From contig JAOTXU010000002.1 of the NCBI GenBank assembly GCA_029862165.1, positions 178,556 through 242,555 on the forward strand: DNA of 64,000 bases, given 5' to 3'. The notes beneath the pieces were generated by a model. It ran no database searches, was not told the DNA's origin, and saw nothing but the letters and a program-made list of their open reading frames with translations. Source of the DNA: Gammaproteobacteria bacterium (GTDB lineage: Bacteria > Pseudomonadota > Gammaproteobacteria > Steroidobacterales > JABDKV01). The position numbers and the translations under genes are program-made. Shown here piece by piece: positions 1 through 64,000 of the stretch (position 1 is the first letter of the stretch; the number at the start of each line of letters is the position of its first letter).

Positions 1-1
1 G

Positions 2-778
2 AAGCGGAGGAGTACGAGGCCGGCAGCGGACGACACGGTCCAGGCTGGGAAATGGAAGACCAGATGGTTCCTGGAAGGGCAACAATACGTGGAGAACGAT
101 GTATTGCACGTCGAGTTCAACAAGAACAAAGATATTAACTATTACCATGCTTTCCGAGCGATCGAGGTCGAGCCTGACACGAGCTACCTGATCTCTGCGC
201 AGATCAGGGCGCACGACCTGCAAGGCGGAAAAGTCGGGATCGCCGTATCCGATGCCCGAGGCTGGAAACACACTTTTCACCAGGAAAGCAAGCTCTATAT
301 TACCGGGACGACAGGCTGGCAGACCGCTACAGTAAGATTTCACACTGATAGAGACGCCAGGAAGATTCGCGTGATGGCACGCAGGCTTGCGGGCGATGGC
401 ATTATCAGTGGTCGTGTCGAATTCGGTAAGATCGTGGTCAGGCGCGAGAGTTACAGCTCGGGGGCAATGCCCGCCGTGACCGGCATAGCGACCATTGACT
501 GCACCGAGCAGCATGTCTATGCATTGCTGCTGAACAAGGACATGAAGCATGAACGGGTCGTGGAGATCGGGATCGCCGGCGATCGTGTCTATAGTTTTGA
601 AAGTGGCGCGATAGTGACCGGCGATTCCTATCTTGCTCACAACTACGCCGGGGGGGACGAAGGGATCCGATACGAGCACGTAAGCATCGGTCCGCTGGGC
701 AAGAATAGATTCGGCGTTCGGATACCCCCGGTTTCGGCTGTCGGCCTGGCGTTCGCCCGGCAGAGGATAGCGCCTTGA
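2..778 (+). CDS. C-terminal part of a putative secreted carbohydrate-active protein (5' truncated by window)
   Basis: The reading frame is open from the first bases of the window, so the GTG at 89 in the ORF track is probably internal and the gene begins upstream. The visible part has two beta-rich segments. The first (roughly residues 20-150 of the visible part) resembles a CBM4/9-type carbohydrate-binding sandwich. The second, with a 'YALLLNKD' strand and a closing 'VRIPPVSAVGLAF' stretch, resembles the C-terminal beta domain of arabinofuranosidase-type glycoside hydrolases. It lies just upstream of a glycosyltransferase, which suggests a glycoside hydrolase of the polysaccharide locus. The catalytic domain is not in view, so substrate and activity cannot be stated. 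Confidence 0.5.
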   Translation, partial: KRRSTRPAADDTVQAGKWKTRWFLEGQQYVENDVLHVEFNKNKDINYYHAFRAIEVEPDTSYLISAQIRAHDLQGGKVGIAVSDARGWKHTFHQESKLYITGTTGWQTATVRFHTDRDARKIRVMARRLAGDGIISGRVEFGKIVVRRESYSSGAMPAVTGIATIDCTEQHVYALLLNKDMKHERVVEIGIAGDRVYSFESGAIVTGDSYLAHNYAGGDEGIRYEHVSIGPLGKNRFGVRIPPVSAVGLAFARQRIAP

Positions 779-849
779 GGTATGGGCCAGGCTTTCGTTG
801 CCAACCCACGAAGGAGCTCTGGTCTCCGCGTCCGGCGCGGTAATACGAG

Positions 850-1965
850 ATGGCAACGAGTTGTCTGTTCCTGCTTGATAGCCTGGGTATAGGCGGGTCC
901 GAACAGAAAACAATAAGAGCCGCAAATCTCTTGGCGGAACAGCGAGGGTCGGTGCACCTAGGGTTCCTGAACGCGACGCCGACGCTCGCCAATGCGATAA
1001 ATCCCCGGATACCGCTGTTGGCGGGCAACCGTAAAGGCAAGCTGGATCTGCGGCTGCTGAGACAGATCCGGCGTTACATCAAAGACGAGGATATCGACGT
1101 TGTCTGGTCGGTAAATCTGTATCCACTGCTCTACCTCTATCTGGCGACGCGTGGGCTGGGGCGCAAGGTCCGAGTCATCGGCTCATCCAACATCACAGAG
1201 TTTCGCAACGCGTATGAGCGGGCCAAGATGCGGATCTATGCTCCGATAATCAGCAGACTCGATGGATTCGTATTCGGAAGTCATCAACAGCAGGCCCTAT
1301 GGGAAGAACGCTACGGGCTCAAAGGGGACAAGCTGCATGTGATCCATAACGGTGTCGATACCGCGTGGTTCAGGGCCGGGGCAGCGGCGATGGATCGGAA
1401 AGCGGTACGACAGCGGTATGGATTCGATGAGCCAGCTGTTGTAATCGGCATGGTGGCGCAGTTCCGCCCCGAGAAAGCCCATGGCGACCTCATCGAGGCC
1501 GTCTGCGAGTTGAGGCAATCCGGCTTCGACGCAAAGTTGCTGCTGGTCGGAAGCGGCCCCGAGCAGCAGCGCATTCGGGACCTCGTGCAACGACGCGGCG
1601 TCGCTGATCATGTAGTTTTTGCGGGACAACTGGATGACGTGCGTCCCGCCCTGAGTGCCATGGATGTCTTCGCCCTGACTTCGCGATCAGTCGAGACGTT
1701 TTCGAACGCAGCGCTCGAGGCGATGGCCATGGAACTGCCCGCCGTGTTATCAGATTTGAGCGGTGCTACCGAGATGGTCAGTAACGGTGTGAATGGCTTT
1801 GTTTATCCACCGGGTGATGTAGGTGAGCTGAAGAACACTCTGGTGTCGCTAATGGACTCTGATCTCAGGAGACACTTCGGTCGCACGGGCAGGAGAATCG
1901 TCGAAGAACGCTTTTCTGCGACGACCATGGCCGAGCAATACTCGAAATTGATCCGGGGCGCCTAG
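850..1965 (+). CDS. GT4-family glycosyltransferase
   Basis: This 371-residue protein has the two-Rossmann GT-B layout of family 4 retaining glycosyltransferases. The N-terminal half carries the glycine-rich acceptor-side loop 'LGIGGSEQKT'. The C-terminal half carries 'HNGVDTAWF' and the nucleotide-sugar EX7E motif in 'ETFSNAALEAMAM'. It would transfer a sugar from an NDP-sugar to a lipid-linked glycan at the cytoplasmic face of the inner membrane. It follows the truncated carbohydrate-active gene by about 70 bases on the same strand and ends two bases before the convergent phosphatase-like gene. Donor and acceptor cannot be read from sequence. Confidence 0.85.
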   Translation: MATSCLFLLDSLGIGGSEQKTIRAANLLAEQRGSVHLGFLNATPTLANAINPRIPLLAGNRKGKLDLRLLRQIRRYIKDEDIDVVWSVNLYPLLYLYLATRGLGRKVRVIGSSNITEFRNAYERAKMRIYAPIISRLDGFVFGSHQQQALWEERYGLKGDKLHVIHNGVDTAWFRAGAAAMDRKAVRQRYGFDEPAVVIGMVAQFRPEKAHGDLIEAVCELRQSGFDAKLLLVGSGPEQQRIRDLVQRRGVADHVVFAGQLDDVRPALSAMDVFALTSRSVETFSNAALEAMAMELPAVLSDLSGATEMVSNGVNGFVYPPGDVGELKNTLVSLMDSDLRRHFGRTGRRIVEERFSATTMAEQYSKLIRGA

Positions 1966-1967
1966 GG

Positions 1968-3494
1968 CTACAGATTCTCAACCTGGATTGATGTCTCGCG
2001 CAGGTCTCGAGTCAGGAAGCTCTTCCCCCGGCCTCGCGTGCCGGGAGACACGTCGAAAAGTGACAGGATAGTTGCATACATGTTGGTAATCCGGCATTCG
2101 TTTTCGTCGACGTCTGAATCGGCATTCCCGTTGACGAAAAAAATGCCATTCTTTTTGTGACCACCACTGATCTTCTTGTGTGTTGGGTTCACTGAGAAAA
2201 GATCGGTGTGCATCGACATGCCAGAACCCAGCTGCGGGATCATCTCGAACAGTATGTCCGGATAGCGGTCGATGTGCGTGCCGTTATAGAGCGCTTCGCG
2301 TGATTTGAGCCATTTGAATATTGGCTGACCCTCATACTCCAGCTCACTGAGTTCTGCCATGAGATTCGAGCGGAAACACTCGTATTCGTCCACCTTATCG
2401 GCGTTAATACAGATGCCACCAAAGGGATTGGTGCCAGCAAAATCTGAGGCATAGGCCTTGCTGTCCGCATAGTTTGCGATGTGGCTACCCTTTTTTAGTT
2501 CCTTCGCGTTAGGCACAAAACGTGCGATCTTGGAGATATATTCCTCCATGTCATGATCGTGCAGGAACTTCAGGGTCCTATTCTTCATTTTTTCCAGAAG
2601 GATCCTCTTGTTAAGCTGTCGTTCGCCGGAAGCGCTGGCCAGATATCCTTTGCGGCGCAGGAATTCATTGATGTTAAAGCAATCGGTGCAGCGCATGCCA
2701 TGCCCATGATCGCTCATGATGAGCAGGACATCTTCGGGCCCGAGTTCGGCCATGTACTGACCGATGATATCGTCGATTATTCCGAAGAACCGATCAATCC
2801 CGTCTTCAACTTCGTTGCTGCCCGGGTAAGTCGGATCGGCCGGGTCACAGTAACGCCACAGGTGATGCTGGATGCGATCGGTGGTAAGAAAGGTTTGAAA
2901 GAAAAGATCGAAGTTATTGTTGCGTAGCTGTGCAAGTCCGAAGTCCGCTTGTTCCAAGGTGTCATTTATGGTCCATTCCAGAAACGGCTTGATATTCGAT
3001 TTGTTCGGGAATTTGGTAATGCCTCCTATGCTTGCTGGAATATCCGCAACATTCACGAGCCGCGGGTTGGAACTTTGAATGTCGCCTTCAATGAACACCG
3101 GACCACTTACCATCACACCGTTAACCGGCCAGACGGGGTAGGCCATGAACGGGTTAATGACACAGACCCTGGAGTCTGTCTCGCTGCCGATCTTGTCCCA
3201 GAATGTTTTCTTGTGAAAAATCGAAGTATCGATCTTTGTGTCTTTCTCATCACCTAGTAAATAGTTAACGTGTTCCAGGATTCCGTGTTCCGACGGGTCC
3301 AGGCCGGTGTATGTCGTAATCCACGAGGGGATGGAATCTGGCGGGAATACCGAGAGCAGCGGCGCGAAAGCACCGTTCTCGGCGAGTTGACTGAGATTAG
3401 GCAAAATCGACCTGTTTATCATCTGCCTCGTCAGGTCGTAATCCATGCCGTCGAAACCGAGCAGGACGACTCTGCGTTTTTTCTTATTGCTCAT
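1968..3494 (-). CDS. Alkaline phosphatase superfamily protein (type I phosphodiesterase/pyrophosphatase-like)
   Basis: The 508-residue protein opens with 'VVLLGFDGMDYD', the first metal-binding aspartate of the alkaline phosphatase/nucleotide pyrophosphatase/sulfatase superfamily. 'PPDSIPSWITTYTG' holds the nucleophile region, with serine where many relatives have threonine. 'MSDHGHGM' and a later 'SGGHKKNG' supply further metal ligands. No signal peptide is visible, so it is probably cytoplasmic. Its start overlaps the end of the kinase-like gene by 11 bases, so the two are probably translationally coupled. Relatives of this type occur in polysaccharide clusters with unproven roles; phosphodiester, pyrophosphate or sulfate ester hydrolysis are all possible. 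Confidence 0.75.
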   Translation of the reverse strand: MSNKKKRRVVLLGFDGMDYDLTRQMINRSILPNLSQLAENGAFAPLLSVFPPDSIPSWITTYTGLDPSEHGILEHVNYLLGDEKDTKIDTSIFHKKTFWDKIGSETDSRVCVINPFMAYPVWPVNGVMVSGPVFIEGDIQSSNPRLVNVADIPASIGGITKFPNKSNIKPFLEWTINDTLEQADFGLAQLRNNNFDLFFQTFLTTDRIQHHLWRYCDPADPTYPGSNEVEDGIDRFFGIIDDIIGQYMAELGPEDVLLIMSDHGHGMRCTDCFNINEFLRRKGYLASASGERQLNKRILLEKMKNRTLKFLHDHDMEEYISKIARFVPNAKELKKGSHIANYADSKAYASDFAGTNPFGGICINADKVDEYECFRSNLMAELSELEYEGQPIFKWLKSREALYNGTHIDRYPDILFEMIPQLGSGMSMHTDLFSVNPTHKKISGGHKKNGIFFVNGNADSDVDENECRITNMYATILSLFDVSPGTRGRGKSFLTRDLRETSIQVENL

Positions 3495-4176
3495 AGTCGC
3501 ACCCTATGTTGCCGTAAACCCATTTGGCGATCTGCTCATGGACGTCCGCTGGGGTGAGCGTTCCATCGACATGTAGAATCGGGCCGTCGACCACAATGTC
3601 TCTGTAGAGTTGCTCGCGTTCCTGCAGATACCGAAGCGGTGTCCCGTCGAGCTTGCGTTTGTAACCAACTTCGGCTGGCAGGTCAATGAATATGGACATA
3701 TCCGGGGTTTTCGTTTTCGCCAGGGCCGTTGTGCCCAGCAGTTCCTGAAACTCGTTCGGGGGGATCGACAGGTTCAGTGACTGATCGATTACGAAGTCGA
3801 GCAGATAGCGATCGAGGATTATGTAATCACTGCTCCACTGCTGGCTGGCATCGCGATAGCTCCGGAAATAGTCTCCAGACGCATACGAAAGCCAGGCGCG
3901 CCGGCACAGTGAATAAGAGAAGATCTTCCGCTTGAGCCCGGACCATCTACTGTGGTGCGCGTTTTCGGTACCGACATTCTGTCCATAAGCGACGCCGTTA
4001 CCCCGTGGTTTTCCGGTCATTTTCTTCAGGCGATTAATGACTGGCAATATCGACGGCTCCCATCGTAACCAGCGATACTCCGCCGATAATCCGCTTTTGT
4101 TCATACGATCGACCAGCAGGCCAGCCTGTGTAGTCTTTCCGCACCCGTCGATACCGGAGAGATAGATCATAATCAT
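3484..4176 (-). CDS. Thymidylate-kinase-like P-loop kinase of the polysaccharide operon
   Basis: A 230-residue protein beginning with a Walker A motif of thymidylate kinase type ('GIDGCGKTTQ') and containing an 'ILDRYLLDF' segment that corresponds to the DRY/DRS base-binding region of dTMP kinases. The middle is longer and more basic than in housekeeping Tmk. It sits between a glycosyltransferase (4-base gap) and a phosphatase-superfamily gene (11-base overlap), so it is more likely a specialised sugar, lipid or nucleotide kinase of the glycan pathway than the cell's essential dTMP kinase. That role is inferred from context; the substrate is unknown. Confidence 0.7.
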   Translation of the reverse strand: MIMIYLSGIDGCGKTTQAGLLVDRMNKSGLSAEYRWLRWEPSILPVINRLKKMTGKPRGNGVAYGQNVGTENAHHSRWSGLKRKIFSYSLCRRAWLSYASGDYFRSYRDASQQWSSDYIILDRYLLDFVIDQSLNLSIPPNEFQELLGTTALAKTKTPDMSIFIDLPAEVGYKRKLDGTPLRYLQEREQLYRDIVVDGPILHVDGTLTPADVHEQIAKWVYGNIGCDYEQ

Positions 4177-4180
4177 GATG

Positions 4181-5176
4181 TCAGGCCGCCATCAATCGCT
4201 GCGCAGTCGCTGCCCACGAATACTCGTTCATCTTCTGTCGATTGTTGCACTCGTCGCCGAAGCCGGTTCTCAAAACGGCGATCATTTCGTCGGCACTATT
4301 TACGTAGCGATAATATTCATCTTGGGAGAATTGTTCCGGCAAGCGACCGAAGCGGGTGGTGACTACCGGCAGGTTGGTCGCCATGCTCTCCAGGATCGAT
4401 AAAGGCGTTTCCATTGCTCCCGCATCGCTCATCACCGTGAAGCAGTACACGTCAGCAAGTTGATAGAGTTCATGGATATCCTGGAGGTACTCACGCAGGA
4501 CAATAACGCCAGCTTGTTCCAGTTGTGCGCCTAGATCGATATCTCTACCGGTGGTTGTGCTGCCGACGAGTACGACTTGCGTACCGGGCAGTGCTCGCTG
4601 GACTTCGGCCAACCAGGCAATGTTTCTCGATCTCTTGATGTGCCCAACATGCAAGACGACCAATTGGTCTGCCGGGATGGCGTACTTCTCGCGCAATGCT
4701 TGCTTGTTCGATACAGGCTTGTATTGACCCAGATCGACACCCAGGTTCAGGATAGTGCTGTCTATGCCGAGGTCCTGTAGCGACTTGGCCATCGCGGACG
4801 ATAGCACCAGGATGTCGCGCAGCTTCACGCGTGCCACGATCTTCTCTTGCCACGGAGCCAGAATCCTTTTCTGCACGCCAACAACAGTGACTTTGCCCGG
4901 GAATAACGACTGCAGCATCGAGATTTTGACCAGCGACGAAAAGGTCAATGCAGCTTGTGGGATGAAGATGATCTTTTCGGCACGAAACCACATCGATTGT
5001 ACGACGATGCGCGGCACCATCAGTAAAGCGTTCAAGAAATGGGGCATGTGGCGTAGATAACGCATGACCCGGACCATGTGGGAACGTGATAGTTCGCGAT
5101 GCACCCTATAAGCGAAGTTCTTGATTCCCTCATCGAATGGTGGCGTAAAATGCTCGTATATGAAAACAATTTTCAT
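4181..5176 (-). CDS. GT4-family glycosyltransferase
   Basis: A 331-residue GT-B glycosyltransferase. The C-terminal domain shows 'VVLHVGHIKRSRN', the 'LNLGVDLGQY' segment that precedes it, and the EX7E nucleotide-sugar motif in 'ETPLSILESMATNLPVV'. The N-terminal domain starts with 'MKIVFIYEHFTPPFDEG', usual for the acceptor side. The gene lies in a minus-strand operon, about 60 bases downstream of the polymerase/ligase gene and 4 bases upstream of the kinase-like gene. It probably adds one sugar of the repeat unit at the inner face of the cytoplasmic membrane. Confidence 0.85.
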   Translation of the reverse strand: MKIVFIYEHFTPPFDEGIKNFAYRVHRELSRSHMVRVMRYLRHMPHFLNALLMVPRIVVQSMWFRAEKIIFIPQAALTFSSLVKISMLQSLFPGKVTVVGVQKRILAPWQEKIVARVKLRDILVLSSAMAKSLQDLGIDSTILNLGVDLGQYKPVSNKQALREKYAIPADQLVVLHVGHIKRSRNIAWLAEVQRALPGTQVVLVGSTTTGRDIDLGAQLEQAGVIVLREYLQDIHELYQLADVYCFTVMSDAGAMETPLSILESMATNLPVVTTRFGRLPEQFSQDEYYRYVNSADEMIAVLRTGFGDECNNRQKMNEYSWAATAQRLMAA

Positions 5177-5240
5177 AACTGGGCCCTTTAGGATTGCAGC
5201 GTTAAGCAGTTCGAGCGATCTACGGGAGCTTACGGATATG

Positions 5241-6641
5241 TCAGGTACGTTGTTTTCTCATTTGGCTTGGGCCCTTGTGTGCGATGTTGGTTCGACGAAG
5301 CCTTGGATCGGCTGGTGCCGCTGCCGCCTGGGCGAGCTGCATGAAATACGCGAATATTACACCCATGCTAACTCCCACGAGATCGAGCACGCCGATCAGG
5401 GTCGTAAAGGCCCAGGCAAACAGTATTACCAGCACACTGGTCAGCGCCATCGCGCGGAAATGATCGTCACCTGGCGTGACGATTCGGCGAGCCTTGGAGA
5501 TGAATGACCATATCAGGCCGAGCCAAACCAGCAGCCCCGGGATACCGAATTCGACGAGGATCTGGATGTATAGGCTGTGTGCCCGCGCGCCCACACCGAG
5601 ATTGATAGCCGATCCGAAACCGGTTCCGAAGATCGTCGCCATCGGCGTGTCCATGAAATCTTTGAGTAGAGCGGTCCATATCTCGAATCTGTTGGCGGAG
5701 GCCGCGTCCAGGTCCCCCGACAGAAGTACACCAACCCGCTCCAACGTCTCCTGGAAATACAGGCTCTGTTGAAAAAGGAAAATCATGGCGATCGGGATCG
5801 AGAAGGCCGCCAGCACCATCATGCGGTAGTCCCGATAGACAATGAACGCGACACCGAGCGCAAGCACTAGGGTAATCAGGCCGCCGCGGGAACCAGACAG
5901 CAACACGAACACAATCTCCAGCGCGATCAAGACCAACAGTAGCCAGCGTGCGAGCCCGAGTTCCGGTGTTTTGAAGAAGTAGTACTGGATGGGCATGAGC
6001 ATACAGAGCATATAGGCGGTCTTGTTCGGGTTGCCCGTGATCCCGGCGAGTCTGTCTCTATCCAAATAGTGTTCGTGCATGTCGAATAATTGGAACCCCA
6101 GGAAGTTGCTCAGCAGCGAGATAACGTTGAGCAAGCCGATGACACTCGTAAGTATGATCAGGTATCTTCTGCCTTGTGCTTTGTAATCTATTAGGAGAAA
6201 AGGCAGGATGTACAGCACAACGGGATCGAACGCCATGGACTTGGCGTAGCGCGCATGTTCCAGTAGGGGGATTGCCATCGCCACTTCGCCAAGCATCCGG
6301 TGGTACGCGAAATTGATTGTGACGCCGATTAGTATCAGGCTCAGACCGAAGAGGCCGAAAATCTTGCGCCCGAAAATTCGTCCGGTGGCAACCTCGGTAA
6401 TCAACAAAACGAGCACTGACGAATAAACGACAATATTCTGGACAGTAAGACCAACCAAACCACTGAGCTGGATCGGGTACACGACTTCCTGGATGAAGGC
6501 GAACAACAGCAGTACGAACAGGATGGTCTTCATGAGAATGATCGATTGGTTTCGATGCGAGCCCTGAGGCGTTGTCGGTACACCACCCCTGGCGAGCAGC
6601 CGTGGCAACCCTCCTAGTTTAGGTTCTACGGGTAAATTCAT
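5241..6641 (-). CDS. O-antigen ligase / Wzy-type polymerase family membrane protein
   Basis: A polytopic inner-membrane protein of about 466 residues with at least ten hydrophobic segments. The Wzy_C signature is visible: 'LLSGSRGGLITLVLALG', followed after a large periplasmic loop by 'GTGFGSAINLGVGARAHSLYIQ' and further membrane spans. Such proteins either polymerise undecaprenyl-linked repeat units or ligate glycan to an acceptor. The ORF track starts at TTG 6644; ATG 6641 directly follows and is preferred, although no strong ribosome-binding site is seen, and ATG 6533 just before the first membrane span is an alternative. It is the promoter-proximal gene of the minus-strand operon. Confidence 0.8.
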   Translation of the reverse strand: MNLPVEPKLGGLPRLLARGGVPTTPQGSHRNQSIILMKTILFVLLLFAFIQEVVYPIQLSGLVGLTVQNIVVYSSVLVLLITEVATGRIFGRKIFGLFGLSLILIGVTINFAYHRMLGEVAMAIPLLEHARYAKSMAFDPVVLYILPFLLIDYKAQGRRYLIILTSVIGLLNVISLLSNFLGFQLFDMHEHYLDRDRLAGITGNPNKTAYMLCMLMPIQYYFFKTPELGLARWLLLVLIALEIVFVLLSGSRGGLITLVLALGVAFIVYRDYRMMVLAAFSIPIAMIFLFQQSLYFQETLERVGVLLSGDLDAASANRFEIWTALLKDFMDTPMATIFGTGFGSAINLGVGARAHSLYIQILVEFGIPGLLVWLGLIWSFISKARRIVTPGDDHFRAMALTSVLVILFAWAFTTLIGVLDLVGVSMGVIFAYFMQLAQAAAAPADPRLRRTNIAHKGPSQMRKQRT

Positions 6642-7098
6642 CAAAAGAAAAGGCGCGTCACTATGTTACATTGAAATCACCGTCCCGGATATTCAATTTC
6701 ACTTAAGTGCTTAGCGCCGTGGTTGAGCCCGAACTTCTGGGTGAGAAAGTCATTACCGCGATCAAGAAAGCTCCCTCCAGATGCCAATAGCAGTCTGTGT
6801 CGGCTGTCGCCACGGGTCAATGTGAGCGTGTTATTCTTGGTGCCGGCCCAGGGCTGCGAACGAAAAGTTAACAAAACGAAATGGGACAGAGAATGATGAG
6901 TGATGATAGTTCGAGCATCGACCTATCTATCTGGTTTCGCCACATGGTTCGCAGAGCCGTCTCAAGCGGTGGAGGCAGAACCAATCCGTGTCCACCAGCC
7001 CGACCGTTTTCAACTTCGTTCCAGTTGGAGCTGAATAGGGCGCGACGTCGCTAGTATGGCGTGCGGGAACAGCGCGAAACGCTGATGTATCGGAATTG
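6642..7098. other. Intergenic region between divergent polysaccharide genes, no supported gene
   Basis: About 450 bases separate the divergently read polymerase and flippase genes. The two short minus-strand ORFs here (65 and 79 codons) resemble nothing I know and have no convincing ribosome-binding sites. The region presumably holds divergent promoters, but I could not pick -35/-10 boxes with confidence. Confidence 0.4.
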
Positions 7099-8409
7099 AT
7101 GCACATGCGCGGTTTCCTGAAGCGTTCAGAGTTCTCGAGAAACGTCGCGACGGTGATGAGCGGCAACGTTGCCGGTCAGGTGATAGCTGTCGCGGCAGCT
7201 CCGGTGATCACACGTCTTTATACTCCCGAACAGTTTGCGATACTGGCTTTGTATTCGGCGACTGTCGCGATAATCGTCAGAGTGGGGTGCTTATGCTATG
7301 AGCGGTCCATAATGCTGCCGAGTGATAATAGGGATGCGGTCGCCGCAGCCAGCCTGTCTTTTCTCATCCTCATTTGTACCTGTTTGCTCCTGGCCGCGCT
7401 CGCTATCCCATTTCGGGAGTCGATCGCAGGCATCGTGGGAAATGATGAATTCGCCCAGTGGGTGCCGATGGTAATAGTCGGTGCACTGTTAATTGGCAGT
7501 GGCAATATCGCACGGTTCTGGGCCATGCGGCAGAAACGATTCGGCCTGATTTCCATGGCACACGTATCCAATGCCGGTGTTGGAGCGGCAGCCAAGATCT
7601 CGCTTGGAATGATGATGGTCTCGCGGGCGGGTGGCCTGGTCGTCGGCACGATCGTGGGCAATCTGATTGGATTGTTAATGCTGCTTGGCAATTTGCGCAG
7701 CGATGCGGCGCGAGCACCAAGGCTACGCCCAATCGCCCGCAATGCGGAACTGTTGCGAGCAACGGCCAAACGTTATCGCCAGTTTCCTTTATTCGCAACC
7801 TGGAACGGCCTTCTGAATGTCGGGTCCGAACAGGCCGCCATTTTTCTGTTGTCCGCATTCTATGCGCCAGCGATAGTCGGTTTCTACAGTTTGTCAGGAC
7901 GGTTGCTCAAGCAACCGATCATCGCTCTCGCCAGCGCTGTAATGAATGTTTATTTCAAAAAATCGGCGACCCAGGTTAGCAACAACGAATCGCTGTTGCC
8001 CGGCATGCGCAAGGTCTCTACGGTCCTTTTTCTGCTAGGGGTCGTTCCATTCGGCATACTCGGGGCATTTGGAGGCCCTTTGTTTGGGTTTGTATTTGGC
8101 GCGGAATGGAGAACCGCCGGGGTCTATGCGCAGGTGCTGTCACCCTGGTTTTTTCTGTTGTTTGTAATGGGCCCGTCGAAGGTGCTCTTTGAAGTGTTCG
8201 AGAAACAGCACGTACGACTATTCGTGAATATCGTAACGGCAGTCGTACGAGTCGCGGCTTTGTGGCTCGGGCATGTGTTTCTTCAAGAGCCAGTACTGGT
8301 GATCGCGGTCTTCGCTGGCGTAAACTCGGTCATGGAAATCGTGTTGTTTGCGGTCGCGGTATTTGTAACCCGTGGTCGGGATCGATCGCTGCAACGGCAA
8401 GGTGTCTAA
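7099..8409 (+). CDS. Wzx-like polysaccharide flippase (MOP superfamily)
   Basis: A hydrophobic protein of about 436 residues with 12 or more predicted membrane segments. The opening 'NVATVMSGNVAGQVIAVAAAPVITRLYTPEQF' type sequence is characteristic of polysaccharide-biosynthesis MOP-superfamily translocases. It would move a lipid-linked repeat unit across the inner membrane, pairing with the Wzy-like protein encoded divergently upstream. The track begins at TTG 7096, but ATG 7099 and ATG 7105 follow at once and either is more plausible. Helices cannot be counted exactly by eye. Confidence 0.8.
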   Translation: MHMRGFLKRSEFSRNVATVMSGNVAGQVIAVAAAPVITRLYTPEQFAILALYSATVAIIVRVGCLCYERSIMLPSDNRDAVAAASLSFLILICTCLLLAALAIPFRESIAGIVGNDEFAQWVPMVIVGALLIGSGNIARFWAMRQKRFGLISMAHVSNAGVGAAAKISLGMMMVSRAGGLVVGTIVGNLIGLLMLLGNLRSDAARAPRLRPIARNAELLRATAKRYRQFPLFATWNGLLNVGSEQAAIFLLSAFYAPAIVGFYSLSGRLLKQPIIALASAVMNVYFKKSATQVSNNESLLPGMRKVSTVLFLLGVVPFGILGAFGGPLFGFVFGAEWRTAGVYAQVLSPWFFLLFVMGPSKVLFEVFEKQHVRLFVNIVTAVVRVAALWLGHVFLQEPVLVIAVFAGVNSVMEIVLFAVAVFVTRGRDRSLQRQGV

Positions 8410-8449
8410 GCACAGCCCTGACTGGGACGAAACGAAAAAGCATTGATGG

Positions 8450-9430
8450 ATGAGTAAAACGACTGAGCCAGTATTCTTATATTCCCTGCCGCGCTCGGGA
8501 TCGACCTTGCTGCAACGCATGCTTGGTTGTCATCCTGAGATCACGACGCAGTCCGAATATTGGTTTCTGCTACCCCACATCATGGCATTGCGTGGCGAAC
8601 ATACCTATGCCGCGTACAGCGCGAACACTTTGAAAGTGGCTACCGAGGCGTTGTTGGAGCAGCTGCCAGACGGGCGTTCCGGTTATGAGGCAGCGATCCG
8701 TTCTTTAGGTAATTCGCTCTATAGTCAACTCGCCACCGGCGGCGAGCGTTACGTGCTGGACAAAACACCACGCTATTATTTGATCATTGAAGACATCCGT
8801 CGGATCTTCCCGGATGCCAAGTTAATTTTTCTTTTTCGCAACCCACCTGCGGTTGCCGCATCGATTGTCTCCTCGTTCCACAGCGGGCGCATGGGGAATG
8901 TTCGTCATCGGATCGATGTTTTCGAAGGACCGAAACACCTGGCGCGCGGATACAATTCGGTCAGAGAGAGTTCGATCGCCGTCCAGTACGAAAGGCTGGT
9001 CACGGATCCGAAGGCTGAGCTGAAGCGTATATGTGATTATCTGGACATCGAGTTCGTTGCCACAATGTTGGAGGATTTCGGAAGTGTTCCGGTAGTCGGC
9101 CTGGGCGACATGTTCGGCTCGAATCGGCACAAGACCGTGAGTACTTCCGCGGTGGATCGCTGGAAGGAGGTATTCGGTACGCCGTATCGCAGGCGTTACT
9201 TGAGGAAGTATCTCGATTATCTCGGTCCAGAGTGTGTAGAGACGATGGGGTATGACTTCGGCAAACTTCGCTCCGAGGTCGAGGACTTACCCGTGCGCTT
9301 CGAAATCGGGTTCATCGATTGGCTGTACGAGTTGCGCGGCAAGTTTATGTCGACGCTGGAGATCCCGCTGTTGCGGCAAAAAATCAAAGACACGCGTGCT
9401 CGTCGTGGCAAGTACTTCATTCACTATTGA
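8450..9430 (+). CDS. PAPS-dependent sulfotransferase
   Basis: A 326-residue protein with the 5'-phosphosulfate-binding loop near the start ('LPRSGSTLLQRML') and the 3'-phosphate-binding segment near residue 125 ('LIFLFRNPPAVAASI'), both typical of the Sulfotransfer family. It would move sulfate from PAPS to a hydroxyl on a glycan or other acceptor in the cytosol. It starts about 40 bases after the flippase on the same strand, and a fused ATP sulfurylase/APS kinase follows 0.8 kb downstream. Together these suggest sulfation of the locus polysaccharide, an inference from context. The acceptor is unknown. Confidence 0.85.
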   Translation: MSKTTEPVFLYSLPRSGSTLLQRMLGCHPEITTQSEYWFLLPHIMALRGEHTYAAYSANTLKVATEALLEQLPDGRSGYEAAIRSLGNSLYSQLATGGERYVLDKTPRYYLIIEDIRRIFPDAKLIFLFRNPPAVAASIVSSFHSGRMGNVRHRIDVFEGPKHLARGYNSVRESSIAVQYERLVTDPKAELKRICDYLDIEFVATMLEDFGSVPVVGLGDMFGSNRHKTVSTSAVDRWKEVFGTPYRRRYLRKYLDYLGPECVETMGYDFGKLRSEVEDLPVRFEIGFIDWLYELRGKFMSTLEIPLLRQKIKDTRARRGKYFIHY

Positions 9431-9690
9431 GTATGCGCAAGGCGCCGTCGGATAATGAAAAGCCGTTCCCACTGTAAGTTGGGCCGCTTCGTGCCCTGTT
9501 GCTAATATTTCGAATGATAAAAACTGTAAAAAATTGAACCACTTACTGTACGGGCGATCTTGCCGGCGCTTCCATATTTCAAGATTGCGCCGAAGTTACG
9601 GTGAGTGAGTTTTCTGCCGCCAGCGCCTACAATACGGGCCCTTCCAAGCCTCGGCCAACGGGTCGCGGTCAATAAACGACAGGAGCAGCC

Positions 9691-10131
9691 ATGTCCCGGG
9701 GGATCAACAAAGTCATACTGGTCGGCAATCTCGGCGCCGATCCGGAAACACGTTACTCGCCGAACGGATCGGCAGTCACGCGGATCAGCGTGGCCACGAG
9801 TGAACAGTGGAAAGACAAAGAAAGCGGTGAACAGAAAGAACGAACCGAGTGGCACAAGGTTGTTTTTTTTAGCCGTCTGGCAGAAATCGCCGGAGAATAT
9901 CTGCGTAAGGGTTCTCAGGTCTATGTCGAAGGCGCGCTACGCACGAACAAATGGCAGGATCGTGACGGCAATGATCGGTACACGACAGAGGTGATCGCGC
10001 GCGAGATGCAGATGTTGGGTAGCCGCGGTGCCGGTGGTGGCGGTGCGTCATCGGGTAGCGGTGGCGGCGGCCGCAGTAGCGGACCACCCCCGTCAGACAA
10101 TAAAGACTTCGACGACGACATTCCCTTTTGA
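9691..10131 (+). CDS. ssb: Single-stranded DNA-binding protein
   Basis: A 146-residue SSB. The OB-fold begins with '[25 protein letters not shown]' (shortened here: '[14 protein letters not shown]'), followed by '[21 protein letters not shown]' type strands. After a glycine/serine-rich linker the protein ends in the acidic tip 'DFDDDIPF' that recruits replication and repair proteins. An 'aggag' ribosome-binding site stands about eight bases before the ATG. It is an essential cytoplasmic replication protein, here lying between the sulfotransferase and the PAPS-forming enzyme rather than divergent from uvrA as in many gammaproteobacteria. Confidence 0.97.
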
Positions 10132-10226
10132 TCGACGAATTCGGTCAAATCGTGCTGTAGAGCAGTCGTTCTGGCGATAGACTGCCCGACCCGACGACAA
10201 TCGCCGTAGCTTGGAACCCAAGAAAT

Positions 10227-11939
10227 ATGCCGGAACTCATCGAACCCCATGGCGGATCGCTCAAGGATCTGTATCTGGAACGCGACGAAGCTGATGCTGA
10301 ACGTCAGCGCGCGCGTGACTATCCGTCCTGGGATCTAACGCCGCGGCAATTATGCGATATTGAGTTACTGCTAAATGGCGCGTTTTCCCCTTTGGAAGGA
10401 TTCCTCGGCAAAGCGGATTACGAGCGCGTATGCGATGAAATGCGTTTGGCAGACGGCAGTCTGTGGCCGATTCCGATTACCCTGGATGTCAGTGAGGGCT
10501 TCGCAAGTGAGCTTAAGACTGGTGCGTCAGTGGTTTTGCGTGATCTCGAAGGCGTGCACCGCGCAACTTTGTTGATATCCGATATCTGGACACCGGATCT
10601 GGCAGCCGAAGCTCAGAAAGTTTATGGCACACAGGACGAGAAACATCCCGCGGTGAGTTATCTGATGCACCAATCCTATCCGGTGTATATCGGAGGCAGC
10701 TTAATCGGTGTCGATCCGCCGGAGCATTACGATTTCAAGCACCTGCGCGATTCACCGACCGAAATGCGTGCGAGGTTCCGCAAACTCGGTTGGCGCAAGG
10801 TTGTGGCTTTTCAAACGCGCAATCCCATGCACCGGGCGCACCAGGAACTGACGTTCAGGGCGGCCCGCCAGGTCGAGGCAAATCTCCTGATACATCCGGT
10901 GGTCGGTATGACCAAGCCTGGAGACATTGATCACTTTACCCGTGTGCGTTGCTACGAGAATTTGCTCAGCCACTATCCTGAACAAACGACGGCGCTGAGC
11001 CTGTTGCCGCTGGCGATGCGTATGGGTGGTCCGCGCGAAGCGCTCTGGCACGCGATCATTCGCAAGAACTATGGCTGCACCCATTTCATAGTTGGGCGCG
11101 ATCATGCTGGTCCCGGCGACGATAGCAACGGCAACGCATTCTATGGTCACTACGATGCCCAGGATGTGGTGATCAAACATCAGGATGAGCTGGGAATCGA
11201 AATGGTGCCCTTCAAGATGATGGTCTACGTGCAGGACCGCGCCCAGTTCATACCGGCCGACGAGGTGAAAGAGGGCGAGCTCGTCATGAATATCTCCGGC
11301 ACCGAATTCCGGCGACGCTTGCACGAAGGTCTGGAGGTACCGCACTGGTTTTCGTATCCAGAAGTGGTGCAGGAGTTACGCAAGACGCACCCGGCGCGAC
11401 ATCGGCAGGGCTTTACGTTGTTTTTTACCGGTTTGTCGGGCTCGGGCAAGTCAACCATAGCCAATGCGGTCATGGTGAAGCTCATGGAGATGGGTGACCG
11501 GCGGGTCACGCTACTCGATGGAGATATCGTTCGGAAAAACCTGTCCAGCGAACTGGGTTTTTCCAAAGAGCATCGCGATTTGAATATTCTGCGTATCGGT
11601 TTCGTCGCCAGTGAGATTACAAAAAACGGTGGTGTTGCAATCTGCGCACCGATCGCACCTTATGCAATTACGCGCAAGCAGGTACGAGATCTGATATCGC
11701 CGACCGGTGGCTTTGTCGAAGTTCATGTCGCTACGCCGCTTGAAGAATGTGAGGCACGTGATCGCAAGGGTCTTTATGCGAAGGCACGTGCGGGGATCAT
11801 CAAGGAATTTACCGGCATCAGTGACCCCTACGAAATACCGGAGAACCCGGAACTGGCTGTGGATACGGTTGGTGTGACGCCGGACCAGGCCGCGCATCGG
11901 GTGATCGTGAAACTCGAGAGCCTGGGTTACATCAAGTAA
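10227..11939 (+). CDS. Bifunctional ATP sulfurylase / APS kinase (PAPS synthesis)
   Basis: A 570-residue fusion. The N-terminal two thirds are ATP sulfurylase of the homo-oligomeric type, with a PUA-like start, the adenylyl-binding 'QTRNPMHRAHQ' and 'GRDHAGPGDD'. From about residue 393 comes APS kinase with the P-loop 'GLSGSGKST' and the 'LDGDIVRKNLSSELGFS' substrate loop. It would convert sulfate and ATP to APS and then to PAPS in the cytosol. PAPS can feed assimilatory sulfate reduction or sulfotransferases; a sulfotransferase gene lies just upstream. A GC-rich palindromic repeat that follows the stop codon may help end transcription. Confidence 0.93.
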   Translation: MPELIEPHGGSLKDLYLERDEADAERQRARDYPSWDLTPRQLCDIELLLNGAFSPLEGFLGKADYERVCDEMRLADGSLWPIPITLDVSEGFASELKTGASVVLRDLEGVHRATLLISDIWTPDLAAEAQKVYGTQDEKHPAVSYLMHQSYPVYIGGSLIGVDPPEHYDFKHLRDSPTEMRARFRKLGWRKVVAFQTRNPMHRAHQELTFRAARQVEANLLIHPVVGMTKPGDIDHFTRVRCYENLLSHYPEQTTALSLLPLAMRMGGPREALWHAIIRKNYGCTHFIVGRDHAGPGDDSNGNAFYGHYDAQDVVIKHQDELGIEMVPFKMMVYVQDRAQFIPADEVKEGELVMNISGTEFRRRLHEGLEVPHWFSYPEVVQELRKTHPARHRQGFTLFFTGLSGSGKSTIANAVMVKLMEMGDRRVTLLDGDIVRKNLSSELGFSKEHRDLNILRIGFVASEITKNGGVAICAPIAPYAITRKQVRDLISPTGGFVEVHVATPLEECEARDRKGLYAKARAGIIKEFTGISDPYEIPENPELAVDTVGVTPDQAAHRVIVKLESLGYIK

Positions 11940-11943
11940 TTAC

Positions 11944-12063
11944 ACCCTCCCCCCGGAGGGGGGACGTACGCGGGGTTTGCCCCCCACCCCAACCCTCCCC
12001 CCGGAGGGGGGAAGTACGCGGGATTTGCCCCCCACCCCAACCCTCCCCCCGGAGGGGGGAGGG
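11944..12063. repeat. 48-bp GC-rich palindromic tandem repeat (about 2.5 copies)
   Basis: The motif starting 'accctccccccggagggggg' recurs at 11944, 11992 and 12040, an exact 48-base period, with the third copy partial. Each copy contains the self-complementary core 'ccctcccccc/ggaggggg' and so can fold into a strong hairpin. It fills the gap between the sulfurylase gene and miaB. The spurious minus-strand ORF over it ('SPLRGEGWGGG' twice) is a repeat artefact. It could act as a terminator, an mRNA-stabilising structure or a mobile REP-like element. Confidence 0.9.
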
Positions 12064-12097
12064 GGAAATATGCAGGGATTGATAAGATAGGCGACAG

Positions 12098-13444
12098 ATG
12101 AGCGGCAAGTTACACATTAAGACCTTCGGGTGTCAGATGAACGAGTACGACTCGGCCAGGATGGTCGATGTGCTGCGTGACTCACATGGTCTGATGGAAA
12201 CCGACGATCCGTCGCAGGCCGATGTGCTATTGCTCAATACCTGTTCTGTGCGCGAGAAAGCACAAGAAAAAGTTTTTTCTCTGCTGGGCAAATGGAAGCA
12301 ATTCAAAGCCGAACGTCCACATGTCTTGATCGGTGTGGGTGGTTGCGTAGCGAGTCAGGAAGGCGAGTCCATTACGAAGCGTGCGCCATGTGTCGATCTG
12401 GTTTTTGGACCACAGACTTTGCACCGCCTACCTCAAATGATCGACGCAAAGCGTAGCCACAGCCGCCCGGTAGTCGATGTAAGTTTTCCGGAGATCGAGA
12501 AATTTGATCATCTGCCGCGACCCAGGGCGAGTGGATCGACCGCATTTGTTTCTATTATGGAGGGTTGTAGCAAGTACTGTACGTTCTGTGTCGTCCCTTA
12601 TACCCGAGGCGAAGAATTCAGCCGGCCGTTTGACGACGTAATTGCCGAAGTCGTCCGTCTGGCGGAGCAGGGTGTTAGAGAAGTGACTTTATTGGGACAG
12701 AACGTCAACGCTTACCGCGGGCCGATGCATGACGGCAGTATCGTGGATCTTGGAACCCTTATTCACTATGTGGCTGCCATCGAAGGTATCGAGCGTATAC
12801 GTTTTACAACCTCACATCCGGTTGAGTTCTCCGAGAGTCTCATCGAGGCGTACGCGTCGGTCGACAAGCTGGTGAATTACCTGCATCTGCCGGTGCAAAG
12901 TGGTTCCGACCGCATACTGGCCCTGATGAAGCGCGGCCACACGACGCTGGAATACAAACAAAAGATTCGGCGTTTGCGCGAGGTGCGACCGGACATCAGT
13001 CTTTCTTCGGACTTCATCGTCGGCTTTCCGGGGGAAACCGAGCAGGATTTCATCGAGACAATGAACTTGATTGCCGATGTTGGTTTCGACCAGTCCTATA
13101 GTTTTGTTTACAGCCGACGACCAGGTACACCCGCGGCAAGCCTGCCGGATGAAGTTCCGCTGGAAGTTAAGCAGCACCGCCTGCAGTTGTTGCAGGCACG
13201 TATCAACCAGCAAGCCGCAGAGATCAGTCGGGGCATGATCGGTAGTCAGCAGCTAGTACTGGTTGAGCGTCCGTCAAAGAAAAGCCCGCAGCAGTTGGCA
13301 GGGCGCACAGAGAACAATCGCTGGGTGAATTTTGACGGCAATCCCTCGCTGATCGGCGATTTCGTCACCGTTGCAATTACCGAAGCGCTGCCCAATTCAT
13401 TACGTGGGCACCTTATAGAGCCTGCGCGCCGCGCGACCGCATAA
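12098..13444 (+). CDS. miaB: tRNA-2-methylthio-N6-dimethylallyladenosine synthase
   Basis: A 448-residue radical-SAM methylthiotransferase. The N-terminal UPF0004 domain supplies cysteines in '[12 protein letters not shown]' and '[12 protein letters not shown]', which bind one Fe-S cluster. The radical-SAM CX3CX2C motif is 'CSKYCTFC', and a TRAM RNA-binding domain closes the protein (about residues 375-440). It adds the methylthio group to i6A37 of tRNAs reading UNN codons. Length and domain order are normal. It leads the conserved miaB-ybeZ-ybeY-corC-lnt run, 15 bases before the PhoH-like gene. Confidence 0.97.
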
Positions 13445-13459
13445 GAGCTACGCAGAGAC

Positions 13460-14428
13460 TTGGCAGACGCAATCGTTCAGGAATTCGATCTGGAACCCGC
13501 AGACAACGAGCGGTTGGCTAACCTCTGTGGGCAGCTCGATGAACATTTGCGGCAAATCGAAAATCGTCTCGATGTGCAGATCAGTAATCGCGGCAGTCAT
13601 TTTCGTATAACCGGATCGTCGAAAGCGACCAGCGCTGGACGTGATGTTCTATGCGAACTCTATGCAGTAACAAAAAAAGAAAATCTCAGCCCTCAGACAG
13701 TGCACATGTCGTTGCAACAGTTGGGCATGGATCGCGTAGGCGATTCTGACGAACAACTCCTGATCAAGACCAATCGTGCGTTGATCCGGGTGCGTGGTGG
13801 TAATCAGCACGACTATGTCAGCAACATACGCGGTGACGATCTGACTTTTGGCATCGGGCCGGCCGGTACTGGCAAAACCTATCTGGCAGTAGGCTGTGCT
13901 GTCGATACACTCGAACGGGAAGGAGTGCGCCGTATCATCCTGGTGCGCCCGGCAGTTGAGGCCGGTGAGCGTTTGGGATTTTTGCCGGGCGATCTGTCGC
14001 AAAAAGTCGATCCTTATTTGCGCCCGATATACGACGCACTCTATGAGATGCTGGGTTTTGATCGCGTTTCCAGGCTGATCGATCGGCATGTCATAGAAAT
14101 TGCGCCATTGGCCTACATGCGGGGACGTACGCTAAATGAATCATTTGTCATTCTCGACGAAGCACAAAACGCGACTATCGAGCAGATGAAGATGTTTCTA
14201 ACTCGCATCGGATTTGGTTCCAAAGCCGTCGTGACCGGAGACATCACTCAGACTGATTTGCCCGGCGACCGGCAATCAGGACTGCGGCATGCAATGGAGG
14301 TGTTAAGCGATGTGAAAGGCATACGCTTTACCCACTTCAATGCTCGCGATGTCGTGCGTCATCCGCTGGTAAAACGTATTGTCACTGCGTACGAAGAACA
14401 CGGCGACAAAAATAACAACTCGAAATGA
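13460..14428 (+). CDS. ybeZ: PhoH-family ATPase (YbeZ)
   Basis: A 322-residue PhoH-like protein beginning at a TTG codon. The N-terminal 'LEPADNERLANLCGQLDE' matches the family start, supporting this start. The ATPase core has Walker A 'GIGPAGTGKTYLA' and Walker B 'SFVILDEAQNAT'. It partners with the RNase YbeY in 16S rRNA maturation and ribosome quality control. Its last codons overlap the start of ybeY by four bases (ATGA), so the pair is translationally coupled. It belongs to the long operon from miaB. Confidence 0.95.
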   Translation: MADAIVQEFDLEPADNERLANLCGQLDEHLRQIENRLDVQISNRGSHFRITGSSKATSAGRDVLCELYAVTKKENLSPQTVHMSLQQLGMDRVGDSDEQLLIKTNRALIRVRGGNQHDYVSNIRGDDLTFGIGPAGTGKTYLAVGCAVDTLEREGVRRIILVRPAVEAGERLGFLPGDLSQKVDPYLRPIYDALYEMLGFDRVSRLIDRHVIEIAPLAYMRGRTLNESFVILDEAQNATIEQMKMFLTRIGFGSKAVVTGDITQTDLPGDRQSGLRHAMEVLSDVKGIRFTHFNARDVVRHPLVKRIVTAYEEHGDKNNNSK

Positions 14429-14904
14429 GTCATTGCATCGATGTTCAGTACGCATCAGCCGTATCGTCGGTGCCGGCCGTTGAGTCAATCAGGCAATGGA
14501 GTGTTGCTGCGCTGGCCGCAGCGCCTCACGACACCGAACTGACTGTGCGGATCGTCGATGAGCAGGAAATCAGTCATCTCAACCAACGTTTTCGCGATCA
14601 GGAAGGGGTAACCAACGTTCTGGCATTTCCGGCAGACGTGCCATCCGAGGCCGGGTTGAATCTGCTGGGCGATGTGATTATCTGCGCCCCCGTAGTTATC
14701 GCAGAAGCACGGGCCCAGGGGAAGCTGGCTGAGGCCCACTGGGCACACCTGGTAGTGCATGGAATCCTGCATTTACAAGGGTTTGACCACCAAAATGAGG
14801 CCCAGGCGGCCAAAATGGAGACCTGTGAGGTGGACATCCTTGTCCGTCTGGGCTATTCCAATCCCTACGAGACCGGCGATCCGGTCGCAGACCCCGGAGG
14901 ATGA
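14425..14904 (+). CDS. ybeY: Endoribonuclease YbeY (rRNA maturation)
   Basis: A 159-residue zinc-dependent RNase of the UPF0054 family. The zinc-binding signature HGxLHLxGxDH is visible as 'HGILHLQGFDH', preceded by 'TNVLAFPAD'. It processes the 3' end of 16S rRNA and degrades defective ribosomes together with the PhoH-like ATPase encoded immediately upstream. The ATG overlaps the ybeZ stop. The reading frame ends ten bases before the CorC start. Confidence 0.96.
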   Translation: MSHCIDVQYASAVSSVPAVESIRQWSVAALAAAPHDTELTVRIVDEQEISHLNQRFRDQEGVTNVLAFPADVPSEAGLNLLGDVIICAPVVIAEARAQGKLAEAHWAHLVVHGILHLQGFDHQNEAQAAKMETCEVDILVRLGYSNPYETGDPVADPGG

Positions 14905-14914
14905 TTCCCCCGCA

Positions 14915-15793
14915 ATGACAGACGACCACCCTCCGAGTAGTAACGGTACCGGGGCACCTAACTGGTTTAGACGAATGCTGCACTTGCTGGCAGGCGAACC
15001 TCGGGACCGAGATGAGTTACTCGAACTCATACGAGAAGCTCAGAAACGCGATCTTTTCGATCAGGACGCACAGCGCATGCTGGAAGGCGTCCTCCATGTG
15101 ACCGAGATGCAGGTACGGGACATCATGATTCCGCGCGCACACATGGTAGTCGTGGAGCGTGATTCTGAACCCAAAGAACTACTGCATGCCATCGTGGAAT
15201 CCGGTCACTCACGGTTTCCGGTTGTTGGCGAAAACCGCGATGAAGTCGCCGGCATACTCCTGGCAAAAGATCTGCTGCGGTTTTTTGCCGAAAATGGTGC
15301 AGGACGCTTTGATATACGCGAGTGCCTGCGACCAGCAGTGTTCATACCGGAGAGCAAGCGGCTCAATGTCTTGCTGAAGGAGTTTCGCGCGAACCGTAAT
15401 CACATGGCAGTTGTTGTGGATGAGTACGGTGGCGTGTCCGGTCTGATTACGATCGAGGATGTCATCGAGCAGATCGTTGGTGACATCGACGATGAACATG
15501 ACATTGTCGAAGACGTTTATATTCAACGGGAAGGCGATTCGCGTTTTCGGGTCCGTGCGCTCACCCGAATAGAAGACTTTAATGAGTACTTTGGACGCGA
15601 ACTAAGCGACGAAGATTACGACACAATTGGTGGTCTGATTATGCACAATCTCGGTCGATTGCCTCGACGAGGTGAGACATTAGAGTTTGATGGCTTTAAA
15701 TTCAAAATTCTGCGCGCCGATCGACGTCGCATCGACGTAGTGCAGGTACTTCCTTCCAGCGAGATCACAGAAGAAATCCGGCAGCGCGCCTGA
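14915..15793 (+). CDS. corC: CorC/HlyC-family CBS-domain protein (YbeX)
   Basis: A protein of 292 residues with two CBS domains ('MQVRDIMIPRAHMV' and 'VVVDEYGGVSGLITIEDVIEQIVG') followed by a C-terminal CorC_HlyC domain. It is linked to magnesium/cobalt efflux and, as YbeX, to ribosome metabolism. The ORF track begins 52 codons earlier inside ybeY; ATG 14915 is chosen because it gives the family length, lies just past the ybeY stop and has 'ggagg' about 14 bases upstream. No membrane segments are present, so it is cytoplasmic. Confidence 0.93.
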   Translation: MTDDHPPSSNGTGAPNWFRRMLHLLAGEPRDRDELLELIREAQKRDLFDQDAQRMLEGVLHVTEMQVRDIMIPRAHMVVVERDSEPKELLHAIVESGHSRFPVVGENRDEVAGILLAKDLLRFFAENGAGRFDIRECLRPAVFIPESKRLNVLLKEFRANRNHMAVVVDEYGGVSGLITIEDVIEQIVGDIDDEHDIVEDVYIQREGDSRFRVRALTRIEDFNEYFGRELSDEDYDTIGGLIMHNLGRLPRRGETLEFDGFKFKILRADRRRIDVVQVLPSSEITEEIRQRA

Positions 15794-15811
15794 TGAGTAG
15801 CCTGCATTTGT

Positions 15812-17302
15812 ATGCAGGCTAGCCGGCAGTCGCAGCGCTACGGCAGCTGGATAGCCTTCGTCGCCGGCCTTTTGGTGCCATTGGCGTTTGCACCGTTCAA
15901 TTTTTATCTGCTACTGCCCGTGCTGCTCGCCGTGTTGTTCTGGCTATGGGACGACACGACACCGCGATCGGCGGCTTGGCTCGGTTGGTTGTTTGGTTTT
16001 GGCGCATTCCTGACAGGTACTCACTGGCTTTATGTCAGTCTGCACGTGTTTGGCAAGGCACCATTGTTTCTGGCGTTGGTCCTGATGGCAGCGTTGATGG
16101 CGTTTATGGCGGCCTATACAGCGCTGCTGGGTTTCTTAGTCGCCCGTTTCCACCCGACGTCCGGCGCACAACGCTGGCTCCTGTTGTTGCCTTCCGGTTG
16201 GGTGTTGGGTGAATGGTTGCGCAGTTGGGTGCTGTCCGGATTTCCCTGGCTCAGTTTGGGCTATACCACGACAGACAGCGCGTTGGCTGGCTGGATTCCA
16301 CTTGGCGGAGTCTTTGCCGCAAGTGCCGCAGTTGCGCTGACGGCCGGTGCTCTGCGTACACTCGTGGCCGGTCACGCAACAGAGCGTCTGGCAGCAGGTT
16401 TGTTGATTGCGGCAGTCTGGTTGGCCGGAGGATTGCTCGATCGCGTGCACTGGACCGACCCGACCGAACACTCACTCAGGGTCAGCATAGTTCAGGGCGC
16501 GGTTCCACAGGAACGAAAATGGTTGCCTGAAGAATTGTTGCCGACAATGCGTCTGTATCGGGAGAAAACGCGCGAGCACTGGGGCAGTGATCTTATCTTA
16601 TGGCCGGAAGCCGCAATACCGGCACTGCGTTCCACGCTTGGTGATTACTACGATGATCTGAACCGGGAAGGACAGGGCACAAATACTGCAATAGTGCTCG
16701 GGATCATCGAGTTCGACCCGGAGACTAACGAGTACTTCAATGGTGTTCTCTCACTGGACCAGCAACAGAGTATTTATAACAAGCGCCATCTGGTGCCGTT
16801 CGGTGAGTATTTTCCGGTGCCTGGCTTTGTACGCGAATGGATGCGGCTGAGGAACCTGCCGTACAGCGATTACTCGGCCGGTGATAAAGATCAGGCTCCA
16901 TTAATCGCTGCGGGGGAAAAGATAGCAGCATCGATTTGCTACGAGGACGTATTCGGTAACCAGTTACGCGCAATGTTGCCGGAAGCAACGATGCTGGCAA
17001 ACGTCAGCAACGATGCCTGGTTTGGTGAGTCCATTGCACCGGACCAGCATTTGCAGATTGCACGCGTTCGCGCCATCGAGGCCGGGCGCTATCTCTTGCG
17101 CGCGACCAATACTGGAATCAGCGCAATTATCGCGCCCGATGGTCGGGTGGAAGCCACGATTCCGCAGTTCCAGCGCCGCGTGCTGACGGCCGATGCGTGG
17201 CCCCACACAGGTGCGACGCCATACGTATTATTGGGTGACCGTCCAATCGTTCTGTTGTCGGCCTTGTTCATTGTCTTGGCGCTGGCGGCTACCCGTCGCT
17301 GA
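15812..17302 (+). CDS. lnt: Apolipoprotein N-acyltransferase
   Basis: A 496-residue inner-membrane enzyme that adds the third acyl chain to the N-terminal cysteine of lipoproteins. About six N-terminal membrane spans precede a periplasmic nitrilase-type domain. The Glu-Lys-Cys triad lies in 'LWPEAAIPAL', 'YNKRHLVPFGEY' and 'AASICYEDVFG'. A final membrane helix ends the protein. It directly follows corC, the usual order. The window also encodes candidate substrates, LptE and the large Ig-repeat lipoprotein. Confidence 0.96.
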   Translation: MQASRQSQRYGSWIAFVAGLLVPLAFAPFNFYLLLPVLLAVLFWLWDDTTPRSAAWLGWLFGFGAFLTGTHWLYVSLHVFGKAPLFLALVLMAALMAFMAAYTALLGFLVARFHPTSGAQRWLLLLPSGWVLGEWLRSWVLSGFPWLSLGYTTTDSALAGWIPLGGVFAASAAVALTAGALRTLVAGHATERLAAGLLIAAVWLAGGLLDRVHWTDPTEHSLRVSIVQGAVPQERKWLPEELLPTMRLYREKTREHWGSDLILWPEAAIPALRSTLGDYYDDLNREGQGTNTAIVLGIIEFDPETNEYFNGVLSLDQQQSIYNKRHLVPFGEYFPVPGFVREWMRLRNLPYSDYSAGDKDQAPLIAAGEKIAASICYEDVFGNQLRAMLPEATMLANVSNDAWFGESIAPDQHLQIARVRAIEAGRYLLRATNTGISAIIAPDGRVEATIPQFQRRVLTADAWPHTGATPYVLLGDRPIVLLSALFIVLALAATRR

Positions 17303-17362
17303 ACCGTCTACCTGAGGCCAGATTACTGTATCCTTGCCGGTTTCGAGTACACGGCCACTAAC

Positions 17363-19942
17363 ATGAGCGAGGGTTTCGACCCGCAAAAAATCGAGGCGGA
17401 AGCCAGGGAATACTGGAACGCCAATCGCAGTTTCGAGGTAGACGAAGACTCCTCGAAAGAGAAATTCTATTGCCTTTCAATGTTTCCCTATCCCAGTGGT
17501 GCATTGCACGTCGGTCATGTGCGTAACTACACCATCGGCGACGTCATCGCGCGCTTTCAGCGGATGCAGGGTAAAAATGTACTACAGCCGATCGGCTGGG
17601 ATGCTTTTGGACTACCGGCCGAAAACGCGGCAATAAAAAATCAGATTCCACCGGCCAAGTGGACTTACGACAATATCGATCACATGAGAACACAGCTCAA
17701 GCGGCTGGGTTTCGCATATGACTGGCGGCGCGAGCTGGCGACCTGTGACCCGGAGTATTACCGTTGGGAGCAATGGCTGTTCACACGCATGATGCGGAAG
17801 GGACTTGCCTACAAGAGTAACGCCGTCGTCAATTGGGACCCGGTAGACCAGACTGTTCTGGCCAACGAACAGGTCATCAACGGCCGTGGCTGGCGCTCTG
17901 GTGCAGTAGTCGAGCGCCGCGAGATTCCACAATGGTTTATGAAAATCACAGACTATGCGCAGGAATTGCTCGACAGCCTCGACGATATGGATGGCTGGCC
18001 GGATTCAGTGCGTACGATGCAGCGAAACTGGATCGGTCGCTCTGTGGGTGTAGACATCGAGTTCGGCGTCGCCGGCCGTGCCGACAAGCTCCGAGTCTAT
18101 ACGACCCGACCGGACACGCTAATGGGTGTGACCTACATGGCTGTTGCAGCCGAACACCCTTTAGCGCTGGAAGCTGCAACCGACGATGAAGACATCGCGG
18201 CTTTTCTGGAAGAATGCCGGCGCGGGCCGGTTTCCGAAGCCGATATGGAAACCATGGAAAAAAAGGGCATGCGCCTGCCCTTCGAGGCCTGTCACCCGAT
18301 CAGTGGTGACGTTGTGCCCGTGCTGGTTGCCAACTTTGTACTGATGGAATACGGCACCGGCGCTGTCATGGGGGTGCCGGGGCATGATCAGCGTGACTGG
18401 GAATTTGCACGGTCGAAGAATCTCCCGATCGTGCAAGTGATTCGTCCCAGCGACGGCGGCGATTTACTGTTGGATGATGGGGCTTATACAGATTACGGAA
18501 TCGTCACCAACTCGGGTCAGTTTGACAACCTCGACTTTGAAGCCGCCTTCGACGAGATTGCGACGCACCTCGAACAAACGAAGCTGGGTCAACGCCGCGT
18601 TAACTTTCGATTACGCGACTGGCTGGTTTCAAGACAGCGTTACTGGGGCGCACCTATACCCGCAATCAATTCGGCCGACGGCCCCGTCCCAGTGCCGGAC
18701 GATCAGTTGCCGGTTAGCCTTCCGTTGGATGTCACCCCCGGCAGCGCTGGTTCGCCGTTAGCGGACTTGCCGGAATTCGTAAACACAGTCGATCCTGTGT
18801 CGGGCAAGCCTGCAAAAAGAGAAACCGATACCTTTGACACATTTATGGAGTCGTCCTGGTATTACGCGCGATATTGTTCCTGGGACTGTCACGATCGGAT
18901 GCTGGACGAACGCGCGCGTTACTGGCTGCCAGTCGATCAGTACATTGGTGGCATAGAGCATGCCACGCTGCATTTGCTGTATATGCGTTTTTATCATCGG
19001 CTGATGAAAAGCGAAGGCCTGGTGGACGAGGATGAACCCGTACAGAACCTGCTGACACAAGGCATGGTCAACGCGCAGACCTTTTACATTGACCATGAGA
19101 ACAAGCGTGAGTGGTACAACGCATCGGAACTCGATATCCGCCGGGACGATAAGGGTCGCATCGTCTCGGCCACGGTGAAAGAAAATGGCAAAGCCGTAGT
19201 AGTCGGCGGTGTTGAGAAGATGTCCAAGTCCAAACGCAACGGCGTGGACCCCGAGACATTAATCGCCCGCTACGGTGCCGATACGCTGCGCTTGTTTGCG
19301 GTGTCAGACGCACCACCCGACCAGTCGCTGGAGTGGTCGGACGAGGGTGTTGAGGGGGCATGGCGTTTCCTGCGCAGGTTGTGGCGCATGGTAGACGAGC
19401 ACGTCGCCGCAGGCTCGCCGTCTGAGCTGGACAAGGCTTCATTGAATGAAACGCAGAAACATCTGCGTGCGCAGCTACATCACTCGATCGCGAAGGTCGC
19501 AGACGATGTCGGTCGCCGCTATACATTCAATACTGCCATTGCGGCGGTGCGTGAAGTTGTCAACGCTCTGGCGAAATTTGAAGATGCCAGCCCGCAGGGC
19601 CTGGCAGTTTCTCGCGAGGCCTGGGATGCGGTCATAGCGATGTTGGCGCCCATTACTCCGCATATCTGTCATGTTTTGTGGTTTTCGCTGCAACACAGGA
19701 CACCAGTGATCGATGCGGCATGGCCACAGGCCGACCCCGAGGCTCTGAGCAGGGAAAAAACCGAAATAATCGTGCAGGTCAACGGCAAGCTGCGTGGTCG
19801 GGTGACTGTCACTACAGACGCAGACGATGCTGCGATTGAGGCAGCGGCTATGGCCGACGCAAACGTGCAGCGTTTTATCGGTGATCAGGAAGTGCGTCGG
19901 GTAATCGTGGTGCCTGGCAAGCTGGTTAACATAGTCGTATGA
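17363..19942 (+). CDS. leuS: Leucyl-tRNA synthetase
   Basis: An 859-residue class I aminoacyl-tRNA synthetase. The HIGH-type motif is '[15 protein letters not shown]', the CP1 editing domain spans roughly residues 220-420 with '[17 protein letters not shown]', and KMSKS is '[11 protein letters not shown]'. The C-terminal anticodon-binding and tail domains are present. It charges tRNA-Leu and hydrolyses mischarged products. Length is normal for bacterial LeuRS. Its stop overlaps the lptE start in ATGA, indicating coupled translation. Confidence 0.98.
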
Positions 19943-20451
19943 ATTTATTTCCACGTCGTCTGCTTGCGCCACTGCTAGTTTTTTCTTTTCTGATCTGCGC
20001 TTGTGGCTTCCAGTTGCGCGGCGCCTCCCTGCTGCCGGAGTCGATGGCGCGCGTGAACTTGCAGGCAGCAGACATGAATAGTGTCATGGTGGATAAGCTC
20101 GAGGCAGAGCTGGCGCGCTCCGGTGTCGAGCTATCATCCGATGCCGCTGCTGCCACCACTGTACTTACGATACTCAGCGACACGGCCGACGAGCGGGTGC
20201 TGTCGGTATCGGCCCTTGGTGAGCCACAGGAGTATGAGCTTTTCCATACGGTTGTATTCACCATGAACACCGCTACCGGCACGGTGCTGGAACCTGTTTC
20301 GGTGACTCTGACACGCGACTATTTTTTCGATGAGCAGGACATCCTCGGCAAGAGTGAAGACGCAGTTTTCTTGCAGGATGCGCTTGCTGAAGACCTTGCC
20401 CGGTTAATCGTGCGGCGTGCAGCGCTGGCATTGCGGGCGCAGGGACGTTAA
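19939..20451 (+). CDS. lptE: LPS-assembly lipoprotein LptE
   Basis: A 170-residue outer-membrane lipoprotein. The signal peptide ends in the lipobox 'LICAC', followed by 'GFQLRG', the characteristic LptE start. LptE plugs the LptD barrel and helps insert lipopolysaccharide into the outer leaflet. Position between leuS and holA is the standard gammaproteobacterial order, though here two small genes separate it from holA. It overlaps leuS by four bases and the next gene by one (TAATG). Confidence 0.93.
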
Positions 20452-20840
20452 TGACACAACCAGATGTCGATGAAGAACAGCTAAGACGCCGCCTGACACG
20501 TATCGCACGTCTCATGGACAACTCGATACGAATCCCGATTATCGGCCGACGTATCGGTTGGGATGCGGTGATTGGTCTGATTCCCGGTGTCGGCGACGCG
20601 GCAGGAGCGATTATTTCCGGCTACATCGTTGTTGCGGCCATGCGCTTGGGTGCGCCTGCCGGCGTGGTCGCTCGCATGATTGGCAACGTGGGTCTGGAGA
20701 CGCTGATTGGTGCCGTGCCACTGCTGGGCGATGTGTTCGACATGGCGTTTCGCGCCAACCTGAGAAATGTCGCGTTGTTGGAAGAACATCTGGAGTCGAC
20801 TACAGTCACAACGGAAGACAATGATTTCAAGCCAGAATAA
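20451..20840 (+). CDS. DUF4112 family small membrane protein
   Basis: A 129-residue protein with two glycine-rich hydrophobic stretches ('DAVIGLIPGVGDAAGAII' and 'LIGAVPLLGDVFDMAF') that mark the DUF4112 family. The repeated P-x-x-G-D pattern suggests two membrane hairpins. Function is unknown. Its ATG overlaps the lptE stop by one base, so it is translated from the same message. Its place inside the lptE-holA run is not the classical arrangement. Confidence 0.85.
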   Translation: MTQPDVDEEQLRRRLTRIARLMDNSIRIPIIGRRIGWDAVIGLIPGVGDAAGAIISGYIVVAAMRLGAPAGVVARMIGNVGLETLIGAVPLLGDVFDMAFRANLRNVALLEEHLESTTVTTEDNDFKPE

Positions 20841-20873
20841 TCACGGCCGTATTAAGTCTGCTAACATTAACTC

Positions 20874-21134
20874 ATGAGCGAAAAAGAACTTACTGATCTG
20901 CTGCACGAGGTGCATAACGAACTGGAAGACACACAGACAGTGTCTGACAAGGAGCGTCAGCTTCTGGCAGAACTCATGACAGACATTCGCGCCCGTCTGG
21001 GTGACGATAATGACGCTGAACACGGTCTGGGTGATCGCCTTGGCGATGCGGCGGAGCAATTCGCCCAATCTCATCCGACGCTGGCCTTTGCATTGCGCCG
21101 GGTGATGGATGCACTGGCAAAGATGGGGATCTGA
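20874..21134 (+). CDS. DUF4404 family small protein
   Basis: An 86-residue, acidic, largely helical protein starting 'MSEKELTDLLHEVHNELEDT', consistent with DUF4404. The C-terminal part ('LAFALRRVMDALAKMGI') is amphipathic. There is no signal peptide and no catalytic motif. It lies 33 bases after the DUF4112 gene and about 66 bases before holA, so it probably belongs to the same operon. Function is unknown. Confidence 0.75.
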   Translation: MSEKELTDLLHEVHNELEDTQTVSDKERQLLAELMTDIRARLGDDNDAEHGLGDRLGDAAEQFAQSHPTLAFALRRVMDALAKMGI

Positions 21135-21200
21135 GATTTATACGGTGTCAGTATCGCTGATCGGTTATGATGGTTCCCCGATGAATTTACGCCAACGCGC

Positions 21201-22238
21201 ATGAAAATAGGGCCCGAGAAGCTCAAGGCAAACTTGCACAAAGAGCTCGCCCCCATCTACCTGATTGCTGGAGACCAGCCCTTGCTTGTCGCCGAGGCCG
21301 CGGACACGGTGCGTACATTCGCGCGTGAATCGGGTTTTGGTTCACGCGAGTTGCATGTTGTGGAGCGCGGATTCGACTGGCCAGCGCTCGAGGCTGACAC
21401 ACGAAACCTATCGTTGTTTTCAGAGCGTCGATTGATCGAAGTGCGTATTCCCAATGCCAAGCCCGGAGCTGATGGTAGCCGTGCGCTGGTCCGGCTGGCG
21501 GAAGACCCGTCACCGGACATCCTGCTGTTGATTATTACCGCACGTCTGGATGCCAAGACCAGCAGTGCAAAATGGGTCAAGAGTCTCGCGTCCGCCGGAG
21601 CACTCGTGCAGGTTGCCGACATTCCTACAGCACGATTGCCGCAATGGGTGCAACAACGCATGCGCGCACGTGGCCTTGACGGCGGTATAGCTGCTGCACG
21701 CATTATTGCTGAGCGCTGCGAGGGCAATCTGCTTGCGGCCGATCAGGAAATCGAAAAATTATTCCTGATAAACGGAGCAGGAAAGGTGGATGAGACCGCT
21801 GTCATGCAATCTGTTACCGACAGCGCACGGTATGACGTCTTTCAATTGTCGGACGCAGCCCTGGTCGGTGACACGACGCGTGCAATACGAATACTCAACG
21901 GTTTGCTCGCCGAGGGCGTGGCCGCGCCGTTGATATTGTGGTCGCTGGACCGGGAGTTACGCAGCCTCGCAAAACTGTCATGGCTCATTGAGCATGGTGC
22001 AAGCACCAATGATGCGATGGCGCGCGCACGAGTTTGGAGTAGCCGCCGCGCACTGGTGCGACGAGCGCTGGATCGGCATCCTGAGCCAGGTGCGTTCGGC
22101 GCATTGCTCGCCGGTGCGGCACGCGCCGATCGTATTGCCAAGGGCGTTGAATTCGGCGATGCCGTTGCAGAGCTCACCAGCCTGGTCAGTGGCCTGGCGG
22201 GCGCCGGGTTACCAAAACCACTCCCGGACGTCGCCTGA
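21201..22238 (+). CDS. holA: DNA polymerase III delta subunit
   Basis: A 345-residue clamp-loader subunit. The N-terminal AAA+-like domain begins 'LAPIYLIAGDQPLLVAEAADTVR', the usual HolA 'YLLxGDExLL' pattern, and the helical collar domain forms the C-terminal third. It opens the beta clamp as part of the gamma/tau complex. It sits in the standard place before nadD, whose ATG begins one base after the holA stop. Confidence 0.95.
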   Translation: MKIGPEKLKANLHKELAPIYLIAGDQPLLVAEAADTVRTFARESGFGSRELHVVERGFDWPALEADTRNLSLFSERRLIEVRIPNAKPGADGSRALVRLAEDPSPDILLLIITARLDAKTSSAKWVKSLASAGALVQVADIPTARLPQWVQQRMRARGLDGGIAAARIIAERCEGNLLAADQEIEKLFLINGAGKVDETAVMQSVTDSARYDVFQLSDAALVGDTTRAIRILNGLLAEGVAAPLILWSLDRELRSLAKLSWLIEHGASTNDAMARARVWSSRRALVRRALDRHPEPGAFGALLAGAARADRIAKGVEFGDAVAELTSLVSGLAGAGLPKPLPDVA

Positions 22239-22239
22239 T

Positions 22240-22893
22240 ATGGGTCCGATAGGTGTTTTTGGCGGAACTTTTGACCCCATCCATTACGGACATCTGCGTA
22301 CTGCGCACGAATTGCATCGGGCATTGCGACTGTCGGAAGTTCGTTTCCTGCCGTGTGGTTTGCCACCGCATCGGGAGCCGGCCGTGGCCAGCGGCGAACA
22401 GCGTCTTGCAATGGTGCGTGCTGCAACTGCGGGTGAACCAGAATTCATAGCCGATGATCGCGAGCTGCGTCGTGATGGGCCGTCCTATTCAGTTGATACC
22501 TTGCTTGCGTTGCGTGCGGAATATCCACATCGGTCGCTTTGTCTGATGGTGGGTATGGATGCATATCTTGGTTTGCCCAAGTGGTACCAGTGGAGACAAT
22601 TGCTGCAACTTGCGCATCTGGTTGTGGCACACCGGCCTGGGTGGGTCGCACCGGACACCGGTCCGCTTGGCGAGTTGCTTGCTGATCGGGGAACAAAGGA
22701 AATAATCCGCCTGCACGATGCGCGTGCCGGCCGTATATTTATTCATGCTGTTACGCAATTGGAGATTTCCTCGTCTGCGCTTAGGGACATGATTGCGCAA
22801 GGGGACGATCCGCGGTATTTGGTGCCTGACGCCGCTCGCGAGGTCATCATGGAAACCGGTTGCTACACAGGTGCGGAACAAGAGTCAGTATGA
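22240..22893 (+). CDS. nadD: Nicotinate-nucleotide adenylyltransferase
   Basis: A protein of 217 residues that joins ATP to nicotinate mononucleotide in NAD synthesis. The nucleotidyltransferase signature is '[15 protein letters not shown]', with '[11 protein letters not shown]' and a C-terminal '[10 protein letters not shown]' equivalent to the ISSTxIR motif. The ORF-track start 84 codons upstream lies within holA and is rejected; ATG 22240 gives the expected length. It overlaps rsfS by four bases (ATGA). Confidence 0.96.
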
Positions 22894-23252
22894 CCCAAGA
22901 TCTCCAACTACAATCCCTTGTCACTGAAGCCCTGGAAGATCTGAAGGCCGTCGACATTACAACACTCGACGTGCACAAACTGACGACGATCACTGACACG
23001 ATGATAATCGCCAGCGGCACTTCGGATCGACACGTGCGTGCTCTGGCCGAACATGTGGCCGAAGTTGCCAAAGCAAATGATCATGCCCCTCTGGGCATCG
23101 AAGGTGGCAACGAGGGCGAGTGGGTGTTGGTAGATCTCGGTGACGTGGTCGTGCACGTAATGCTGCCGCGAGTACGTGATTTCTACAATCTCGAGAAACT
23201 CTGGGGGACCGGAGCCTACCTCAGCCGACGCGACGCTTCTTCTGCGGACTAG
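22890..23252 (+). CDS. rsfS: Ribosomal silencing factor RsfS
   Basis: A 120-residue Iojap/RsfS protein that binds ribosomal protein L14 and blocks subunit joining when nutrients are low. The family signatures '[21 protein letters not shown]' (start of the conserved core) and '[20 protein letters not shown]' are both present. The track start at 22860 adds ten unlikely residues; ATG 22890 overlaps the nadD stop and is preferred. It is followed 12 bases later by rlmH. Confidence 0.96.
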
Positions 23253-23264
23253 CCCGGCATATCG

Positions 23265-23735
23265 ATGCGGCTGCGCATAATCGCCGTTGGTACCCGCATG
23301 CCAGCTTGGGTATCACAGGGCTGGCAACAATATGCAGCACGCATGCCCGAAATCTGCAAGCTCGAGTTACTGGAAATACCTTTGACACACCGGGGACGCG
23401 GCGTCAGCGACAAGAAAGCCAGAGACACGGAGGGTGATAAGGTTTTGCGCGCCATTGGCGCGGATCATCACGTCATAGCATTGGACGTGCCAGGCCGGTT
23501 GCTGAGTACAGAGCAGCTCGCCGGAAAGCTTGCAACCTGGCGGCAGGATGGTCGCGATGTGGATTTCCTGATCGGTGGCCCGGACGGCCTGGCCCCTGCG
23601 GTGCTCGAACGTGCCAGCGATCATTGGTCGCTGTCACCGCTGACTTTACCGCACGGACTGACCCGCATAGTGGTGGCCGAGCAACTCTACCGCGCCTGGA
23701 CTATTGCTCAGGGGCATCCCTATCACCGTTCATAG
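23265..23735 (+). CDS. rlmH: 23S rRNA pseudouridine-1915 N3-methyltransferase
   Basis: A 156-residue SPOUT methyltransferase that modifies pseudouridine 1915 in helix 69 of 23S rRNA. The family start 'MRLRIIAVGTRMPAWV' and the knotted SAM site 'FLIGGPDGL' followed by 'SLSPLTLPHGLTRIVVAEQLYRA' (abridged) are clear. The length is typical. It closes the leuS-to-rlmH run; the penicillin-binding protein genes that commonly follow are replaced here by an antiporter gene. Confidence 0.97.
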   Translation: MRLRIIAVGTRMPAWVSQGWQQYAARMPEICKLELLEIPLTHRGRGVSDKKARDTEGDKVLRAIGADHHVIALDVPGRLLSTEQLAGKLATWRQDGRDVDFLIGGPDGLAPAVLERASDHWSLSPLTLPHGLTRIVVAEQLYRAWTIAQGHPYHRS

Positions 23736-23791
23736 TCTGCATCTGCGTTGGAACGGGCTTTCCTGTTAAGGTGATCGTCGTGGGGGAGACA

Positions 23792-25666
23792 ATGCGAACA
23801 ACGCTGTATGCAGCGCTATTGGTAGCACTAATGCTACCGGTAGCTCGCGGTCAGGCTGCCGAAATAACCCCACCGTCAGTGCTTTTGCGTGGCGTCCCGA
23901 TGACGGTTGTCACCCGCGTGGATGCCGCAGGAAACTATGTACTCGAGCTAGACGGTAAAGGCTATAACGCCACAGCCGGCGATGCCGGTGAGTTGTCATT
24001 TGCTGATGTATTAGCTGCTAATACCGGCAAAGTCGAACTGCGATTATTGCGTGACACCGTTGAAGTTGCCCGAGCCGAGAGCCGCGTTATCGTCGGCTGG
24101 CTGGCAATCGTACCGCCATTTCTAGCGATTGCTGTGGCACTGATTTTTCGCAGTGTCATCCCGGCACTTTTTCTGGGCGCCTGGATTGGTGTTTTTGCAG
24201 CGATCGGGTTCTCGCCGGGGAATCTGTGGCGGAGTCTTTTGATTGTGTTTCAAACGCACGTCAAAGACGCTGTTGCAAACGCCGATCACGCCGCGATCAT
24301 GCTGTTCACCTTCATGATCGGTGGCATGGTCGGCATCGTGTCACGCAATGGCGGTATGCAGGGTGTTGTCAATCACGTGGTCAAGTGGGCAAATACGCCG
24401 CGACGTGGCCAAGTTGCCACAGCGGTGATGGGTGTGGCCATATTCTTTGACGATTATGCAAACACGCTGGTAGTCGGTAACACGATGCGGCGGGTAAGTG
24501 ACGCGCTGAAAATCTCACGCGAGAAGTTGGCGTTCATTGTTGATGCAACTGCAGCGCCGATATCGTGCATCGCGATGGTGACCACCTGGGTTGGTTACGA
24601 AGTGGGCTTGATCGATGCCGCGGTCGGTCAGATAGACGGTTATAGCGAATCCGCGTACCTCATCTATCTGCGGTCCATAGGCTACAGTTTCTATCCTCTC
24701 CTGATGCTGATGTTCGTTTTTCTCGTAGCCATGGGTGGACGCGATTTTGGCGCCATGCACCGGGCGGAACGTCGGGCCAGAACCACCGGTCAGTTGAGCG
24801 AACCCGGATCGGAGGTTTCACAGAGCGATCACGAAGGCGAGGAAATAGAGCCATTGCCCGGCAAGCCACAGCGGGCGATTAACGCTTTCTTACCGGTGCT
24901 GACTTTGATAGCGGGTGTCCTGACTGGATTGCTCGTGACAGGTGAAGGCGACAGTTTGCAGGAAATCATCGGCAGTGCAGACTCGTACAAGGCGCTGATG
25001 TGGGCATCGTTAAGTGCGGTACTGGTTGCGGGAGTCATGACCCTGGCGCAACGCATTCTTACTGTTGAGCAGACAGTGCAGGCATGGTATGCCGGCGTGA
25101 AACTGATGTTGTTCGCGATGATTGTTCTGGTGTTGGCCTGGACGCTGAGTTCAATCACTGAAGTGCTGCATACTGCTGACTACCTGGTGTCCTTGCTCGG
25201 CGATTTTCTGCCACCGGCGGTTTTGCCGGTTGTAGTCTTCGTGCTTGCCGCGCTGACTGCATTCGCGACCGGCACCAGTTGGGGAACGATGGGGATCCTA
25301 TTACCCATCGTAGTTCCGTTGGCGTGGGCAATATTGTCAGCGAACGACATGACCGGTCCGGGTGACTTACACATTTTATATTCCTCCGTCGCATGTGTTC
25401 TAACCGGTGCGGTCTGGGGCGATCACTGTTCGCCCATTTCCGATACAACCATTCTGTCTTCTATGGCCTCGGGTTGTAATCACATGGACCATGTCCGAAC
25501 GCAGCTGCCGTATGCGCTACTTGTTGGTTTGGCGGCCATTTTTCTGGGCGCGCTGCCGGCAGGATTTGGTGTTCCCTGGTGGCTCGCGCTGCTCGTCGCA
25601 GCGGGCGGGGTAGTGGCCATACACCGGTTCCTGAGTGCCCCTAGCGACCCGGAAGGGCCAGCCTAA
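23792..25666 (+). CDS. NhaC-family Na+/H+ antiporter with an N-terminal periplasmic domain
   Basis: A protein of about 624 residues. A signal peptide ('LYAALLVALMLPVARGQAAE') is followed by about 80 residues of beta-rich, Ig-like sequence before the first membrane helix ('IVPPFLAIAVALIF'). The core has about eleven membrane spans with family features such as 'FFDDYANTLVVGNTMRR', 'ATGTSWGTMGILLPIVVPLA' and 'GDHCSPISDTTILSSM'. It would exchange sodium for protons at the inner membrane; the substrate could be different. The track start lies inside rlmH; ATG 23792, after a 'ggggga' ribosome-binding site, is chosen. Confidence 0.85.
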   Translation: MRTTLYAALLVALMLPVARGQAAEITPPSVLLRGVPMTVVTRVDAAGNYVLELDGKGYNATAGDAGELSFADVLAANTGKVELRLLRDTVEVARAESRVIVGWLAIVPPFLAIAVALIFRSVIPALFLGAWIGVFAAIGFSPGNLWRSLLIVFQTHVKDAVANADHAAIMLFTFMIGGMVGIVSRNGGMQGVVNHVVKWANTPRRGQVATAVMGVAIFFDDYANTLVVGNTMRRVSDALKISREKLAFIVDATAAPISCIAMVTTWVGYEVGLIDAAVGQIDGYSESAYLIYLRSIGYSFYPLLMLMFVFLVAMGGRDFGAMHRAERRARTTGQLSEPGSEVSQSDHEGEEIEPLPGKPQRAINAFLPVLTLIAGVLTGLLVTGEGDSLQEIIGSADSYKALMWASLSAVLVAGVMTLAQRILTVEQTVQAWYAGVKLMLFAMIVLVLAWTLSSITEVLHTADYLVSLLGDFLPPAVLPVVVFVLAALTAFATGTSWGTMGILLPIVVPLAWAILSANDMTGPGDLHILYSSVACVLTGAVWGDHCSPISDTTILSSMASGCNHMDHVRTQLPYALLVGLAAIFLGALPAGFGVPWWLALLVAAGGVVAIHRFLSAPSDPEGPA

Positions 25667-25761
25667 AGCCCTGTTGGGCATGAGAAAATCCGGCCATTGT
25701 CTGCTGGGACGGCGGTCCTTGCATCGTCCCGGGCGAAGATAGAAACTAGGTGGTTCGCATT

Positions 25762-26352
25762 ATGAATCAACGATTTATCTATCTGGCTTCGGGATCTCCG
25801 CGACGCAGGGCGCTGCTAGAACAGATCGGCGTCCGCTTTCGGGTCAATCCGGTTGATATTGACGAAAGCCGTATCGGTGATGAGCCGCCGGTTGACTACG
25901 TATTGCGGCTGGCCAAAGAGAAAGCGGCGGCGGCTACTGATTTATTGCGTGATGATAATGCGGTCTTAGGTGCGGACACTACGGTCGTGGTCGGCGGCGA
26001 CGTTTTGGGTAAGCCGCGTGATCGCGAAGAAGGTCTGGCCATGCTGTCACGGCTGTCGGCTGCAGAGCATAAAGTGCTTACAGCGGTATGTGTCCTTCAT
26101 AATGATCAGGCCCACACCGAACTCAGTTCTACCCGAGTTGTGTTTCGTAAGCTGGATCGAATGGAAGTAGAGCGCTACTGGGCGACCGGCGAGCCCAATG
26201 ACAAGGCAGGCGCATATTCCATTCAGGGGCGCGGTGCCGTTTTTATTGAACACATCGAGGGCAGCTATTCCGGCGTCATGGGCTTGCCTCTATTCGAGAC
26301 GGCGCGGTTGTTGCAAAAGTGCGGCATAGAAATCATGCGGCAGGCCGTTTAA
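25762..26352 (+). CDS. maf: Maf-family nucleoside triphosphate pyrophosphatase
   Basis: A protein of 196 residues starting 'MNQRFIYLASGSPRRRALLEQ', with 'GADTTVVVGGDVLGKPRD' and 'GAYSIQGRGAVFIEHIEGSY', the signatures of Maf house-cleaning pyrophosphatases, probably of the YhdE (dTTP/UTP) type. It removes non-canonical nucleotides. The track start at GTG 25750 adds four residues; ATG 25762 fits the family and has 'aggtgg' upstream. It precedes rng directly, the usual order. Confidence 0.93.
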   Translation: MNQRFIYLASGSPRRRALLEQIGVRFRVNPVDIDESRIGDEPPVDYVLRLAKEKAAAATDLLRDDNAVLGADTTVVVGGDVLGKPRDREEGLAMLSRLSAAEHKVLTAVCVLHNDQAHTELSSTRVVFRKLDRMEVERYWATGEPNDKAGAYSIQGRGAVFIEHIEGSYSGVMGLPLFETARLLQKCGIEIMRQAV

Positions 26353-27822
26353 GTGCGCGAAGAACTGCTGATCAATGTAACGCCAAGAGAGGTGCGCGCT
26401 GCGCTTCTGGATAACGGCGTGTTGCAAGAAATCTATATAGAGCGCGCTTCCCGTCGCGGCTTGGTCGGAAACGTTTACAAGGGACGAGTATCACGCGTGC
26501 TGCCAGGCATGCAGGCGGCATTCATCGACATCGGTCGCGAACGCACAGCCTTTCTGCACGCATCCGACATAGCGCGACCAGAATTGGAAGAAGAAGGATT
26601 GGCACCGCCAGCGACTAAGAGCATTAATGAATTGGTGCACGAGGGTGGTGAGATTATCGTGCAGGTACTGAAGGATCCGCTGGGAACCAAAGGCGCTCGA
26701 CTAACCACACATATCACGTTGCCGTCGAGATTCCTGGTCTTTATGCCCAAGGGTAATGGAATAGGGGTTTCGACCCGAATTGACGACGAAGTCGAGCGCG
26801 AAAGACTACGCGAATTCGCCGATTCATTTGTGTCGGAAGATCAGGAGGGGGGCTTTATTGTCCGGACTGCTGCCGAAGGCATTAGCATGGAAGCAATGCG
26901 TGCCGACATGTTGTATTTGCAAAAGTTGTGGGACCTAGTGCAGAGCAAAGCCCGTGTCGCGAAGCCATGCGAGTTGGTGTTTGAGGATTTGCCGCTGGAA
27001 TCACGCATCGTGAGAGACCTGCTCGGTGCGGATATGGAACGGATCAGAGTGGACAACGAAGAGTCGTTTAGGCGATTAAGGCAATTCGCCGAAACCTTCA
27101 GGCTCGATGTTGCACAGATGATTGAGCATTACACGGCTAACCGACCCATTTTTGATGTTTACGGAATAGACGACGAGATTCAACGTGCACTTGAACGGCG
27201 AGTGCCATTGAAATCGGGAGGAAGCCTGATATTCGATCAGACAGAGGCGCTGACAACAATCGACGTCAATACCGGTGCATATGTTGGGCATCGAAATCTG
27301 GAAGAAACCATTTTCAGGACCAACCTTGAGGCGGCGCAGGCTATCGCCCGTCAACTACGGTTACGCAATCTCGGTGGCATCATCATCATCGACTTTATTG
27401 ACATGACCAACGCAGAGCACCGAGCGCAGATTTTGCAGTCGTTGGAAAAGAATCTCCTCGCTGATAACGCGCGCACACACATTAGTGAGGTGTCCGCATT
27501 GGGTCTAATTGAGATGACGCGTAAGCGTACCCGCGAGAGTTTGGAGCATGTGCTCTGTCAGCCGTGTCCGACATGTGAGGGCAGAGCATCTATCAAGACT
27601 GCCGAAACTGTTTGTTACGAGATCTATAGGGAGGTACTGCGACAATCACGGCAATTCGACTGTAAGGAAATGATGGTCCTGGCACACCAGGATGTTATCG
27701 AGCTTTTGGTTGATGAAGAGTCCGATCTCATCGCTGGGCTCGAGACCATAACCGGAAATCCCATAAGACTGCAGACGGAAACGCTCTACAGCCTTGAACA
27801 ACATGACGTCGTATTAATGTGA
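26353..27822 (+). CDS. rng: Ribonuclease G
   Basis: A 489-residue Rne/Rng endoribonuclease starting at GTG immediately after the maf stop. The N-terminal S1 domain includes 'GNVYKGRVSRVLPGMQAAFIDIG' type sequence; the catalytic DNase I-like region carries 'TTIDVNTGAYVG' and 'GGIIIIDFIDM' with the metal-binding aspartates. The zinc-link is 'CQPCPTC'. It lacks the long C-terminal degradosome scaffold of RNase E. It matures the 5' end of 16S rRNA and decays mRNAs. Confidence 0.96.
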   Translation: MREELLINVTPREVRAALLDNGVLQEIYIERASRRGLVGNVYKGRVSRVLPGMQAAFIDIGRERTAFLHASDIARPELEEEGLAPPATKSINELVHEGGEIIVQVLKDPLGTKGARLTTHITLPSRFLVFMPKGNGIGVSTRIDDEVERERLREFADSFVSEDQEGGFIVRTAAEGISMEAMRADMLYLQKLWDLVQSKARVAKPCELVFEDLPLESRIVRDLLGADMERIRVDNEESFRRLRQFAETFRLDVAQMIEHYTANRPIFDVYGIDDEIQRALERRVPLKSGGSLIFDQTEALTTIDVNTGAYVGHRNLEETIFRTNLEAAQAIARQLRLRNLGGIIIIDFIDMTNAEHRAQILQSLEKNLLADNARTHISEVSALGLIEMTRKRTRESLEHVLCQPCPTCEGRASIKTAETVCYEIYREVLRQSRQFDCKEMMVLAHQDVIELLVDEESDLIAGLETITGNPIRLQTETLYSLEQHDVVLM

Positions 27823-27870
27823 ATGCCCGCTGAACGCACCTACTGCGCTCAATGTGGTCAGATTAACTGA

Positions 27871-30800
27871 ATGTTAAGAACCCTCTGGAAATGGCTGGCT
27901 GCAAGCTTCTCAGTGATCGTGATTCTGCTGGCGATCGGTATCGGCTTGTTTCGGCTGCTGCTACCGTTGGTTCCGCAATACCACGAACGAATCGAGGCAT
28001 TTGCCAGCGAGGCCGCGGGCACACCGGTACGTATTGAAGGTATTGACGCAAGATGGGGTTTCGCCGGCCCCGAGCTGCGTTTTCGTAATGCGCAATTGCT
28101 TACAACAGATGGCAATAACGCGCTATTGAGCGCTGATACCGGTAGCGTCATAGTGGATTTGGGGGCATTGCTGCGCAAACGCGAACTTCGTGCCGGGCAG
28201 ATATTGCTCGGTGGTTTGAAACTGGACGTCATACGTGATGCCGACGGTGCATGGCAAGTTGGTGGCCTGCAGGAAGGTAGTGGATCGCGCCCGGAGCGTC
28301 TCGCCATCGGTTTACGTCAAGCCCAGGTTATTTTCCGCGATGAAGCCAGCAACGTTGGTCCATGGGTTTTTGACGATGTTGATATAAATGTGGAGTTGCA
28401 GAACCGGCATTTTCGCATCGATGGCGTAATGCAGCTTCCGCCGGAACTTGGTGGCGAGATCGAGGCCTCGCTAGAAGCGAACGGCGATCTGGACTCGCCG
28501 GATACCCTGCAGTGGCAAGCCTACGTGCACGGTGCTGACATTGCGCTCGCCGGTTGGGTTGGACTGTTGCCGCAAGACAAAACAACGCCGGTTGGTGGTA
28601 ACGGTAATGTCACCGGCTGGCTGGCAATGGACGGCGGTAAACTGCAGCAAGCCAACGTGCAGCTCGACCTGCAAGACGTTGTGCTGGCACGAAGCCGCGA
28701 AACTATGCGATTGCTGGACGTGGTTAAGGGACGTATCGAGTTTGATCGAATCGATGCGGGTTGGCAGGTATCGGGTCGCGACATCACACTACTGAGTGAT
28801 GGCGAGGCTTGGCCGGCCGCTACTTTCGGGATAGAGCAGGTCGGTGGTGCTGGTGAAGACGGCTTGTTGTATGCCGACTTTGATTACCTGCGTCTGCAGG
28901 ATGTTGCGCCGCTGACAGATTGGGTGCCTCACGAAAAAATTCGTTCCCTGCTTGGCCAGCTGAAGCCTCGGGGTGTAGTCGAAGATCTTTCCTTCAGATT
29001 GACGCGCGACCAGGGGGAAGTGGACAGTTATTCACTGCGAACCCGTTTTTCAGATCTGGGCATAAATGCCACGGATAAGCTCCCGGGATTTGACACCGTT
29101 CGCGGCGATCTGCGTATGGATGCCCATGGAGGCAGGTTGCAGCTCGATCCGTCAAAAGTGGTGATTGATCTGCCCGATATCATGGGTAAGCCAGTTACGG
29201 CAGAGCGTGTCAACGGTGTGATCGTGTGGCGCCAATATGCCGGTGGCTTGCGTATCGTGAGCGACAATGTCGATATCGATCATGCCAACTTTCACTCCAG
29301 TACCAGTGCTGAGATTACGCTTCCCGATGAGGGCGCGCCGTCACTGGATTTGCATACTGATCTGATAGACATTGACATCGCGGGGTTGCCTGACCTGATC
29401 CCGGAACCGATATTAAAACCTGATCTGATTAACTGGCTGAGGCAGGCCCTGGTTGGCGGCACGGTGCCTACTGCGACGATTGACTGGGTGGGTGACGTTG
29501 ACAAGTTCCCGTTTGACGACGGCTCTGGTGAATTTCGGGTCGAGGCTGATCTGCAGGATACGCAACTTGCCTACGCAAAAAACTGGCCTGTCGCTCGTGA
29601 AATGAGCGGCACACTGACCTTTCGTAATTCCGCATTAGTCGCCGGTATTAGCGGCGCCGAGTTGTCGGGCAATCGGGTTTCCAGTGCCAGCGTTTCCATC
29701 GCAGACCTGCGCAAGAGCGTCCTAAAGCTGAGTATTTCCGCGGATGGCATGCTGGACAAACTGCATGGCTTTCTCAAGGCGACTCCAGTCGTTGAAGGCG
29801 AAGATGATCCATTTGCACAGGTCGACCTTAGCGGGGTTGGCACAACGGAAGTTCATCTGACCCTGCCGCTGAAAAAAATGATTGAGCGCGATGTGAGGGT
29901 TACAGTGTCAACTGAGTCTGGGGAAGTCGCTTTGCATGGACTAAAGCACCGACTGGAGCATGTTGAGGGAACGTTGAATTTTCACAATGGTGATTTCTTT
30001 GCCGATGGCGTGACCGCGTTGGCGCTTGGCGCCCCAGTCGTTATTGATGTCGCGCCCGAAAGCTTAAGTACCGACGCGGGTCCCCGACGGGCATCGGTAG
30101 CGACAGCGCGTGGCCAGATTTCCGATCAGGAACTTGCGCGTTTGCATCAATCGCTTGCCACTGCGATGGCTGGCAGTGCTGCGTATACCGCAACAGTAAC
30201 GTTTCCCGAGAAAGCTGCCGCCACTCCAGTGTCAGTCAAGGTAGTGACTGACCTGGCTGGAATGGCGCTGACTCTGCCGGAACCACTGGACAAACCCGCC
30301 GCGACGCCAAGAGATTTTGAGCTCACATTGTCTTTGCCCAAGGGAAGCGTCCAAACCGATGCCATTCTTTCCGGCGTCGCAAACGCACGTATCAACTGGT
30401 TGCGAGATGGCGACACGCCGTGGGTGCTGGACCGTGGTGGTATTCACTTTGGTGCCAGGCCAGCAAATCTGCCACAGGAACGCGGATTAGTGCTAAGCGG
30501 CGCGCCGCAGCGGCTGCACGCGGGCGGATGGATAGCGCTCGATCATGGCGAAGACTCTGGCGAAGGTAGCCACCTTGCCGCCGCCCGTCTCGAGGTGGGG
30601 CAACTCGATGTCTATGGCCAGGTGCTTGACGATGCAGTACTCACTATTGATCGCAGCGAACGCGAGTGGCTCGTGCAAATAGATAGCCCCAAAGCGTCGG
30701 GAGCGTTGTTTGTGCCGCTCGCCGGCGCGGGTCCGATTATCGCCAATATGGAACGCATGTATGTTGATACCGATAGCCGTGTTGGCACGGGCGACGGTGT

Positions 30801-31668
30801 TGCTGCAGTAACCGGCGACGAAACCGAATTAGATCCGCGTTTGGTGCCGGAGATGGATATACAGGCTGACGATTTCAGACTGGGCCAAATGAAATTAGGT
30901 CAGGTACGGGCACGGTTACGCAAGACGACAAACGGCATCGGTCTGGAACAATTTACCAGTACTGCGAACGCATTCAATGTCGCCGGTCAGGGTGCGTGGA
31001 CATTTGATGAAGATGGCCACCACACTCAAATGGAATTCAAATTGATTAGCACGGATGTCCAACCGACGCTATTGGCTTTGGATTTTGACGGCTCCATAGT
31101 GGCCAGTGAAGCAGAGGTAGACTTTGCCCTGACCTGGCCGGGCCCACCGGGTCCTGAATTCAAACAACACCTAGATGGCGCGGTGAAAGTTCGTGTCGGT
31201 ACCGGGCAATTGCAAACAGTGGAGCCTGGCGCAGGGCGCGTGTTCGGATTATTCAGTTTTACAGCGTTGCCACGACGTTTGTCGCTGGATTTTCGCGACG
31301 TGTTCGAAACGGGTTTTGGTTTTGACTATATCCAGGGGGACTTCGCCCTGGACGATGGGAACGCTTTTACGTCCAATTTGATCCTGGAAGGACCCGCGGC
31401 TCAGGTCGGCATTGCAGGTCGAGCTGGTCTGGTCGAGCGCGATTACGATCAGACGGCAGTTGTGTATGGAAATTTTGGCGCAGCATTGCCGGTAGCCGGT
31501 GTGCTGGCTGGCGGCCCGGTTGGCGGCGCGGCCATGCTGATCTTCTCGGAGTTGTTCAAGAAACCCCTGCAGGATATGGCGCGAGTCAACTACCGGATTA
31601 CCGGTTCCTGGGATGAGCCTGCAGTTGAGCGTGTGCTGGCGCAGGTCGCCGGTGAAGGCGCATCGTGA
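27871..31668 (+). CDS. yhdP: YhdP-family AsmA-like envelope protein
   Basis: A 1265-residue protein with one N-terminal membrane helix ('ASFSVIVILLAIGIGLFRLLL') and a very long periplasmic, beta-rich body typical of DUF3971/AsmA-like repeats. It ends with the conserved region around 'VFGLFSFTALPRRLSLDFRDVF'. YhdP relatives form bridges that carry phospholipid from inner to outer membrane, redundantly with TamB and YdbH. Position between rng and tldD is the conserved gammaproteobacterial order. Length matches YhdP. Confidence 0.93.
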   Translation: MLRTLWKWLAASFSVIVILLAIGIGLFRLLLPLVPQYHERIEAFASEAAGTPVRIEGIDARWGFAGPELRFRNAQLLTTDGNNALLSADTGSVIVDLGALLRKRELRAGQILLGGLKLDVIRDADGAWQVGGLQEGSGSRPERLAIGLRQAQVIFRDEASNVGPWVFDDVDINVELQNRHFRIDGVMQLPPELGGEIEASLEANGDLDSPDTLQWQAYVHGADIALAGWVGLLPQDKTTPVGGNGNVTGWLAMDGGKLQQANVQLDLQDVVLARSRETMRLLDVVKGRIEFDRIDAGWQVSGRDITLLSDGEAWPAATFGIEQVGGAGEDGLLYADFDYLRLQDVAPLTDWVPHEKIRSLLGQLKPRGVVEDLSFRLTRDQGEVDSYSLRTRFSDLGINATDKLPGFDTVRGDLRMDAHGGRLQLDPSKVVIDLPDIMGKPVTAERVNGVIVWRQYAGGLRIVSDNVDIDHANFHSSTSAEITLPDEGAPSLDLHTDLIDIDIAGLPDLIPEPILKPDLINWLRQALVGGTVPTATIDWVGDVDKFPFDDGSGEFRVEADLQDTQLAYAKNWPVAREMSGTLTFRNSALVAGISGAELSGNRVSSASVSIADLRKSVLKLSISADGMLDKLHGFLKATPVVEGEDDPFAQVDLSGVGTTEVHLTLPLKKMIERDVRVTVSTESGEVALHGLKHRLEHVEGTLNFHNGDFFADGVTALALGAPVVIDVAPESLSTDAGPRRASVATARGQISDQELARLHQSLATAMAGSAAYTATVTFPEKAAATPVSVKVVTDLAGMALTLPEPLDKPAATPRDFELTLSLPKGSVQTDAILSGVANARINWLRDGDTPWVLDRGGIHFGARPANLPQERGLVLSGAPQRLHAGGWIALDHGEDSGEGSHLAAARLEVGQLDVYGQVLDDAVLTIDRSEREWLVQIDSPKASGALFVPLAGAGPIIANMERMYVDTDSRVGTGDGVAAVTGDETELDPRLVPEMDIQADDFRLGQMKLGQVRARLRKTTNGIGLEQFTSTANAFNVAGQGAWTFDEDGHHTQMEFKLISTDVQPTLLALDFDGSIVASEAEVDFALTWPGPPGPEFKQHLDGAVKVRVGTGQLQTVEPGAGRVFGLFSFTALPRRLSLDFRDVFETGFGFDYIQGDFALDDGNAFTSNLILEGPAAQVGIAGRAGLVERDYDQTAVVYGNFGAALPVAGVLAGGPVGGAAMLIFSELFKKPLQDMARVNYRITGSWDEPAVERVLAQVAGEGAS

Positions 31669-31763
31669 TGCTGGATAAAAACCAAGATGGTTGCGGCGAG
31701 CCGAAGTGGCGATCACACTGCTGGCAGGCCAGGCGACCGAAAAGGCGCGCAGAGGTATAAGGG

Positions 31764-33224
31764 ATGGCAGAGAACAACAAGCCAGGCGCGTTAGCGATCG
31801 CACGGGAACGCATACTCGATCCGTCAGGGATCGACGATCAACAGCTCGAAACCGTACTGGGCAGTATCATGGGCCACGCAGTGGACAGTGCCGACCTGTA
31901 TTTTCAGATTAGCCGGCACGAATCCTGGTCGCTTGAAGACAGTATTGTGCGCGACGCCGCGCACAGCATAGAGCAGGGTGTTGGTGTACGCGCGGTGAGC
32001 GGCGAAAAAACCGGTTTTGCCTACTCGGATGAAATTGTATTGCCGGCGCTGACGCTTGCCTCCGAAGCTGCACGCGCCATTGCAAAGCAAGGTTCCCAGG
32101 GCAGTCTACAGGCGTGGCATGCGGCGAGCGGCAGACAGCTTTACGCGCCCGTGGATCCATTGGAATCAGTTGACGATGCGAAAAAGGTCGCTTTGCTCGA
32201 GCGTGTCGATCGCGAAACGCGTGCGCTCGATCCGCGTGTTAGCGAAGTAATGGTGAGCATGGCTGGCGTGCATGACGTTGTGCTCATTGCCGGCAGCGAC
32301 GGCACACTAAATGCCGATATCCGTCCGTTAGTGCGATTCAATGTCTCGGTCATCGTGGAAGATCATGATGGAAAGCGCGAGCAGGGTTACGCTGGCGGCG
32401 GTGGACGCCACGGTTACCAGTACTTTTATCAGGACGATTGCGTCATGGACTATGCCCGCGAAGCGCTGCGGCAGGCACTACTCAACCTTGAGGCGAAGGA
32501 TGCACCGGCGGGGACGATGACGGTTGTGCTGGGCCCCGGTTGGCCGGGTGTCTTGCTGCACGAAGCAATAGGGCATGGTCTTGAAGGCGACTTCAACCGC
32601 AAGGGCACATCCGCTTTTTCCGGCCGTATTGGCGAACGTGTCGCCTCGGAACTGTGCACAGTTGTGGACGACGGTACTTTGCCTGATCGTCGCGGTTCGC
32701 TGACTATCGATGATGAAGGTACGCCGACGACGTGTACGACCCTGATCGAAAATGGTGTGTTGCGCACGTATATGCAGGACAAAATGAATGCACGGCTAAT
32801 GGGGATGGAACCAACGGGTAACGGACGACGTGAATCTTTCGCCCATCTACCTATGCCTCGCATGACCAATACCTACATGTTGCCGGGACCACACGACCCG
32901 AACGAGATTATCGCCTCGGTCAAGAACGGCCTGTATGCTTCGAATTTTGGCGGTGGCCAGGTTGATATCACTTCCGGCAAGTTTGTTTTTTCTGCCAGCG
33001 AGGCCTATCTGATCGAAGATGGAAAACTGACCGCACCGGTCAAAGGGGCGACTCTGATTGGCAATGGTCCCGATGTACTGACGCGAGTGAGCATGGTCGG
33101 TAACGATCTGCAGCTGGATCAGGGCGTCGGTGTTTGCGGCAAGGAGGGGCAAAGTGTTCCGGTGGGTGTCGGCCAACCCACGCTTCGTGTCGATGGCCTG
33201 ACTGTCGGCGGAACCTCAGGCTAG
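31764..33224 (+). CDS. tldD: Metalloprotease TldD
   Basis: A 486-residue protein with the zinc-binding HExxxH motif in '[13 protein letters not shown]' and the family segments 'GFAYSDEI' and '[22 protein letters not shown]' (abridged). TldD forms a heterodimeric protease with PmbA, whose gene lies 8 kb downstream, and degrades unfolded peptides such as microcin precursors or antitoxins. The catalytic residues lie in TldD. A REP array begins right after the stop codon. Confidence 0.96.
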
Positions 33225-33238
33225 CCGCGACCCACTAC

Positions 33239-33466
33239 GTAGGAGCGGCTTCCAGCCGCTCATTTCCACGAGCCGCGATTTCCACGACGATGCCGTAGGA
33301 GCGGCTTCCAGCCGCGATTTCCGCACGCCGCGATTTCCGCGCGCCGCGATTTCCACGACGATGCCGTAGGAGCGGCTTCCAGCCGCGATTTCCGCGCGCC
33401 GCGATTTCCACGCGCCGCGATTTCCACGACGATGCCGTAGGAGCGGCTTCCAGCCGCGATTCGATG
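33239..33466. repeat. REP array: four GTAG-headed hairpins with 16-bp sub-repeats
   Basis: 'gtaggagcggcttccagccg' occurs at 33239, 33295, 33366 and 33437. Each copy has the 5' GTAG tetranucleotide and a perfect 6-bp stem (gcggct/agccgc) with a tcc loop, the REP format recognised by RAYT transposases. Spacing is 56, 71 and 71 bases. The spacers are built of a 16-base unit, 'gccgcgatttccRcgM'. The overlapping minus-strand ORFs in the track are artefacts of the repeat. Confidence 0.92.
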
Positions 33467-33546
33467 GGACAGCGCAAACAAAAATCAACAAACATTGCCT
33501 TATTTTTGCGGCAGCCTCAGGAAGCAGGGGTTGCTAATGTGCCGAG

Positions 33547-34011
33547 ATGGCAGTCGCTCAACCGCACGCGAGAAATCTCCGCAAGGGACGCCACTCACAA
33601 CCGTGCCAGTATTATTTTTTGACCGTGTCGGTCGCTGGCCGAAGGCGGATATTCACGCAGCGAAACCATGCGGTAGTGGTGCTTGACGCCATGCGCTGGC
33701 TGAGCGGTACGGGTCGATTCTTCGTTGATGCAGCTGTCGTCATGCCGGACCATTTGCATATTGCCGGACAACTTGGCGAAAGCACTTTGGCCAAGGTCAT
33801 GCATACGCTCAAGGGCTACACTGCCAAATGCCTGGCAAAAGCCGGAGTTGAAACACCTGTCTGGCAAAAAGGCTATTACGATCACGCGCTTCGTGACGAT
33901 GAGGATTACAGGATCAGGATTCAATATTTGATTGATAATCCGATCCGTACAGGACTGGTTAAGCACGCCCGGGAATACCCATTTGTCATTTTGCCGAGTT
34001 GGTGGGAATAA
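33547..34011 (+). CDS. REP-associated tyrosine transposase (RAYT)
   Basis: A 154-residue Y1/HUH-type protein. The HUH metal-binding motif lies in 'VVMPDHLHIAG', and the C-terminal 'WQKGYYDHALRDDEDY' and 'IQYLIDNPIRTGLV' match RAYTs, the latter carrying the likely catalytic tyrosine. RAYTs nick single-stranded REP hairpins and are domesticated relatives of IS200/IS605 TnpA. Matching REPs lie on both sides (33239-33466 and, inverted, 34052-34074). No stop or frameshift is seen, so it looks intact. Confidence 0.9.
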   Translation: MAVAQPHARNLRKGRHSQPCQYYFLTVSVAGRRRIFTQRNHAVVVLDAMRWLSGTGRFFVDAAVVMPDHLHIAGQLGESTLAKVMHTLKGYTAKCLAKAGVETPVWQKGYYDHALRDDEDYRIRIQYLIDNPIRTGLVKHAREYPFVILPSWWE

Positions 34012-34051
34012 CGTTGCGATGTCGGCAATGGAGCTGCCGCTGACTCTACGG

Positions 34052-34074
34052 ATCGCGGCTGGAAGCCTCTCCTA
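34052..34074 (-). repeat. Single REP copy, inverted relative to the array
   Basis: 'atcgcggctggaagcctctcctac' is the reverse complement of the array REP with one internal difference (a c missing the palindromic match in the loop-side arm). It lies 40 bases past the RAYT stop codon, so the transposase gene is bracketed by REPs in opposite orientation. Confidence 0.85.
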
Positions 34075-34133
34075 CGCATGGTTGTGGGCGGCCGGTTTTG
34101 GCCGATTTCTACCTAGTCGTTGACGCCTATGCT

Positions 34134-37100
34134 TTAAGGCGAACCCATGAAGCTGACAGTCATGGAAACCGGCGTAGGAGCACCATTTACGTACACGTCC
34201 AGGATAATATCGCCAGAGGCGAATCCTTCACCGCTCGCGCGCACCACGTAGCGACCGTCGCCGAAGTCACGTGCCAGGACGGAGTTGCACCCGGCGACCG
34301 GGTCGAGTGTGGTCAGACTGGAAATCGCCGGGTTGGGCATTGTCGTGCCAGCCCCAATACAAACACCCACGAGCTGGGCCGGTTCCAGTAGATTTGTCCG
34401 TCCAACCTGCAGGAAGAACTCGACATCGACCTCTCCGCCCTCATAGAGGTCGACCATGACGTCCGGTCCGACGCCGTCAGGCTGTGCTTGAGCCCCTTGC
34501 AGATAGTGGTAGCCGAGGTCAAGAATTCCGGTATCCGGCGTACCGAGCGGATCCGTGGTTTCACCGTCACTAAAGAGCTGGGCAGCGTCGATGCCGGTAT
34601 AGGCATTGACTGCGGGGCTCGAAGCCTGGTTCAGGTAAAAGCCGGAAACAAATAACGGATCAGCCGCCAGACCAGTCGGGCTGACCGGCCCCCCCTGGAC
34701 CAGGTTGAATTCGGCCAACAAGTTCTCGCCCAGGCCAAAGTCAGCATCTGCATCGGCACTGCCATAGAACAGATCGTCTGTGTAACCCACCTGGCGACTA
34801 TTACCGGACAACTCACCATCGATCTCGATACGTTTGACCCAGGCAGACTGAACGGGCGATGGAGACACATAACCCACGAACTGGTAGTCGCCGCCATTGA
34901 CATCGCCACCGGCAAACTCCCGCAGCAGACCGCCCTGCGGATCAAAGAAGCGGGTGACGGTAAACGCGTTCCAGATGCGTTGCAGGCCGGCGCGGCGCTG
35001 TGGTGTGTCAAACACTATTTCATAGCGCACGCGGCCATCATCGACGCAACCGCCACAGGGTGCGCCGACGATGGTATTGCCATCGCTGCCGGAAAACGCT
35101 GCGGATACCTCAACATGGAACGGGCCGGCTGGGTTGCCGGCGACGTCGCTGATCGAGGCAAAAGTCACGCCAGGAATCTGCGTGGTCAGATTGGTGCCGG
35201 TGGCGACGCTTTCAAAATCGACCAGGGTGTCGCCGGCGCTGATGACCAGCTCCTCAAAAGCGGCGCGGGCATCGGGCCCGCAAACGGCACCAAAGCCTTC
35301 TTCGACAAAAACATTGTCATCAATATCAGTGAAACCAACGCTCGCGTCGTCATTGAAGTAGAAAATATTGCCGGCAAATCTCTTCGGTTGGAAGAAATTG
35401 TCGCAACCGTTAAACCCGACATAACCACCGGCGCCGTCATCGGCCTGGTTATAGGCAATAGTATTCAACTCCATGTCTACTGCCAGCCTGTCGCCGGGCG
35501 ACAACGCATTAATCGCGCCGCCGATCGTCTGGGCGTAGTTGCCAACGAACAAGTTGTCGTCCATCACCGTACCGTTCCCGTTGGAAAAGATATTCACAGC
35601 TGCGCCACTGAAGCCTGAGTTGGACAGAAACGCATTGCCAGTCAAATCAGCGAAATTTCCCGGGGCTTGAACAAAATCAATTGCCCCGCCCAAGTCCGAC
35701 GAATTGTTTGCAAGAACGGTCTCTTCAAGAACCAGACTGCCGAGTACTAGTACACCGCTACCAAATCCCGAGGACATATTGCTGGCGATTAACGAATCAA
35801 GGATATCCACGAAAGAAAATTGATCGATGAAAACGCCGCCGGCAGATTCCGTGCTGAAGTTCTCACGGACCACGACCCGATCCAGAATTACAAAACTGTT
35901 TCCGCGTATGTCGATGCCGCCGGCTTGACCCGTAAAGTTTGATCCGTTGACCACCGCGATATTGCTCACGCTCGCCACAGCATTTTCGAGTACCAGCACC
36001 GTGCCATCGTTGACCGCGTCGAAAACCGTCGTCGGCGGGAATACCGGCAGGTAAATACTCGGACTGACTGAACCGACGAGGTTAAACTCAGGTGCTGCGG
36101 GATTGAGCAGACTCAGTGGTTCATAGGTTCCGGCTGAGTAAAGCACATAGGTCAAATCAGGAAACTGTGCCAGAAAGGCATTGACGGCATTGTTGGTCTG
36201 AATTGCCTCTTCCCAAATGAAGCCGTTGCTCGAATCGTTGCCACCGACGGCGTTGACATGCAACACCATGTCGGGCACATGCGCGTCGGTCAGGAATTCG
36301 AGTTCTATTCCGTCGCCCACGTCATCATTGTCGGTATCGGGATTCAGTGGATCGGTATCACCGCCCGGCGTGACGTTGGCGCTGGACGGGTCGCCGTCGA
36401 TGTTGACCTCTTCAAAATCCGTAGCGCCATCATTATCGCTATCTGGATTGTTTGGATCGGTACCAATGGTTTGCTCAACACTATCCAACAGTCCATCGCC
36501 GTCGGAGTCGGCCGAGACTGAAAGTATGGTCAGACTGACGGTTGCTGTAGCCGCGCCCCCGTTACCGTCGGACGCGATGTAGCTAAAGCTGTCGGACAAG
36601 AACTGACTGCCGTTATGAATGTAGGTGAATATGCCATCGGTGCCGAGGTCTAGCTGACCATTTAACGGCGGTGTATCCAACGCAGCACTAAGAACATCGT
36701 TTTCCGGATCCGTATCGTTTGCCAGTACGCCCGGATCGCTGACCAACGTGCCACCGACAGTTGCCACCGTATAGCTATCGGCTACCGCTACCGGGTCATC
36801 GTTAACCGGATTGATGCTTAAGGTGACGGCACCTATTGCACTACCGTTACCATCACTGACGCTATAGGTGAAGCTGTCTGACGTCGTTTCACCGCCGTCA
36901 TGGGTGTAGCTGAACGAACCGTCCACAGCCAGGCTCAGCTGGCCGTTCGTCGGCTGCATTTCTGCCAACACGGTCAAAGTGTCATTTTCGGCGTCGGTAT
37001 CGTTGTCAAGCACACCGGGCGTCTGCACCGTCAGAGTCGCGCCTTCATCCACGTTGTAGCTGTCGCCTGCAGCAATGGGTGGGTCGTTTAGCGGCAGCAC

Positions 37101-38609
37101 CGTGATGTCCACCAGGGCTGTCGCCGATCCGCCTTGCCCGTCGGATACCGAATAAATAAAACTGTCGCTCAACGTTTCGCTGCCGTCGTGTGTGTAGCTG
37201 AATGACCCGTCATCGGCCAGGTCTAGCTGGCCATTTTGTGGTGGCGTGTCGACGGCAGCCGTCAGTGTGTCGTTTTCCGCGTCGGTGTCATTAACGAGCA
37301 ACCCGGGGGCCTGGATATCGAGGTTTCCGCCTTCAGCCACATCAAAACTGTCGCCTGCCGCTATTGGCGCATCGTTAACCGGCGTGATGCTGATCGAAAC
37401 TGTTGCAAAGGCTGTGCCACCCTGACTGTCGTCAACCGAATAACTGAACGCATCAGAGTTGGTCTCACTACCGTCATGGCTGTATACGAATGATCCATCC
37501 GGATTCAGCGTCAATAGGCCATTTACAGGTCCGGAGTCCAGCGTAACGCTTAGCGGGTTGTTGTCCACGTCGCTGTCGTTATCCAGCACGCCGGGTGCAG
37601 CAACAGTCAGGCTTGCGCCCTCGCTCACGGTGTATGAGTCATCCAGGGCGATCGGCGGATTGTTTGGTACAACAGTCTGCGACAATGTGCTTTCGTCTAC
37701 GTCAACCAGACCGGTACTCATGTAGGCATCAAAATTGTTATTGCGAAAGCGCGTGATTTCTTCATCCAGAACCAAATCCGTTGGTATCGCAACTGGCGCC
37801 TGGTTGATCGTTACCATGACCGGAACGCCGGCCACCAAACCATCGAGACGACCGTCGCTAAAATCCGTAATCACCGCGTCGATAATCGCAATGTTGGGCT
37901 CCGGTGATCCGACTACGACAGAAACGCGGTTTAGCGCATTGGCAAAACCGCCAAGCAGCATCGCGAATTGTCGTTGCGCCAATGCGGCGCCGCTATCGGG
38001 ATTGATTGTGTCTGCCGGCAGGACCGTGGCGATATCGAAACCAAATGCGAGCGTTGCCAGTGCTCTGTTGGCCGTATAAACCGCCTGAAAATTGCTACCC
38101 GCAGCCTCGCGTCGCGCCTTTTCCAGTAACGCATGTCCCGGGATGGAAATTGCGACCTCGCTGGCGCCGTCTGGCAAAATACTTTGCAGACCCTCGCCCG
38201 GTGCGAGTTGAATACGGCGTTTGGCAGCCAGAACCGGTTCCTGGTCGGCTTCATCGATAAACTCGCCCCCGGAGGTTTCCAACAACAACATGCCCGATCC
38301 AACCGGAAGCTGCAGCGTGAACCGGCCCTGGTCGTCAGTAGTCGCAGTGGCAACTGCCGGGCCGTCCTGCATGCCGGTGTCATCAACCGGATAGGCCGCG
38401 ATATCGGCACCGACGACAGCGTTTTTGGTAAATCCGCCCTGCACGATGCGAGTCGCATCAGATAGGGTGGCCAGCGATTCTGGTGTGGAGCCGCCACTGC
38501 CACACGCTGACACCAGGAATGCAAGACCGGCGGCGGCAATCAGACGCACCTGTGCCCAATGGTTGTGTTGGTGGATCATCCAACCACCCGGGTTGATTTT
38601 TCCTTGCAT
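34134..38609 (-). CDS. Very large surface lipoprotein with Ig-like repeats, TSP3 calcium repeats and a beta-helix
   Basis: About 1,490 residues. A signal peptide ends in lipobox 'LVSAC', followed by a Gly/Ser-rich linker. Next come a carboxypeptidase-regulatory-like domain, four Ig/cadherin-like repeats of about 95 residues (numbered 321-701 from the track start), and thrombospondin-type-3 calcium repeats ('DSDGDGLLDSVEQTIGTDP'). The C-terminal half looks like a right-handed beta-helix plus an anchor-type beta domain. It is likely an outer-membrane adhesin or biofilm protein. Start is uncertain: GTG 38624, ATG 38609 and ATG 38579 are in frame, and all keep the lipobox. Confidence 0.8.
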   Translation of the reverse strand: MQGKINPGGWMIHQHNHWAQVRLIAAAGLAFLVSACGSGGSTPESLATLSDATRIVQGGFTKNAVVGADIAAYPVDDTGMQDGPAVATATTDDQGRFTLQLPVGSGMLLLETSGGEFIDEADQEPVLAAKRRIQLAPGEGLQSILPDGASEVAISIPGHALLEKARREAAGSNFQAVYTANRALATLAFGFDIATVLPADTINPDSGAALAQRQFAMLLGGFANALNRVSVVVGSPEPNIAIIDAVITDFSDGRLDGLVAGVPVMVTINQAPVAIPTDLVLDEEITRFRNNNFDAYMSTGLVDVDESTLSQTVVPNNPPIALDDSYTVSEGASLTVAAPGVLDNDSDVDNNPLSVTLDSGPVNGLLTLNPDGSFVYSHDGSETNSDAFSYSVDDSQGGTAFATVSISITPVNDAPIAAGDSFDVAEGGNLDIQAPGLLVNDTDAENDTLTAAVDTPPQNGQLDLADDGSFSYTHDGSETLSDSFIYSVSDGQGGSATALVDITVLPLNDPPIAAGDSYNVDEGATLTVQTPGVLDNDTDAENDTLTVLAEMQPTNGQLSLAVDGSFSYTHDGGETTSDSFTYSVSDGNGSAIGAVTLSINPVNDDPVAVADSYTVATVGGTLVSDPGVLANDTDPENDVLSAALDTPPLNGQLDLGTDGIFTYIHNGSQFLSDSFSYIASDGNGGAATATVSLTILSVSADSDGDGLLDSVEQTIGTDPNNPDSDNDGATDFEEVNIDGDPSSANVTPGGDTDPLNPDTDNDDVGDGIELEFLTDAHVPDMVLHVNAVGGNDSSNGFIWEEAIQTNNAVNAFLAQFPDLTYVLYSAGTYEPLSLLNPAAPEFNLVGSVSPSIYLPVFPPTTVFDAVNDGTVLVLENAVASVSNIAVVNGSNFTGQAGGIDIRGNSFVILDRVVVRENFSTESAGGVFIDQFSFVDILDSLIASNMSSGFGSGVLVLGSLVLEETVLANNSSDLGGAIDFVQAPGNFADLTGNAFLSNSGFSGAAVNIFSNGNGTVMDDNLFVGNYAQTIGGAINALSPGDRLAVDMELNTIAYNQADDGAGGYVGFNGCDNFFQPKRFAGNIFYFNDDASVGFTDIDDNVFVEEGFGAVCGPDARAAFEELVISAGDTLVDFESVATGTNLTTQIPGVTFASISDVAGNPAGPFHVEVSAAFSGSDGNTIVGAPCGGCVDDGRVRYEIVFDTPQRRAGLQRIWNAFTVTRFFDPQGGLLREFAGGDVNGGDYQFVGYVSPSPVQSAWVKRIEIDGELSGNSRQVGYTDDLFYGSADADADFGLGENLLAEFNLVQGGPVSPTGLAADPLFVSGFYLNQASSPAVNAYTGIDAAQLFSDGETTDPLGTPDTGILDLGYHYLQGAQAQPDGVGPDVMVDLYEGGEVDVEFFLQVGRTNLLEPAQLVGVCIGAGTTMPNPAISSLTTLDPVAGCNSVLARDFGDGRYVVRASGEGFASGDIILDVYVNGAPTPVSMTVSFMGSP
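36522..37664 (-). repeat. Four tandem repeats of about 285 bp encoding Ig/cadherin-like domains
   Basis: Within the large lipoprotein gene, four consecutive units share the pattern 'PIAAGDSY.V.EG..L.V..PGVL.NDTD.END.L' and 'SFSYTHDGSET.SDSF.YSVSDG'. Units two and three are the most alike, which suggests recent duplication. The number of units may vary between strains through recombination. Confidence 0.85.
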
Positions 38610-38843
38610 CTGCCTGCCGGCCACTATGGTCGCCCCAGCTAAAGCCTAAGTTTTTGTTCTTCCCCCAAAGTCTAGTACAGGCGCACAATGATTGTTGCCT
38701 TTTTAACTGCAAATCAAAAGCATAGGCAGCCGCGGCGACATATTTCCCGCGGGGCCGCTTTCACAGATCGCGAAAGTGGCAGGCCGCAGCGATAACTGCA
38801 CCGGCGCCTGGCGGTGGGACTACTTTGCCGGTCTGCGGTTCTG

Positions 38844-39926
38844 TCAGCCGACCAGCGCCAATAGGCTTAAGAGGCCCTCATCACGGGCGGCCGCGGTTTC
38901 CGCCGTTATCGTGCAATGTCCCAGCTTGCGCATAGGGCGAGGCGATTTACCATAATCATGGTAGTGCGCGCCACGTATTGCCAGAACCGGTTCAAGTACC
39001 GGCAGTTGGCCGAGAAAATTCACCATAGCAGCATGCCCAAGGCCGCTGGTGTCACCCAGGGGTAGTCCGCGTATGGCACGAATATGATTTTCGAACTGGC
39101 TGGTAACCGCGCCTTCAATGGTCCAGTGACCGGAATTGTGCACACGTGGTGCGATTTCGTTGGCAACGAGTTTGCCGTCAATAACGAAAAATTCAATGGT
39201 CAGCACACCGGCATAGTCGTAGCGATCGAAAACCCGCTGCAGATATTTTTCCGCCAGCCGTTGCAGATTCGGTACATCATAGGGCGCCAGTGAATGGCGC
39301 AGGATGCCATGCTCATGCACGTTTTCAGTCAGCGCATAATACGCGGTCTCGCCCTCAGTACTGCGTACACCGATGATAGAAACCTCACGCTCATAGCGCA
39401 CAAATTGCTCAAGGATTAATGGCACGCCTGCAAACCTCTCCCAGGCCGGTTGGAGATCCTCAAGCTTACGCAACACAGTCTGCCCACGTCCGTCATAGCC
39501 CAGGCGACAAGTTTTAACGATGGCTGGCAGATCGATGTCGTCGACTGCCGCGTGCAACGCATCCAGGCTGTCGACTGGCTGCCATCGGGGTGTGGGGATT
39601 TCGAGCTCGGCAAAGAGTCTTTTCTCTCTGAGCCGGTCCTGGGCCGTTTCCAGAGCCGGTACCGGTGGCAGAAAATTGATCTTGTCGGCAATGTCATAAA
39701 GTAGATCGGCTGGCACATTCTCGACATCGAAAGTCATCAGATCGACGCTGTTTGCCAGCGCGGCCAATTGTTCGGCGTCGTCGAATCTGCCCAGTACGAT
39801 CTCGCCGACCTGTGCTCCGGGGGCGTCAGAACTGCGATCGAGAAAGCGAAAGCGTGATCCGAGTGGATATCCTGCCAGTGCCAGCATTCGTCCGAGCTGG
39901 CCGGCACCAATGATGCCTATTTTCAC
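38844..39926 (-). CDS. purK: N5-carboxyaminoimidazole ribonucleotide synthetase
   Basis: A 360-residue ATP-grasp enzyme of purine synthesis that carboxylates AIR with bicarbonate. The start '[19 protein letters not shown]' and the ATP-grasp elements '[16 protein letters not shown]', '[20 protein letters not shown]' and '[16 protein letters not shown]' are clear. It follows purE with a four-base overlap, the usual purE-purK operon on the minus strand. The next minus-strand gene, the large lipoprotein, lies more than 200 bases away and is probably separate. Confidence 0.97.
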
Positions 39927-40414
39927 GAGTCGCCGGGGTCAGCCTGTTCCAGCACTTTGTGTGTCTGGTCGTTACGGTAGCTCTCAAGCGTTTCGCGTAC
40001 TTCCGGGTACTTTATTGAAAGTATCGATGCGGCCAGCAAGCCGGCATTAGTGGCGCCGGCCGTGCCGATTGCCAGCGTACCAACCGGCACGCCACTGGGC
40101 ATTTGTGCAATTGACAACAGAGAGTCGAGCCCGCGCAGCGCCTTCGACTGGACCGGAACGCCGAGCACAGGTAATGAGGTCTTTGCGGCCGCCATGCCGG
40201 GCAGGTGCGCCGCGCCGCCGGCGCCGGCGACAATGACTTCCAAACCGCGATTTCTCGCGTCGGCGCAGTATTCAAAAAGCAAATCCGGCGTGCGATGCGC
40301 AGACACAACGCGTGTCTCGCAGGCGATGCCGAGCTGCCGCAATATATCTGCCGTGTGTTTCATGGTGTCCCAGTCGGACTGGGAACCCATGATGATGCCT
40401 ACTAAGGGTTTCAT
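39923..40414 (-). CDS. purE: N5-carboxyaminoimidazole ribonucleotide mutase
   Basis: A 163-residue class I PurE that moves the carboxyl group of N5-CAIR to C4. Characteristic segments are '[16 protein letters not shown]', '[11 protein letters not shown]' with the catalytic histidine, and '[19 protein letters not shown]'. The overlap with purK indicates coupled translation. The product feeds PurC, whose gene lies 12 kb downstream in this window. Confidence 0.97.
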
Positions 40415-40439
40415 TGGCCTATTGTAACAATGCCCGCCG

Positions 40440-41000
40440 CTATGCCATCAAGTCATTGATATAGCGGAACAGTTGTCTTGAGACGCGTGGTGGCGCACCA
40501 CTTTCGCGTTCCGTGCCGGCATCACGTATCAGACGACGCAGATGCTGCCGGTCTGCAGTCGGTTGTTCAGCAAGAAATTTTTCCAGGGCGCTATCGCCCT
40601 CGCGGACAAGCCGATCGCGCCAGTTCTCAACAACATGAAATCGGGCGGCTTCCGCGCGAGCGCTGTTTTGGCGTTGCGCCAGCGCCTCGCGTATCGGTGT
40701 GGCATCTATTTGCCGCATTAATTTGCCGATGAACTGCTTTTGGCGATGCAAGGCGCCATGTTTCGTCATGTGACGGGCATCGCGTATCGCGGTGCGCAAC
40801 TCCTCCGGAATTGGCAGTGCTGCCACGACCGAATCGCTCAGTTCGATCAGACTCTCACCCAAAGCTTGTAGCTCAAGCATTTCACGTTTGAGTTGTGACT
40901 TGCTTGGGCGGTCGTCAGTCTTTTTCAAATTGAGTCTGTTTCGATCCACAGTTGCTACATTAATGCATTGCGCGTTCTTGGCGGATCGCCGATGACGCAA
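40440..41000 (-). CDS. darP: Ribosome-associated assembly factor (YjgA/DarP, DUF615)
   Basis: A protein of up to 186 residues with the DUF615 core: '[22 protein letters not shown]', '[19 protein letters not shown]', and the ending '[13 protein letters not shown]'. YjgA/DarP acts in late assembly of the 50S subunit. It is rich in charged helices and has no membrane segment. The track start is a TTG at 41000; the conserved part begins near residue 33, so GTG 40949 is possible. It is divergent from pmbA, its usual neighbour. Confidence 0.9.
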
Positions 41001-41222
41001 AGTTTGCTCCTTGCCGGCTCGTTACGGATTATCCAGGCGGAGCGCTGGCGAGCCGCGCCGTCAGATCACAAACGCCAAGCACCCGCCGGTCCAGCGCAGC
41101 TATAAAAACCAGGCCTGCCAGCGAACCTTGAAGAAGGAGATATCATCGGGCGCTCCGTAACAGCGTCAGTTGGGCTTGTGCATGCGTTAGAATGCCTCCC
41201 CAACAACAGGCAGGCAATACAT

Positions 41223-42575
41223 TTGAACGATCTTAGTGTTACGACCCTCGATATCGACCCGAAAGAGCTCGAGGCGACCGTGCGTACCGTTATCGACGAA
41301 GCAAAGCGTCGTGGTGCCACACAGGCAGAAGCGGCCGTCAGCGTGGATGCCGGGCTAAGTGTTGCCGTTCGTCTGGGGGATGTTGAGACACTCGAGTACC
41401 ACAGTGATCGAGGTCTGGGTGTGACGGTCTATTTTGACCAGCGCAAGGGCTCGGCCAGCAGCGCGGACCTGTCGCGCGAGGCGCTGGTGCAGACCGTAGA
41501 CAAGGCCGTCAGTATTGCCCGCTACACCGCGGAAGATCCGTGTGCGGGACTCGCCGAGTCGGCGCTGATGGCCACAACGGTGCCCGATCTGGATTTGTGT
41601 CACCCCTGGCCACTGACGCCTGACAAGGCCATTGCCCTGGCGCTCGAATGTGAGCAGGCTGCACGCAACGTTGATCCGCGAATTACAAATTCTGAAGGCG
41701 CTGGAATTAACAGCCACCAGGGACTGCGTGTGTACGGCAACAGTCACGGTTTTGTAGGGTCGATTCCGAGTACGAATCACAGCCTGAGTTGCGCGGTGGT
41801 CGCCAGCGATACGGCCGGTATGGAGCGTGATTACTGGTATGACAGTGCCCGGGCACATGATGATATGGTGGCACCGTCCACAATCGGACGTATTGCCGGC
41901 GAACGTACTGTGCGGCGTCTCGGTGCTCGCAAAATTGAAACCGTTAATGCGCCTGTGCTCTTTCCACCCGAACTTGCCCGTGGGCTCGTGGGCCACTTCG
42001 TCGCAGGCATCCGCGGTGCACCGCAATATCGAAAGGCGACGTTTTTGCTGGACAGTGTTGGGCAACAGATTTTTCCCGATTTCGTCAATATCGGTGAGCG
42101 ACCGCACTTGTTGCGTGCAGCCGGCAGCGCACCGATGGATAACGAGGGCGTTGCAACGCATGACCGAGAATTGGTTAGCGACGGCGTTGTCCAGGGCTAC
42201 GTCTTGAGCAGCTATTCGGCCCGTAAGCTGGGTCTGCAAACAACCGGCAATGCCGGTGGCGTGCACAATTTGTTGGTGCAACCCTCATTCTCGGGTGGGC
42301 TCGACGAGTTGGCGCGTGAGATGCAGACAGGTTTTTTGGTCAGCGAGCTGATGGGGCAGGGCGTCAACGGAATGACCGGCGATTACTCCCGTGGTGCAGC
42401 GGGCTTCTGGGTGGAGAACGGGCAGATCAGCTACCCGGTCCACGAAGTAACGATAGCCGGAAACTTGCGCGACATGTTCAAGAATATTGTTGCCATTGGC
42501 AACGACATAGACACGCGTGGACGCGTACGTAGTGGCTCCGTGCTACTGCAACAGATGACTATCGCCGGCGCCTAG
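41223..42575 (+). CDS. pmbA: Metalloprotease PmbA (TldE)
   Basis: A protein of 450 residues, the non-catalytic partner of TldD. Family features include 'AEAAVSVDAGLSVAVRLGDVETLEYHSDRGLGV' type sequence at the N-terminus and 'GVNGMTGDYSRGAAGFWVENG' near the end. The HExxxH motif is absent, as usual in PmbA. TTG 41223 is preferred over GTG 41178 because 'aggcagg' lies eight bases upstream and the length then equals the E. coli protein. It faces away from darP. Confidence 0.93.
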   Translation: MNDLSVTTLDIDPKELEATVRTVIDEAKRRGATQAEAAVSVDAGLSVAVRLGDVETLEYHSDRGLGVTVYFDQRKGSASSADLSREALVQTVDKAVSIARYTAEDPCAGLAESALMATTVPDLDLCHPWPLTPDKAIALALECEQAARNVDPRITNSEGAGINSHQGLRVYGNSHGFVGSIPSTNHSLSCAVVASDTAGMERDYWYDSARAHDDMVAPSTIGRIAGERTVRRLGARKIETVNAPVLFPPELARGLVGHFVAGIRGAPQYRKATFLLDSVGQQIFPDFVNIGERPHLLRAAGSAPMDNEGVATHDRELVSDGVVQGYVLSSYSARKLGLQTTGNAGGVHNLLVQPSFSGGLDELAREMQTGFLVSELMGQGVNGMTGDYSRGAAGFWVENGQISYPVHEVTIAGNLRDMFKNIVAIGNDIDTRGRVRSGSVLLQQMTIAGA

Positions 42576-42762
42576 TGGCAGCAGTTTCGGCGGTGACCTC
42601 CAATGTCCGGACTCGAATGCGGACTCAATGGTCGATGCAGCACTGAAGCATCTCTATGGATGCAGGTGTTGCAAGTCCAACAGCGAAGATGACAAGCCGC
42701 TGATGTGGGATCGCTGATAATCAAATATGTCACTCCGACAAAATAGTGTCGGCGCGGCATTG

Positions 42763-43866
42763 CTAGCGAGACAGGGCGGCTGCGTATACCTTTTCGTAGG
42801 CGCTCAGCATTGCGATGTCGGAATAATATTGTTCGACGTGCTGGCGATTCTCCGCGCCGAGCGCCTGACGCCGGCTGCGATCGCCCGCCAATCGAGTTAA
42901 TCCATCCGCCATAGTGGCCTCGACTGTCGGACCTAATGAGACAATATAGTCGTGCGCCGAGCCAGGCAGTGAGGCCTTCACGTCGCCTACATCTGTCGCG
43001 CAAACCGGTAGACTCGCTGCCATTGCTTCGAGCAACGAGACCGGTTGTTGTTCCGAGTCACTTGACAGCGCGAACACATCAAATGCCGAGTAGGCCGCTC
43101 GTAGATCGCTAAGGTGTCCGGTGAAATGCACCAAAGAATCGATCGAACCCGCCTCTGTCTCCAGCCCACCGCGCTCTGATCCGTCGCCGACTATGACCAA
43201 GTGCATTGGTGAATATTCCGCGGCCGAAAAAACGCGCAACAAGCGACCAAAGTTTTTGACCTTCCGCAGATGACCGACGGTTCCAACCACCACCGCGTCA
43301 GCCGGAATACCCAACGATTCTCTGAATGCGGCGCCCAAATGCGGATCGCGATTGAATACCGATGCGTCAATCCCGTTGGGTATAAAGTGCAAACGCTGCA
43401 ACCGCCATTTTTCTCGTCCGATACGCTCCAGCCGACGACTGGGGACGATTGTGTCGACACCCTGTAGAACCAAACGACGTGTCCAGTTTCGCCGTAACTT
43501 GAGTCGTTGTGCTTCGTCTACATTAAAACCGTCTTCGTGGTGCACGATCCGTCGCATTCCAACACTGCGCGCGGCGATGACCGCGTCGATCGCCCCCCAG
43601 TTATAACTTAGCAAAAGATCCGGTGCTTGCTCTTGCAACAACTTGCGAAAAAAACGTGCAGCGGATCCGGGACCGGGGCCTGACGCGAAATCGACCAGCT
43701 GCAAGTCCGTATCATCGGCTAGATCGGCAGCACCGGTGCGGCCGTCCATCGCAACAACAGTGTGACGATACTTCGCACCTAGTCCACGCATGAGCGTGGC
43801 CGCGCGCACCTGTGGTCCGGCCGCGCAGTAAGTCGGAAAGACATGCAATAAGTGGCGGGAACTCAC
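42763..43866 (-). CDS. GT4-family glycosyltransferase coupled to the oxidoreductase-epimerase gene
   Basis: A 367-residue GT-B glycosyltransferase with 'LHFIPNGIDASVF', 'VVVGTVGHLRKVKNF' and the EX7E motif 'EQQPVSLLEAMAASLPV'. It begins with GTG at 43866, overlapping the TGA of the upstream fusion gene (GTGA), so translation is coupled. The pair probably makes and then transfers a modified sugar. It is unlinked to the polysaccharide locus at the window start but may serve the same or another glycan. Confidence 0.85.
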   Translation of the reverse strand: MSSRHLLHVFPTYCAAGPQVRAATLMRGLGAKYRHTVVAMDGRTGAADLADDTDLQLVDFASGPGPGSAARFFRKLLQEQAPDLLLSYNWGAIDAVIAARSVGMRRIVHHEDGFNVDEAQRLKLRRNWTRRLVLQGVDTIVPSRRLERIGREKWRLQRLHFIPNGIDASVFNRDPHLGAAFRESLGIPADAVVVGTVGHLRKVKNFGRLLRVFSAAEYSPMHLVIVGDGSERGGLETEAGSIDSLVHFTGHLSDLRAAYSAFDVFALSSDSEQQPVSLLEAMAASLPVCATDVGDVKASLPGSAHDYIVSLGPTVEATMADGLTRLAGDRSRRQALGAENRQHVEQYYSDIAMLSAYEKVYAAALSR

Positions 43867-46064
43867 CGATTTCGTGGCGCGTAGATTCGGATCGCGGCAT
43901 CGAGAAAAGCCTCGCGTTCCTCCACGGGTTTCCAGCCCAGTTCGACACGGGCAGTGCGGCTGGAAAAACCAGCGGCGAGTGCGCGGGATTTCAGATCACG
44001 ATACGCAGGGAATTCGACCTTCCTTCCACCGATGCGTTTGACGATCCACTTGCCCACTTCCATGGTTTGGCTCAACCACAATGGCCGCTGATGAAATTTG
44101 ATTGGTCGCCCGGTGGCGCGTTCCAGTTCTTCGACGATGTCCTTGCCGGATAGTCCCGGATCGGCACATAAATTGATAGCCTGGCCGTCGATGCCGGCGC
44201 CGTCGGCCAGTGTTGCAGCCACGAGAGCATCTGCTACGTCGTCGGCCAACACTAATGGCAGCGAGTGGTCTCCAGCACCCCAGCCGACACAATGATTGTC
44301 ACGCACCCACAGACCGAGACCCGAGTGTTGCATCGGCGTACCTTCGCCGAGCACTACCCCCGGTCGGGCCACAACCAAACCCAGACCAAGACGTTCAGCG
44401 GTGCTGCGTAGCACTTTCTCAGCTGCGGACTTGCCCTTCGCATACAACGGTCGTTTATCCGGTTGCGGGTCGGTGTCCCAGCTGTCATCAATGACGTCTG
44501 ATCCGTTGTCACGACCCGTATATAGCGCGGCAATAGAGGACACATAGACCATACGCTCGATTCCAGCCGTGGCGCATTGTTCGGCAACTTGCGCCGAACC
44601 GCGCACCATGACTGCATCGACCTCTTCCCAGCTCGTTCCATTGCCGGTCGCCAGGTGCACACAACGGGTCGCGCCGCGCAACGCCTCGCTCATGCCTGAC
44701 TCATCGCCCAGACTGGCCTGCACAATTCGCAGGCGCCCAGCCAGCGCCGGCTCAACTATTGCCGATGGCAAGCTATGCAGGCGACGTACGACACAAGTCA
44801 CCGGCACATTCTTTGCAAGCAATCGCCGCACCACGCGTTGGCCAATAAAACCGGTACCGCCCAGAACGACGACTTCTCCTGATCGGGCTGCGCCGGCTGC
44901 AGGGAAAAGTGGCGCCGGAGTGGCATCGCCGGTGGTGTCGCCTGCAACTGCATCCGCCCACTCGGTCACTGCGATGGCGGTGTTGGCGTTGTTTGGCAGG
45001 GCCGCGCGTGTACGCAGCGCCTTGTGAAAGGCCTGGATTGACCCACGCATACTGAGATAGAAAGCATCACGGCGGGCCAGACCTACTGTTGTCCGCATCC
45101 AATTGATTAAATTACGCCTGGCATCGCGCCGAAGTTCGGTCCCGCGTCGCGCCCCCGCAAGATAGCTGTTCCAAAAATCCAGCCACTGTGTTTTGCGCTC
45201 CCCTGAGAGTTGATCGTGAAAGAAATCGGCCTCGATAAAGCCGTCCGTACCAAATACTTGCAGTGTGCTGCGAGTGAATGGCTGTCCAAAGGCCATGTAG
45301 AGTGTGGCGGTGCCCCGCTCGGCAACGAATGAGGTGGCCCAACGCTGATGGAAAATCTGTTTTGGATTGAGCTCCGTACTGGTCAGTTGTGCGGTGTGTG
45401 CGCGTACGACAGAACCAAGCAGGTGCTGCATCATACTTAATGGATGCACTGCTTGTTCGAAAACAATGTTTCGCGGCGCGCGAAACATCCAGTGTGAATA
45501 ATCACCTGCATCAAGTTGACGCAGGGGAACCGAGAGAGTGGCTTGCACGTGCTCAACACGGCCGATTTCTCCAGCATCGATGCGCTGGAATAAGCGTTCG
45601 ATGACGGGGCGAAAAAGATAATTGTGATTGACTGCCAGCGGCAGTCCACGCGTTTTGGCGAGTTGCGCCAGATCACGCGCGTCATCGCTGGTCAAGGCAA
45701 AAGGCTTTTCTACAAAAACTCCAATACCGGCTGTGAGTAGCTCTCGCGTCAAAGATACATGCTGATCTGGCGGGACGGTCAAATGGGCAACGTGCACATC
45801 CAGCTCCGCCAGCCTGGCCACGTCAGTCACGACTTGCACCGCGTCATAACCCTTTGCCGCCTGACGCGCGCGGCTCTCGCTGACATCACAGATTGCCACC
45901 AGTTCGACATCATCTGTCTCGGCCAGAGCGGTGAGATGAAAATTGGCGATATAGCCGGCGCCGATTACGGCTACGCGCGTCTTGCCAGTTATCTCGCGTC
46001 GCCGTGCTGGCGGCGCCGACTCTGTGGCGGTCCGAGGCTTAGTTTCCAACACGGTATCAGTCAT
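43863..46064 (-). CDS. Fusion of Gfo/Idh/MocA oxidoreductase and NAD-dependent epimerase/dehydratase
   Basis: About 733 residues. The first half is a Gfo/Idh/MocA dehydrogenase with Rossmann motif 'VAVIGAGYIANFH' and 'FVEKPFALT' carrying the catalytic-site lysine. From about residue 398 an extended SDR domain begins, 'VVVLGGTGFIGQRVVRRLL', with 'VYVSSIAALY' and the catalytic YxxxK in 'PLYAKGKSAAE'. Both halves look complete. The two activities probably act in sequence on one nucleotide sugar. The track start 41 codons upstream is replaced by ATG 46064; GTG 46079 is another option. A GT gene overlaps its stop. Confidence 0.85.
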   Translation of the reverse strand: MTDTVLETKPRTATESAPPARRREITGKTRVAVIGAGYIANFHLTALAETDDVELVAICDVSESRARQAAKGYDAVQVVTDVARLAELDVHVAHLTVPPDQHVSLTRELLTAGIGVFVEKPFALTSDDARDLAQLAKTRGLPLAVNHNYLFRPVIERLFQRIDAGEIGRVEHVQATLSVPLRQLDAGDYSHWMFRAPRNIVFEQAVHPLSMMQHLLGSVVRAHTAQLTSTELNPKQIFHQRWATSFVAERGTATLYMAFGQPFTRSTLQVFGTDGFIEADFFHDQLSGERKTQWLDFWNSYLAGARRGTELRRDARRNLINWMRTTVGLARRDAFYLSMRGSIQAFHKALRTRAALPNNANTAIAVTEWADAVAGDTTGDATPAPLFPAAGAARSGEVVVLGGTGFIGQRVVRRLLAKNVPVTCVVRRLHSLPSAIVEPALAGRLRIVQASLGDESGMSEALRGATRCVHLATGNGTSWEEVDAVMVRGSAQVAEQCATAGIERMVYVSSIAALYTGRDNGSDVIDDSWDTDPQPDKRPLYAKGKSAAEKVLRSTAERLGLGLVVARPGVVLGEGTPMQHSGLGLWVRDNHCVGWGAGDHSLPLVLADDVADALVAATLADGAGIDGQAINLCADPGLSGKDIVEELERATGRPIKFHQRPLWLSQTMEVGKWIVKRIGGRKVEFPAYRDLKSRALAAGFSSRTARVELGWKPVEEREAFLDAAIRIYAPRNR

Positions 46065-46210
46065 CTTGGTGGTATTCACGCGGCGCAGAATATCACGCTG
46101 TCGCACGCTGAATGTGACGGCGTTCCACAAAACGCGCCACCCGATGGGCCGGAAACGCCAGTGTGTTCCAGTAGCAAGCCTCAACAAAGGAGCCGCGGCC
46201 GATTCTACGA

Positions 46211-46233
46211 ATCGCGGCTGGAAGCCACTCCTA
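46211..46233 (-). repeat. Dispersed REP copy
   Basis: 'atcgcggctggaagccactcctac' is the reverse complement of the REP unit found at 33.2-33.5 kb, with one loop-side change. It lies between the OmpA-like gene and the fusion gene, 12 kb from the array, showing that the element is dispersed in this genome. Confidence 0.85.
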
Positions 46234-46338
46234 CTGGATGGTTGTGGGCGACTGGTTGTGACCGATAACCGGTGACTGCCGTTTTCTTCTCCACCTGCGT
46301 ACTTTCGATTGGGTGTTTGTGCTTACTGTCCGCCAAAC

Positions 46339-47799
46339 TCAATTTCCGGCAGACTGTTTTCCCGGTCTCAGTACCATATCGATACGCCGGTTTTTCGCAC
46401 GTCCTTCCTTTGTCTCGTTATTGGCAATCGGCTGAGTTTCACCATAGCCACTTGCCGAAATACGCGCCTCCTGAATATCCATATTGGCCAACAGGTAAGC
46501 CCGCACGGCATCGGCCCGTTCCTTGGAAAGTTTCATATTAAGTTCGTCACCACCGTATGCATCGGTATGACCTTCAATCGTGACATGTGCCTCGGGATAA
46601 ACACGCACAGCAGCCATGACCGTTTTCAGGAGGCCGAATGCATAAGGTTCGATGGTTGCTTTGCCGACCGGAAAACTCGTGCCGACCAAGCGGATAATAA
46701 TATCTCCACTCTTGCGCAAGACCTGGCCCTGGTCGTCGGTGAACATGCTTTCCACGCGATTGAATCGCTCGCGCTCGTGGGCTTGACGAGCCAACTGTTC
46801 TTCCAGCGCTAGTCGTTCATCGCTGATTCCACCAAAGCGACGTTCGAGTGAGGCAAGTTGAGTCTGTAACGTCTCAATCTGTGATGTGCTTTCATACAAT
46901 TCCTGCTCAATTTTACGATTGCGTGACTGCAGGCCCTTGATGTAGTCGGCGATCATTACGGTAGCCACTTCGTAGCCCTTATCAAAGCCAACAGAAAGGT
47001 CTGCGACGCCAGCAATCTGCTGCAGAGGAGTTTCGCCGGCACGAATCAACCCTTCAGCCTCAATATTTTCCTTGCGCGCACGCTGAACTTCATTGGCCAG
47101 GAACAATGCGTGACGTGATTCGTACTGGGCCTGGCGCGCGAGATCGCGTGGGCGGTCGGTGTCGTAACGATTTTCGGTAAGTTCTTTCTCGGCCTCGGCC
47201 AATAGTTGATTCGCCTCGTTGAAAGTCTGAGGCGCATAGCGCTCGGCCCGGGCTTCTTCGGCCTGCCCAAGCAAACGTTTGGCCTCGGTCAGGTAGGCTG
47301 CCTTTATTCCAGCCAGCTCAGCCTGCCGGTAAAATCCTTCGGCATCCTTTGCGCGTCTTTCTGACCTGGCGGCACCGCCCTGTTCAAATTCAACAATGGC
47401 TTCGCCAAAGTATCGCTCCGCCGTTTGCCAGTTGCGTTCGTCATGCAGTGCCGCGTCGACACTTCTGGCAGCCTGGCGCAACTTGATTGCGCCGGCCAAG
47501 GAAATCGCGGCCTGTTGGGCCACTTTCTCCGCTGCGCGAAATAATTCGGTAGATCTGGCGAGCCCGGTACGAATTCGGTCCAGGTTGCGGTTGGCATTCA
47601 TGTCGCGATCTGCATCGGCAAATGCCTCGCTGGCTTCGCCAAAATTTCGCGGTGAATAGACATTTGCGTTTACGGCCCTGGCAGCCTCGCGTGCCGCAAT
47701 GGCATCCGCGAACATCAGCGTCCTGACTTCCTCCTGGCTCGCGGTAGCCAGCAATGGAACACAAAGTGCCAGCACTGCCACCCATTTCTTAATCGTCAT
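46339..47799 (-). CDS. OmpA-family peptidoglycan-binding protein with a long coiled-coil N-terminal part
   Basis: A 486-residue exported protein. The signal peptide is 'KKWVAVLALCVPLLATASQ'. Residues about 25-350 are alanine- and glutamate-rich helices with DUF4398-like repeats ('REAARAVNANVYSPRNF', 'YAPQTFNEANQLLAEAEKEL'). The C-terminal OmpA domain has 'VTIEGHTDAYGGDELNMKLSKERA' type sequence with 'NRRIDMVL', which binds peptidoglycan. It probably ties the envelope to the wall from the periplasm. A 'ctggagaacgat' ribosome-binding site precedes the ATG. Confidence 0.87.
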   Translation of the reverse strand: MTIKKWVAVLALCVPLLATASQEEVRTLMFADAIAAREAARAVNANVYSPRNFGEASEAFADADRDMNANRNLDRIRTGLARSTELFRAAEKVAQQAAISLAGAIKLRQAARSVDAALHDERNWQTAERYFGEAIVEFEQGGAARSERRAKDAEGFYRQAELAGIKAAYLTEAKRLLGQAEEARAERYAPQTFNEANQLLAEAEKELTENRYDTDRPRDLARQAQYESRHALFLANEVQRARKENIEAEGLIRAGETPLQQIAGVADLSVGFDKGYEVATVMIADYIKGLQSRNRKIEQELYESTSQIETLQTQLASLERRFGGISDERLALEEQLARQAHERERFNRVESMFTDDQGQVLRKSGDIIIRLVGTSFPVGKATIEPYAFGLLKTVMAAVRVYPEAHVTIEGHTDAYGGDELNMKLSKERADAVRAYLLANMDIQEARISASGYGETQPIANNETKEGRAKNRRIDMVLRPGKQSAGN

Positions 47800-48015
47800 A
47801 TCGTTCTCCAGTCCATTGACCCGCCCGCCGTGGCGACGCGAATCATACCGCTATTTCAGGTTTGTACCCCCATTTTATGCGGCCTGCTTCGAGAATGTGA
47901 ATTGCCCATGCGGCCAGTTGATCCCGAGCGGGTCAGACCTCATTTTGGAAGCGCGAAAACTGTAGCTGTCGACCCTCAGGACAACGCGGCTCGGGAAACG
48001 CTGCGGGGTTCTGCT

Positions 48016-49320
48016 CTAGCCGTCGATCAGATCGCGCAAACTGCGGTTGGCGAGGTGCTCTCCAACGGCGTTTTCGATGTCGGTTACGATTTGATCCACG
48101 CGTTCTACCGAGCTCGATTTCAATACCTGGGCTTCGCTGGAATCGTGTCTTACCGCGTTGATTATTTGAGCTAATTCAATGTTTTCGGTGTCCCGGCCCG
48201 GCATGAGCACACCGTCTTTTGTGGTGACAAGCAGGTTGTGATTTTCCAGTGGTCCGATGATCTTGGCCAGGGCGTCTGCCGGGATTTCGAGATGATTGGC
48301 CAAAGTATTGGTAGTCCAATGCGGTTTCTCGCGTCGGAATTCATCGCCAACGAAATACATCAGCAACAACGCCAGGCGTTCGCGCAGCCGGTTGGTCAGT
48401 TCGACACGTTTACGCCCGCGTCGCAGATACTCCGGATGCTGGTAATAATACGAAACACGCGCACCCAGCAACACGACGAGCCAGCTGATGTACAACCAAA
48501 TCAATGCTAGCAGCGGTATCGCGAAGCTGGAATAAATTGCCTGATACTTGGTCGATGCCCCGACAAAAGAAGCAAACGCGGCACCGACGAGACTCCAGGT
48601 AAGCCCGCCTACCACGCCACCGAGCAAAGAAGCCTTAAATGTGACCCGTGTATTGGGAATAAACCCATAGAGAAAACTGAAGGCAAGAATAACCAGCAGA
48701 TAGGGCATGAACTGACCGGTCAGTAGCACTGTGTCGTTGATCGCCGGAATATCCAACAACCATTGTGCAAACGCGGTATTTTCTACGGTCCCTTTGAGGC
48801 CCAGGGCCGTGGCCATCAGCACCGGTGCGATGATAATAACGCTGAGGTACTCGCTGAACCGCCGGCCGAGGCTACGTGTGCGTTGCACTTGCCAGACAAA
48901 GTTAAAAGCTTCTTCGATTTTTTGCACCATCGAGACGACGGTGTAAATCAACAACGCCAGACCGACCGAACCGAGCGCCACGCCACGCGTATTGTCGACA
49001 AACGCGATGATCTGATCGGTCAACTGAACACCCTGAGGGCCCAGCGGCTGCAAGAAATGATACAGGTAGGGCTGGACCTCTTTGTGAAAGCCAAAGGCTT
49101 TGAGCACCGAGAAGCTGAACGCGATCAAAGGCACAATGGCCAGCAGAGTCGTATAAACCATGCTCATGGCACGCAACGTCAGTTCGCCGCGCAGCGAATC
49201 CCTGATCAATGCATAGGGAAAACGCGCTAATCGTGTTGCCATGCGCAACAACGCGGGCGCGTTGTCGGCACGAGGATTCCACAGGGCTTCCTCGGTGCGT
49301 TGGCGAATGATCTCCCACAT
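48016..49320 (-). CDS. YihY/BrkB-family membrane protein with a C-terminal winged-helix-like extension
   Basis: About 434 residues. Six or so membrane spans in residues 40-295 with the family signatures 'TLLAIVPLIAFSFSVLKAFG' and 'YSSFAIPLLALIWLYISWLVVLLG' (abridged) identify the YihY/BrkB (UPF0761) family, once mis-assigned as RNase BN. The last 120 residues are soluble and resemble a winged helix ('TTNTLANHLEIPADALAKII'). Function is unknown; membrane transport is assumed. The track start is TTG 49332; ATG 49320 is preferred. Confidence 0.87.
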   Translation of the reverse strand: MWEIIRQRTEEALWNPRADNAPALLRMATRLARFPYALIRDSLRGELTLRAMSMVYTTLLAIVPLIAFSFSVLKAFGFHKEVQPYLYHFLQPLGPQGVQLTDQIIAFVDNTRGVALGSVGLALLIYTVVSMVQKIEEAFNFVWQVQRTRSLGRRFSEYLSVIIIAPVLMATALGLKGTVENTAFAQWLLDIPAINDTVLLTGQFMPYLLVILAFSFLYGFIPNTRVTFKASLLGGVVGGLTWSLVGAAFASFVGASTKYQAIYSSFAIPLLALIWLYISWLVVLLGARVSYYYQHPEYLRRGRKRVELTNRLRERLALLLMYFVGDEFRREKPHWTTNTLANHLEIPADALAKIIGPLENHNLLVTTKDGVLMPGRDTENIELAQIINAVRHDSSEAQVLKSSSVERVDQIVTDIENAVGEHLANRSLRDLIDG

Positions 49321-49369
49321 AGTGTTGTGCAAAGGCGGTGCGTCAGGACGCGTGTTCAGCCTTCTTTAC

Positions 49370-51631
49370 TTAATCTTCAGCCTTTAGGCGTTTGCGAAAC
49401 TGCTTGTAGAGTTTCTTGCGAACCTTTTTCTGTTCCCGGCTGGCAACGGCGGCATAGTTTTTTTCTGCGACCTTGATGAGCGCGTCATGAGCACCGTCGT
49501 TTTCCTTTTCTGAGCCCGGTTGCCGTTGCACATAGATGCCGTTGCCGTCCATATCCCAGGCACTGCGTCTGTCGGCAAGCTGCACGTTTAGCAACAGGCG
49601 CAGTTCGTCTTTTAGTGTTTGTTCTTCCACCGGTGCGAGTACCTCAACCCGCAAATCGAGATTGCGCTTCATCAGATCGGCTGATCCGATGTAATATTCT
49701 TCGTCACCGCCATTACGAAAATAATAGACGCGTGTATGTTCCAGAAAACGACCGACGGTGCTAATTACCCTGATATTGTCGGTCAGACCGGGTATGCCAG
49801 GGCGCAGGCGACATGTATCGCGTATCAGCAGGTCCACTCTGACACCCGCACGCCCGGCCCGGTAAAGCGCCCGCGTTGTCTCGGCATCTTCTAAGGCGTT
49901 GGCCTTAAGCTGGATCAAGCCGGGTGAGTCGGGTGTATGTAGTTTGGTTTCGCGATCTATCTTGTCAATTATCGACTGTTTCAGTGTGTACGGGGCCGCC
50001 AGGATTTTTCTATAACTGCGCGGTGGCGAAAACCCCGTAAGATAATTGAACAACTCCGTGAGGTCAGAACCCAGCGCCTCGTCACACGACAGCATGCCAA
50101 TATCGCTGTAGAGACGGGCGGTGATCGGATGATAGTTGCCGGTTCCGATATGCACGTATCGACGCAGACCATCGTAGTCTTTGCGTACGACCAGGATCAT
50201 CTTGGTATGTGTTTTCAGTCCGACGACGCCATAGGTGACGTGGATGCCTGCCTCCTCCAGCCGGCGCGCCCAGTGTATGTTGGCCTCCTCATCAAAACGC
50301 GCCTTTAATTCAATCAGTACGGCGATTTCTTTGCCATTTCGCGCCGCCGCAATAAGCGACTCGATCACGTTACCTTCAGCGGACGTTCGGTAAAGTGTCA
50401 TCTTTATTGCAAGTACTTTCGGATCCTCTGCCGCTGTGCGCAGGAATCTCTCCACGGTAGCGGTGAAAGATTGGTAGGGATGCTGTAACAGCATCGGCCC
50501 ACCATCGCGCAGGATATAAAAAATGCTGCGCGGGTCCTGGGCAAGTCGTGGGTGATCGACCGGGTGATGCGGTGGATGGTGCAGACCGGCGATGTCCAGC
50601 GAGCCGATTTCAAAAAGGTCGTTCATACCCATCATGCGGTCGACTTCGAATACATCCGCGGTCTCCAGACGCAGCTCGCTGGTCAGCATGCCGCGATGAA
50701 CCGGATCCATGGTGGAAGCTACCTGCAATCTGACGATGGGCGAGAAATCACGTTCTTCCAGTTCGGTCTTGACTTGTGCCAGTAGATCGTCTGCGTCGGC
50801 CTGATTGCTTTCGACTATTGCGTTACGGGTAACCCGAAATGCTTCGCACGATTCGATCTTCATGCCCGGGAAGAGCAAGTCGAGGTTGTTGGTCATGATG
50901 TCTTCTAGTGCGACAAAGGTGTAGCTATCACGCAGTCGAATAAACCGCGGGACGACACCCGGTACAACCGGCACTTTGACACGCGCCATCCGGATTTCGT
51001 CGTCACCCGGAAAGCGCATCGTTACCAACAGGTTGAGCGCCAGATTCGAAATAAAAGGAAACGGGTGTCCCGGATCCATGGCCAGTGGTGTCACCAGCGG
51101 AAAAATATTACGCACATATTCGGTGCGCAGATGTTTTCGCTCGGACGTTGTCAGATCCACCCACTTAGCGATACCAATGTCATGTTTTTTCAACGCGTGT
51201 TCGACACGCGACAGGATCACCTCACGACGATTTTGGATGTCGTCGACTATGACCCGGCATGCAGACATTTGCTCTGACGGTGTATGGCCATCGACCGAAA
51301 GCTCGTTGTGACCTGATGAGATAAGGCGTTTTAGTCCACCGATCCGCTTCATAAAAAATTCGTCGAGGTTTCCGCTGACGATCGCAAGAAACTTGACGCG
51401 TTCCAAAAGAGGCGTGCGGGTATCGGCTGCTTCGTGCAGCACTCTGAGATTGAAGGCCAGCCAGCTCAGTTCACGGTTGAGGTAGAGATCCGGTGAGTCC
51501 AGATCCATCTCTGCCACATTCAGCGAGGCATAGTCTTGGGTCGGTCCGACGGAGACGCTGGCCGGTCCGTCCGAATCGTTGCCTGCGGGGAATTCTGTGA
51601 CGGCTTCAACCAAAGGGGTAACCTCGCGCAA
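49370..51631 (-). CDS. ppk1: Polyphosphate kinase 1
   Basis: A protein of up to 753 residues that reversibly builds polyphosphate from ATP. Diagnostic segments are 'DLYLNRELSWLAFNLRVLHEA', 'AIKMTLYRTS', the histidine-bearing 'VGLKTHTKMILVVR' and 'YVHIGTGNYHPITARLYSDIG'. The C-terminus is lysine-rich ('KKVRKKLYKQFRKRLKAED'). The longest reading starts at TTG 51631; ATG 51508, just before the conserved domain, would give 712 residues and is a fair alternative. It stands alone, with no exopolyphosphatase gene beside it. Confidence 0.95.
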   Translation of the reverse strand: MREVTPLVEAVTEFPAGNDSDGPASVSVGPTQDYASLNVAEMDLDSPDLYLNRELSWLAFNLRVLHEAADTRTPLLERVKFLAIVSGNLDEFFMKRIGGLKRLISSGHNELSVDGHTPSEQMSACRVIVDDIQNRREVILSRVEHALKKHDIGIAKWVDLTTSERKHLRTEYVRNIFPLVTPLAMDPGHPFPFISNLALNLLVTMRFPGDDEIRMARVKVPVVPGVVPRFIRLRDSYTFVALEDIMTNNLDLLFPGMKIESCEAFRVTRNAIVESNQADADDLLAQVKTELEERDFSPIVRLQVASTMDPVHRGMLTSELRLETADVFEVDRMMGMNDLFEIGSLDIAGLHHPPHHPVDHPRLAQDPRSIFYILRDGGPMLLQHPYQSFTATVERFLRTAAEDPKVLAIKMTLYRTSAEGNVIESLIAAARNGKEIAVLIELKARFDEEANIHWARRLEEAGIHVTYGVVGLKTHTKMILVVRKDYDGLRRYVHIGTGNYHPITARLYSDIGMLSCDEALGSDLTELFNYLTGFSPPRSYRKILAAPYTLKQSIIDKIDRETKLHTPDSPGLIQLKANALEDAETTRALYRAGRAGVRVDLLIRDTCRLRPGIPGLTDNIRVISTVGRFLEHTRVYYFRNGGDEEYYIGSADLMKRNLDLRVEVLAPVEEQTLKDELRLLLNVQLADRRSAWDMDGNGIYVQRQPGSEKENDGAHDALIKVAEKNYAAVASREQKKVRKKLYKQFRKRLKAED

Positions 51632-51837
51632 GTCAATGTTTTCAGGGGCGAAGCTCTATGATACCTGATCTGTCAATATCAGGATGTGAGCGGGTTCGGG
51701 GTTGGCGAGTGTGACTGGCTTCGTGGACCGGGTGTCGTGTTTGGGGCAGCATCATGACGCCAGGGATGGCGACCGGGCGGCCTGTTCACGACGAGGCATA
51801 TTGACTACCATCCCCCGGGAATCGCGTGTGGGAATAA

Positions 51838-52653
51838 ATGAAAGCAGCGGCCATACAACAATCACAAACCAGGTATCCGCTGATCGGTCCGGCAGATCCG
51901 CCGCCATTCGAGATCCTCAATCCTGACGGCGAGGCGTCGGTGCTGCTGGTTTGCGATCATGCGAGCCATGCCTTTCCCAGACATATGGCGCGTCTTGGCC
52001 TGGACCCGTCGGTATTGGACCGGCATGTTGCCTGGGACATAGGATCGGCCGATGTTACGCGTTATCTGTCAGAGCGTTTTGACGCGCCAGCGGTTCTCGG
52101 GGGCTATTCGCGTCTGTTGGTGGACTGCAATCGTCAGCTCTACGATCCGACTGCTTTTGTGAAAGTGAGCGATGGCATCGCGATTCCGGGAAATCTCAAT
52201 TTGAGCGAAGATGAAAAATGGCTGCGTGTGCAGTCTTTTTATTGGCCCTATCACAATGCCATTACGGAACAAATTCATCAGCTGCGCAAACGAGAAATCA
52301 CACCGGCGCTGATTTCTATCCATAGCTGCACACCTGTGTTCGATCGCGTTGTGCGCCCATGGCACATTGGTGTGTTATGGGATCAGGATCCTCGCATCGC
52401 CGTGCCGTTGATTCAGAAACTTGAGCAGCTCGATAGTGTCTGTGTCGGCGACAATGAGCCTTACTCCGGTCGTCATCCACATGATTTCACTATCGACTTT
52501 CATGCTGAATCTCTGGGGCTGCCACATGTTGGTATAGAGGTGAGACAGGATCTGATCGCGAATGCGGAAGCCGCGCGTCGCTGGACCGGTGTGTTGGGTG
52601 ATGGTCTGGCCGACATCCTCAGCGACCCGGATCTTTATCGATCTTGGGTGTGA
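51838..52653 (+). CDS. N-formylglutamate amidohydrolase family protein
   Basis: A 271-residue protein with 'LLVCDHASHAFP', 'LLVDCNRQLYDPTAF', 'LISIHSCTPVF' and 'HDFTIDFHAESLGLPHVGIEVRQD' (abridged), the pattern of the FGase family of zinc amidohydrolases. In histidine breakdown such enzymes release formate from N-formylglutamate, but no hut genes lie nearby, so the true substrate may differ. It is a monocistronic plus-strand gene, divergent from ppk1 and convergent with purC. Confidence 0.85.
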   Translation: MKAAAIQQSQTRYPLIGPADPPPFEILNPDGEASVLLVCDHASHAFPRHMARLGLDPSVLDRHVAWDIGSADVTRYLSERFDAPAVLGGYSRLLVDCNRQLYDPTAFVKVSDGIAIPGNLNLSEDEKWLRVQSFYWPYHNAITEQIHQLRKREITPALISIHSCTPVFDRVVRPWHIGVLWDQDPRIAVPLIQKLEQLDSVCVGDNEPYSGRHPHDFTIDFHAESLGLPHVGIEVRQDLIANAEAARRWTGVLGDGLADILSDPDLYRSWV

Positions 52654-52677
52654 GTCTGGCGCACGGGGGGTCGACCC

Positions 52678-53553
52678 CTATACCAGACGGTGGAAAGCCT
52701 CCCGATATTTCTCGCTTGTGCGAGCGATAATTTCTGGTGGCAGATGTGGTGCCGGTGCCTTTTTGTTCCAATCCAGCGTTTCGAGATAGTCGCGCACATA
52801 TTGTTTGTCGTAGCTCGGCGGGCTGGTGCCGACCTCGTACAATTCGGCCGGCCAAAAACGTGACGAATCCGGTGTCAGGCATTCATCGATCAATACCAAC
52901 CCACCGTCGCGGTCCAGGGCAAACTCAAATTTCGTATCCGCAATGATGATGCCGTGTCCGGCCGCATACTCAGCGGCGTGTTGGTAGATTTTCAAAGTTA
53001 CATCGCGGACCCGTTGTGCGGTTTCACGACCGACAATCGCGGCACAACGCTCGAAGTCGATGTTTTCGTCATGGTCTCCTGCTGCGGCCTTTGTTGCCGG
53101 CGTGAACAGTGGTTCGGGGAGTTGCTCGGCGAGACGCATTCCTGCAGGTATGCCAATCCCACACACCGACCCGGTTGCACCGTAATCCTTCCACCCCGAT
53201 CCAATCAGGTAGCCGCGTGCAACCGCCTCGATCGGCAACGGGTGCAGTCGCCGAACGACCAGCGCTCGTCCGCGAACCTGATCGCGTTCGTCGGCGCGGA
53301 CTACGTCAACCGGATCCACGCCAGTGAGGTGGTTGGCGACAATACCGGTCGTGCGTTCGAACCAGAATTGCGACAGCCCCGTCAGAATTCTGCCCTTGTC
53401 TGGAATCGGGTCAGGTAGCACGACATCGAAGGCCGACAACCGGTCTGTCGCTACCAGCAGCAGGTGTTCGTCGTCAACCGCGTAGATATCGCGAACTTTG
53501 CCGCGGCTAAGCAGGTCCAGGCTGAGATTAGTGGTATGCAGGGGTTTGCTCAA
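52678..53553 (-). CDS. purC: SAICAR synthetase
   Basis: Phosphoribosylaminoimidazole-succinocarboxamide synthase, about 291 residues, of the longer type that begins '[25 protein letters not shown]'. Further motifs are '[20 protein letters not shown]' and '[20 protein letters not shown]'. It joins CAIR and aspartate using ATP. The track start at 53625 adds 24 poorly supported residues; TTG 53553 with 'ccggaaatc' upstream fits the family length. The substrate comes from the PurK/PurE pair encoded 12 kb away. Confidence 0.94.
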
Positions 53554-53693
53554 GATTTCCGGTAAACTATGCAGCCCATGATAACGGGCACCAGAGTGAA
53601 GAGTTGGAGATTGTTGCAGCGGCACGGTTGTTACGTCAATTGGCGTGACGCCCCGGGGTATTGTGACAATCCGCGCTGCCTGACGTATTTTTG

Positions 53694-54482
53694 ATGCGTT
53701 GGTGGGGTAAAGCCGCCGGTGGCGCGGTGGGGTTGATTTTTGGTCCGATAGGCGCGGCCCTCGGTCTTGCTATCGGACATGAATTCGACAAAGGAATGTC
53801 CGAAGAACTCAAGGTGCCACGACGTCGCGCCAACATCTACCCGTTTCGTGAGACCTTGCTCGATGCTACTTTTTCAGTGATGGGTCACGTCGCCATGATC
53901 GATGGCAAGATTTCCAGCGCCGAAAAACGGGTCGTGTCGGCGATCATAGGCGACCTGAAGCTGGAGTCGCACCGGCAAAGCTCGGCCTGGCGCGCTTTCA
54001 ATAACGGTGCGAACCGCACGTTCCGCCCGGAGTCGCAGTTGACGCGTCTAAAAGAAGTTGCGCGTGGACGGCCGGAGATCATAAGAGCTTTCCTCGACAT
54101 GCAGATGCGTGTTGCGTTGGCCGAGGGGGGGATGAGTGGCAATACGCGTGTCGGACTCAAACAAATCTATCGCCAACTGGGCATCAGCGCGATCGAATTT
54201 ACCCAGACCGAGGCGATGGCGCGGATGCGTGCCGGCGCGCAGCGCGCCGCGGCCGCGGTCGGCCCCAGGGATGATCCTTTGCGACAGGCATGCAGTGTTT
54301 TGGGGGTCGACATGAACGCCGAGCCCGATGTGGTCAAGCGTGCCTACCGGCGGCTGATGAACCGTCATCATCCGGATAAGATTGCCAGTCAGGATCTTGG
54401 TGAGGCAGCCATGTTGGCGGCACGAGAAAAAACACATGAGATTCGCATGGCCTATGAAACCGTGATGGAATCACGTCGCTGA
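53694..54482 (+). CDS. djlA: DjlA-type membrane co-chaperone (TerB-like and J domains)
   Basis: A protein of 262 residues. It begins with a glycine-zipper membrane segment ('[20 protein letters not shown]'), then a TerB-like helical domain ('[20 protein letters not shown]'), and ends in a J domain with the HPD motif in '[14 protein letters not shown]'. DjlA stimulates DnaK and is linked to envelope stress and capsule regulation. The J domain at the extreme C-terminus is typical. ATG 53694 is preferred to TTG 53691. Confidence 0.92.
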
Positions 54483-54500
54483 TTGGGAGCGCGGACTGAT

Positions 54501-55172
54501 ATGAACGATTCTCTGATTGCACCTTCGATACTGTCGGCGGACTTTGCCCGGCTCGGTGCAGAAGTCGATGCAGTGCTCGAAGCGGGCGCCGATATCGTTC
54601 ATTTCGATGTGATGGACAATCACTTCGTTCCCAATCTGACAATCGGACCCCTTGTTTGCAAAGCGTTGCGCAAACATGGTGTCACGGCCCCGATCGATGT
54701 GCATTTGATGGTGTCACCGGTAGATCAGTTGATCGAAGACTTTGCCAACGCCGGCGCCAGTTATATAACTTTTCACCCGGAAGCCAGTCCGCACATTGAT
54801 CGTAGCCTGCAATTGATCCGCAGCGCAGGTTGCAAAGCGGGTCTGGTATTTAATCCGGCAACCCCACTGGAGTGGCTGGACTACGAAATGGACAAGGTTG
54901 ACATGGTACTGATCATGTCGGTCAATCCGGGATTTGGCGGGCAGAAGTTCATTTCATCGGCACTGGACAAACTGCGGGCAGCCCGCAAACGTATCGATGC
55001 CAGCGGTCGGGAAATCCGGCTTGAGATCGATGGTGGGGTGAAGATCGATAACATCGCAGAAATCGCCCGCGCAGGTGCCGATACTTTTGTGGCCGGTTCC
55101 GCCATCTTTGGAACCGATGACTACCGGGCCACCATCAAAGCCATGCGGGCACAATTGGCCCAGACCGATTGA
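54501..55172 (+). CDS. rpe: Ribulose-phosphate 3-epimerase
   Basis: A protein of 223 residues with a TIM-barrel and the family motifs '[15 protein letters not shown]', '[16 protein letters not shown]', '[12 protein letters not shown]' and '[11 protein letters not shown]'. It interconverts ribulose-5- and xylulose-5-phosphate in the pentose phosphate pathway. The track start TTG 54483 directly follows the djlA stop; ATG 54501 has 'gggagcg' upstream and gives the usual N-terminus. RpiA, the partner isomerase, is encoded at the end of the window. Confidence 0.97.
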
Positions 55173-55203
55173 CTTTGTTGCAGCGCAACAATAGCATGGG
55201 TGT

Positions 55204-57009
55204 ATGGATGCAGTGCAGCAAAAACAGACCCGGACACCTCAGACCTGGCAGTCCATGAGCATTCAGGCCGAACGAAGGCTGGCAGCTATTTTCAGTGCCG
55301 ACGCGGTCGGCTTCACCCGGCTGATGGCGGAAAATGATCTGCAGACCCTGCAGTCAATAAAGGAACACCGCGAAACTATCGCCGGGCAGGTACGTCAGTA
55401 CGGTGGCCGGGTGGTGGACGCGGTCGGCGACAACCTGCTGGCTGAATTCGCCAGTGCTGTGGATGCCGTGGATTGCGCAATCGAGGTCCAAGACCAGTTG
55501 ACAGCCACTAACGCACAGCAGCCCGAAACACAGCGCATGGATTTCAGGATCGGCATCAATGTCGGCGAGCTGGTTGCGGATGAGGAACGCATTGCCGGAG
55601 ACGGCGTAAACATCGCCGCGCGGGTGCAGTCACTGGCCCCACCCGGCGGAATTGCCATTACCGGTACGGTACTGGATCACGTCGAGGGCAGGATAAACGT
55701 CGACGTGGACGATCAGGGCCCACAAGAACTCAAAAACGTTCCGCGACCGGTGCGCGTGTTGTTTGTAAATCGCGCTGGCGAGAAATCCGCACCCAAGGCA
55801 GAGTCGACAGCTGTACCGGGGTTTGAAGGCCGGCATGCCATCGCCGTGCTGCCGTTTCGAAACCTAAGCCAGGATGTGGAGCAGGAATATTTTGCAGATG
55901 GCTTGTCAGAGGACCTGATCAACCGTTTGTCGGCGCTGCGTCTTTATCCGGTCATCGCACGCAACTCCAGTTTCGCCTACCGGGGAGACGATCGCGATGT
56001 GCGGGAAATGGGTCGCCTGCTCGGCGCGCACTACATCGTGTCCGGCTCGGTGCGACGGTCCGGCAATAAAGTCAGGGTCAGTGTGGAACTGGTCGACTCG
56101 CACGATGCACATCAGTTGTGGTCAGAACGCTACGACCGTGAATTAAGCGACATATTCAAAATCCAGGACGAAATTACAGATTCCGTCGCAGGCTCGCTGA
56201 GTCCGGTGTTGTCGCACAGTGAATTGCGCCACGCAATGCAGCTCAAGCCACAAGATCTTGATGCCTGGGATTGTATCCATCGTGGAACGTGGCATCTGAC
56301 ACAAGGCTCGCGGGACGACAATATCGAGGCAAAAAAATGGGCCCAGCGGGCGTTGGAATTACAACCCGAAGCATCCACCGGATATACCTTGCTCGCGTTT
56401 AGTCACCAGTACGACATCATCTACCAATGGTCAGCGTCCCAGGAAGAATCGATACGACTGGCGATACAAACTGCCGAAAAGGCGGTGAGTCTCGACAAGG
56501 ACGACCACATGGCACTTACAGCGCTGGGCTACGCATGCAATCTCGCCGGTGATCAGGCGCGTGCAATCACGGTGCTGGAACGGGCGATTGAACTCAACCC
56601 CAGCTCGGCGCTGGGCCACTGGGCATTGGGATCGGCGCTTATGTTGGCCCAGCGACCGGACGAAGGTATTCCGTTGATCGAGAAAGCCATGCGTTTGTCA
56701 CCCAGCGATCCGATCACTCACGAATTTCTTTTCAGCCTCGGTGCGGCCCATTTTCTTGCAGGCCGTTACGAACAGGCGGCCCAGTTTGCCCGCGACAGTC
56801 TCAAGGAGCGTGCCGGCCAGGCCGGTGCTTACCGACTGCTGGGCGCAAGCCTGGGTAGTCTGTCTCCCAACGCAGAAGCACGTGAAGCCGTGGAGAAAAT
56901 GATGCAACTGGTGCCAGGCATGTCCGAGGCGCACCTGAAATCGTTTCTGCCCGCTGCCGTGGCCGAGCGCTATGTCGAAGGTTTGCGCAAGGCGGGTTGG
57001 GACGGTTGA
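55204..57009 (+). CDS. Class III adenylate/guanylate cyclase with TolB-like and TPR domains
   Basis: A 601-residue protein. The catalytic domain (about residues 20-185) keeps both metal-binding aspartates ('FSADAVGFTRL' and 'VGDNLLAEF') and the transition-state Asn/Arg pair in 'GDGVNIAARVQSL', so it is probably active. A TolB-like domain follows ('AIAVLPFRNLSQDVEQEYFADGLSEDLI', abridged), then TPR repeats to the C-terminus. No membrane helix is evident. It would make cAMP (possibly cGMP) in response to an unknown cue. The crp gene faces it across a short terminator, suggesting a linked cAMP circuit. Confidence 0.9.
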   Translation: MDAVQQKQTRTPQTWQSMSIQAERRLAAIFSADAVGFTRLMAENDLQTLQSIKEHRETIAGQVRQYGGRVVDAVGDNLLAEFASAVDAVDCAIEVQDQLTATNAQQPETQRMDFRIGINVGELVADEERIAGDGVNIAARVQSLAPPGGIAITGTVLDHVEGRINVDVDDQGPQELKNVPRPVRVLFVNRAGEKSAPKAESTAVPGFEGRHAIAVLPFRNLSQDVEQEYFADGLSEDLINRLSALRLYPVIARNSSFAYRGDDRDVREMGRLLGAHYIVSGSVRRSGNKVRVSVELVDSHDAHQLWSERYDRELSDIFKIQDEITDSVAGSLSPVLSHSELRHAMQLKPQDLDAWDCIHRGTWHLTQGSRDDNIEAKKWAQRALELQPEASTGYTLLAFSHQYDIIYQWSASQEESIRLAIQTAEKAVSLDKDDHMALTALGYACNLAGDQARAITVLERAIELNPSSALGHWALGSALMLAQRPDEGIPLIEKAMRLSPSDPITHEFLFSLGAAHFLAGRYEQAAQFARDSLKERAGQAGAYRLLGASLGSLSPNAEAREAVEKMMQLVPGMSEAHLKSFLPAAVAERYVEGLRKAGWDG

Positions 57010-57019
57010 CCGGCCCAAA

Positions 57020-57046
57020 AAAAAGACCCCACGAGGGGGTCTTTTT
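57020..57046. terminator. Bidirectional intrinsic terminator between the cyclase gene and crp
   Basis: A perfect 11-bp inverted repeat, 'aaaaagacccc' and 'ggggtcttttt' with a short loop, lies between the convergent cyclase and crp genes. The A/T-rich outer arms give a T-tract after the hairpin in both directions. Confidence 0.93.
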
Positions 57047-57061
57047 CGGTCAGCAGTTTGT

Positions 57062-57718
57062 TCAGGGCCGACTCTGACCCGGACGGGCGCCAAAGACGAC
57101 GATAGTCTTGCCGGTCGCGGTGACCAGGCCCTGCTCCTCGAGTACTTTCAAGACACGTCCGGCCATCTCGCGTGAACAACCCACCAGACGGCTCAACTCC
57201 TGCCGGCTGACTTTGATCTGCATGCCATCGGGGTGCGTCATCGCATCGGGCTCGTTGCAAAGATCCATCAACGCATGCGCTATCCGGCCGGTGACGTCCA
57301 CAAACGCCAGGTCACCCAGTTTGCGATTAGTGCGGTTTAGCCGGCTTGCCAGTTGTGTGGCCAACTCGAAGATCAGTCCCGGACTTTCGGCGGCGATCTG
57401 GCGGAAACGCGGATAGGTCATTTCCGCGATTTCACACTCGGTACGCGTGCGCACCCAGGCACTGCGGGTTGGCCGTTCGTGGAATAATCCCATCTCGCCA
57501 AAAAACTCACCCTTATTCAGATAGGCAAGCACCATTTCATTACCGTCCTCGTCCTCGATCATGACTTCCACAGATCCCTCGACGATGTAATAGAGGATAT
57601 CCGGCAGATCGCCTGCATGAATTACCACCGTTTTGCTGGGTACAGTGCGCATTCGGCAATAACTCAGAAACCGGTTTATCGCCGGTACGTCGTTGAAGCG
57701 TTTTACGGGGTTGTCCAT
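57062..57718 (-). CDS. crp: cAMP receptor protein (CRP/Vfr type)
   Basis: A protein of 218 residues. The N-terminal cyclic-nucleotide-binding domain shows 'FFGEMGLFHERPTRSAWVRTRTECEIAEM' (abridged), with the glutamate, arginine and serine that hold cAMP. The C-terminal winged helix has the recognition segment 'LSRLVGCSREMAGRVLKVLE', very close to E. coli CRP and Pseudomonas Vfr. It regulates many genes when bound to cAMP. The track start nine codons upstream is replaced by ATG 57718, preceded by 'agagg'. It converges with the cyclase gene. Confidence 0.95.
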   Translation of the reverse strand: MDNPVKRFNDVPAINRFLSYCRMRTVPSKTVVIHAGDLPDILYYIVEGSVEVMIEDEDGNEMVLAYLNKGEFFGEMGLFHERPTRSAWVRTRTECEIAEMTYPRFRQIAAESPGLIFELATQLASRLNRTNRKLGDLAFVDVTGRIAHALMDLCNEPDAMTHPDGMQIKVSRQELSRLVGCSREMAGRVLKVLEEQGLVTATGKTIVVFGARPGQSRP

Positions 57719-57814
57719 GGTGGCCTCTTTCAGAATCGAAGGCATAGTAATTACTCAACTGTTGCTGACAAGTATCTCATTAACCGATCGCTTTGCATCC
57801 CTGCAGCGATCGCC

Positions 57815-58480
57815 CTAAATCCAGTATGCGGCGCGGGTCATAATAGATGACACGGCAGTCATCAATTCTGGAACCGGCCGCGGCAATTCCTGTCCACCGG
57901 CGCGACTGGCCTTTTCGCCATGTTCCGCTTCATCCGAGCGCATCTGCGTGAGAATGGCTCTGCTGCGTTCATCTCGTTCAGGTAGACGATTGAGGTGTCC
58001 GTCAAGGTGACGCACGACCTGGCGTTCTGTTTCGGCAACAAAACCGAGGCTCCAGCGATCGCCGGCAATACCAGCTATGGCGCCGATAGCAAAAGAACCG
58101 GCATACCACAAAGGATTAAGCAGACTGCGATGTCCACCCAGTTCAGACAAACGTTGTTCGCACCAGGCGAGATGATCGGACTCTTCAGCGGCTGACTGCT
58201 CCATCGAGTCTCTCACGTTGTCCAGTCGGGCAGTCAGCGCCTGTCCCTGGTAAAGCGCTTGCGCGGCAACTTCACCAGAATGATTGACACGCATCAGACG
58301 AGCGGCGTGTCGGCGTTCAGTTGCCCGCAGTACCACGTCATCCTGCTGCGAGGCTGGGTTGCTACGTGCTGCCGTTGGCGTGCCTATTAACGAACGCAGC
58401 GCCTGGTCCGCCGCCGCCACAAACTGGTCAGCGACGGTGTGCCGCCGTCCGGTCTGCACACCATTATGTCGAACGCTCAT
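57815..58480 (-). CDS. coq7: Coq7-type demethoxyubiquinone hydroxylase
   Basis: A 221-residue di-iron monooxygenase of ubiquinone synthesis. Iron-ligand motifs are '[18 protein letters not shown]', '[13 protein letters not shown]' and '[12 protein letters not shown]'. It hydroxylates the benzoquinol ring at the penultimate step, taking the place of UbiF in this lineage. About residues 1-45 are an extra low-conservation N-terminus, as in other proteobacterial Coq7. It lies upstream of crp on the same strand, 97 bases away. Confidence 0.95.
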
Positions 58481-58968
58481 AGGGTTAGATTATAAGTAGC
58501 GGTTTGGCACGAAACTGAGAACCCGGTCACGCTTGGTGTGAGAAGAATGTCACAAATCGAGTCGAAAATGGGTAGGCTCGCAGAAAACGAGTCCCTGCAC
58601 GTCGCCGGCCAATGGTTAAAAAAGCGTCAACATTTGTGCTGCGGCCGATCACGTGCACAGTTGTTGTTGTGAAGCGAGGTCTCAATACGCCATGTGTGGC
58701 TCCAGGAGAGCCTCTGCAGCGCCCTGCATCAACGAAACCGTGTTGACCTTAACAATCGTTAATGTTCGTCGTAGGCGCTGTGCGGCGGCGGTGCACGACA
58801 CACGGCCCATGGCGGTGCGAATCTCGGGTTTTTCGAAAAATGTGTTCGGGTGTGAAGTTGCTGTCGCCACATTCAGTAACGCTTTCAGCAAAATGCAGCT
58901 GTACTTGGAGGTGTCACGTGAATATAGTTGCGCGCCAAGTATTTGCGTTACACGATCTGGAGGACTTC
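58481..58968. other. Intergenic region of 488 bp, no supported gene
   Basis: Between the divergent coq7 and DUF481 genes I see no convincing coding region: the long plus-strand ORF at 58653 is rich in Cys/Arg and matches nothing. An 18-base near-palindrome at 58537-58554 (TGTGA-N8-TCACA) is the only noticeable regulatory-like sequence. An unrecognised small RNA or promoters could lie here. Confidence 0.4.
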
Positions 58969-59670
58969 GTGAAAAAAATTATTGTACTGATGTTGCTGGT
59001 GAGTACGGCCGTGGCCGCAGAGGACGCGTCTAAACCCTGGACCGGTAGTGCCGGTCTGGGCATTCTCGCGACTTCGGGTAATTCCGAGACGATGAACGCC
59101 AATCTCACACTGGGTCTGAACTACGATGTCAATCGTTGGCATCACTCCGCAACGGCGTTAGCAGCCGGCGCCGACACTTCTGGCGTGACTACCGCGGAAC
59201 GTTACAGCGCCGGCTACAAGGTGAAGTACGATTTCACCGAGTTCGACTATGTCTTCGGCCTGGTGGCTTATGAAAAAGACAAGTTCAGCGGCTACGACCT
59301 GCAAACCACTGAGGCAATCGGCTATGGCCGGCGGATTATCAACCAGGACAGCCAGGTGCTGAACCTGGAGGTCGGTGCCGGTTTCAAGCAAAACGATTTA
59401 CGCGACGGCACCAGCGAAGACAGCGGGATAGTCCGGCTCGGTGGCGACTACCTGTGGAATTTCAGCCCGACAGCACAGTTCACACAGATTCTTGTCGCCG
59501 AACGAGGGTCTGATAACACTTACCTGGAGTCGATCAGCGCTATCAAGGCAACGTTGATGCAGGAGTTGGCTCTGGTATTGTCCTACACGATCAAGAACAA
59601 TTCCGAGGTCCCGGTAGGCAGCGAGAAGAAGGACACGTTTACCGCAATTTCCCTGGAGTATGCGTTCTGA
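58969..59670 (+). CDS. DUF481 family outer-membrane beta-barrel protein
   Basis: A protein of 233 residues starting at GTG with a 'ggagg' site five bases upstream. The signal peptide 'KKIIVLMLLVSTAVAAED' is followed by alternating amphipathic strands ('SAGLGILATSGNSETMNANLTLGLNYD', abridged) and a C-terminal aromatic residue ('SLEYAF'), as expected for an outer-membrane barrel of the DUF481 (salt-induced YdiY-like) family. The track start at 58762 adds 69 implausible residues. Function is unknown. Its stop overlaps the proposed start of the ferredoxin-like gene. Confidence 0.88.
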   Translation: MKKIIVLMLLVSTAVAAEDASKPWTGSAGLGILATSGNSETMNANLTLGLNYDVNRWHHSATALAAGADTSGVTTAERYSAGYKVKYDFTEFDYVFGLVAYEKDKFSGYDLQTTEAIGYGRRIINQDSQVLNLEVGAGFKQNDLRDGTSEDSGIVRLGGDYLWNFSPTAQFTQILVAERGSDNTYLESISAIKATLMQELALVLSYTIKNNSEVPVGSEKKDTFTAISLEYAF

Positions 59671-59984
59671 CGACACACAGCCATTATCAACGGCATATTT
59701 TTTTCTGCACCAACCAACGGGAGAAAGGGGGCCAGTGTTGTATGGATCATGATTCCATGACACTGCGGAACTATGCCAAGCAACGCAGCAAGGAACTCGG
59801 GCTCGCCGGCGCTGGGAAAGTTCGGGTAAATAGCGCCGGTTGCCTGGACCGATGTTCGGAGGGTCCTGTTTGTGTCGTTTACCCTGAGGCGGTTTGGTAC
59901 ACCTATAAAGACCGCGACGATATTGATGAGATCGTTGAAGACCACCTGGTGAGAGGCAACATCGTATCGCGCCTGAAGATATAA
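59667..59984 (+). CDS. Thioredoxin-like [2Fe-2S] ferredoxin with apparent non-AUG start
   Basis: About 105 residues. The track starts at ATG 59742, but the frame is open upstream and encodes 'HYQRHIFFCTNQREKGGQCC', the conserved N-terminus with the first cluster cysteines. Two more follow in 'SAGCLDRCSEG'. Starting at 59742 would lose half the cluster ligands. No ATG, GTG or TTG lies at a suitable upstream place. CTG 59667 overlaps the DUF481 stop as CTGA, with 'ggag' eight bases upstream, and is proposed as the start. It is probably an electron-transfer protein of unknown partner. Confidence 0.75.
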   Translation: MTTHSHYQRHIFFCTNQREKGGQCCMDHDSMTLRNYAKQRSKELGLAGAGKVRVNSAGCLDRCSEGPVCVVYPEAVWYTYKDRDDIDEIVEDHLVRGNIVSRLKI

Positions 59985-60097
59985 GCTGCTGTTATAACTG
60001 ATAATTATCCTTGCTGTGCCGGCCCGCCACTGTTGCATTGGACAGAGGCCTCACGTATATTTACGCGCTTCGCCCGGACCGGGTGGGACGACAGACA

Positions 60098-60526
60098 ATG
60101 AAAACCTATACCGCAACAAATGAAACCGCGCGACGCGAGTGGTACGTCGTTGATGCTGCCGGCAAAACACTGGGTCGCCTTGCAACCGAGCTTGCCCGGC
60201 GTTTGCGTGGCAAGCACAAGCCCGAATACACGCCGCATGTCGATACCGGTGATTATCTGGTCGTCGTCAATGCCAGTCAGGTGCGGGTAACCGGTAACAA
60301 GCTAAACGGTAAGATTTACTATCGACCGACCGGGTACATTGGCAATATGAAGCAGGAATCGTTGGGCAACCTGATGAAACGTGCCCCGGAACAGGCGATT
60401 GAACGCGCGGTAAAGGGCATGTTGCCCCGGAACCGCCTCGGTAGAGCCATGTTTCGCAAGTTGAAAGTTTATGCGGGTCCGGAACACCGGCATCAGTCGC
60501 AACAACCTAAAAATCTGGATATCTGA
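60098..60526 (+). CDS. rplM: 50S ribosomal protein L13
   Basis: A protein of 142 residues with '[19 protein letters not shown]' and '[18 protein letters not shown]' and the C-terminal '[16 protein letters not shown]' of bacterial L13. L13 is an early assembly protein of the large subunit. The track start 29 codons upstream is rejected; ATG 60098 fits the family exactly. It is followed by rpsI one base later, the universal pairing. Confidence 0.98.
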
Positions 60527-60527
60527 T

Positions 60528-60917
60528 ATGAGCGCTGCCAACTACGGGACCGGACGTCGCAAGACCTCTACAGCCCGCGTATTTATCCGTCCTGGATCGG
60601 GTCAGATCACGGTGAACAAGAAACCGCTGGATCAGTTTTTTGGACGTGAGACCGCCCGGATGATCGTGCGGCAGCCGCTGCAGGTCGCGCAAGCAGAAGA
60701 TCGCTTCGATGTTGATGTCTCTGTTGGTGGTGGTGGCACGACCGGTCAGGCAGGTGCAATCCGCCATGGGCTCACACGTGCCTTGATGGATTATGACGAA
60801 ACTTTGCGCAAGCCATTGCGTGATGCCGGCTTCGTCACGCGAGACGCCCGTGAGGTCGAACGCAAGAAAGTCGGTCTGCGCAAGGCTCGTCGCGCGACAC
60901 AATACTCCAAGCGCTAA
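60528..60917 (+). CDS. rpsI: 30S ribosomal protein S9
   Basis: A protein of 129 residues with '[20 protein letters not shown]', '[19 protein letters not shown]' and the C-terminal tail 'RRATQYSKR', which reaches the P-site tRNA. The track start within rplM is rejected; ATG 60528 begins one base after the rplM stop. A tRNA-Gln gene begins 22 bases after the stop and may be co-transcribed. Confidence 0.98.
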
Positions 60918-60939
60918 TCTGCCAGACCGCTATCCCATT

Positions 60940-61013
60940 TGGGGGATCGTCTAGCGGTAGGACTGCGGACTCTGACTCCGCCAACCCAGGTTCGAATCCT
61001 GGTCCCCCAGCCA
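60940..61013 (+). tRNA. tRNA-Gln (anticodon CUG)
   Basis: A 74-base cloverleaf with encoded CCA. The acceptor stem is tggggga/tccccca, the anticodon stem gcgga/tccgc with loop 'ctctgac' (anticodon CTG, reading CAG), and the T arm 'ccaggttcgaatcctgg'. The overall sequence closely follows E. coli tRNA-Gln. It lies 22 bases after rpsI, with an inverted repeat and an IS110 element immediately downstream. Confidence 0.95.
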
Positions 61014-61027
61014 AAACAAGACAGGGT

Positions 61028-61080
61028 CAAGTCTACGCATTACGCATTATTCAGCGAATAATGCGTAATGCGTAGACTTG
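61028..61080. repeat. Perfect 25-bp-stem inverted repeat with 3-base loop
   Basis: 'caagtctacgcattacgcat' begins a 25-base arm that is exactly repeated in reverse complement after the loop 'agc'. It sits 14 bases after the tRNA-Gln CCA and 18 bases from the transposase stop codon. It has no T-tract, so it is not a classical terminator. It looks like a REP/MITE-type palindrome that may have been the target of the IS110 insertion. Confidence 0.95.
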
Positions 61081-61098
61081 AACATCCCGCTGATATTT

Positions 61099-62310
61099 TC
61101 AAGCCTTCGGTCGGCGAATTTCGTATGGCTTGTCGTGCTCCAGCATTCTGAACAAAACTCTGCAAAGGTGACGGCCGAGTGACCGAATAGCCTGGTTATG
61201 CGCCTTGCCTTCAAGTCTTTTCTTCTCATAGTAGGCTTGTGATTCGGGTACGCATTTTCGATGCCGATCAACCGCGGTCATCATCGCCGCCTTGGCGTGT
61301 CGATTGACTTGTCGCGGCGTTTTGCTGCCATGATAAGTGCCTGAGGCGTTATCCAGTGGCGCCATGCCCAGGTACAGGGCCAGCGAAGCCTCCTTTGCAA
61401 ATCGTTCTACCGTGCCGATTTCGCCTGCTAGCTCGGCGCTACAGATGTTGCCAAAGCCCGGCACACTGCGAAAGAGGGTTGCCTGCTCGGAGTGCGTGGC
61501 CAACGACTCGATCTGCATATCGAGTGCTTTGATAACCTCGTTCAGTTCTTTGATACGACGCGCGTCCTGCAGGATCATCGCGCTGACCCACTCAGCTTCA
61601 TCGCTAAAACAGGCCTGCTTCTGCCACGACTGGATCCTGGCCAACATCACCGTTCCGACACCGCGAACCTTCAGCAGACTGCTTGCCCGCTTCCCGGCCA
61701 ACTCCCTGACATTGCGTTTGATCGAGGTGAGCAGATTGATAAACCAGACCTGACTGACATCCTTCGTCATCGCCAGCAGTCCCGGGCACACGGTGCGCAA
61801 GTCACTCTGCATCGCGTTGACCACCCGTCCACGTTCATTGACCATGCGTCGCCGACGCCGCGTGAGTCGCTTCAGTTGCTCGTTCACCACCGGCGTGGGG
61901 CCCACTTCCTGCAACACCTCTTTGGCCATCGGCAGATGGCGACGCAACTGGAATAACTCCAGACCTTTGCGGGCATCCAACGCGTCGGTCTTGGCGGCAG
62001 CAGGGAAAATCTCTTTAAAGCGCGCTAACTTCAGGTTGTTGATATTGAACAACCGGTAGTTGCGCGCCTGCACCAGCCGATCCAATGGCCTGGCATGGCC
62101 GTTGTATCCTTCCATCGCTACCGACACAGGTAGTCCATGTGTCTGCTCATGCCGGCTGATCCGGTCAAAGAACCTCGCGAAGCCGTCGCGGTCGTGGTCT
62201 ATCTCAAACTCGTCCAGCACGCCTCCATCAGACAAACCTATTGCCACGGCGTGCCGGTAACAACCGACATCCACACTGACCAGTAATTCGGAATTGACAG
62301 ACTCTTGCAT
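61099..62310 (-). CDS. IS110-family transposase (DEDD recombinase)
   Basis: A protein of 403 residues. The N-terminal DEDD/RuvC-like domain shows 'LLVSVDVGCYRHAVAIG', 'VAMEGYNGHA' and 'KTDALDARKG' with the acidic residues. The C-terminal Transposase_20 domain shows 'FRSVPGFGNICSAELAGEIG' and a candidate catalytic serine in 'DNASGTYHGSK'. The track start 13 codons upstream is replaced by ATG 62310, with 'aggag' eight bases before it. The reading frame is intact, so the element may be active. Confidence 0.93.
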   Translation of the reverse strand: MQESVNSELLVSVDVGCYRHAVAIGLSDGGVLDEFEIDHDRDGFARFFDRISRHEQTHGLPVSVAMEGYNGHARPLDRLVQARNYRLFNINNLKLARFKEIFPAAAKTDALDARKGLELFQLRRHLPMAKEVLQEVGPTPVVNEQLKRLTRRRRRMVNERGRVVNAMQSDLRTVCPGLLAMTKDVSQVWFINLLTSIKRNVRELAGKRASSLLKVRGVGTVMLARIQSWQKQACFSDEAEWVSAMILQDARRIKELNEVIKALDMQIESLATHSEQATLFRSVPGFGNICSAELAGEIGTVERFAKEASLALYLGMAPLDNASGTYHGSKTPRQVNRHAKAAMMTAVDRHRKCVPESQAYYEKKRLEGKAHNQAIRSLGRHLCRVLFRMLEHDKPYEIRRPKA

Positions 62311-62543
62311 CGTGCACTCCTCATTCGAACAAGGGGAATGTTCATCCACCCGTCTCGTCTACTTTCAGAGTCACGATCTTGCGATTGACACCATCCCGGT
62401 AGGCTTTAGATGGATGATGTAGAATGACGAGGGCGGCATTTCAAGATCGAGCCGACCTAAGCCGACGGACCCCTAGAGCCACACCCCCGTCAAGTCGTCA
62501 TTTTATGAAATCCTGAGCGGGGCGTCATCTACAAATTACGATG
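62311..62543 (-). other. Non-coding end of the IS110 element, candidate guide (bridge) RNA region
   Basis: About 230 bases upstream of the transposase gene have no reading frame. In IS110-group elements this end is known to encode a structured bridge RNA that pairs with target and donor DNA. I see local inverted segments here ('cgccccgctcaggatt' side and 'gacgggggtgtggc' on the minus strand) but did not derive a full fold. The assignment is by family analogy only. Confidence 0.35.
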
Positions 62544-62563
62544 GTAGACCCCTTTTTATTTTT

Positions 62564-62962
62564 TTACGGCAGGGGCTTGCGATCCGGTTCCACAAAACCG
62601 GCGCGAGCGTTCTCTGACGCCAGGCATTCGGCGCTGTAATAGTCGGCAAGTATTGGACACTTCGACAGCAAACCCGGATTTCGCCCGCAAAACGTCTCGA
62701 AGCTTTCGCCGTCCATCATCGCTGCGGCAATCAGCCGGGTGTACGCTACCGTGACCGTATCGTGATACTGCAGGCTCCGGTCCAGTACTTCGCTGTTATA
62801 ACGCCGGATGCCAGCACGAATACGGATGAGGGCAGTTTCCAGCGGCGCGCGGCGTAGTTGTAACCAGGCCATATACACATGCGCCCGGTGGCTCCAGTGG
62901 GCGGCCGCTAGCGTGCAGTTTTCGAATTCCGCCAAAAAGCGTTCTTCGTCAGGCGTCATCAT
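62564..62962 (-). CDS. Conserved hypothetical protein overlapping rpiA
   Basis: A protein of about 132 residues, helical, with '[17 protein letters not shown]' and '[17 protein letters not shown]'. The histidines are spaced as if they could bind a metal, but I do not know the family's function. The track start at 63028 lies inside rpiA; ATG 62962 (or 62959) overlaps the rpiA stop by about a dozen bases, implying coupled translation. A 'ggag' about 17 bases upstream is too far to be convincing. No signal peptide. Confidence 0.65.
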
Positions 62963-63620
62963 CGCGTCGCAAAGTCTGCACTCCACGATCTGAGCCGATG
63001 AGCAAGACGTCGGCCGCGCGGCGAGCAAACAGACCGACTGTAACGACGCCGCTGATCTGGTTGATTTCTGCCTCCAGGGCTACCGGATCGGTAATATCGA
63101 GATTGTGCACATCGAGTATCTCGTTGCCATTGTCGGTTATGAAGTCTGCACGCCATTGGGGTCGGCCGCCCAGCGCAACCATCCGGCGCGCCACGTAGGA
63201 GCGTGCCATGGGGATCACTTCGAGTGGCAATGGAAAGGCGCCCAGGACATTGACGAGCTTGGATTCATCGACGATACAGATAAATTTGCGCGAGGCCGCA
63301 GCTATGATTTTTTCCCGTGTCAGCGCGCCACCACCGCCTTTAATCAACCGCAGATGGCGATCAGATTCATCTGCTCCGTCGATGTAGACCGTGAGTTGGC
63401 CGGCGCTGTTGAGGTTGGTGACGTTTATGCCGTGCTGCTCAAGCCGCCGCGTTGATTCTTCCGAACTGGATACTGCGGCGTCGATGCGCAGACGCTTCCG
63501 GGCAATCGCATCGATCAGGTGATTGACGGTTGAGCCCGTACCCACCCCAACGATGGCGTCGTCTTCGATAAATTTCAGCGCCGCCTCGGCGGCGCGGATC
63601 TTGCTCTCTTCCTGGGACAT
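62949..63620 (-). CDS. rpiA: Ribose-5-phosphate isomerase A
   Basis: A protein of 223 residues with '[17 protein letters not shown]', '[10 protein letters not shown]' and '[14 protein letters not shown]', the RpiA signatures including the active-site aspartates and glutamate. It interconverts ribose-5- and ribulose-5-phosphate. The track start at 63746 runs through an inverted repeat and is rejected; ATG 63620 gives '[18 protein letters not shown]', the normal start. A REP-like hairpin lies in the upstream leader. Confidence 0.96.
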
Positions 63621-63638
63621 AATCGGCCTGTAAATTAG

Positions 63639-63694
63639 ATAGGGGACAGACCCCATTTTTTCACATTTTTTGAAAAAATGGCGTCTGTCCCTAT
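63639..63694. repeat. Imperfect inverted repeat of the GGGGACAGACCCC type
   Basis: 'ataggggacagaccccattt' and its near reverse complement (ending 'gtctgtccctat') form about 24 bp of stem with one extra base and one mismatch, around a short A/T-rich loop. It lies between rpiA and the next gene, in the rpiA leader. Palindromes with this wording are common dispersed elements in gammaproteobacteria. Confidence 0.88.
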
Positions 63695-63705
63695 TTGAAA
63701 TAGAA

Positions 63706-63731
63706 CAGGCCCGCCAAGGCGGGCCTGTTTT
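63706..63731. terminator. Probable intrinsic terminator downstream of the KTKKR-repeat gene
   Basis: 'caggcccgcc' and 'ggcgggcctg' form a perfect 10-bp stem with a two-base spacer. A four-T run follows on the plus strand, and the minus strand continues 'ttctattt'. It lies about 50 bases after the stop of the minus-strand repeat gene, so it most likely ends that transcript; it could also work in the other direction. Confidence 0.7.
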
Positions 63732-63779
63732 CGTCCACAGGGTCAAAGACCCCAGGATAGACTCAACGCCTAAGCGCGA

Positions 63780-64000
63780 CTAGCGCTTCTTCGTCCGGCG
63801 TTTCTTCGTCTTACGTTTCTTCGTCTTACGTTTCTTCGTCTTACGTTTCTTCGTCTTACGTTTCTTCGTCTTACGTTTCTTCGTCTTACGTTTCTTCGTC
63901 TTACGTTTCTTCGTCTTACGTTTCTTCGTCTTACGTTTCTTCGTCTTACGTTTCTTCGTCTTACGTTTCTTCGTCTTACGTTTCTTCGTCTTACGTTTCT
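63780..64000 (-). CDS. C-terminus of a lysine/arginine-rich KTKKR-repeat protein (5' end beyond window)
   Basis: Not in the ORF track because its start lies outside the window. Read on the minus strand, the 15-base repeat encodes KTKKR over and over (about 13 copies visible), ending 'RKTKKRRTKKR' before a TAG at 63780. Such strongly basic, low-complexity tails occur in histone H1-like and AlgP-like nucleoid proteins of gammaproteobacteria, where they bind DNA or RNA. The N-terminal domain is not visible, so no family can be named. Confidence 0.75.
   Translation of the reverse strand, partial: KRKTKKRKTKKRKTKKRKTKKRKTKKRKTKKRKTKKRKTKKRKTKKRKTKKRKTKKRKTKKRKTKKRRTKKR
63801..64000. repeat. 15-bp perfect tandem repeat (at least 13 copies)
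   Basis: 'tttcttcgtcttacg' repeats without a visible mismatch from 63801 to the window end. The period is a multiple of three, so copy number can change without breaking the reading frame of the KTKKR protein. It continues beyond the window. Confidence 0.97.

Follow-up and report, generated by a model that had tools for sequence, protein, structure and literature searches.

Between tldD and a convergent gene for a cadherin-like/Big_9 protein, both of which lie outside the element, the window (the whole 64-kb stretch of DNA that was analysed) carries a single gene for a REP-associated tyrosine transposase (RAYT) with GTAG-headed REPs inverted about it, four in direct orientation upstream and one in inverted orientation downstream (Table 1). 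The REP hairpin consists of a 6-bp stem and a 3-nt loop. The four upstream copies (33239-33457) are arranged as a direct tandem, head to tail, with start-to-start spacings of 56, 71, and 71, and they precede an intact HUH transposase frame, just as the first-pass annotation had described. The inverted copy reported just downstream is also there, but it differs from GTAGGAGCGGCTTCCAGCCGC by one change (GTAGGAGaGG), which turns a stem C-G pair into A.G and weakens the hairpin to −3.0 as compared to −7.3 kcal/mol. A further inverted copy, reported 12 kb away, likewise has one change (GTAGGAGtGG); it starts at 46214 rather than 46211 and is part of an 82-bp repeat. In total, REPs of the GTAGGAGCGGCTTCCAGCCGC type have six matches in the window and none in 100 dinucleotide shuffles of it, even when up to three mismatches are allowed.

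Table 1. Positions in the window of the RAYT gene, its REPs, the 82-bp repeat, and the neighbouring genes.
Feature	Position	Strand	Evidence or remark
tldD, upstream neighbour, outside the element	31764..33224	+	NF008006, E 1.4e-221
REP 1, GTAGGAGCGGCTTCCAGCCGC	33239..33259	+	exact match; 14 nt past tldD stop codon
Three 71-bp direct tandem units, one REP per unit	33262..33474	+	repeat search
REP 2	33295..33315	+	exact match to GTAGGAGCGGCTTCCAGCCGC
REP 3	33366..33386	+	exact match to GTAGGAGCGGCTTCCAGCCGC
REP 4, closest to RAYT	33437..33457	+	exact match to GTAGGAGCGGCTTCCAGCCGC
RAYT (TnpA_REP), 154 aa, Y1 HUH transposase	33547..34011	+	NF047646, PF01797, 4er8, AlphaFold/Foldseek
82-bp repeat copy 1, includes downstream REP	34026..34106	-	local alignment; BLAST E 2.2e-18
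Downstream inverted REP, GTAGGAGaGGCTTCCAGCCGC, one stem pair broken	34055..34075	-	
Cadherin-like/Big_9 protein gene, convergent downstream neighbour, outside the element	34134..38624	-	Pfam
82-bp repeat copy 2, in intergenic gap; REP core 46214-46234	46185..46266	-	

The RAYT reading frame is free of internal stops. Its product matches the NCBIfam model for REP-associated tyrosine transposases (NF047646) with 124.5 bits (E 3e-36; cut-off 80) and also PF01797, whereas the IS200 transposase model gives 23.3 bits, which is below its cut-off of 55. The sole relative by sequence in the PDB is 4er8 (phmmer 3.5e-11), the RAYT-REP complex of Escherichia coli TnpA_REP, and the AlphaFold model (pLDDT 88.7) has 4er8_A as its best Foldseek hit, followed by IS200/IS605 transposases. 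H69-L-H71 and Y127 fall on the catalytic residues of 4er8 in the alignment and are invariant across 17 homologous sequences. After the tyrosine there is the motif N131-P-I-R-T-G136, whose third residue is isoleucine, and the protein ends nine residues past the conserved YP, without the C-terminal extension of about 20 residues. Family model, predicted fold, and catalytic residues agree that the 154-aa protein is a RAYT. The genome from which the window comes (G000) has one copy of the RAYT gene; no other match to PF01797 or NF047646 was found in it.

The REP is not confined to the window. Pattern searches of the genome (3.3 Mb) find it in 22 places at two mismatches or fewer, eight of them exact, and the reversed-pattern control finds none; with several stem letters left free there are 34 places as compared to 3 for the control. 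For a REP family this copy number is low. When 26 REP sites are aligned, the information falls to background level outside C-GTAG...GCCGC-GAT, which indicates that units of roughly 25 nt were inserted separately; judged from these alignments, the copies are not pieces of longer duplications, save the two of the 82-bp repeat. The loop is TCC or TCT at all 26 sites and the loop-closing pair is T-A in 13, A-T in nine, G-C in one, and unpaired in three, figures that are somewhat inflated because the search pattern favours the conserved letters, and the swaps of the closing pair indicate that the hairpin is preserved even though its sequence varies. Nearly all copies are intergenic in a crude reading by longest open reading frames, lying in gaps between co-directional or convergent genes and in some between divergent ones. 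Three inverted pairs have an identical 16-nt gap between their cores, and most copies are singlets.

Some of the dispersed REPs have a second repeat nearby: 7 of 24 sites (L010, L011, L018, L019, L021, L077, L084) lie within 200 bp of the G-rich repeat GGGAGGGTTAGGGTGGGG; about 58 kb of flanking DNA farther out contains it twice. Their shared intergenic location may explain this proximity. A relative of GGGAGGGTTAGGGTGGGG is present in the window as two tandem 48-bp units of ACCCTCCCCCCGGAGGGGGG... (11944-12039).

That the REP has spread in this genome, as had been proposed, is supported by these dispersed copies and by one site for which an occupied and an empty state can be compared. At C16:183018 (L006) the 3′ end of argG is occupied by a REP, which separates it from a dapE-like gene; the argG frame runs through the REP (...GDDSVGAASSRDRR) and gains a tail that is partly repeat-encoded. 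At the argG/dapE junction of three relatives (G002; G003 from the same genus; G004 from another genus of the same family) there is no REP, and the genes abut or overlap. Since even the relative from the other genus is free of it, the simplest reading of these sequences is a lineage-specific gain of the REP at argG. The upstream flank of the argG REP (CGACGATtCC) resembles that of the units in the RAYT array (CGACGATgCC), a weak hint that the array may have been the source.

The 46-kb copy is more than a simple REP. The two copies of the 82-bp repeat are 84% identical over 82 bp and include, next to the GTAG, about 30 bp absent from the other REPs; the alignment indicates common ancestry of the 46-kb copy with the downstream flank of the RAYT gene. 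This GTAG-side module has three occurrences in six genomes, two in G000 and one in G003 (C18). An abundant larger mobile family built on the 82-bp repeat was considered and rejected, there being only two full copies in G000. Two other repeats of the window are an inverted repeat at 61027-61081 (TCAAGTCTACGCATTACGCATTATTC), whose 26-nt arms match perfectly across a 3-nt gap, and a tandem array of about 255 bp with a 15-bp unit at 63732-63986.

That RAYT and REP are a cognate pair, as the first-pass annotation held, is supported by a genome of the same genus, G003. On its contig C43 there is a RAYT 67% identical to that of the window, at a locus other than tldD, and the same GTAG REP lies on both sides of it, with two direct copies upstream and six inverted ones downstream (of these six, two differ by one change in the loop). 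On C12 there is a 59% identical paralogue, and this one is accompanied by GTGG REPs with the stems CGGCA..TGCCG and CGCCT..AGGCG. A third sequence of the same genome, on C58 (L111 5801-6640), is a RAYT fragment without the N-terminal half, which directly follows a partial GTGG REP, is flanked by the most abundant REP type of that genome, and is followed by a GCCGCTCCCACAGGTC array. Other Y1-like genes of G003 (C63, and C64 at 4583) have longer frames, and no such REPs were found within the 8-9 kb read around them.

The recurrence of the pair at an unrelated locus bears on two other explanations. One is that the hairpins are ordinary terminators, or structures that stabilise mRNA, which were amplified as a satellite and are beside the RAYT gene by chance. 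The hairpins do follow directly on the tldD stop codon and the upstream copies are tandem, but promoter and terminator scans of the RAYT locus found neither, the same REP recurs beside the related RAYT of G003, and the conserved GTAG head and loop are needless for a terminator. We regard this explanation as very improbable. The other is that the whole REPtron moves like an IS200/IS605 insertion sequence. In its favour, the 67% identical RAYT is located elsewhere in G003, other genes follow tldD in G003 and G004 (in G002 the contig stops soon after tldD), and the 82-bp repeat that includes the downstream REP has its second copy 12 kb away. Nevertheless, there is a single gene copy in G000, the protein scores far below the cut-off of the IS200 model, the two RAYT copies of G003 are widely divergent, and published RAYTs are without evidence of gene mobility (PMC8266576), which together make mobility of the whole REPtron improbable.

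It should also be considered that REPs occur where this type of RAYT does not appear to. Several genomes of the same order, such as G010, G227, G245, and G251, have about 10-20 near-identical REPs, and a RAYT of the clade was not found in them, although the contigs of metagenome-assembled genomes (MAGs) may hide genes; their listed RAYT matches are weaker and come from longer reading frames. For the order as a whole, RAYTs were assigned to the clade from the best loci only. Near-identical REPs without a RAYT of the clade imply that the REP can persist after this RAYT is lost or occur without it, and it need not depend on this RAYT gene today. One may therefore ask whether the REPs of G000 are leftovers of an earlier spread, driven by this RAYT or a relative of it, with the pair now inactive. 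The copies are indeed few, mostly single and mutated, and the downstream REP is damaged. Against this, the RAYT frame is intact with its catalytic residues, eight REP copies are exact, and the argG insertion is unique to this species among the four compared. A relict population is rather unlikely in our view, but it is the likeliest of the three alternatives.

The locus is thus very probably a REPtron, composed of a single-copy, domesticated RAYT of the group 3 type and its cognate REPs. In the proposed mechanism, a REP strand would become the substrate at a stage when it is single-stranded, for example in the lagging-strand template. The RAYT would recognise the GTAG head together with the hairpin, Y127 would cut beside the hairpin via a 5′ phosphotyrosine, and the REP DNA would be joined at a new, mostly intergenic site. 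For group 3 TnpA_REP it has been described that the protein binds the single strand in its folded form, recognises positions of the loop, and cuts with a tyrosine, and that the GTAG head guides it to a CT cut site (Corneloup 2021, PMC8266576). It is from membership in this family that we infer a similar cutting mechanism for the RAYT of the window. A constant CT beside the dispersed REPs was not seen in the listed flanks. It was most likely recombination or slippage among REP copies, not transposition, that enlarged the direct 71-bp array upstream.

In anatomy and evolution the locus agrees with published RAYT/REP systems. The group 3 REPtrons of Stenotrophomonas maltophilia (Sm) and Marinomonas (Mb) have the same short perfect palindrome with a loop of 3-4 nt, the GTAG head, HUH and tyrosine without a long C-terminal extension, inverted REPs, and a single gene copy, but their loops are GCT or TTTA rather than TCC/TCT (PMC8266576), and the 5-residue insertion before the last tryptophan and the direct tandem upstream array set the present locus apart from them. 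With the RAYTs and REPs of Pseudomonas and Xanthomonas (Nunvar 2010, PMC2817692) it shares the GA between the GT(A/G)G head and the palindrome, the inverted flanking REPs, the many dispersed copies, and a motif of the NP(L/V)(R/K)xG type, here NPIRTG; the stem sequence is different, and 22 copies (8 exact) are at the low end of the table in that study. The three inverted pairs of G000 with their 16-nt gap are like REPINs (Bertels and Rainey 2011, PMC3116915), although most copies are singlets and the RAYT array is direct rather than made of inverted pairs. Published examples also include REPs in tandem arrays and in clusters next to RAYTs (PMC3116915, PMC3733652). E. coli TnpA_REP (4ER8), which belongs to group 2, has the same fold and the same HUH and tyrosine positions, but its longer, bulged REP and its C-terminal tail are both absent here. 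The TnpA of IS200/IS605 also has the same fold and presumably a similar chemistry, whereas the RAYT of the window is below the IS200 model cut-off and single copy. The arrangement itself is therefore already well described, and what is new is its occurrence in an uncharacterised lineage; with the low copy number, the direction of change at individual insertions can be read by comparison with relatives.

What the RAYT reads in the REP can be approached by comparison. In a tree of 33 RAYTs, those designated G000, G003a, G003b, G225, and G236 fall outside a well-supported group of the other compact RAYTs, the relations among the five not being settled by this tree. All five have the 5-residue insertion before the last tryptophan. 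In the few rows compared, all five occur with TCY-loop REPs and most other RAYTs with different loops. It is conceivable, and we offer it tentatively, that this one RAYT clade reads mainly the TCY loop and accepts a stem of any sequence as long as it pairs, so that the single RAYT of G000 serves two REP stem types, CGGCT..AGCCG and CGGCA..TGCCG, and that the head change from GTAG to GTGG in G003 retargets the cut. If true, this would carry the idea of loop recognition and of a guide (Corneloup 2021) over to natural populations of a single genus. G000 and G003, with GTAG and GTGG heads, different stems, and the G003 RAYTs 59-67% identical to that of the window, form a compact set for tests of REP reading.

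The TCY loop is not exclusive to the five RAYTs, since a RAYT outside them, from a Poribacteria MAG, has a TCT loop as well. This RAYT (L049 3001-3450) is 45% identical to that of the window and is flanked by GTAGGCGCGGCATCTTGCCGCGC, and this sequence includes the same hairpin as the second stem type among the G000 REPs; either transfer or contamination of the MAG would account for it.
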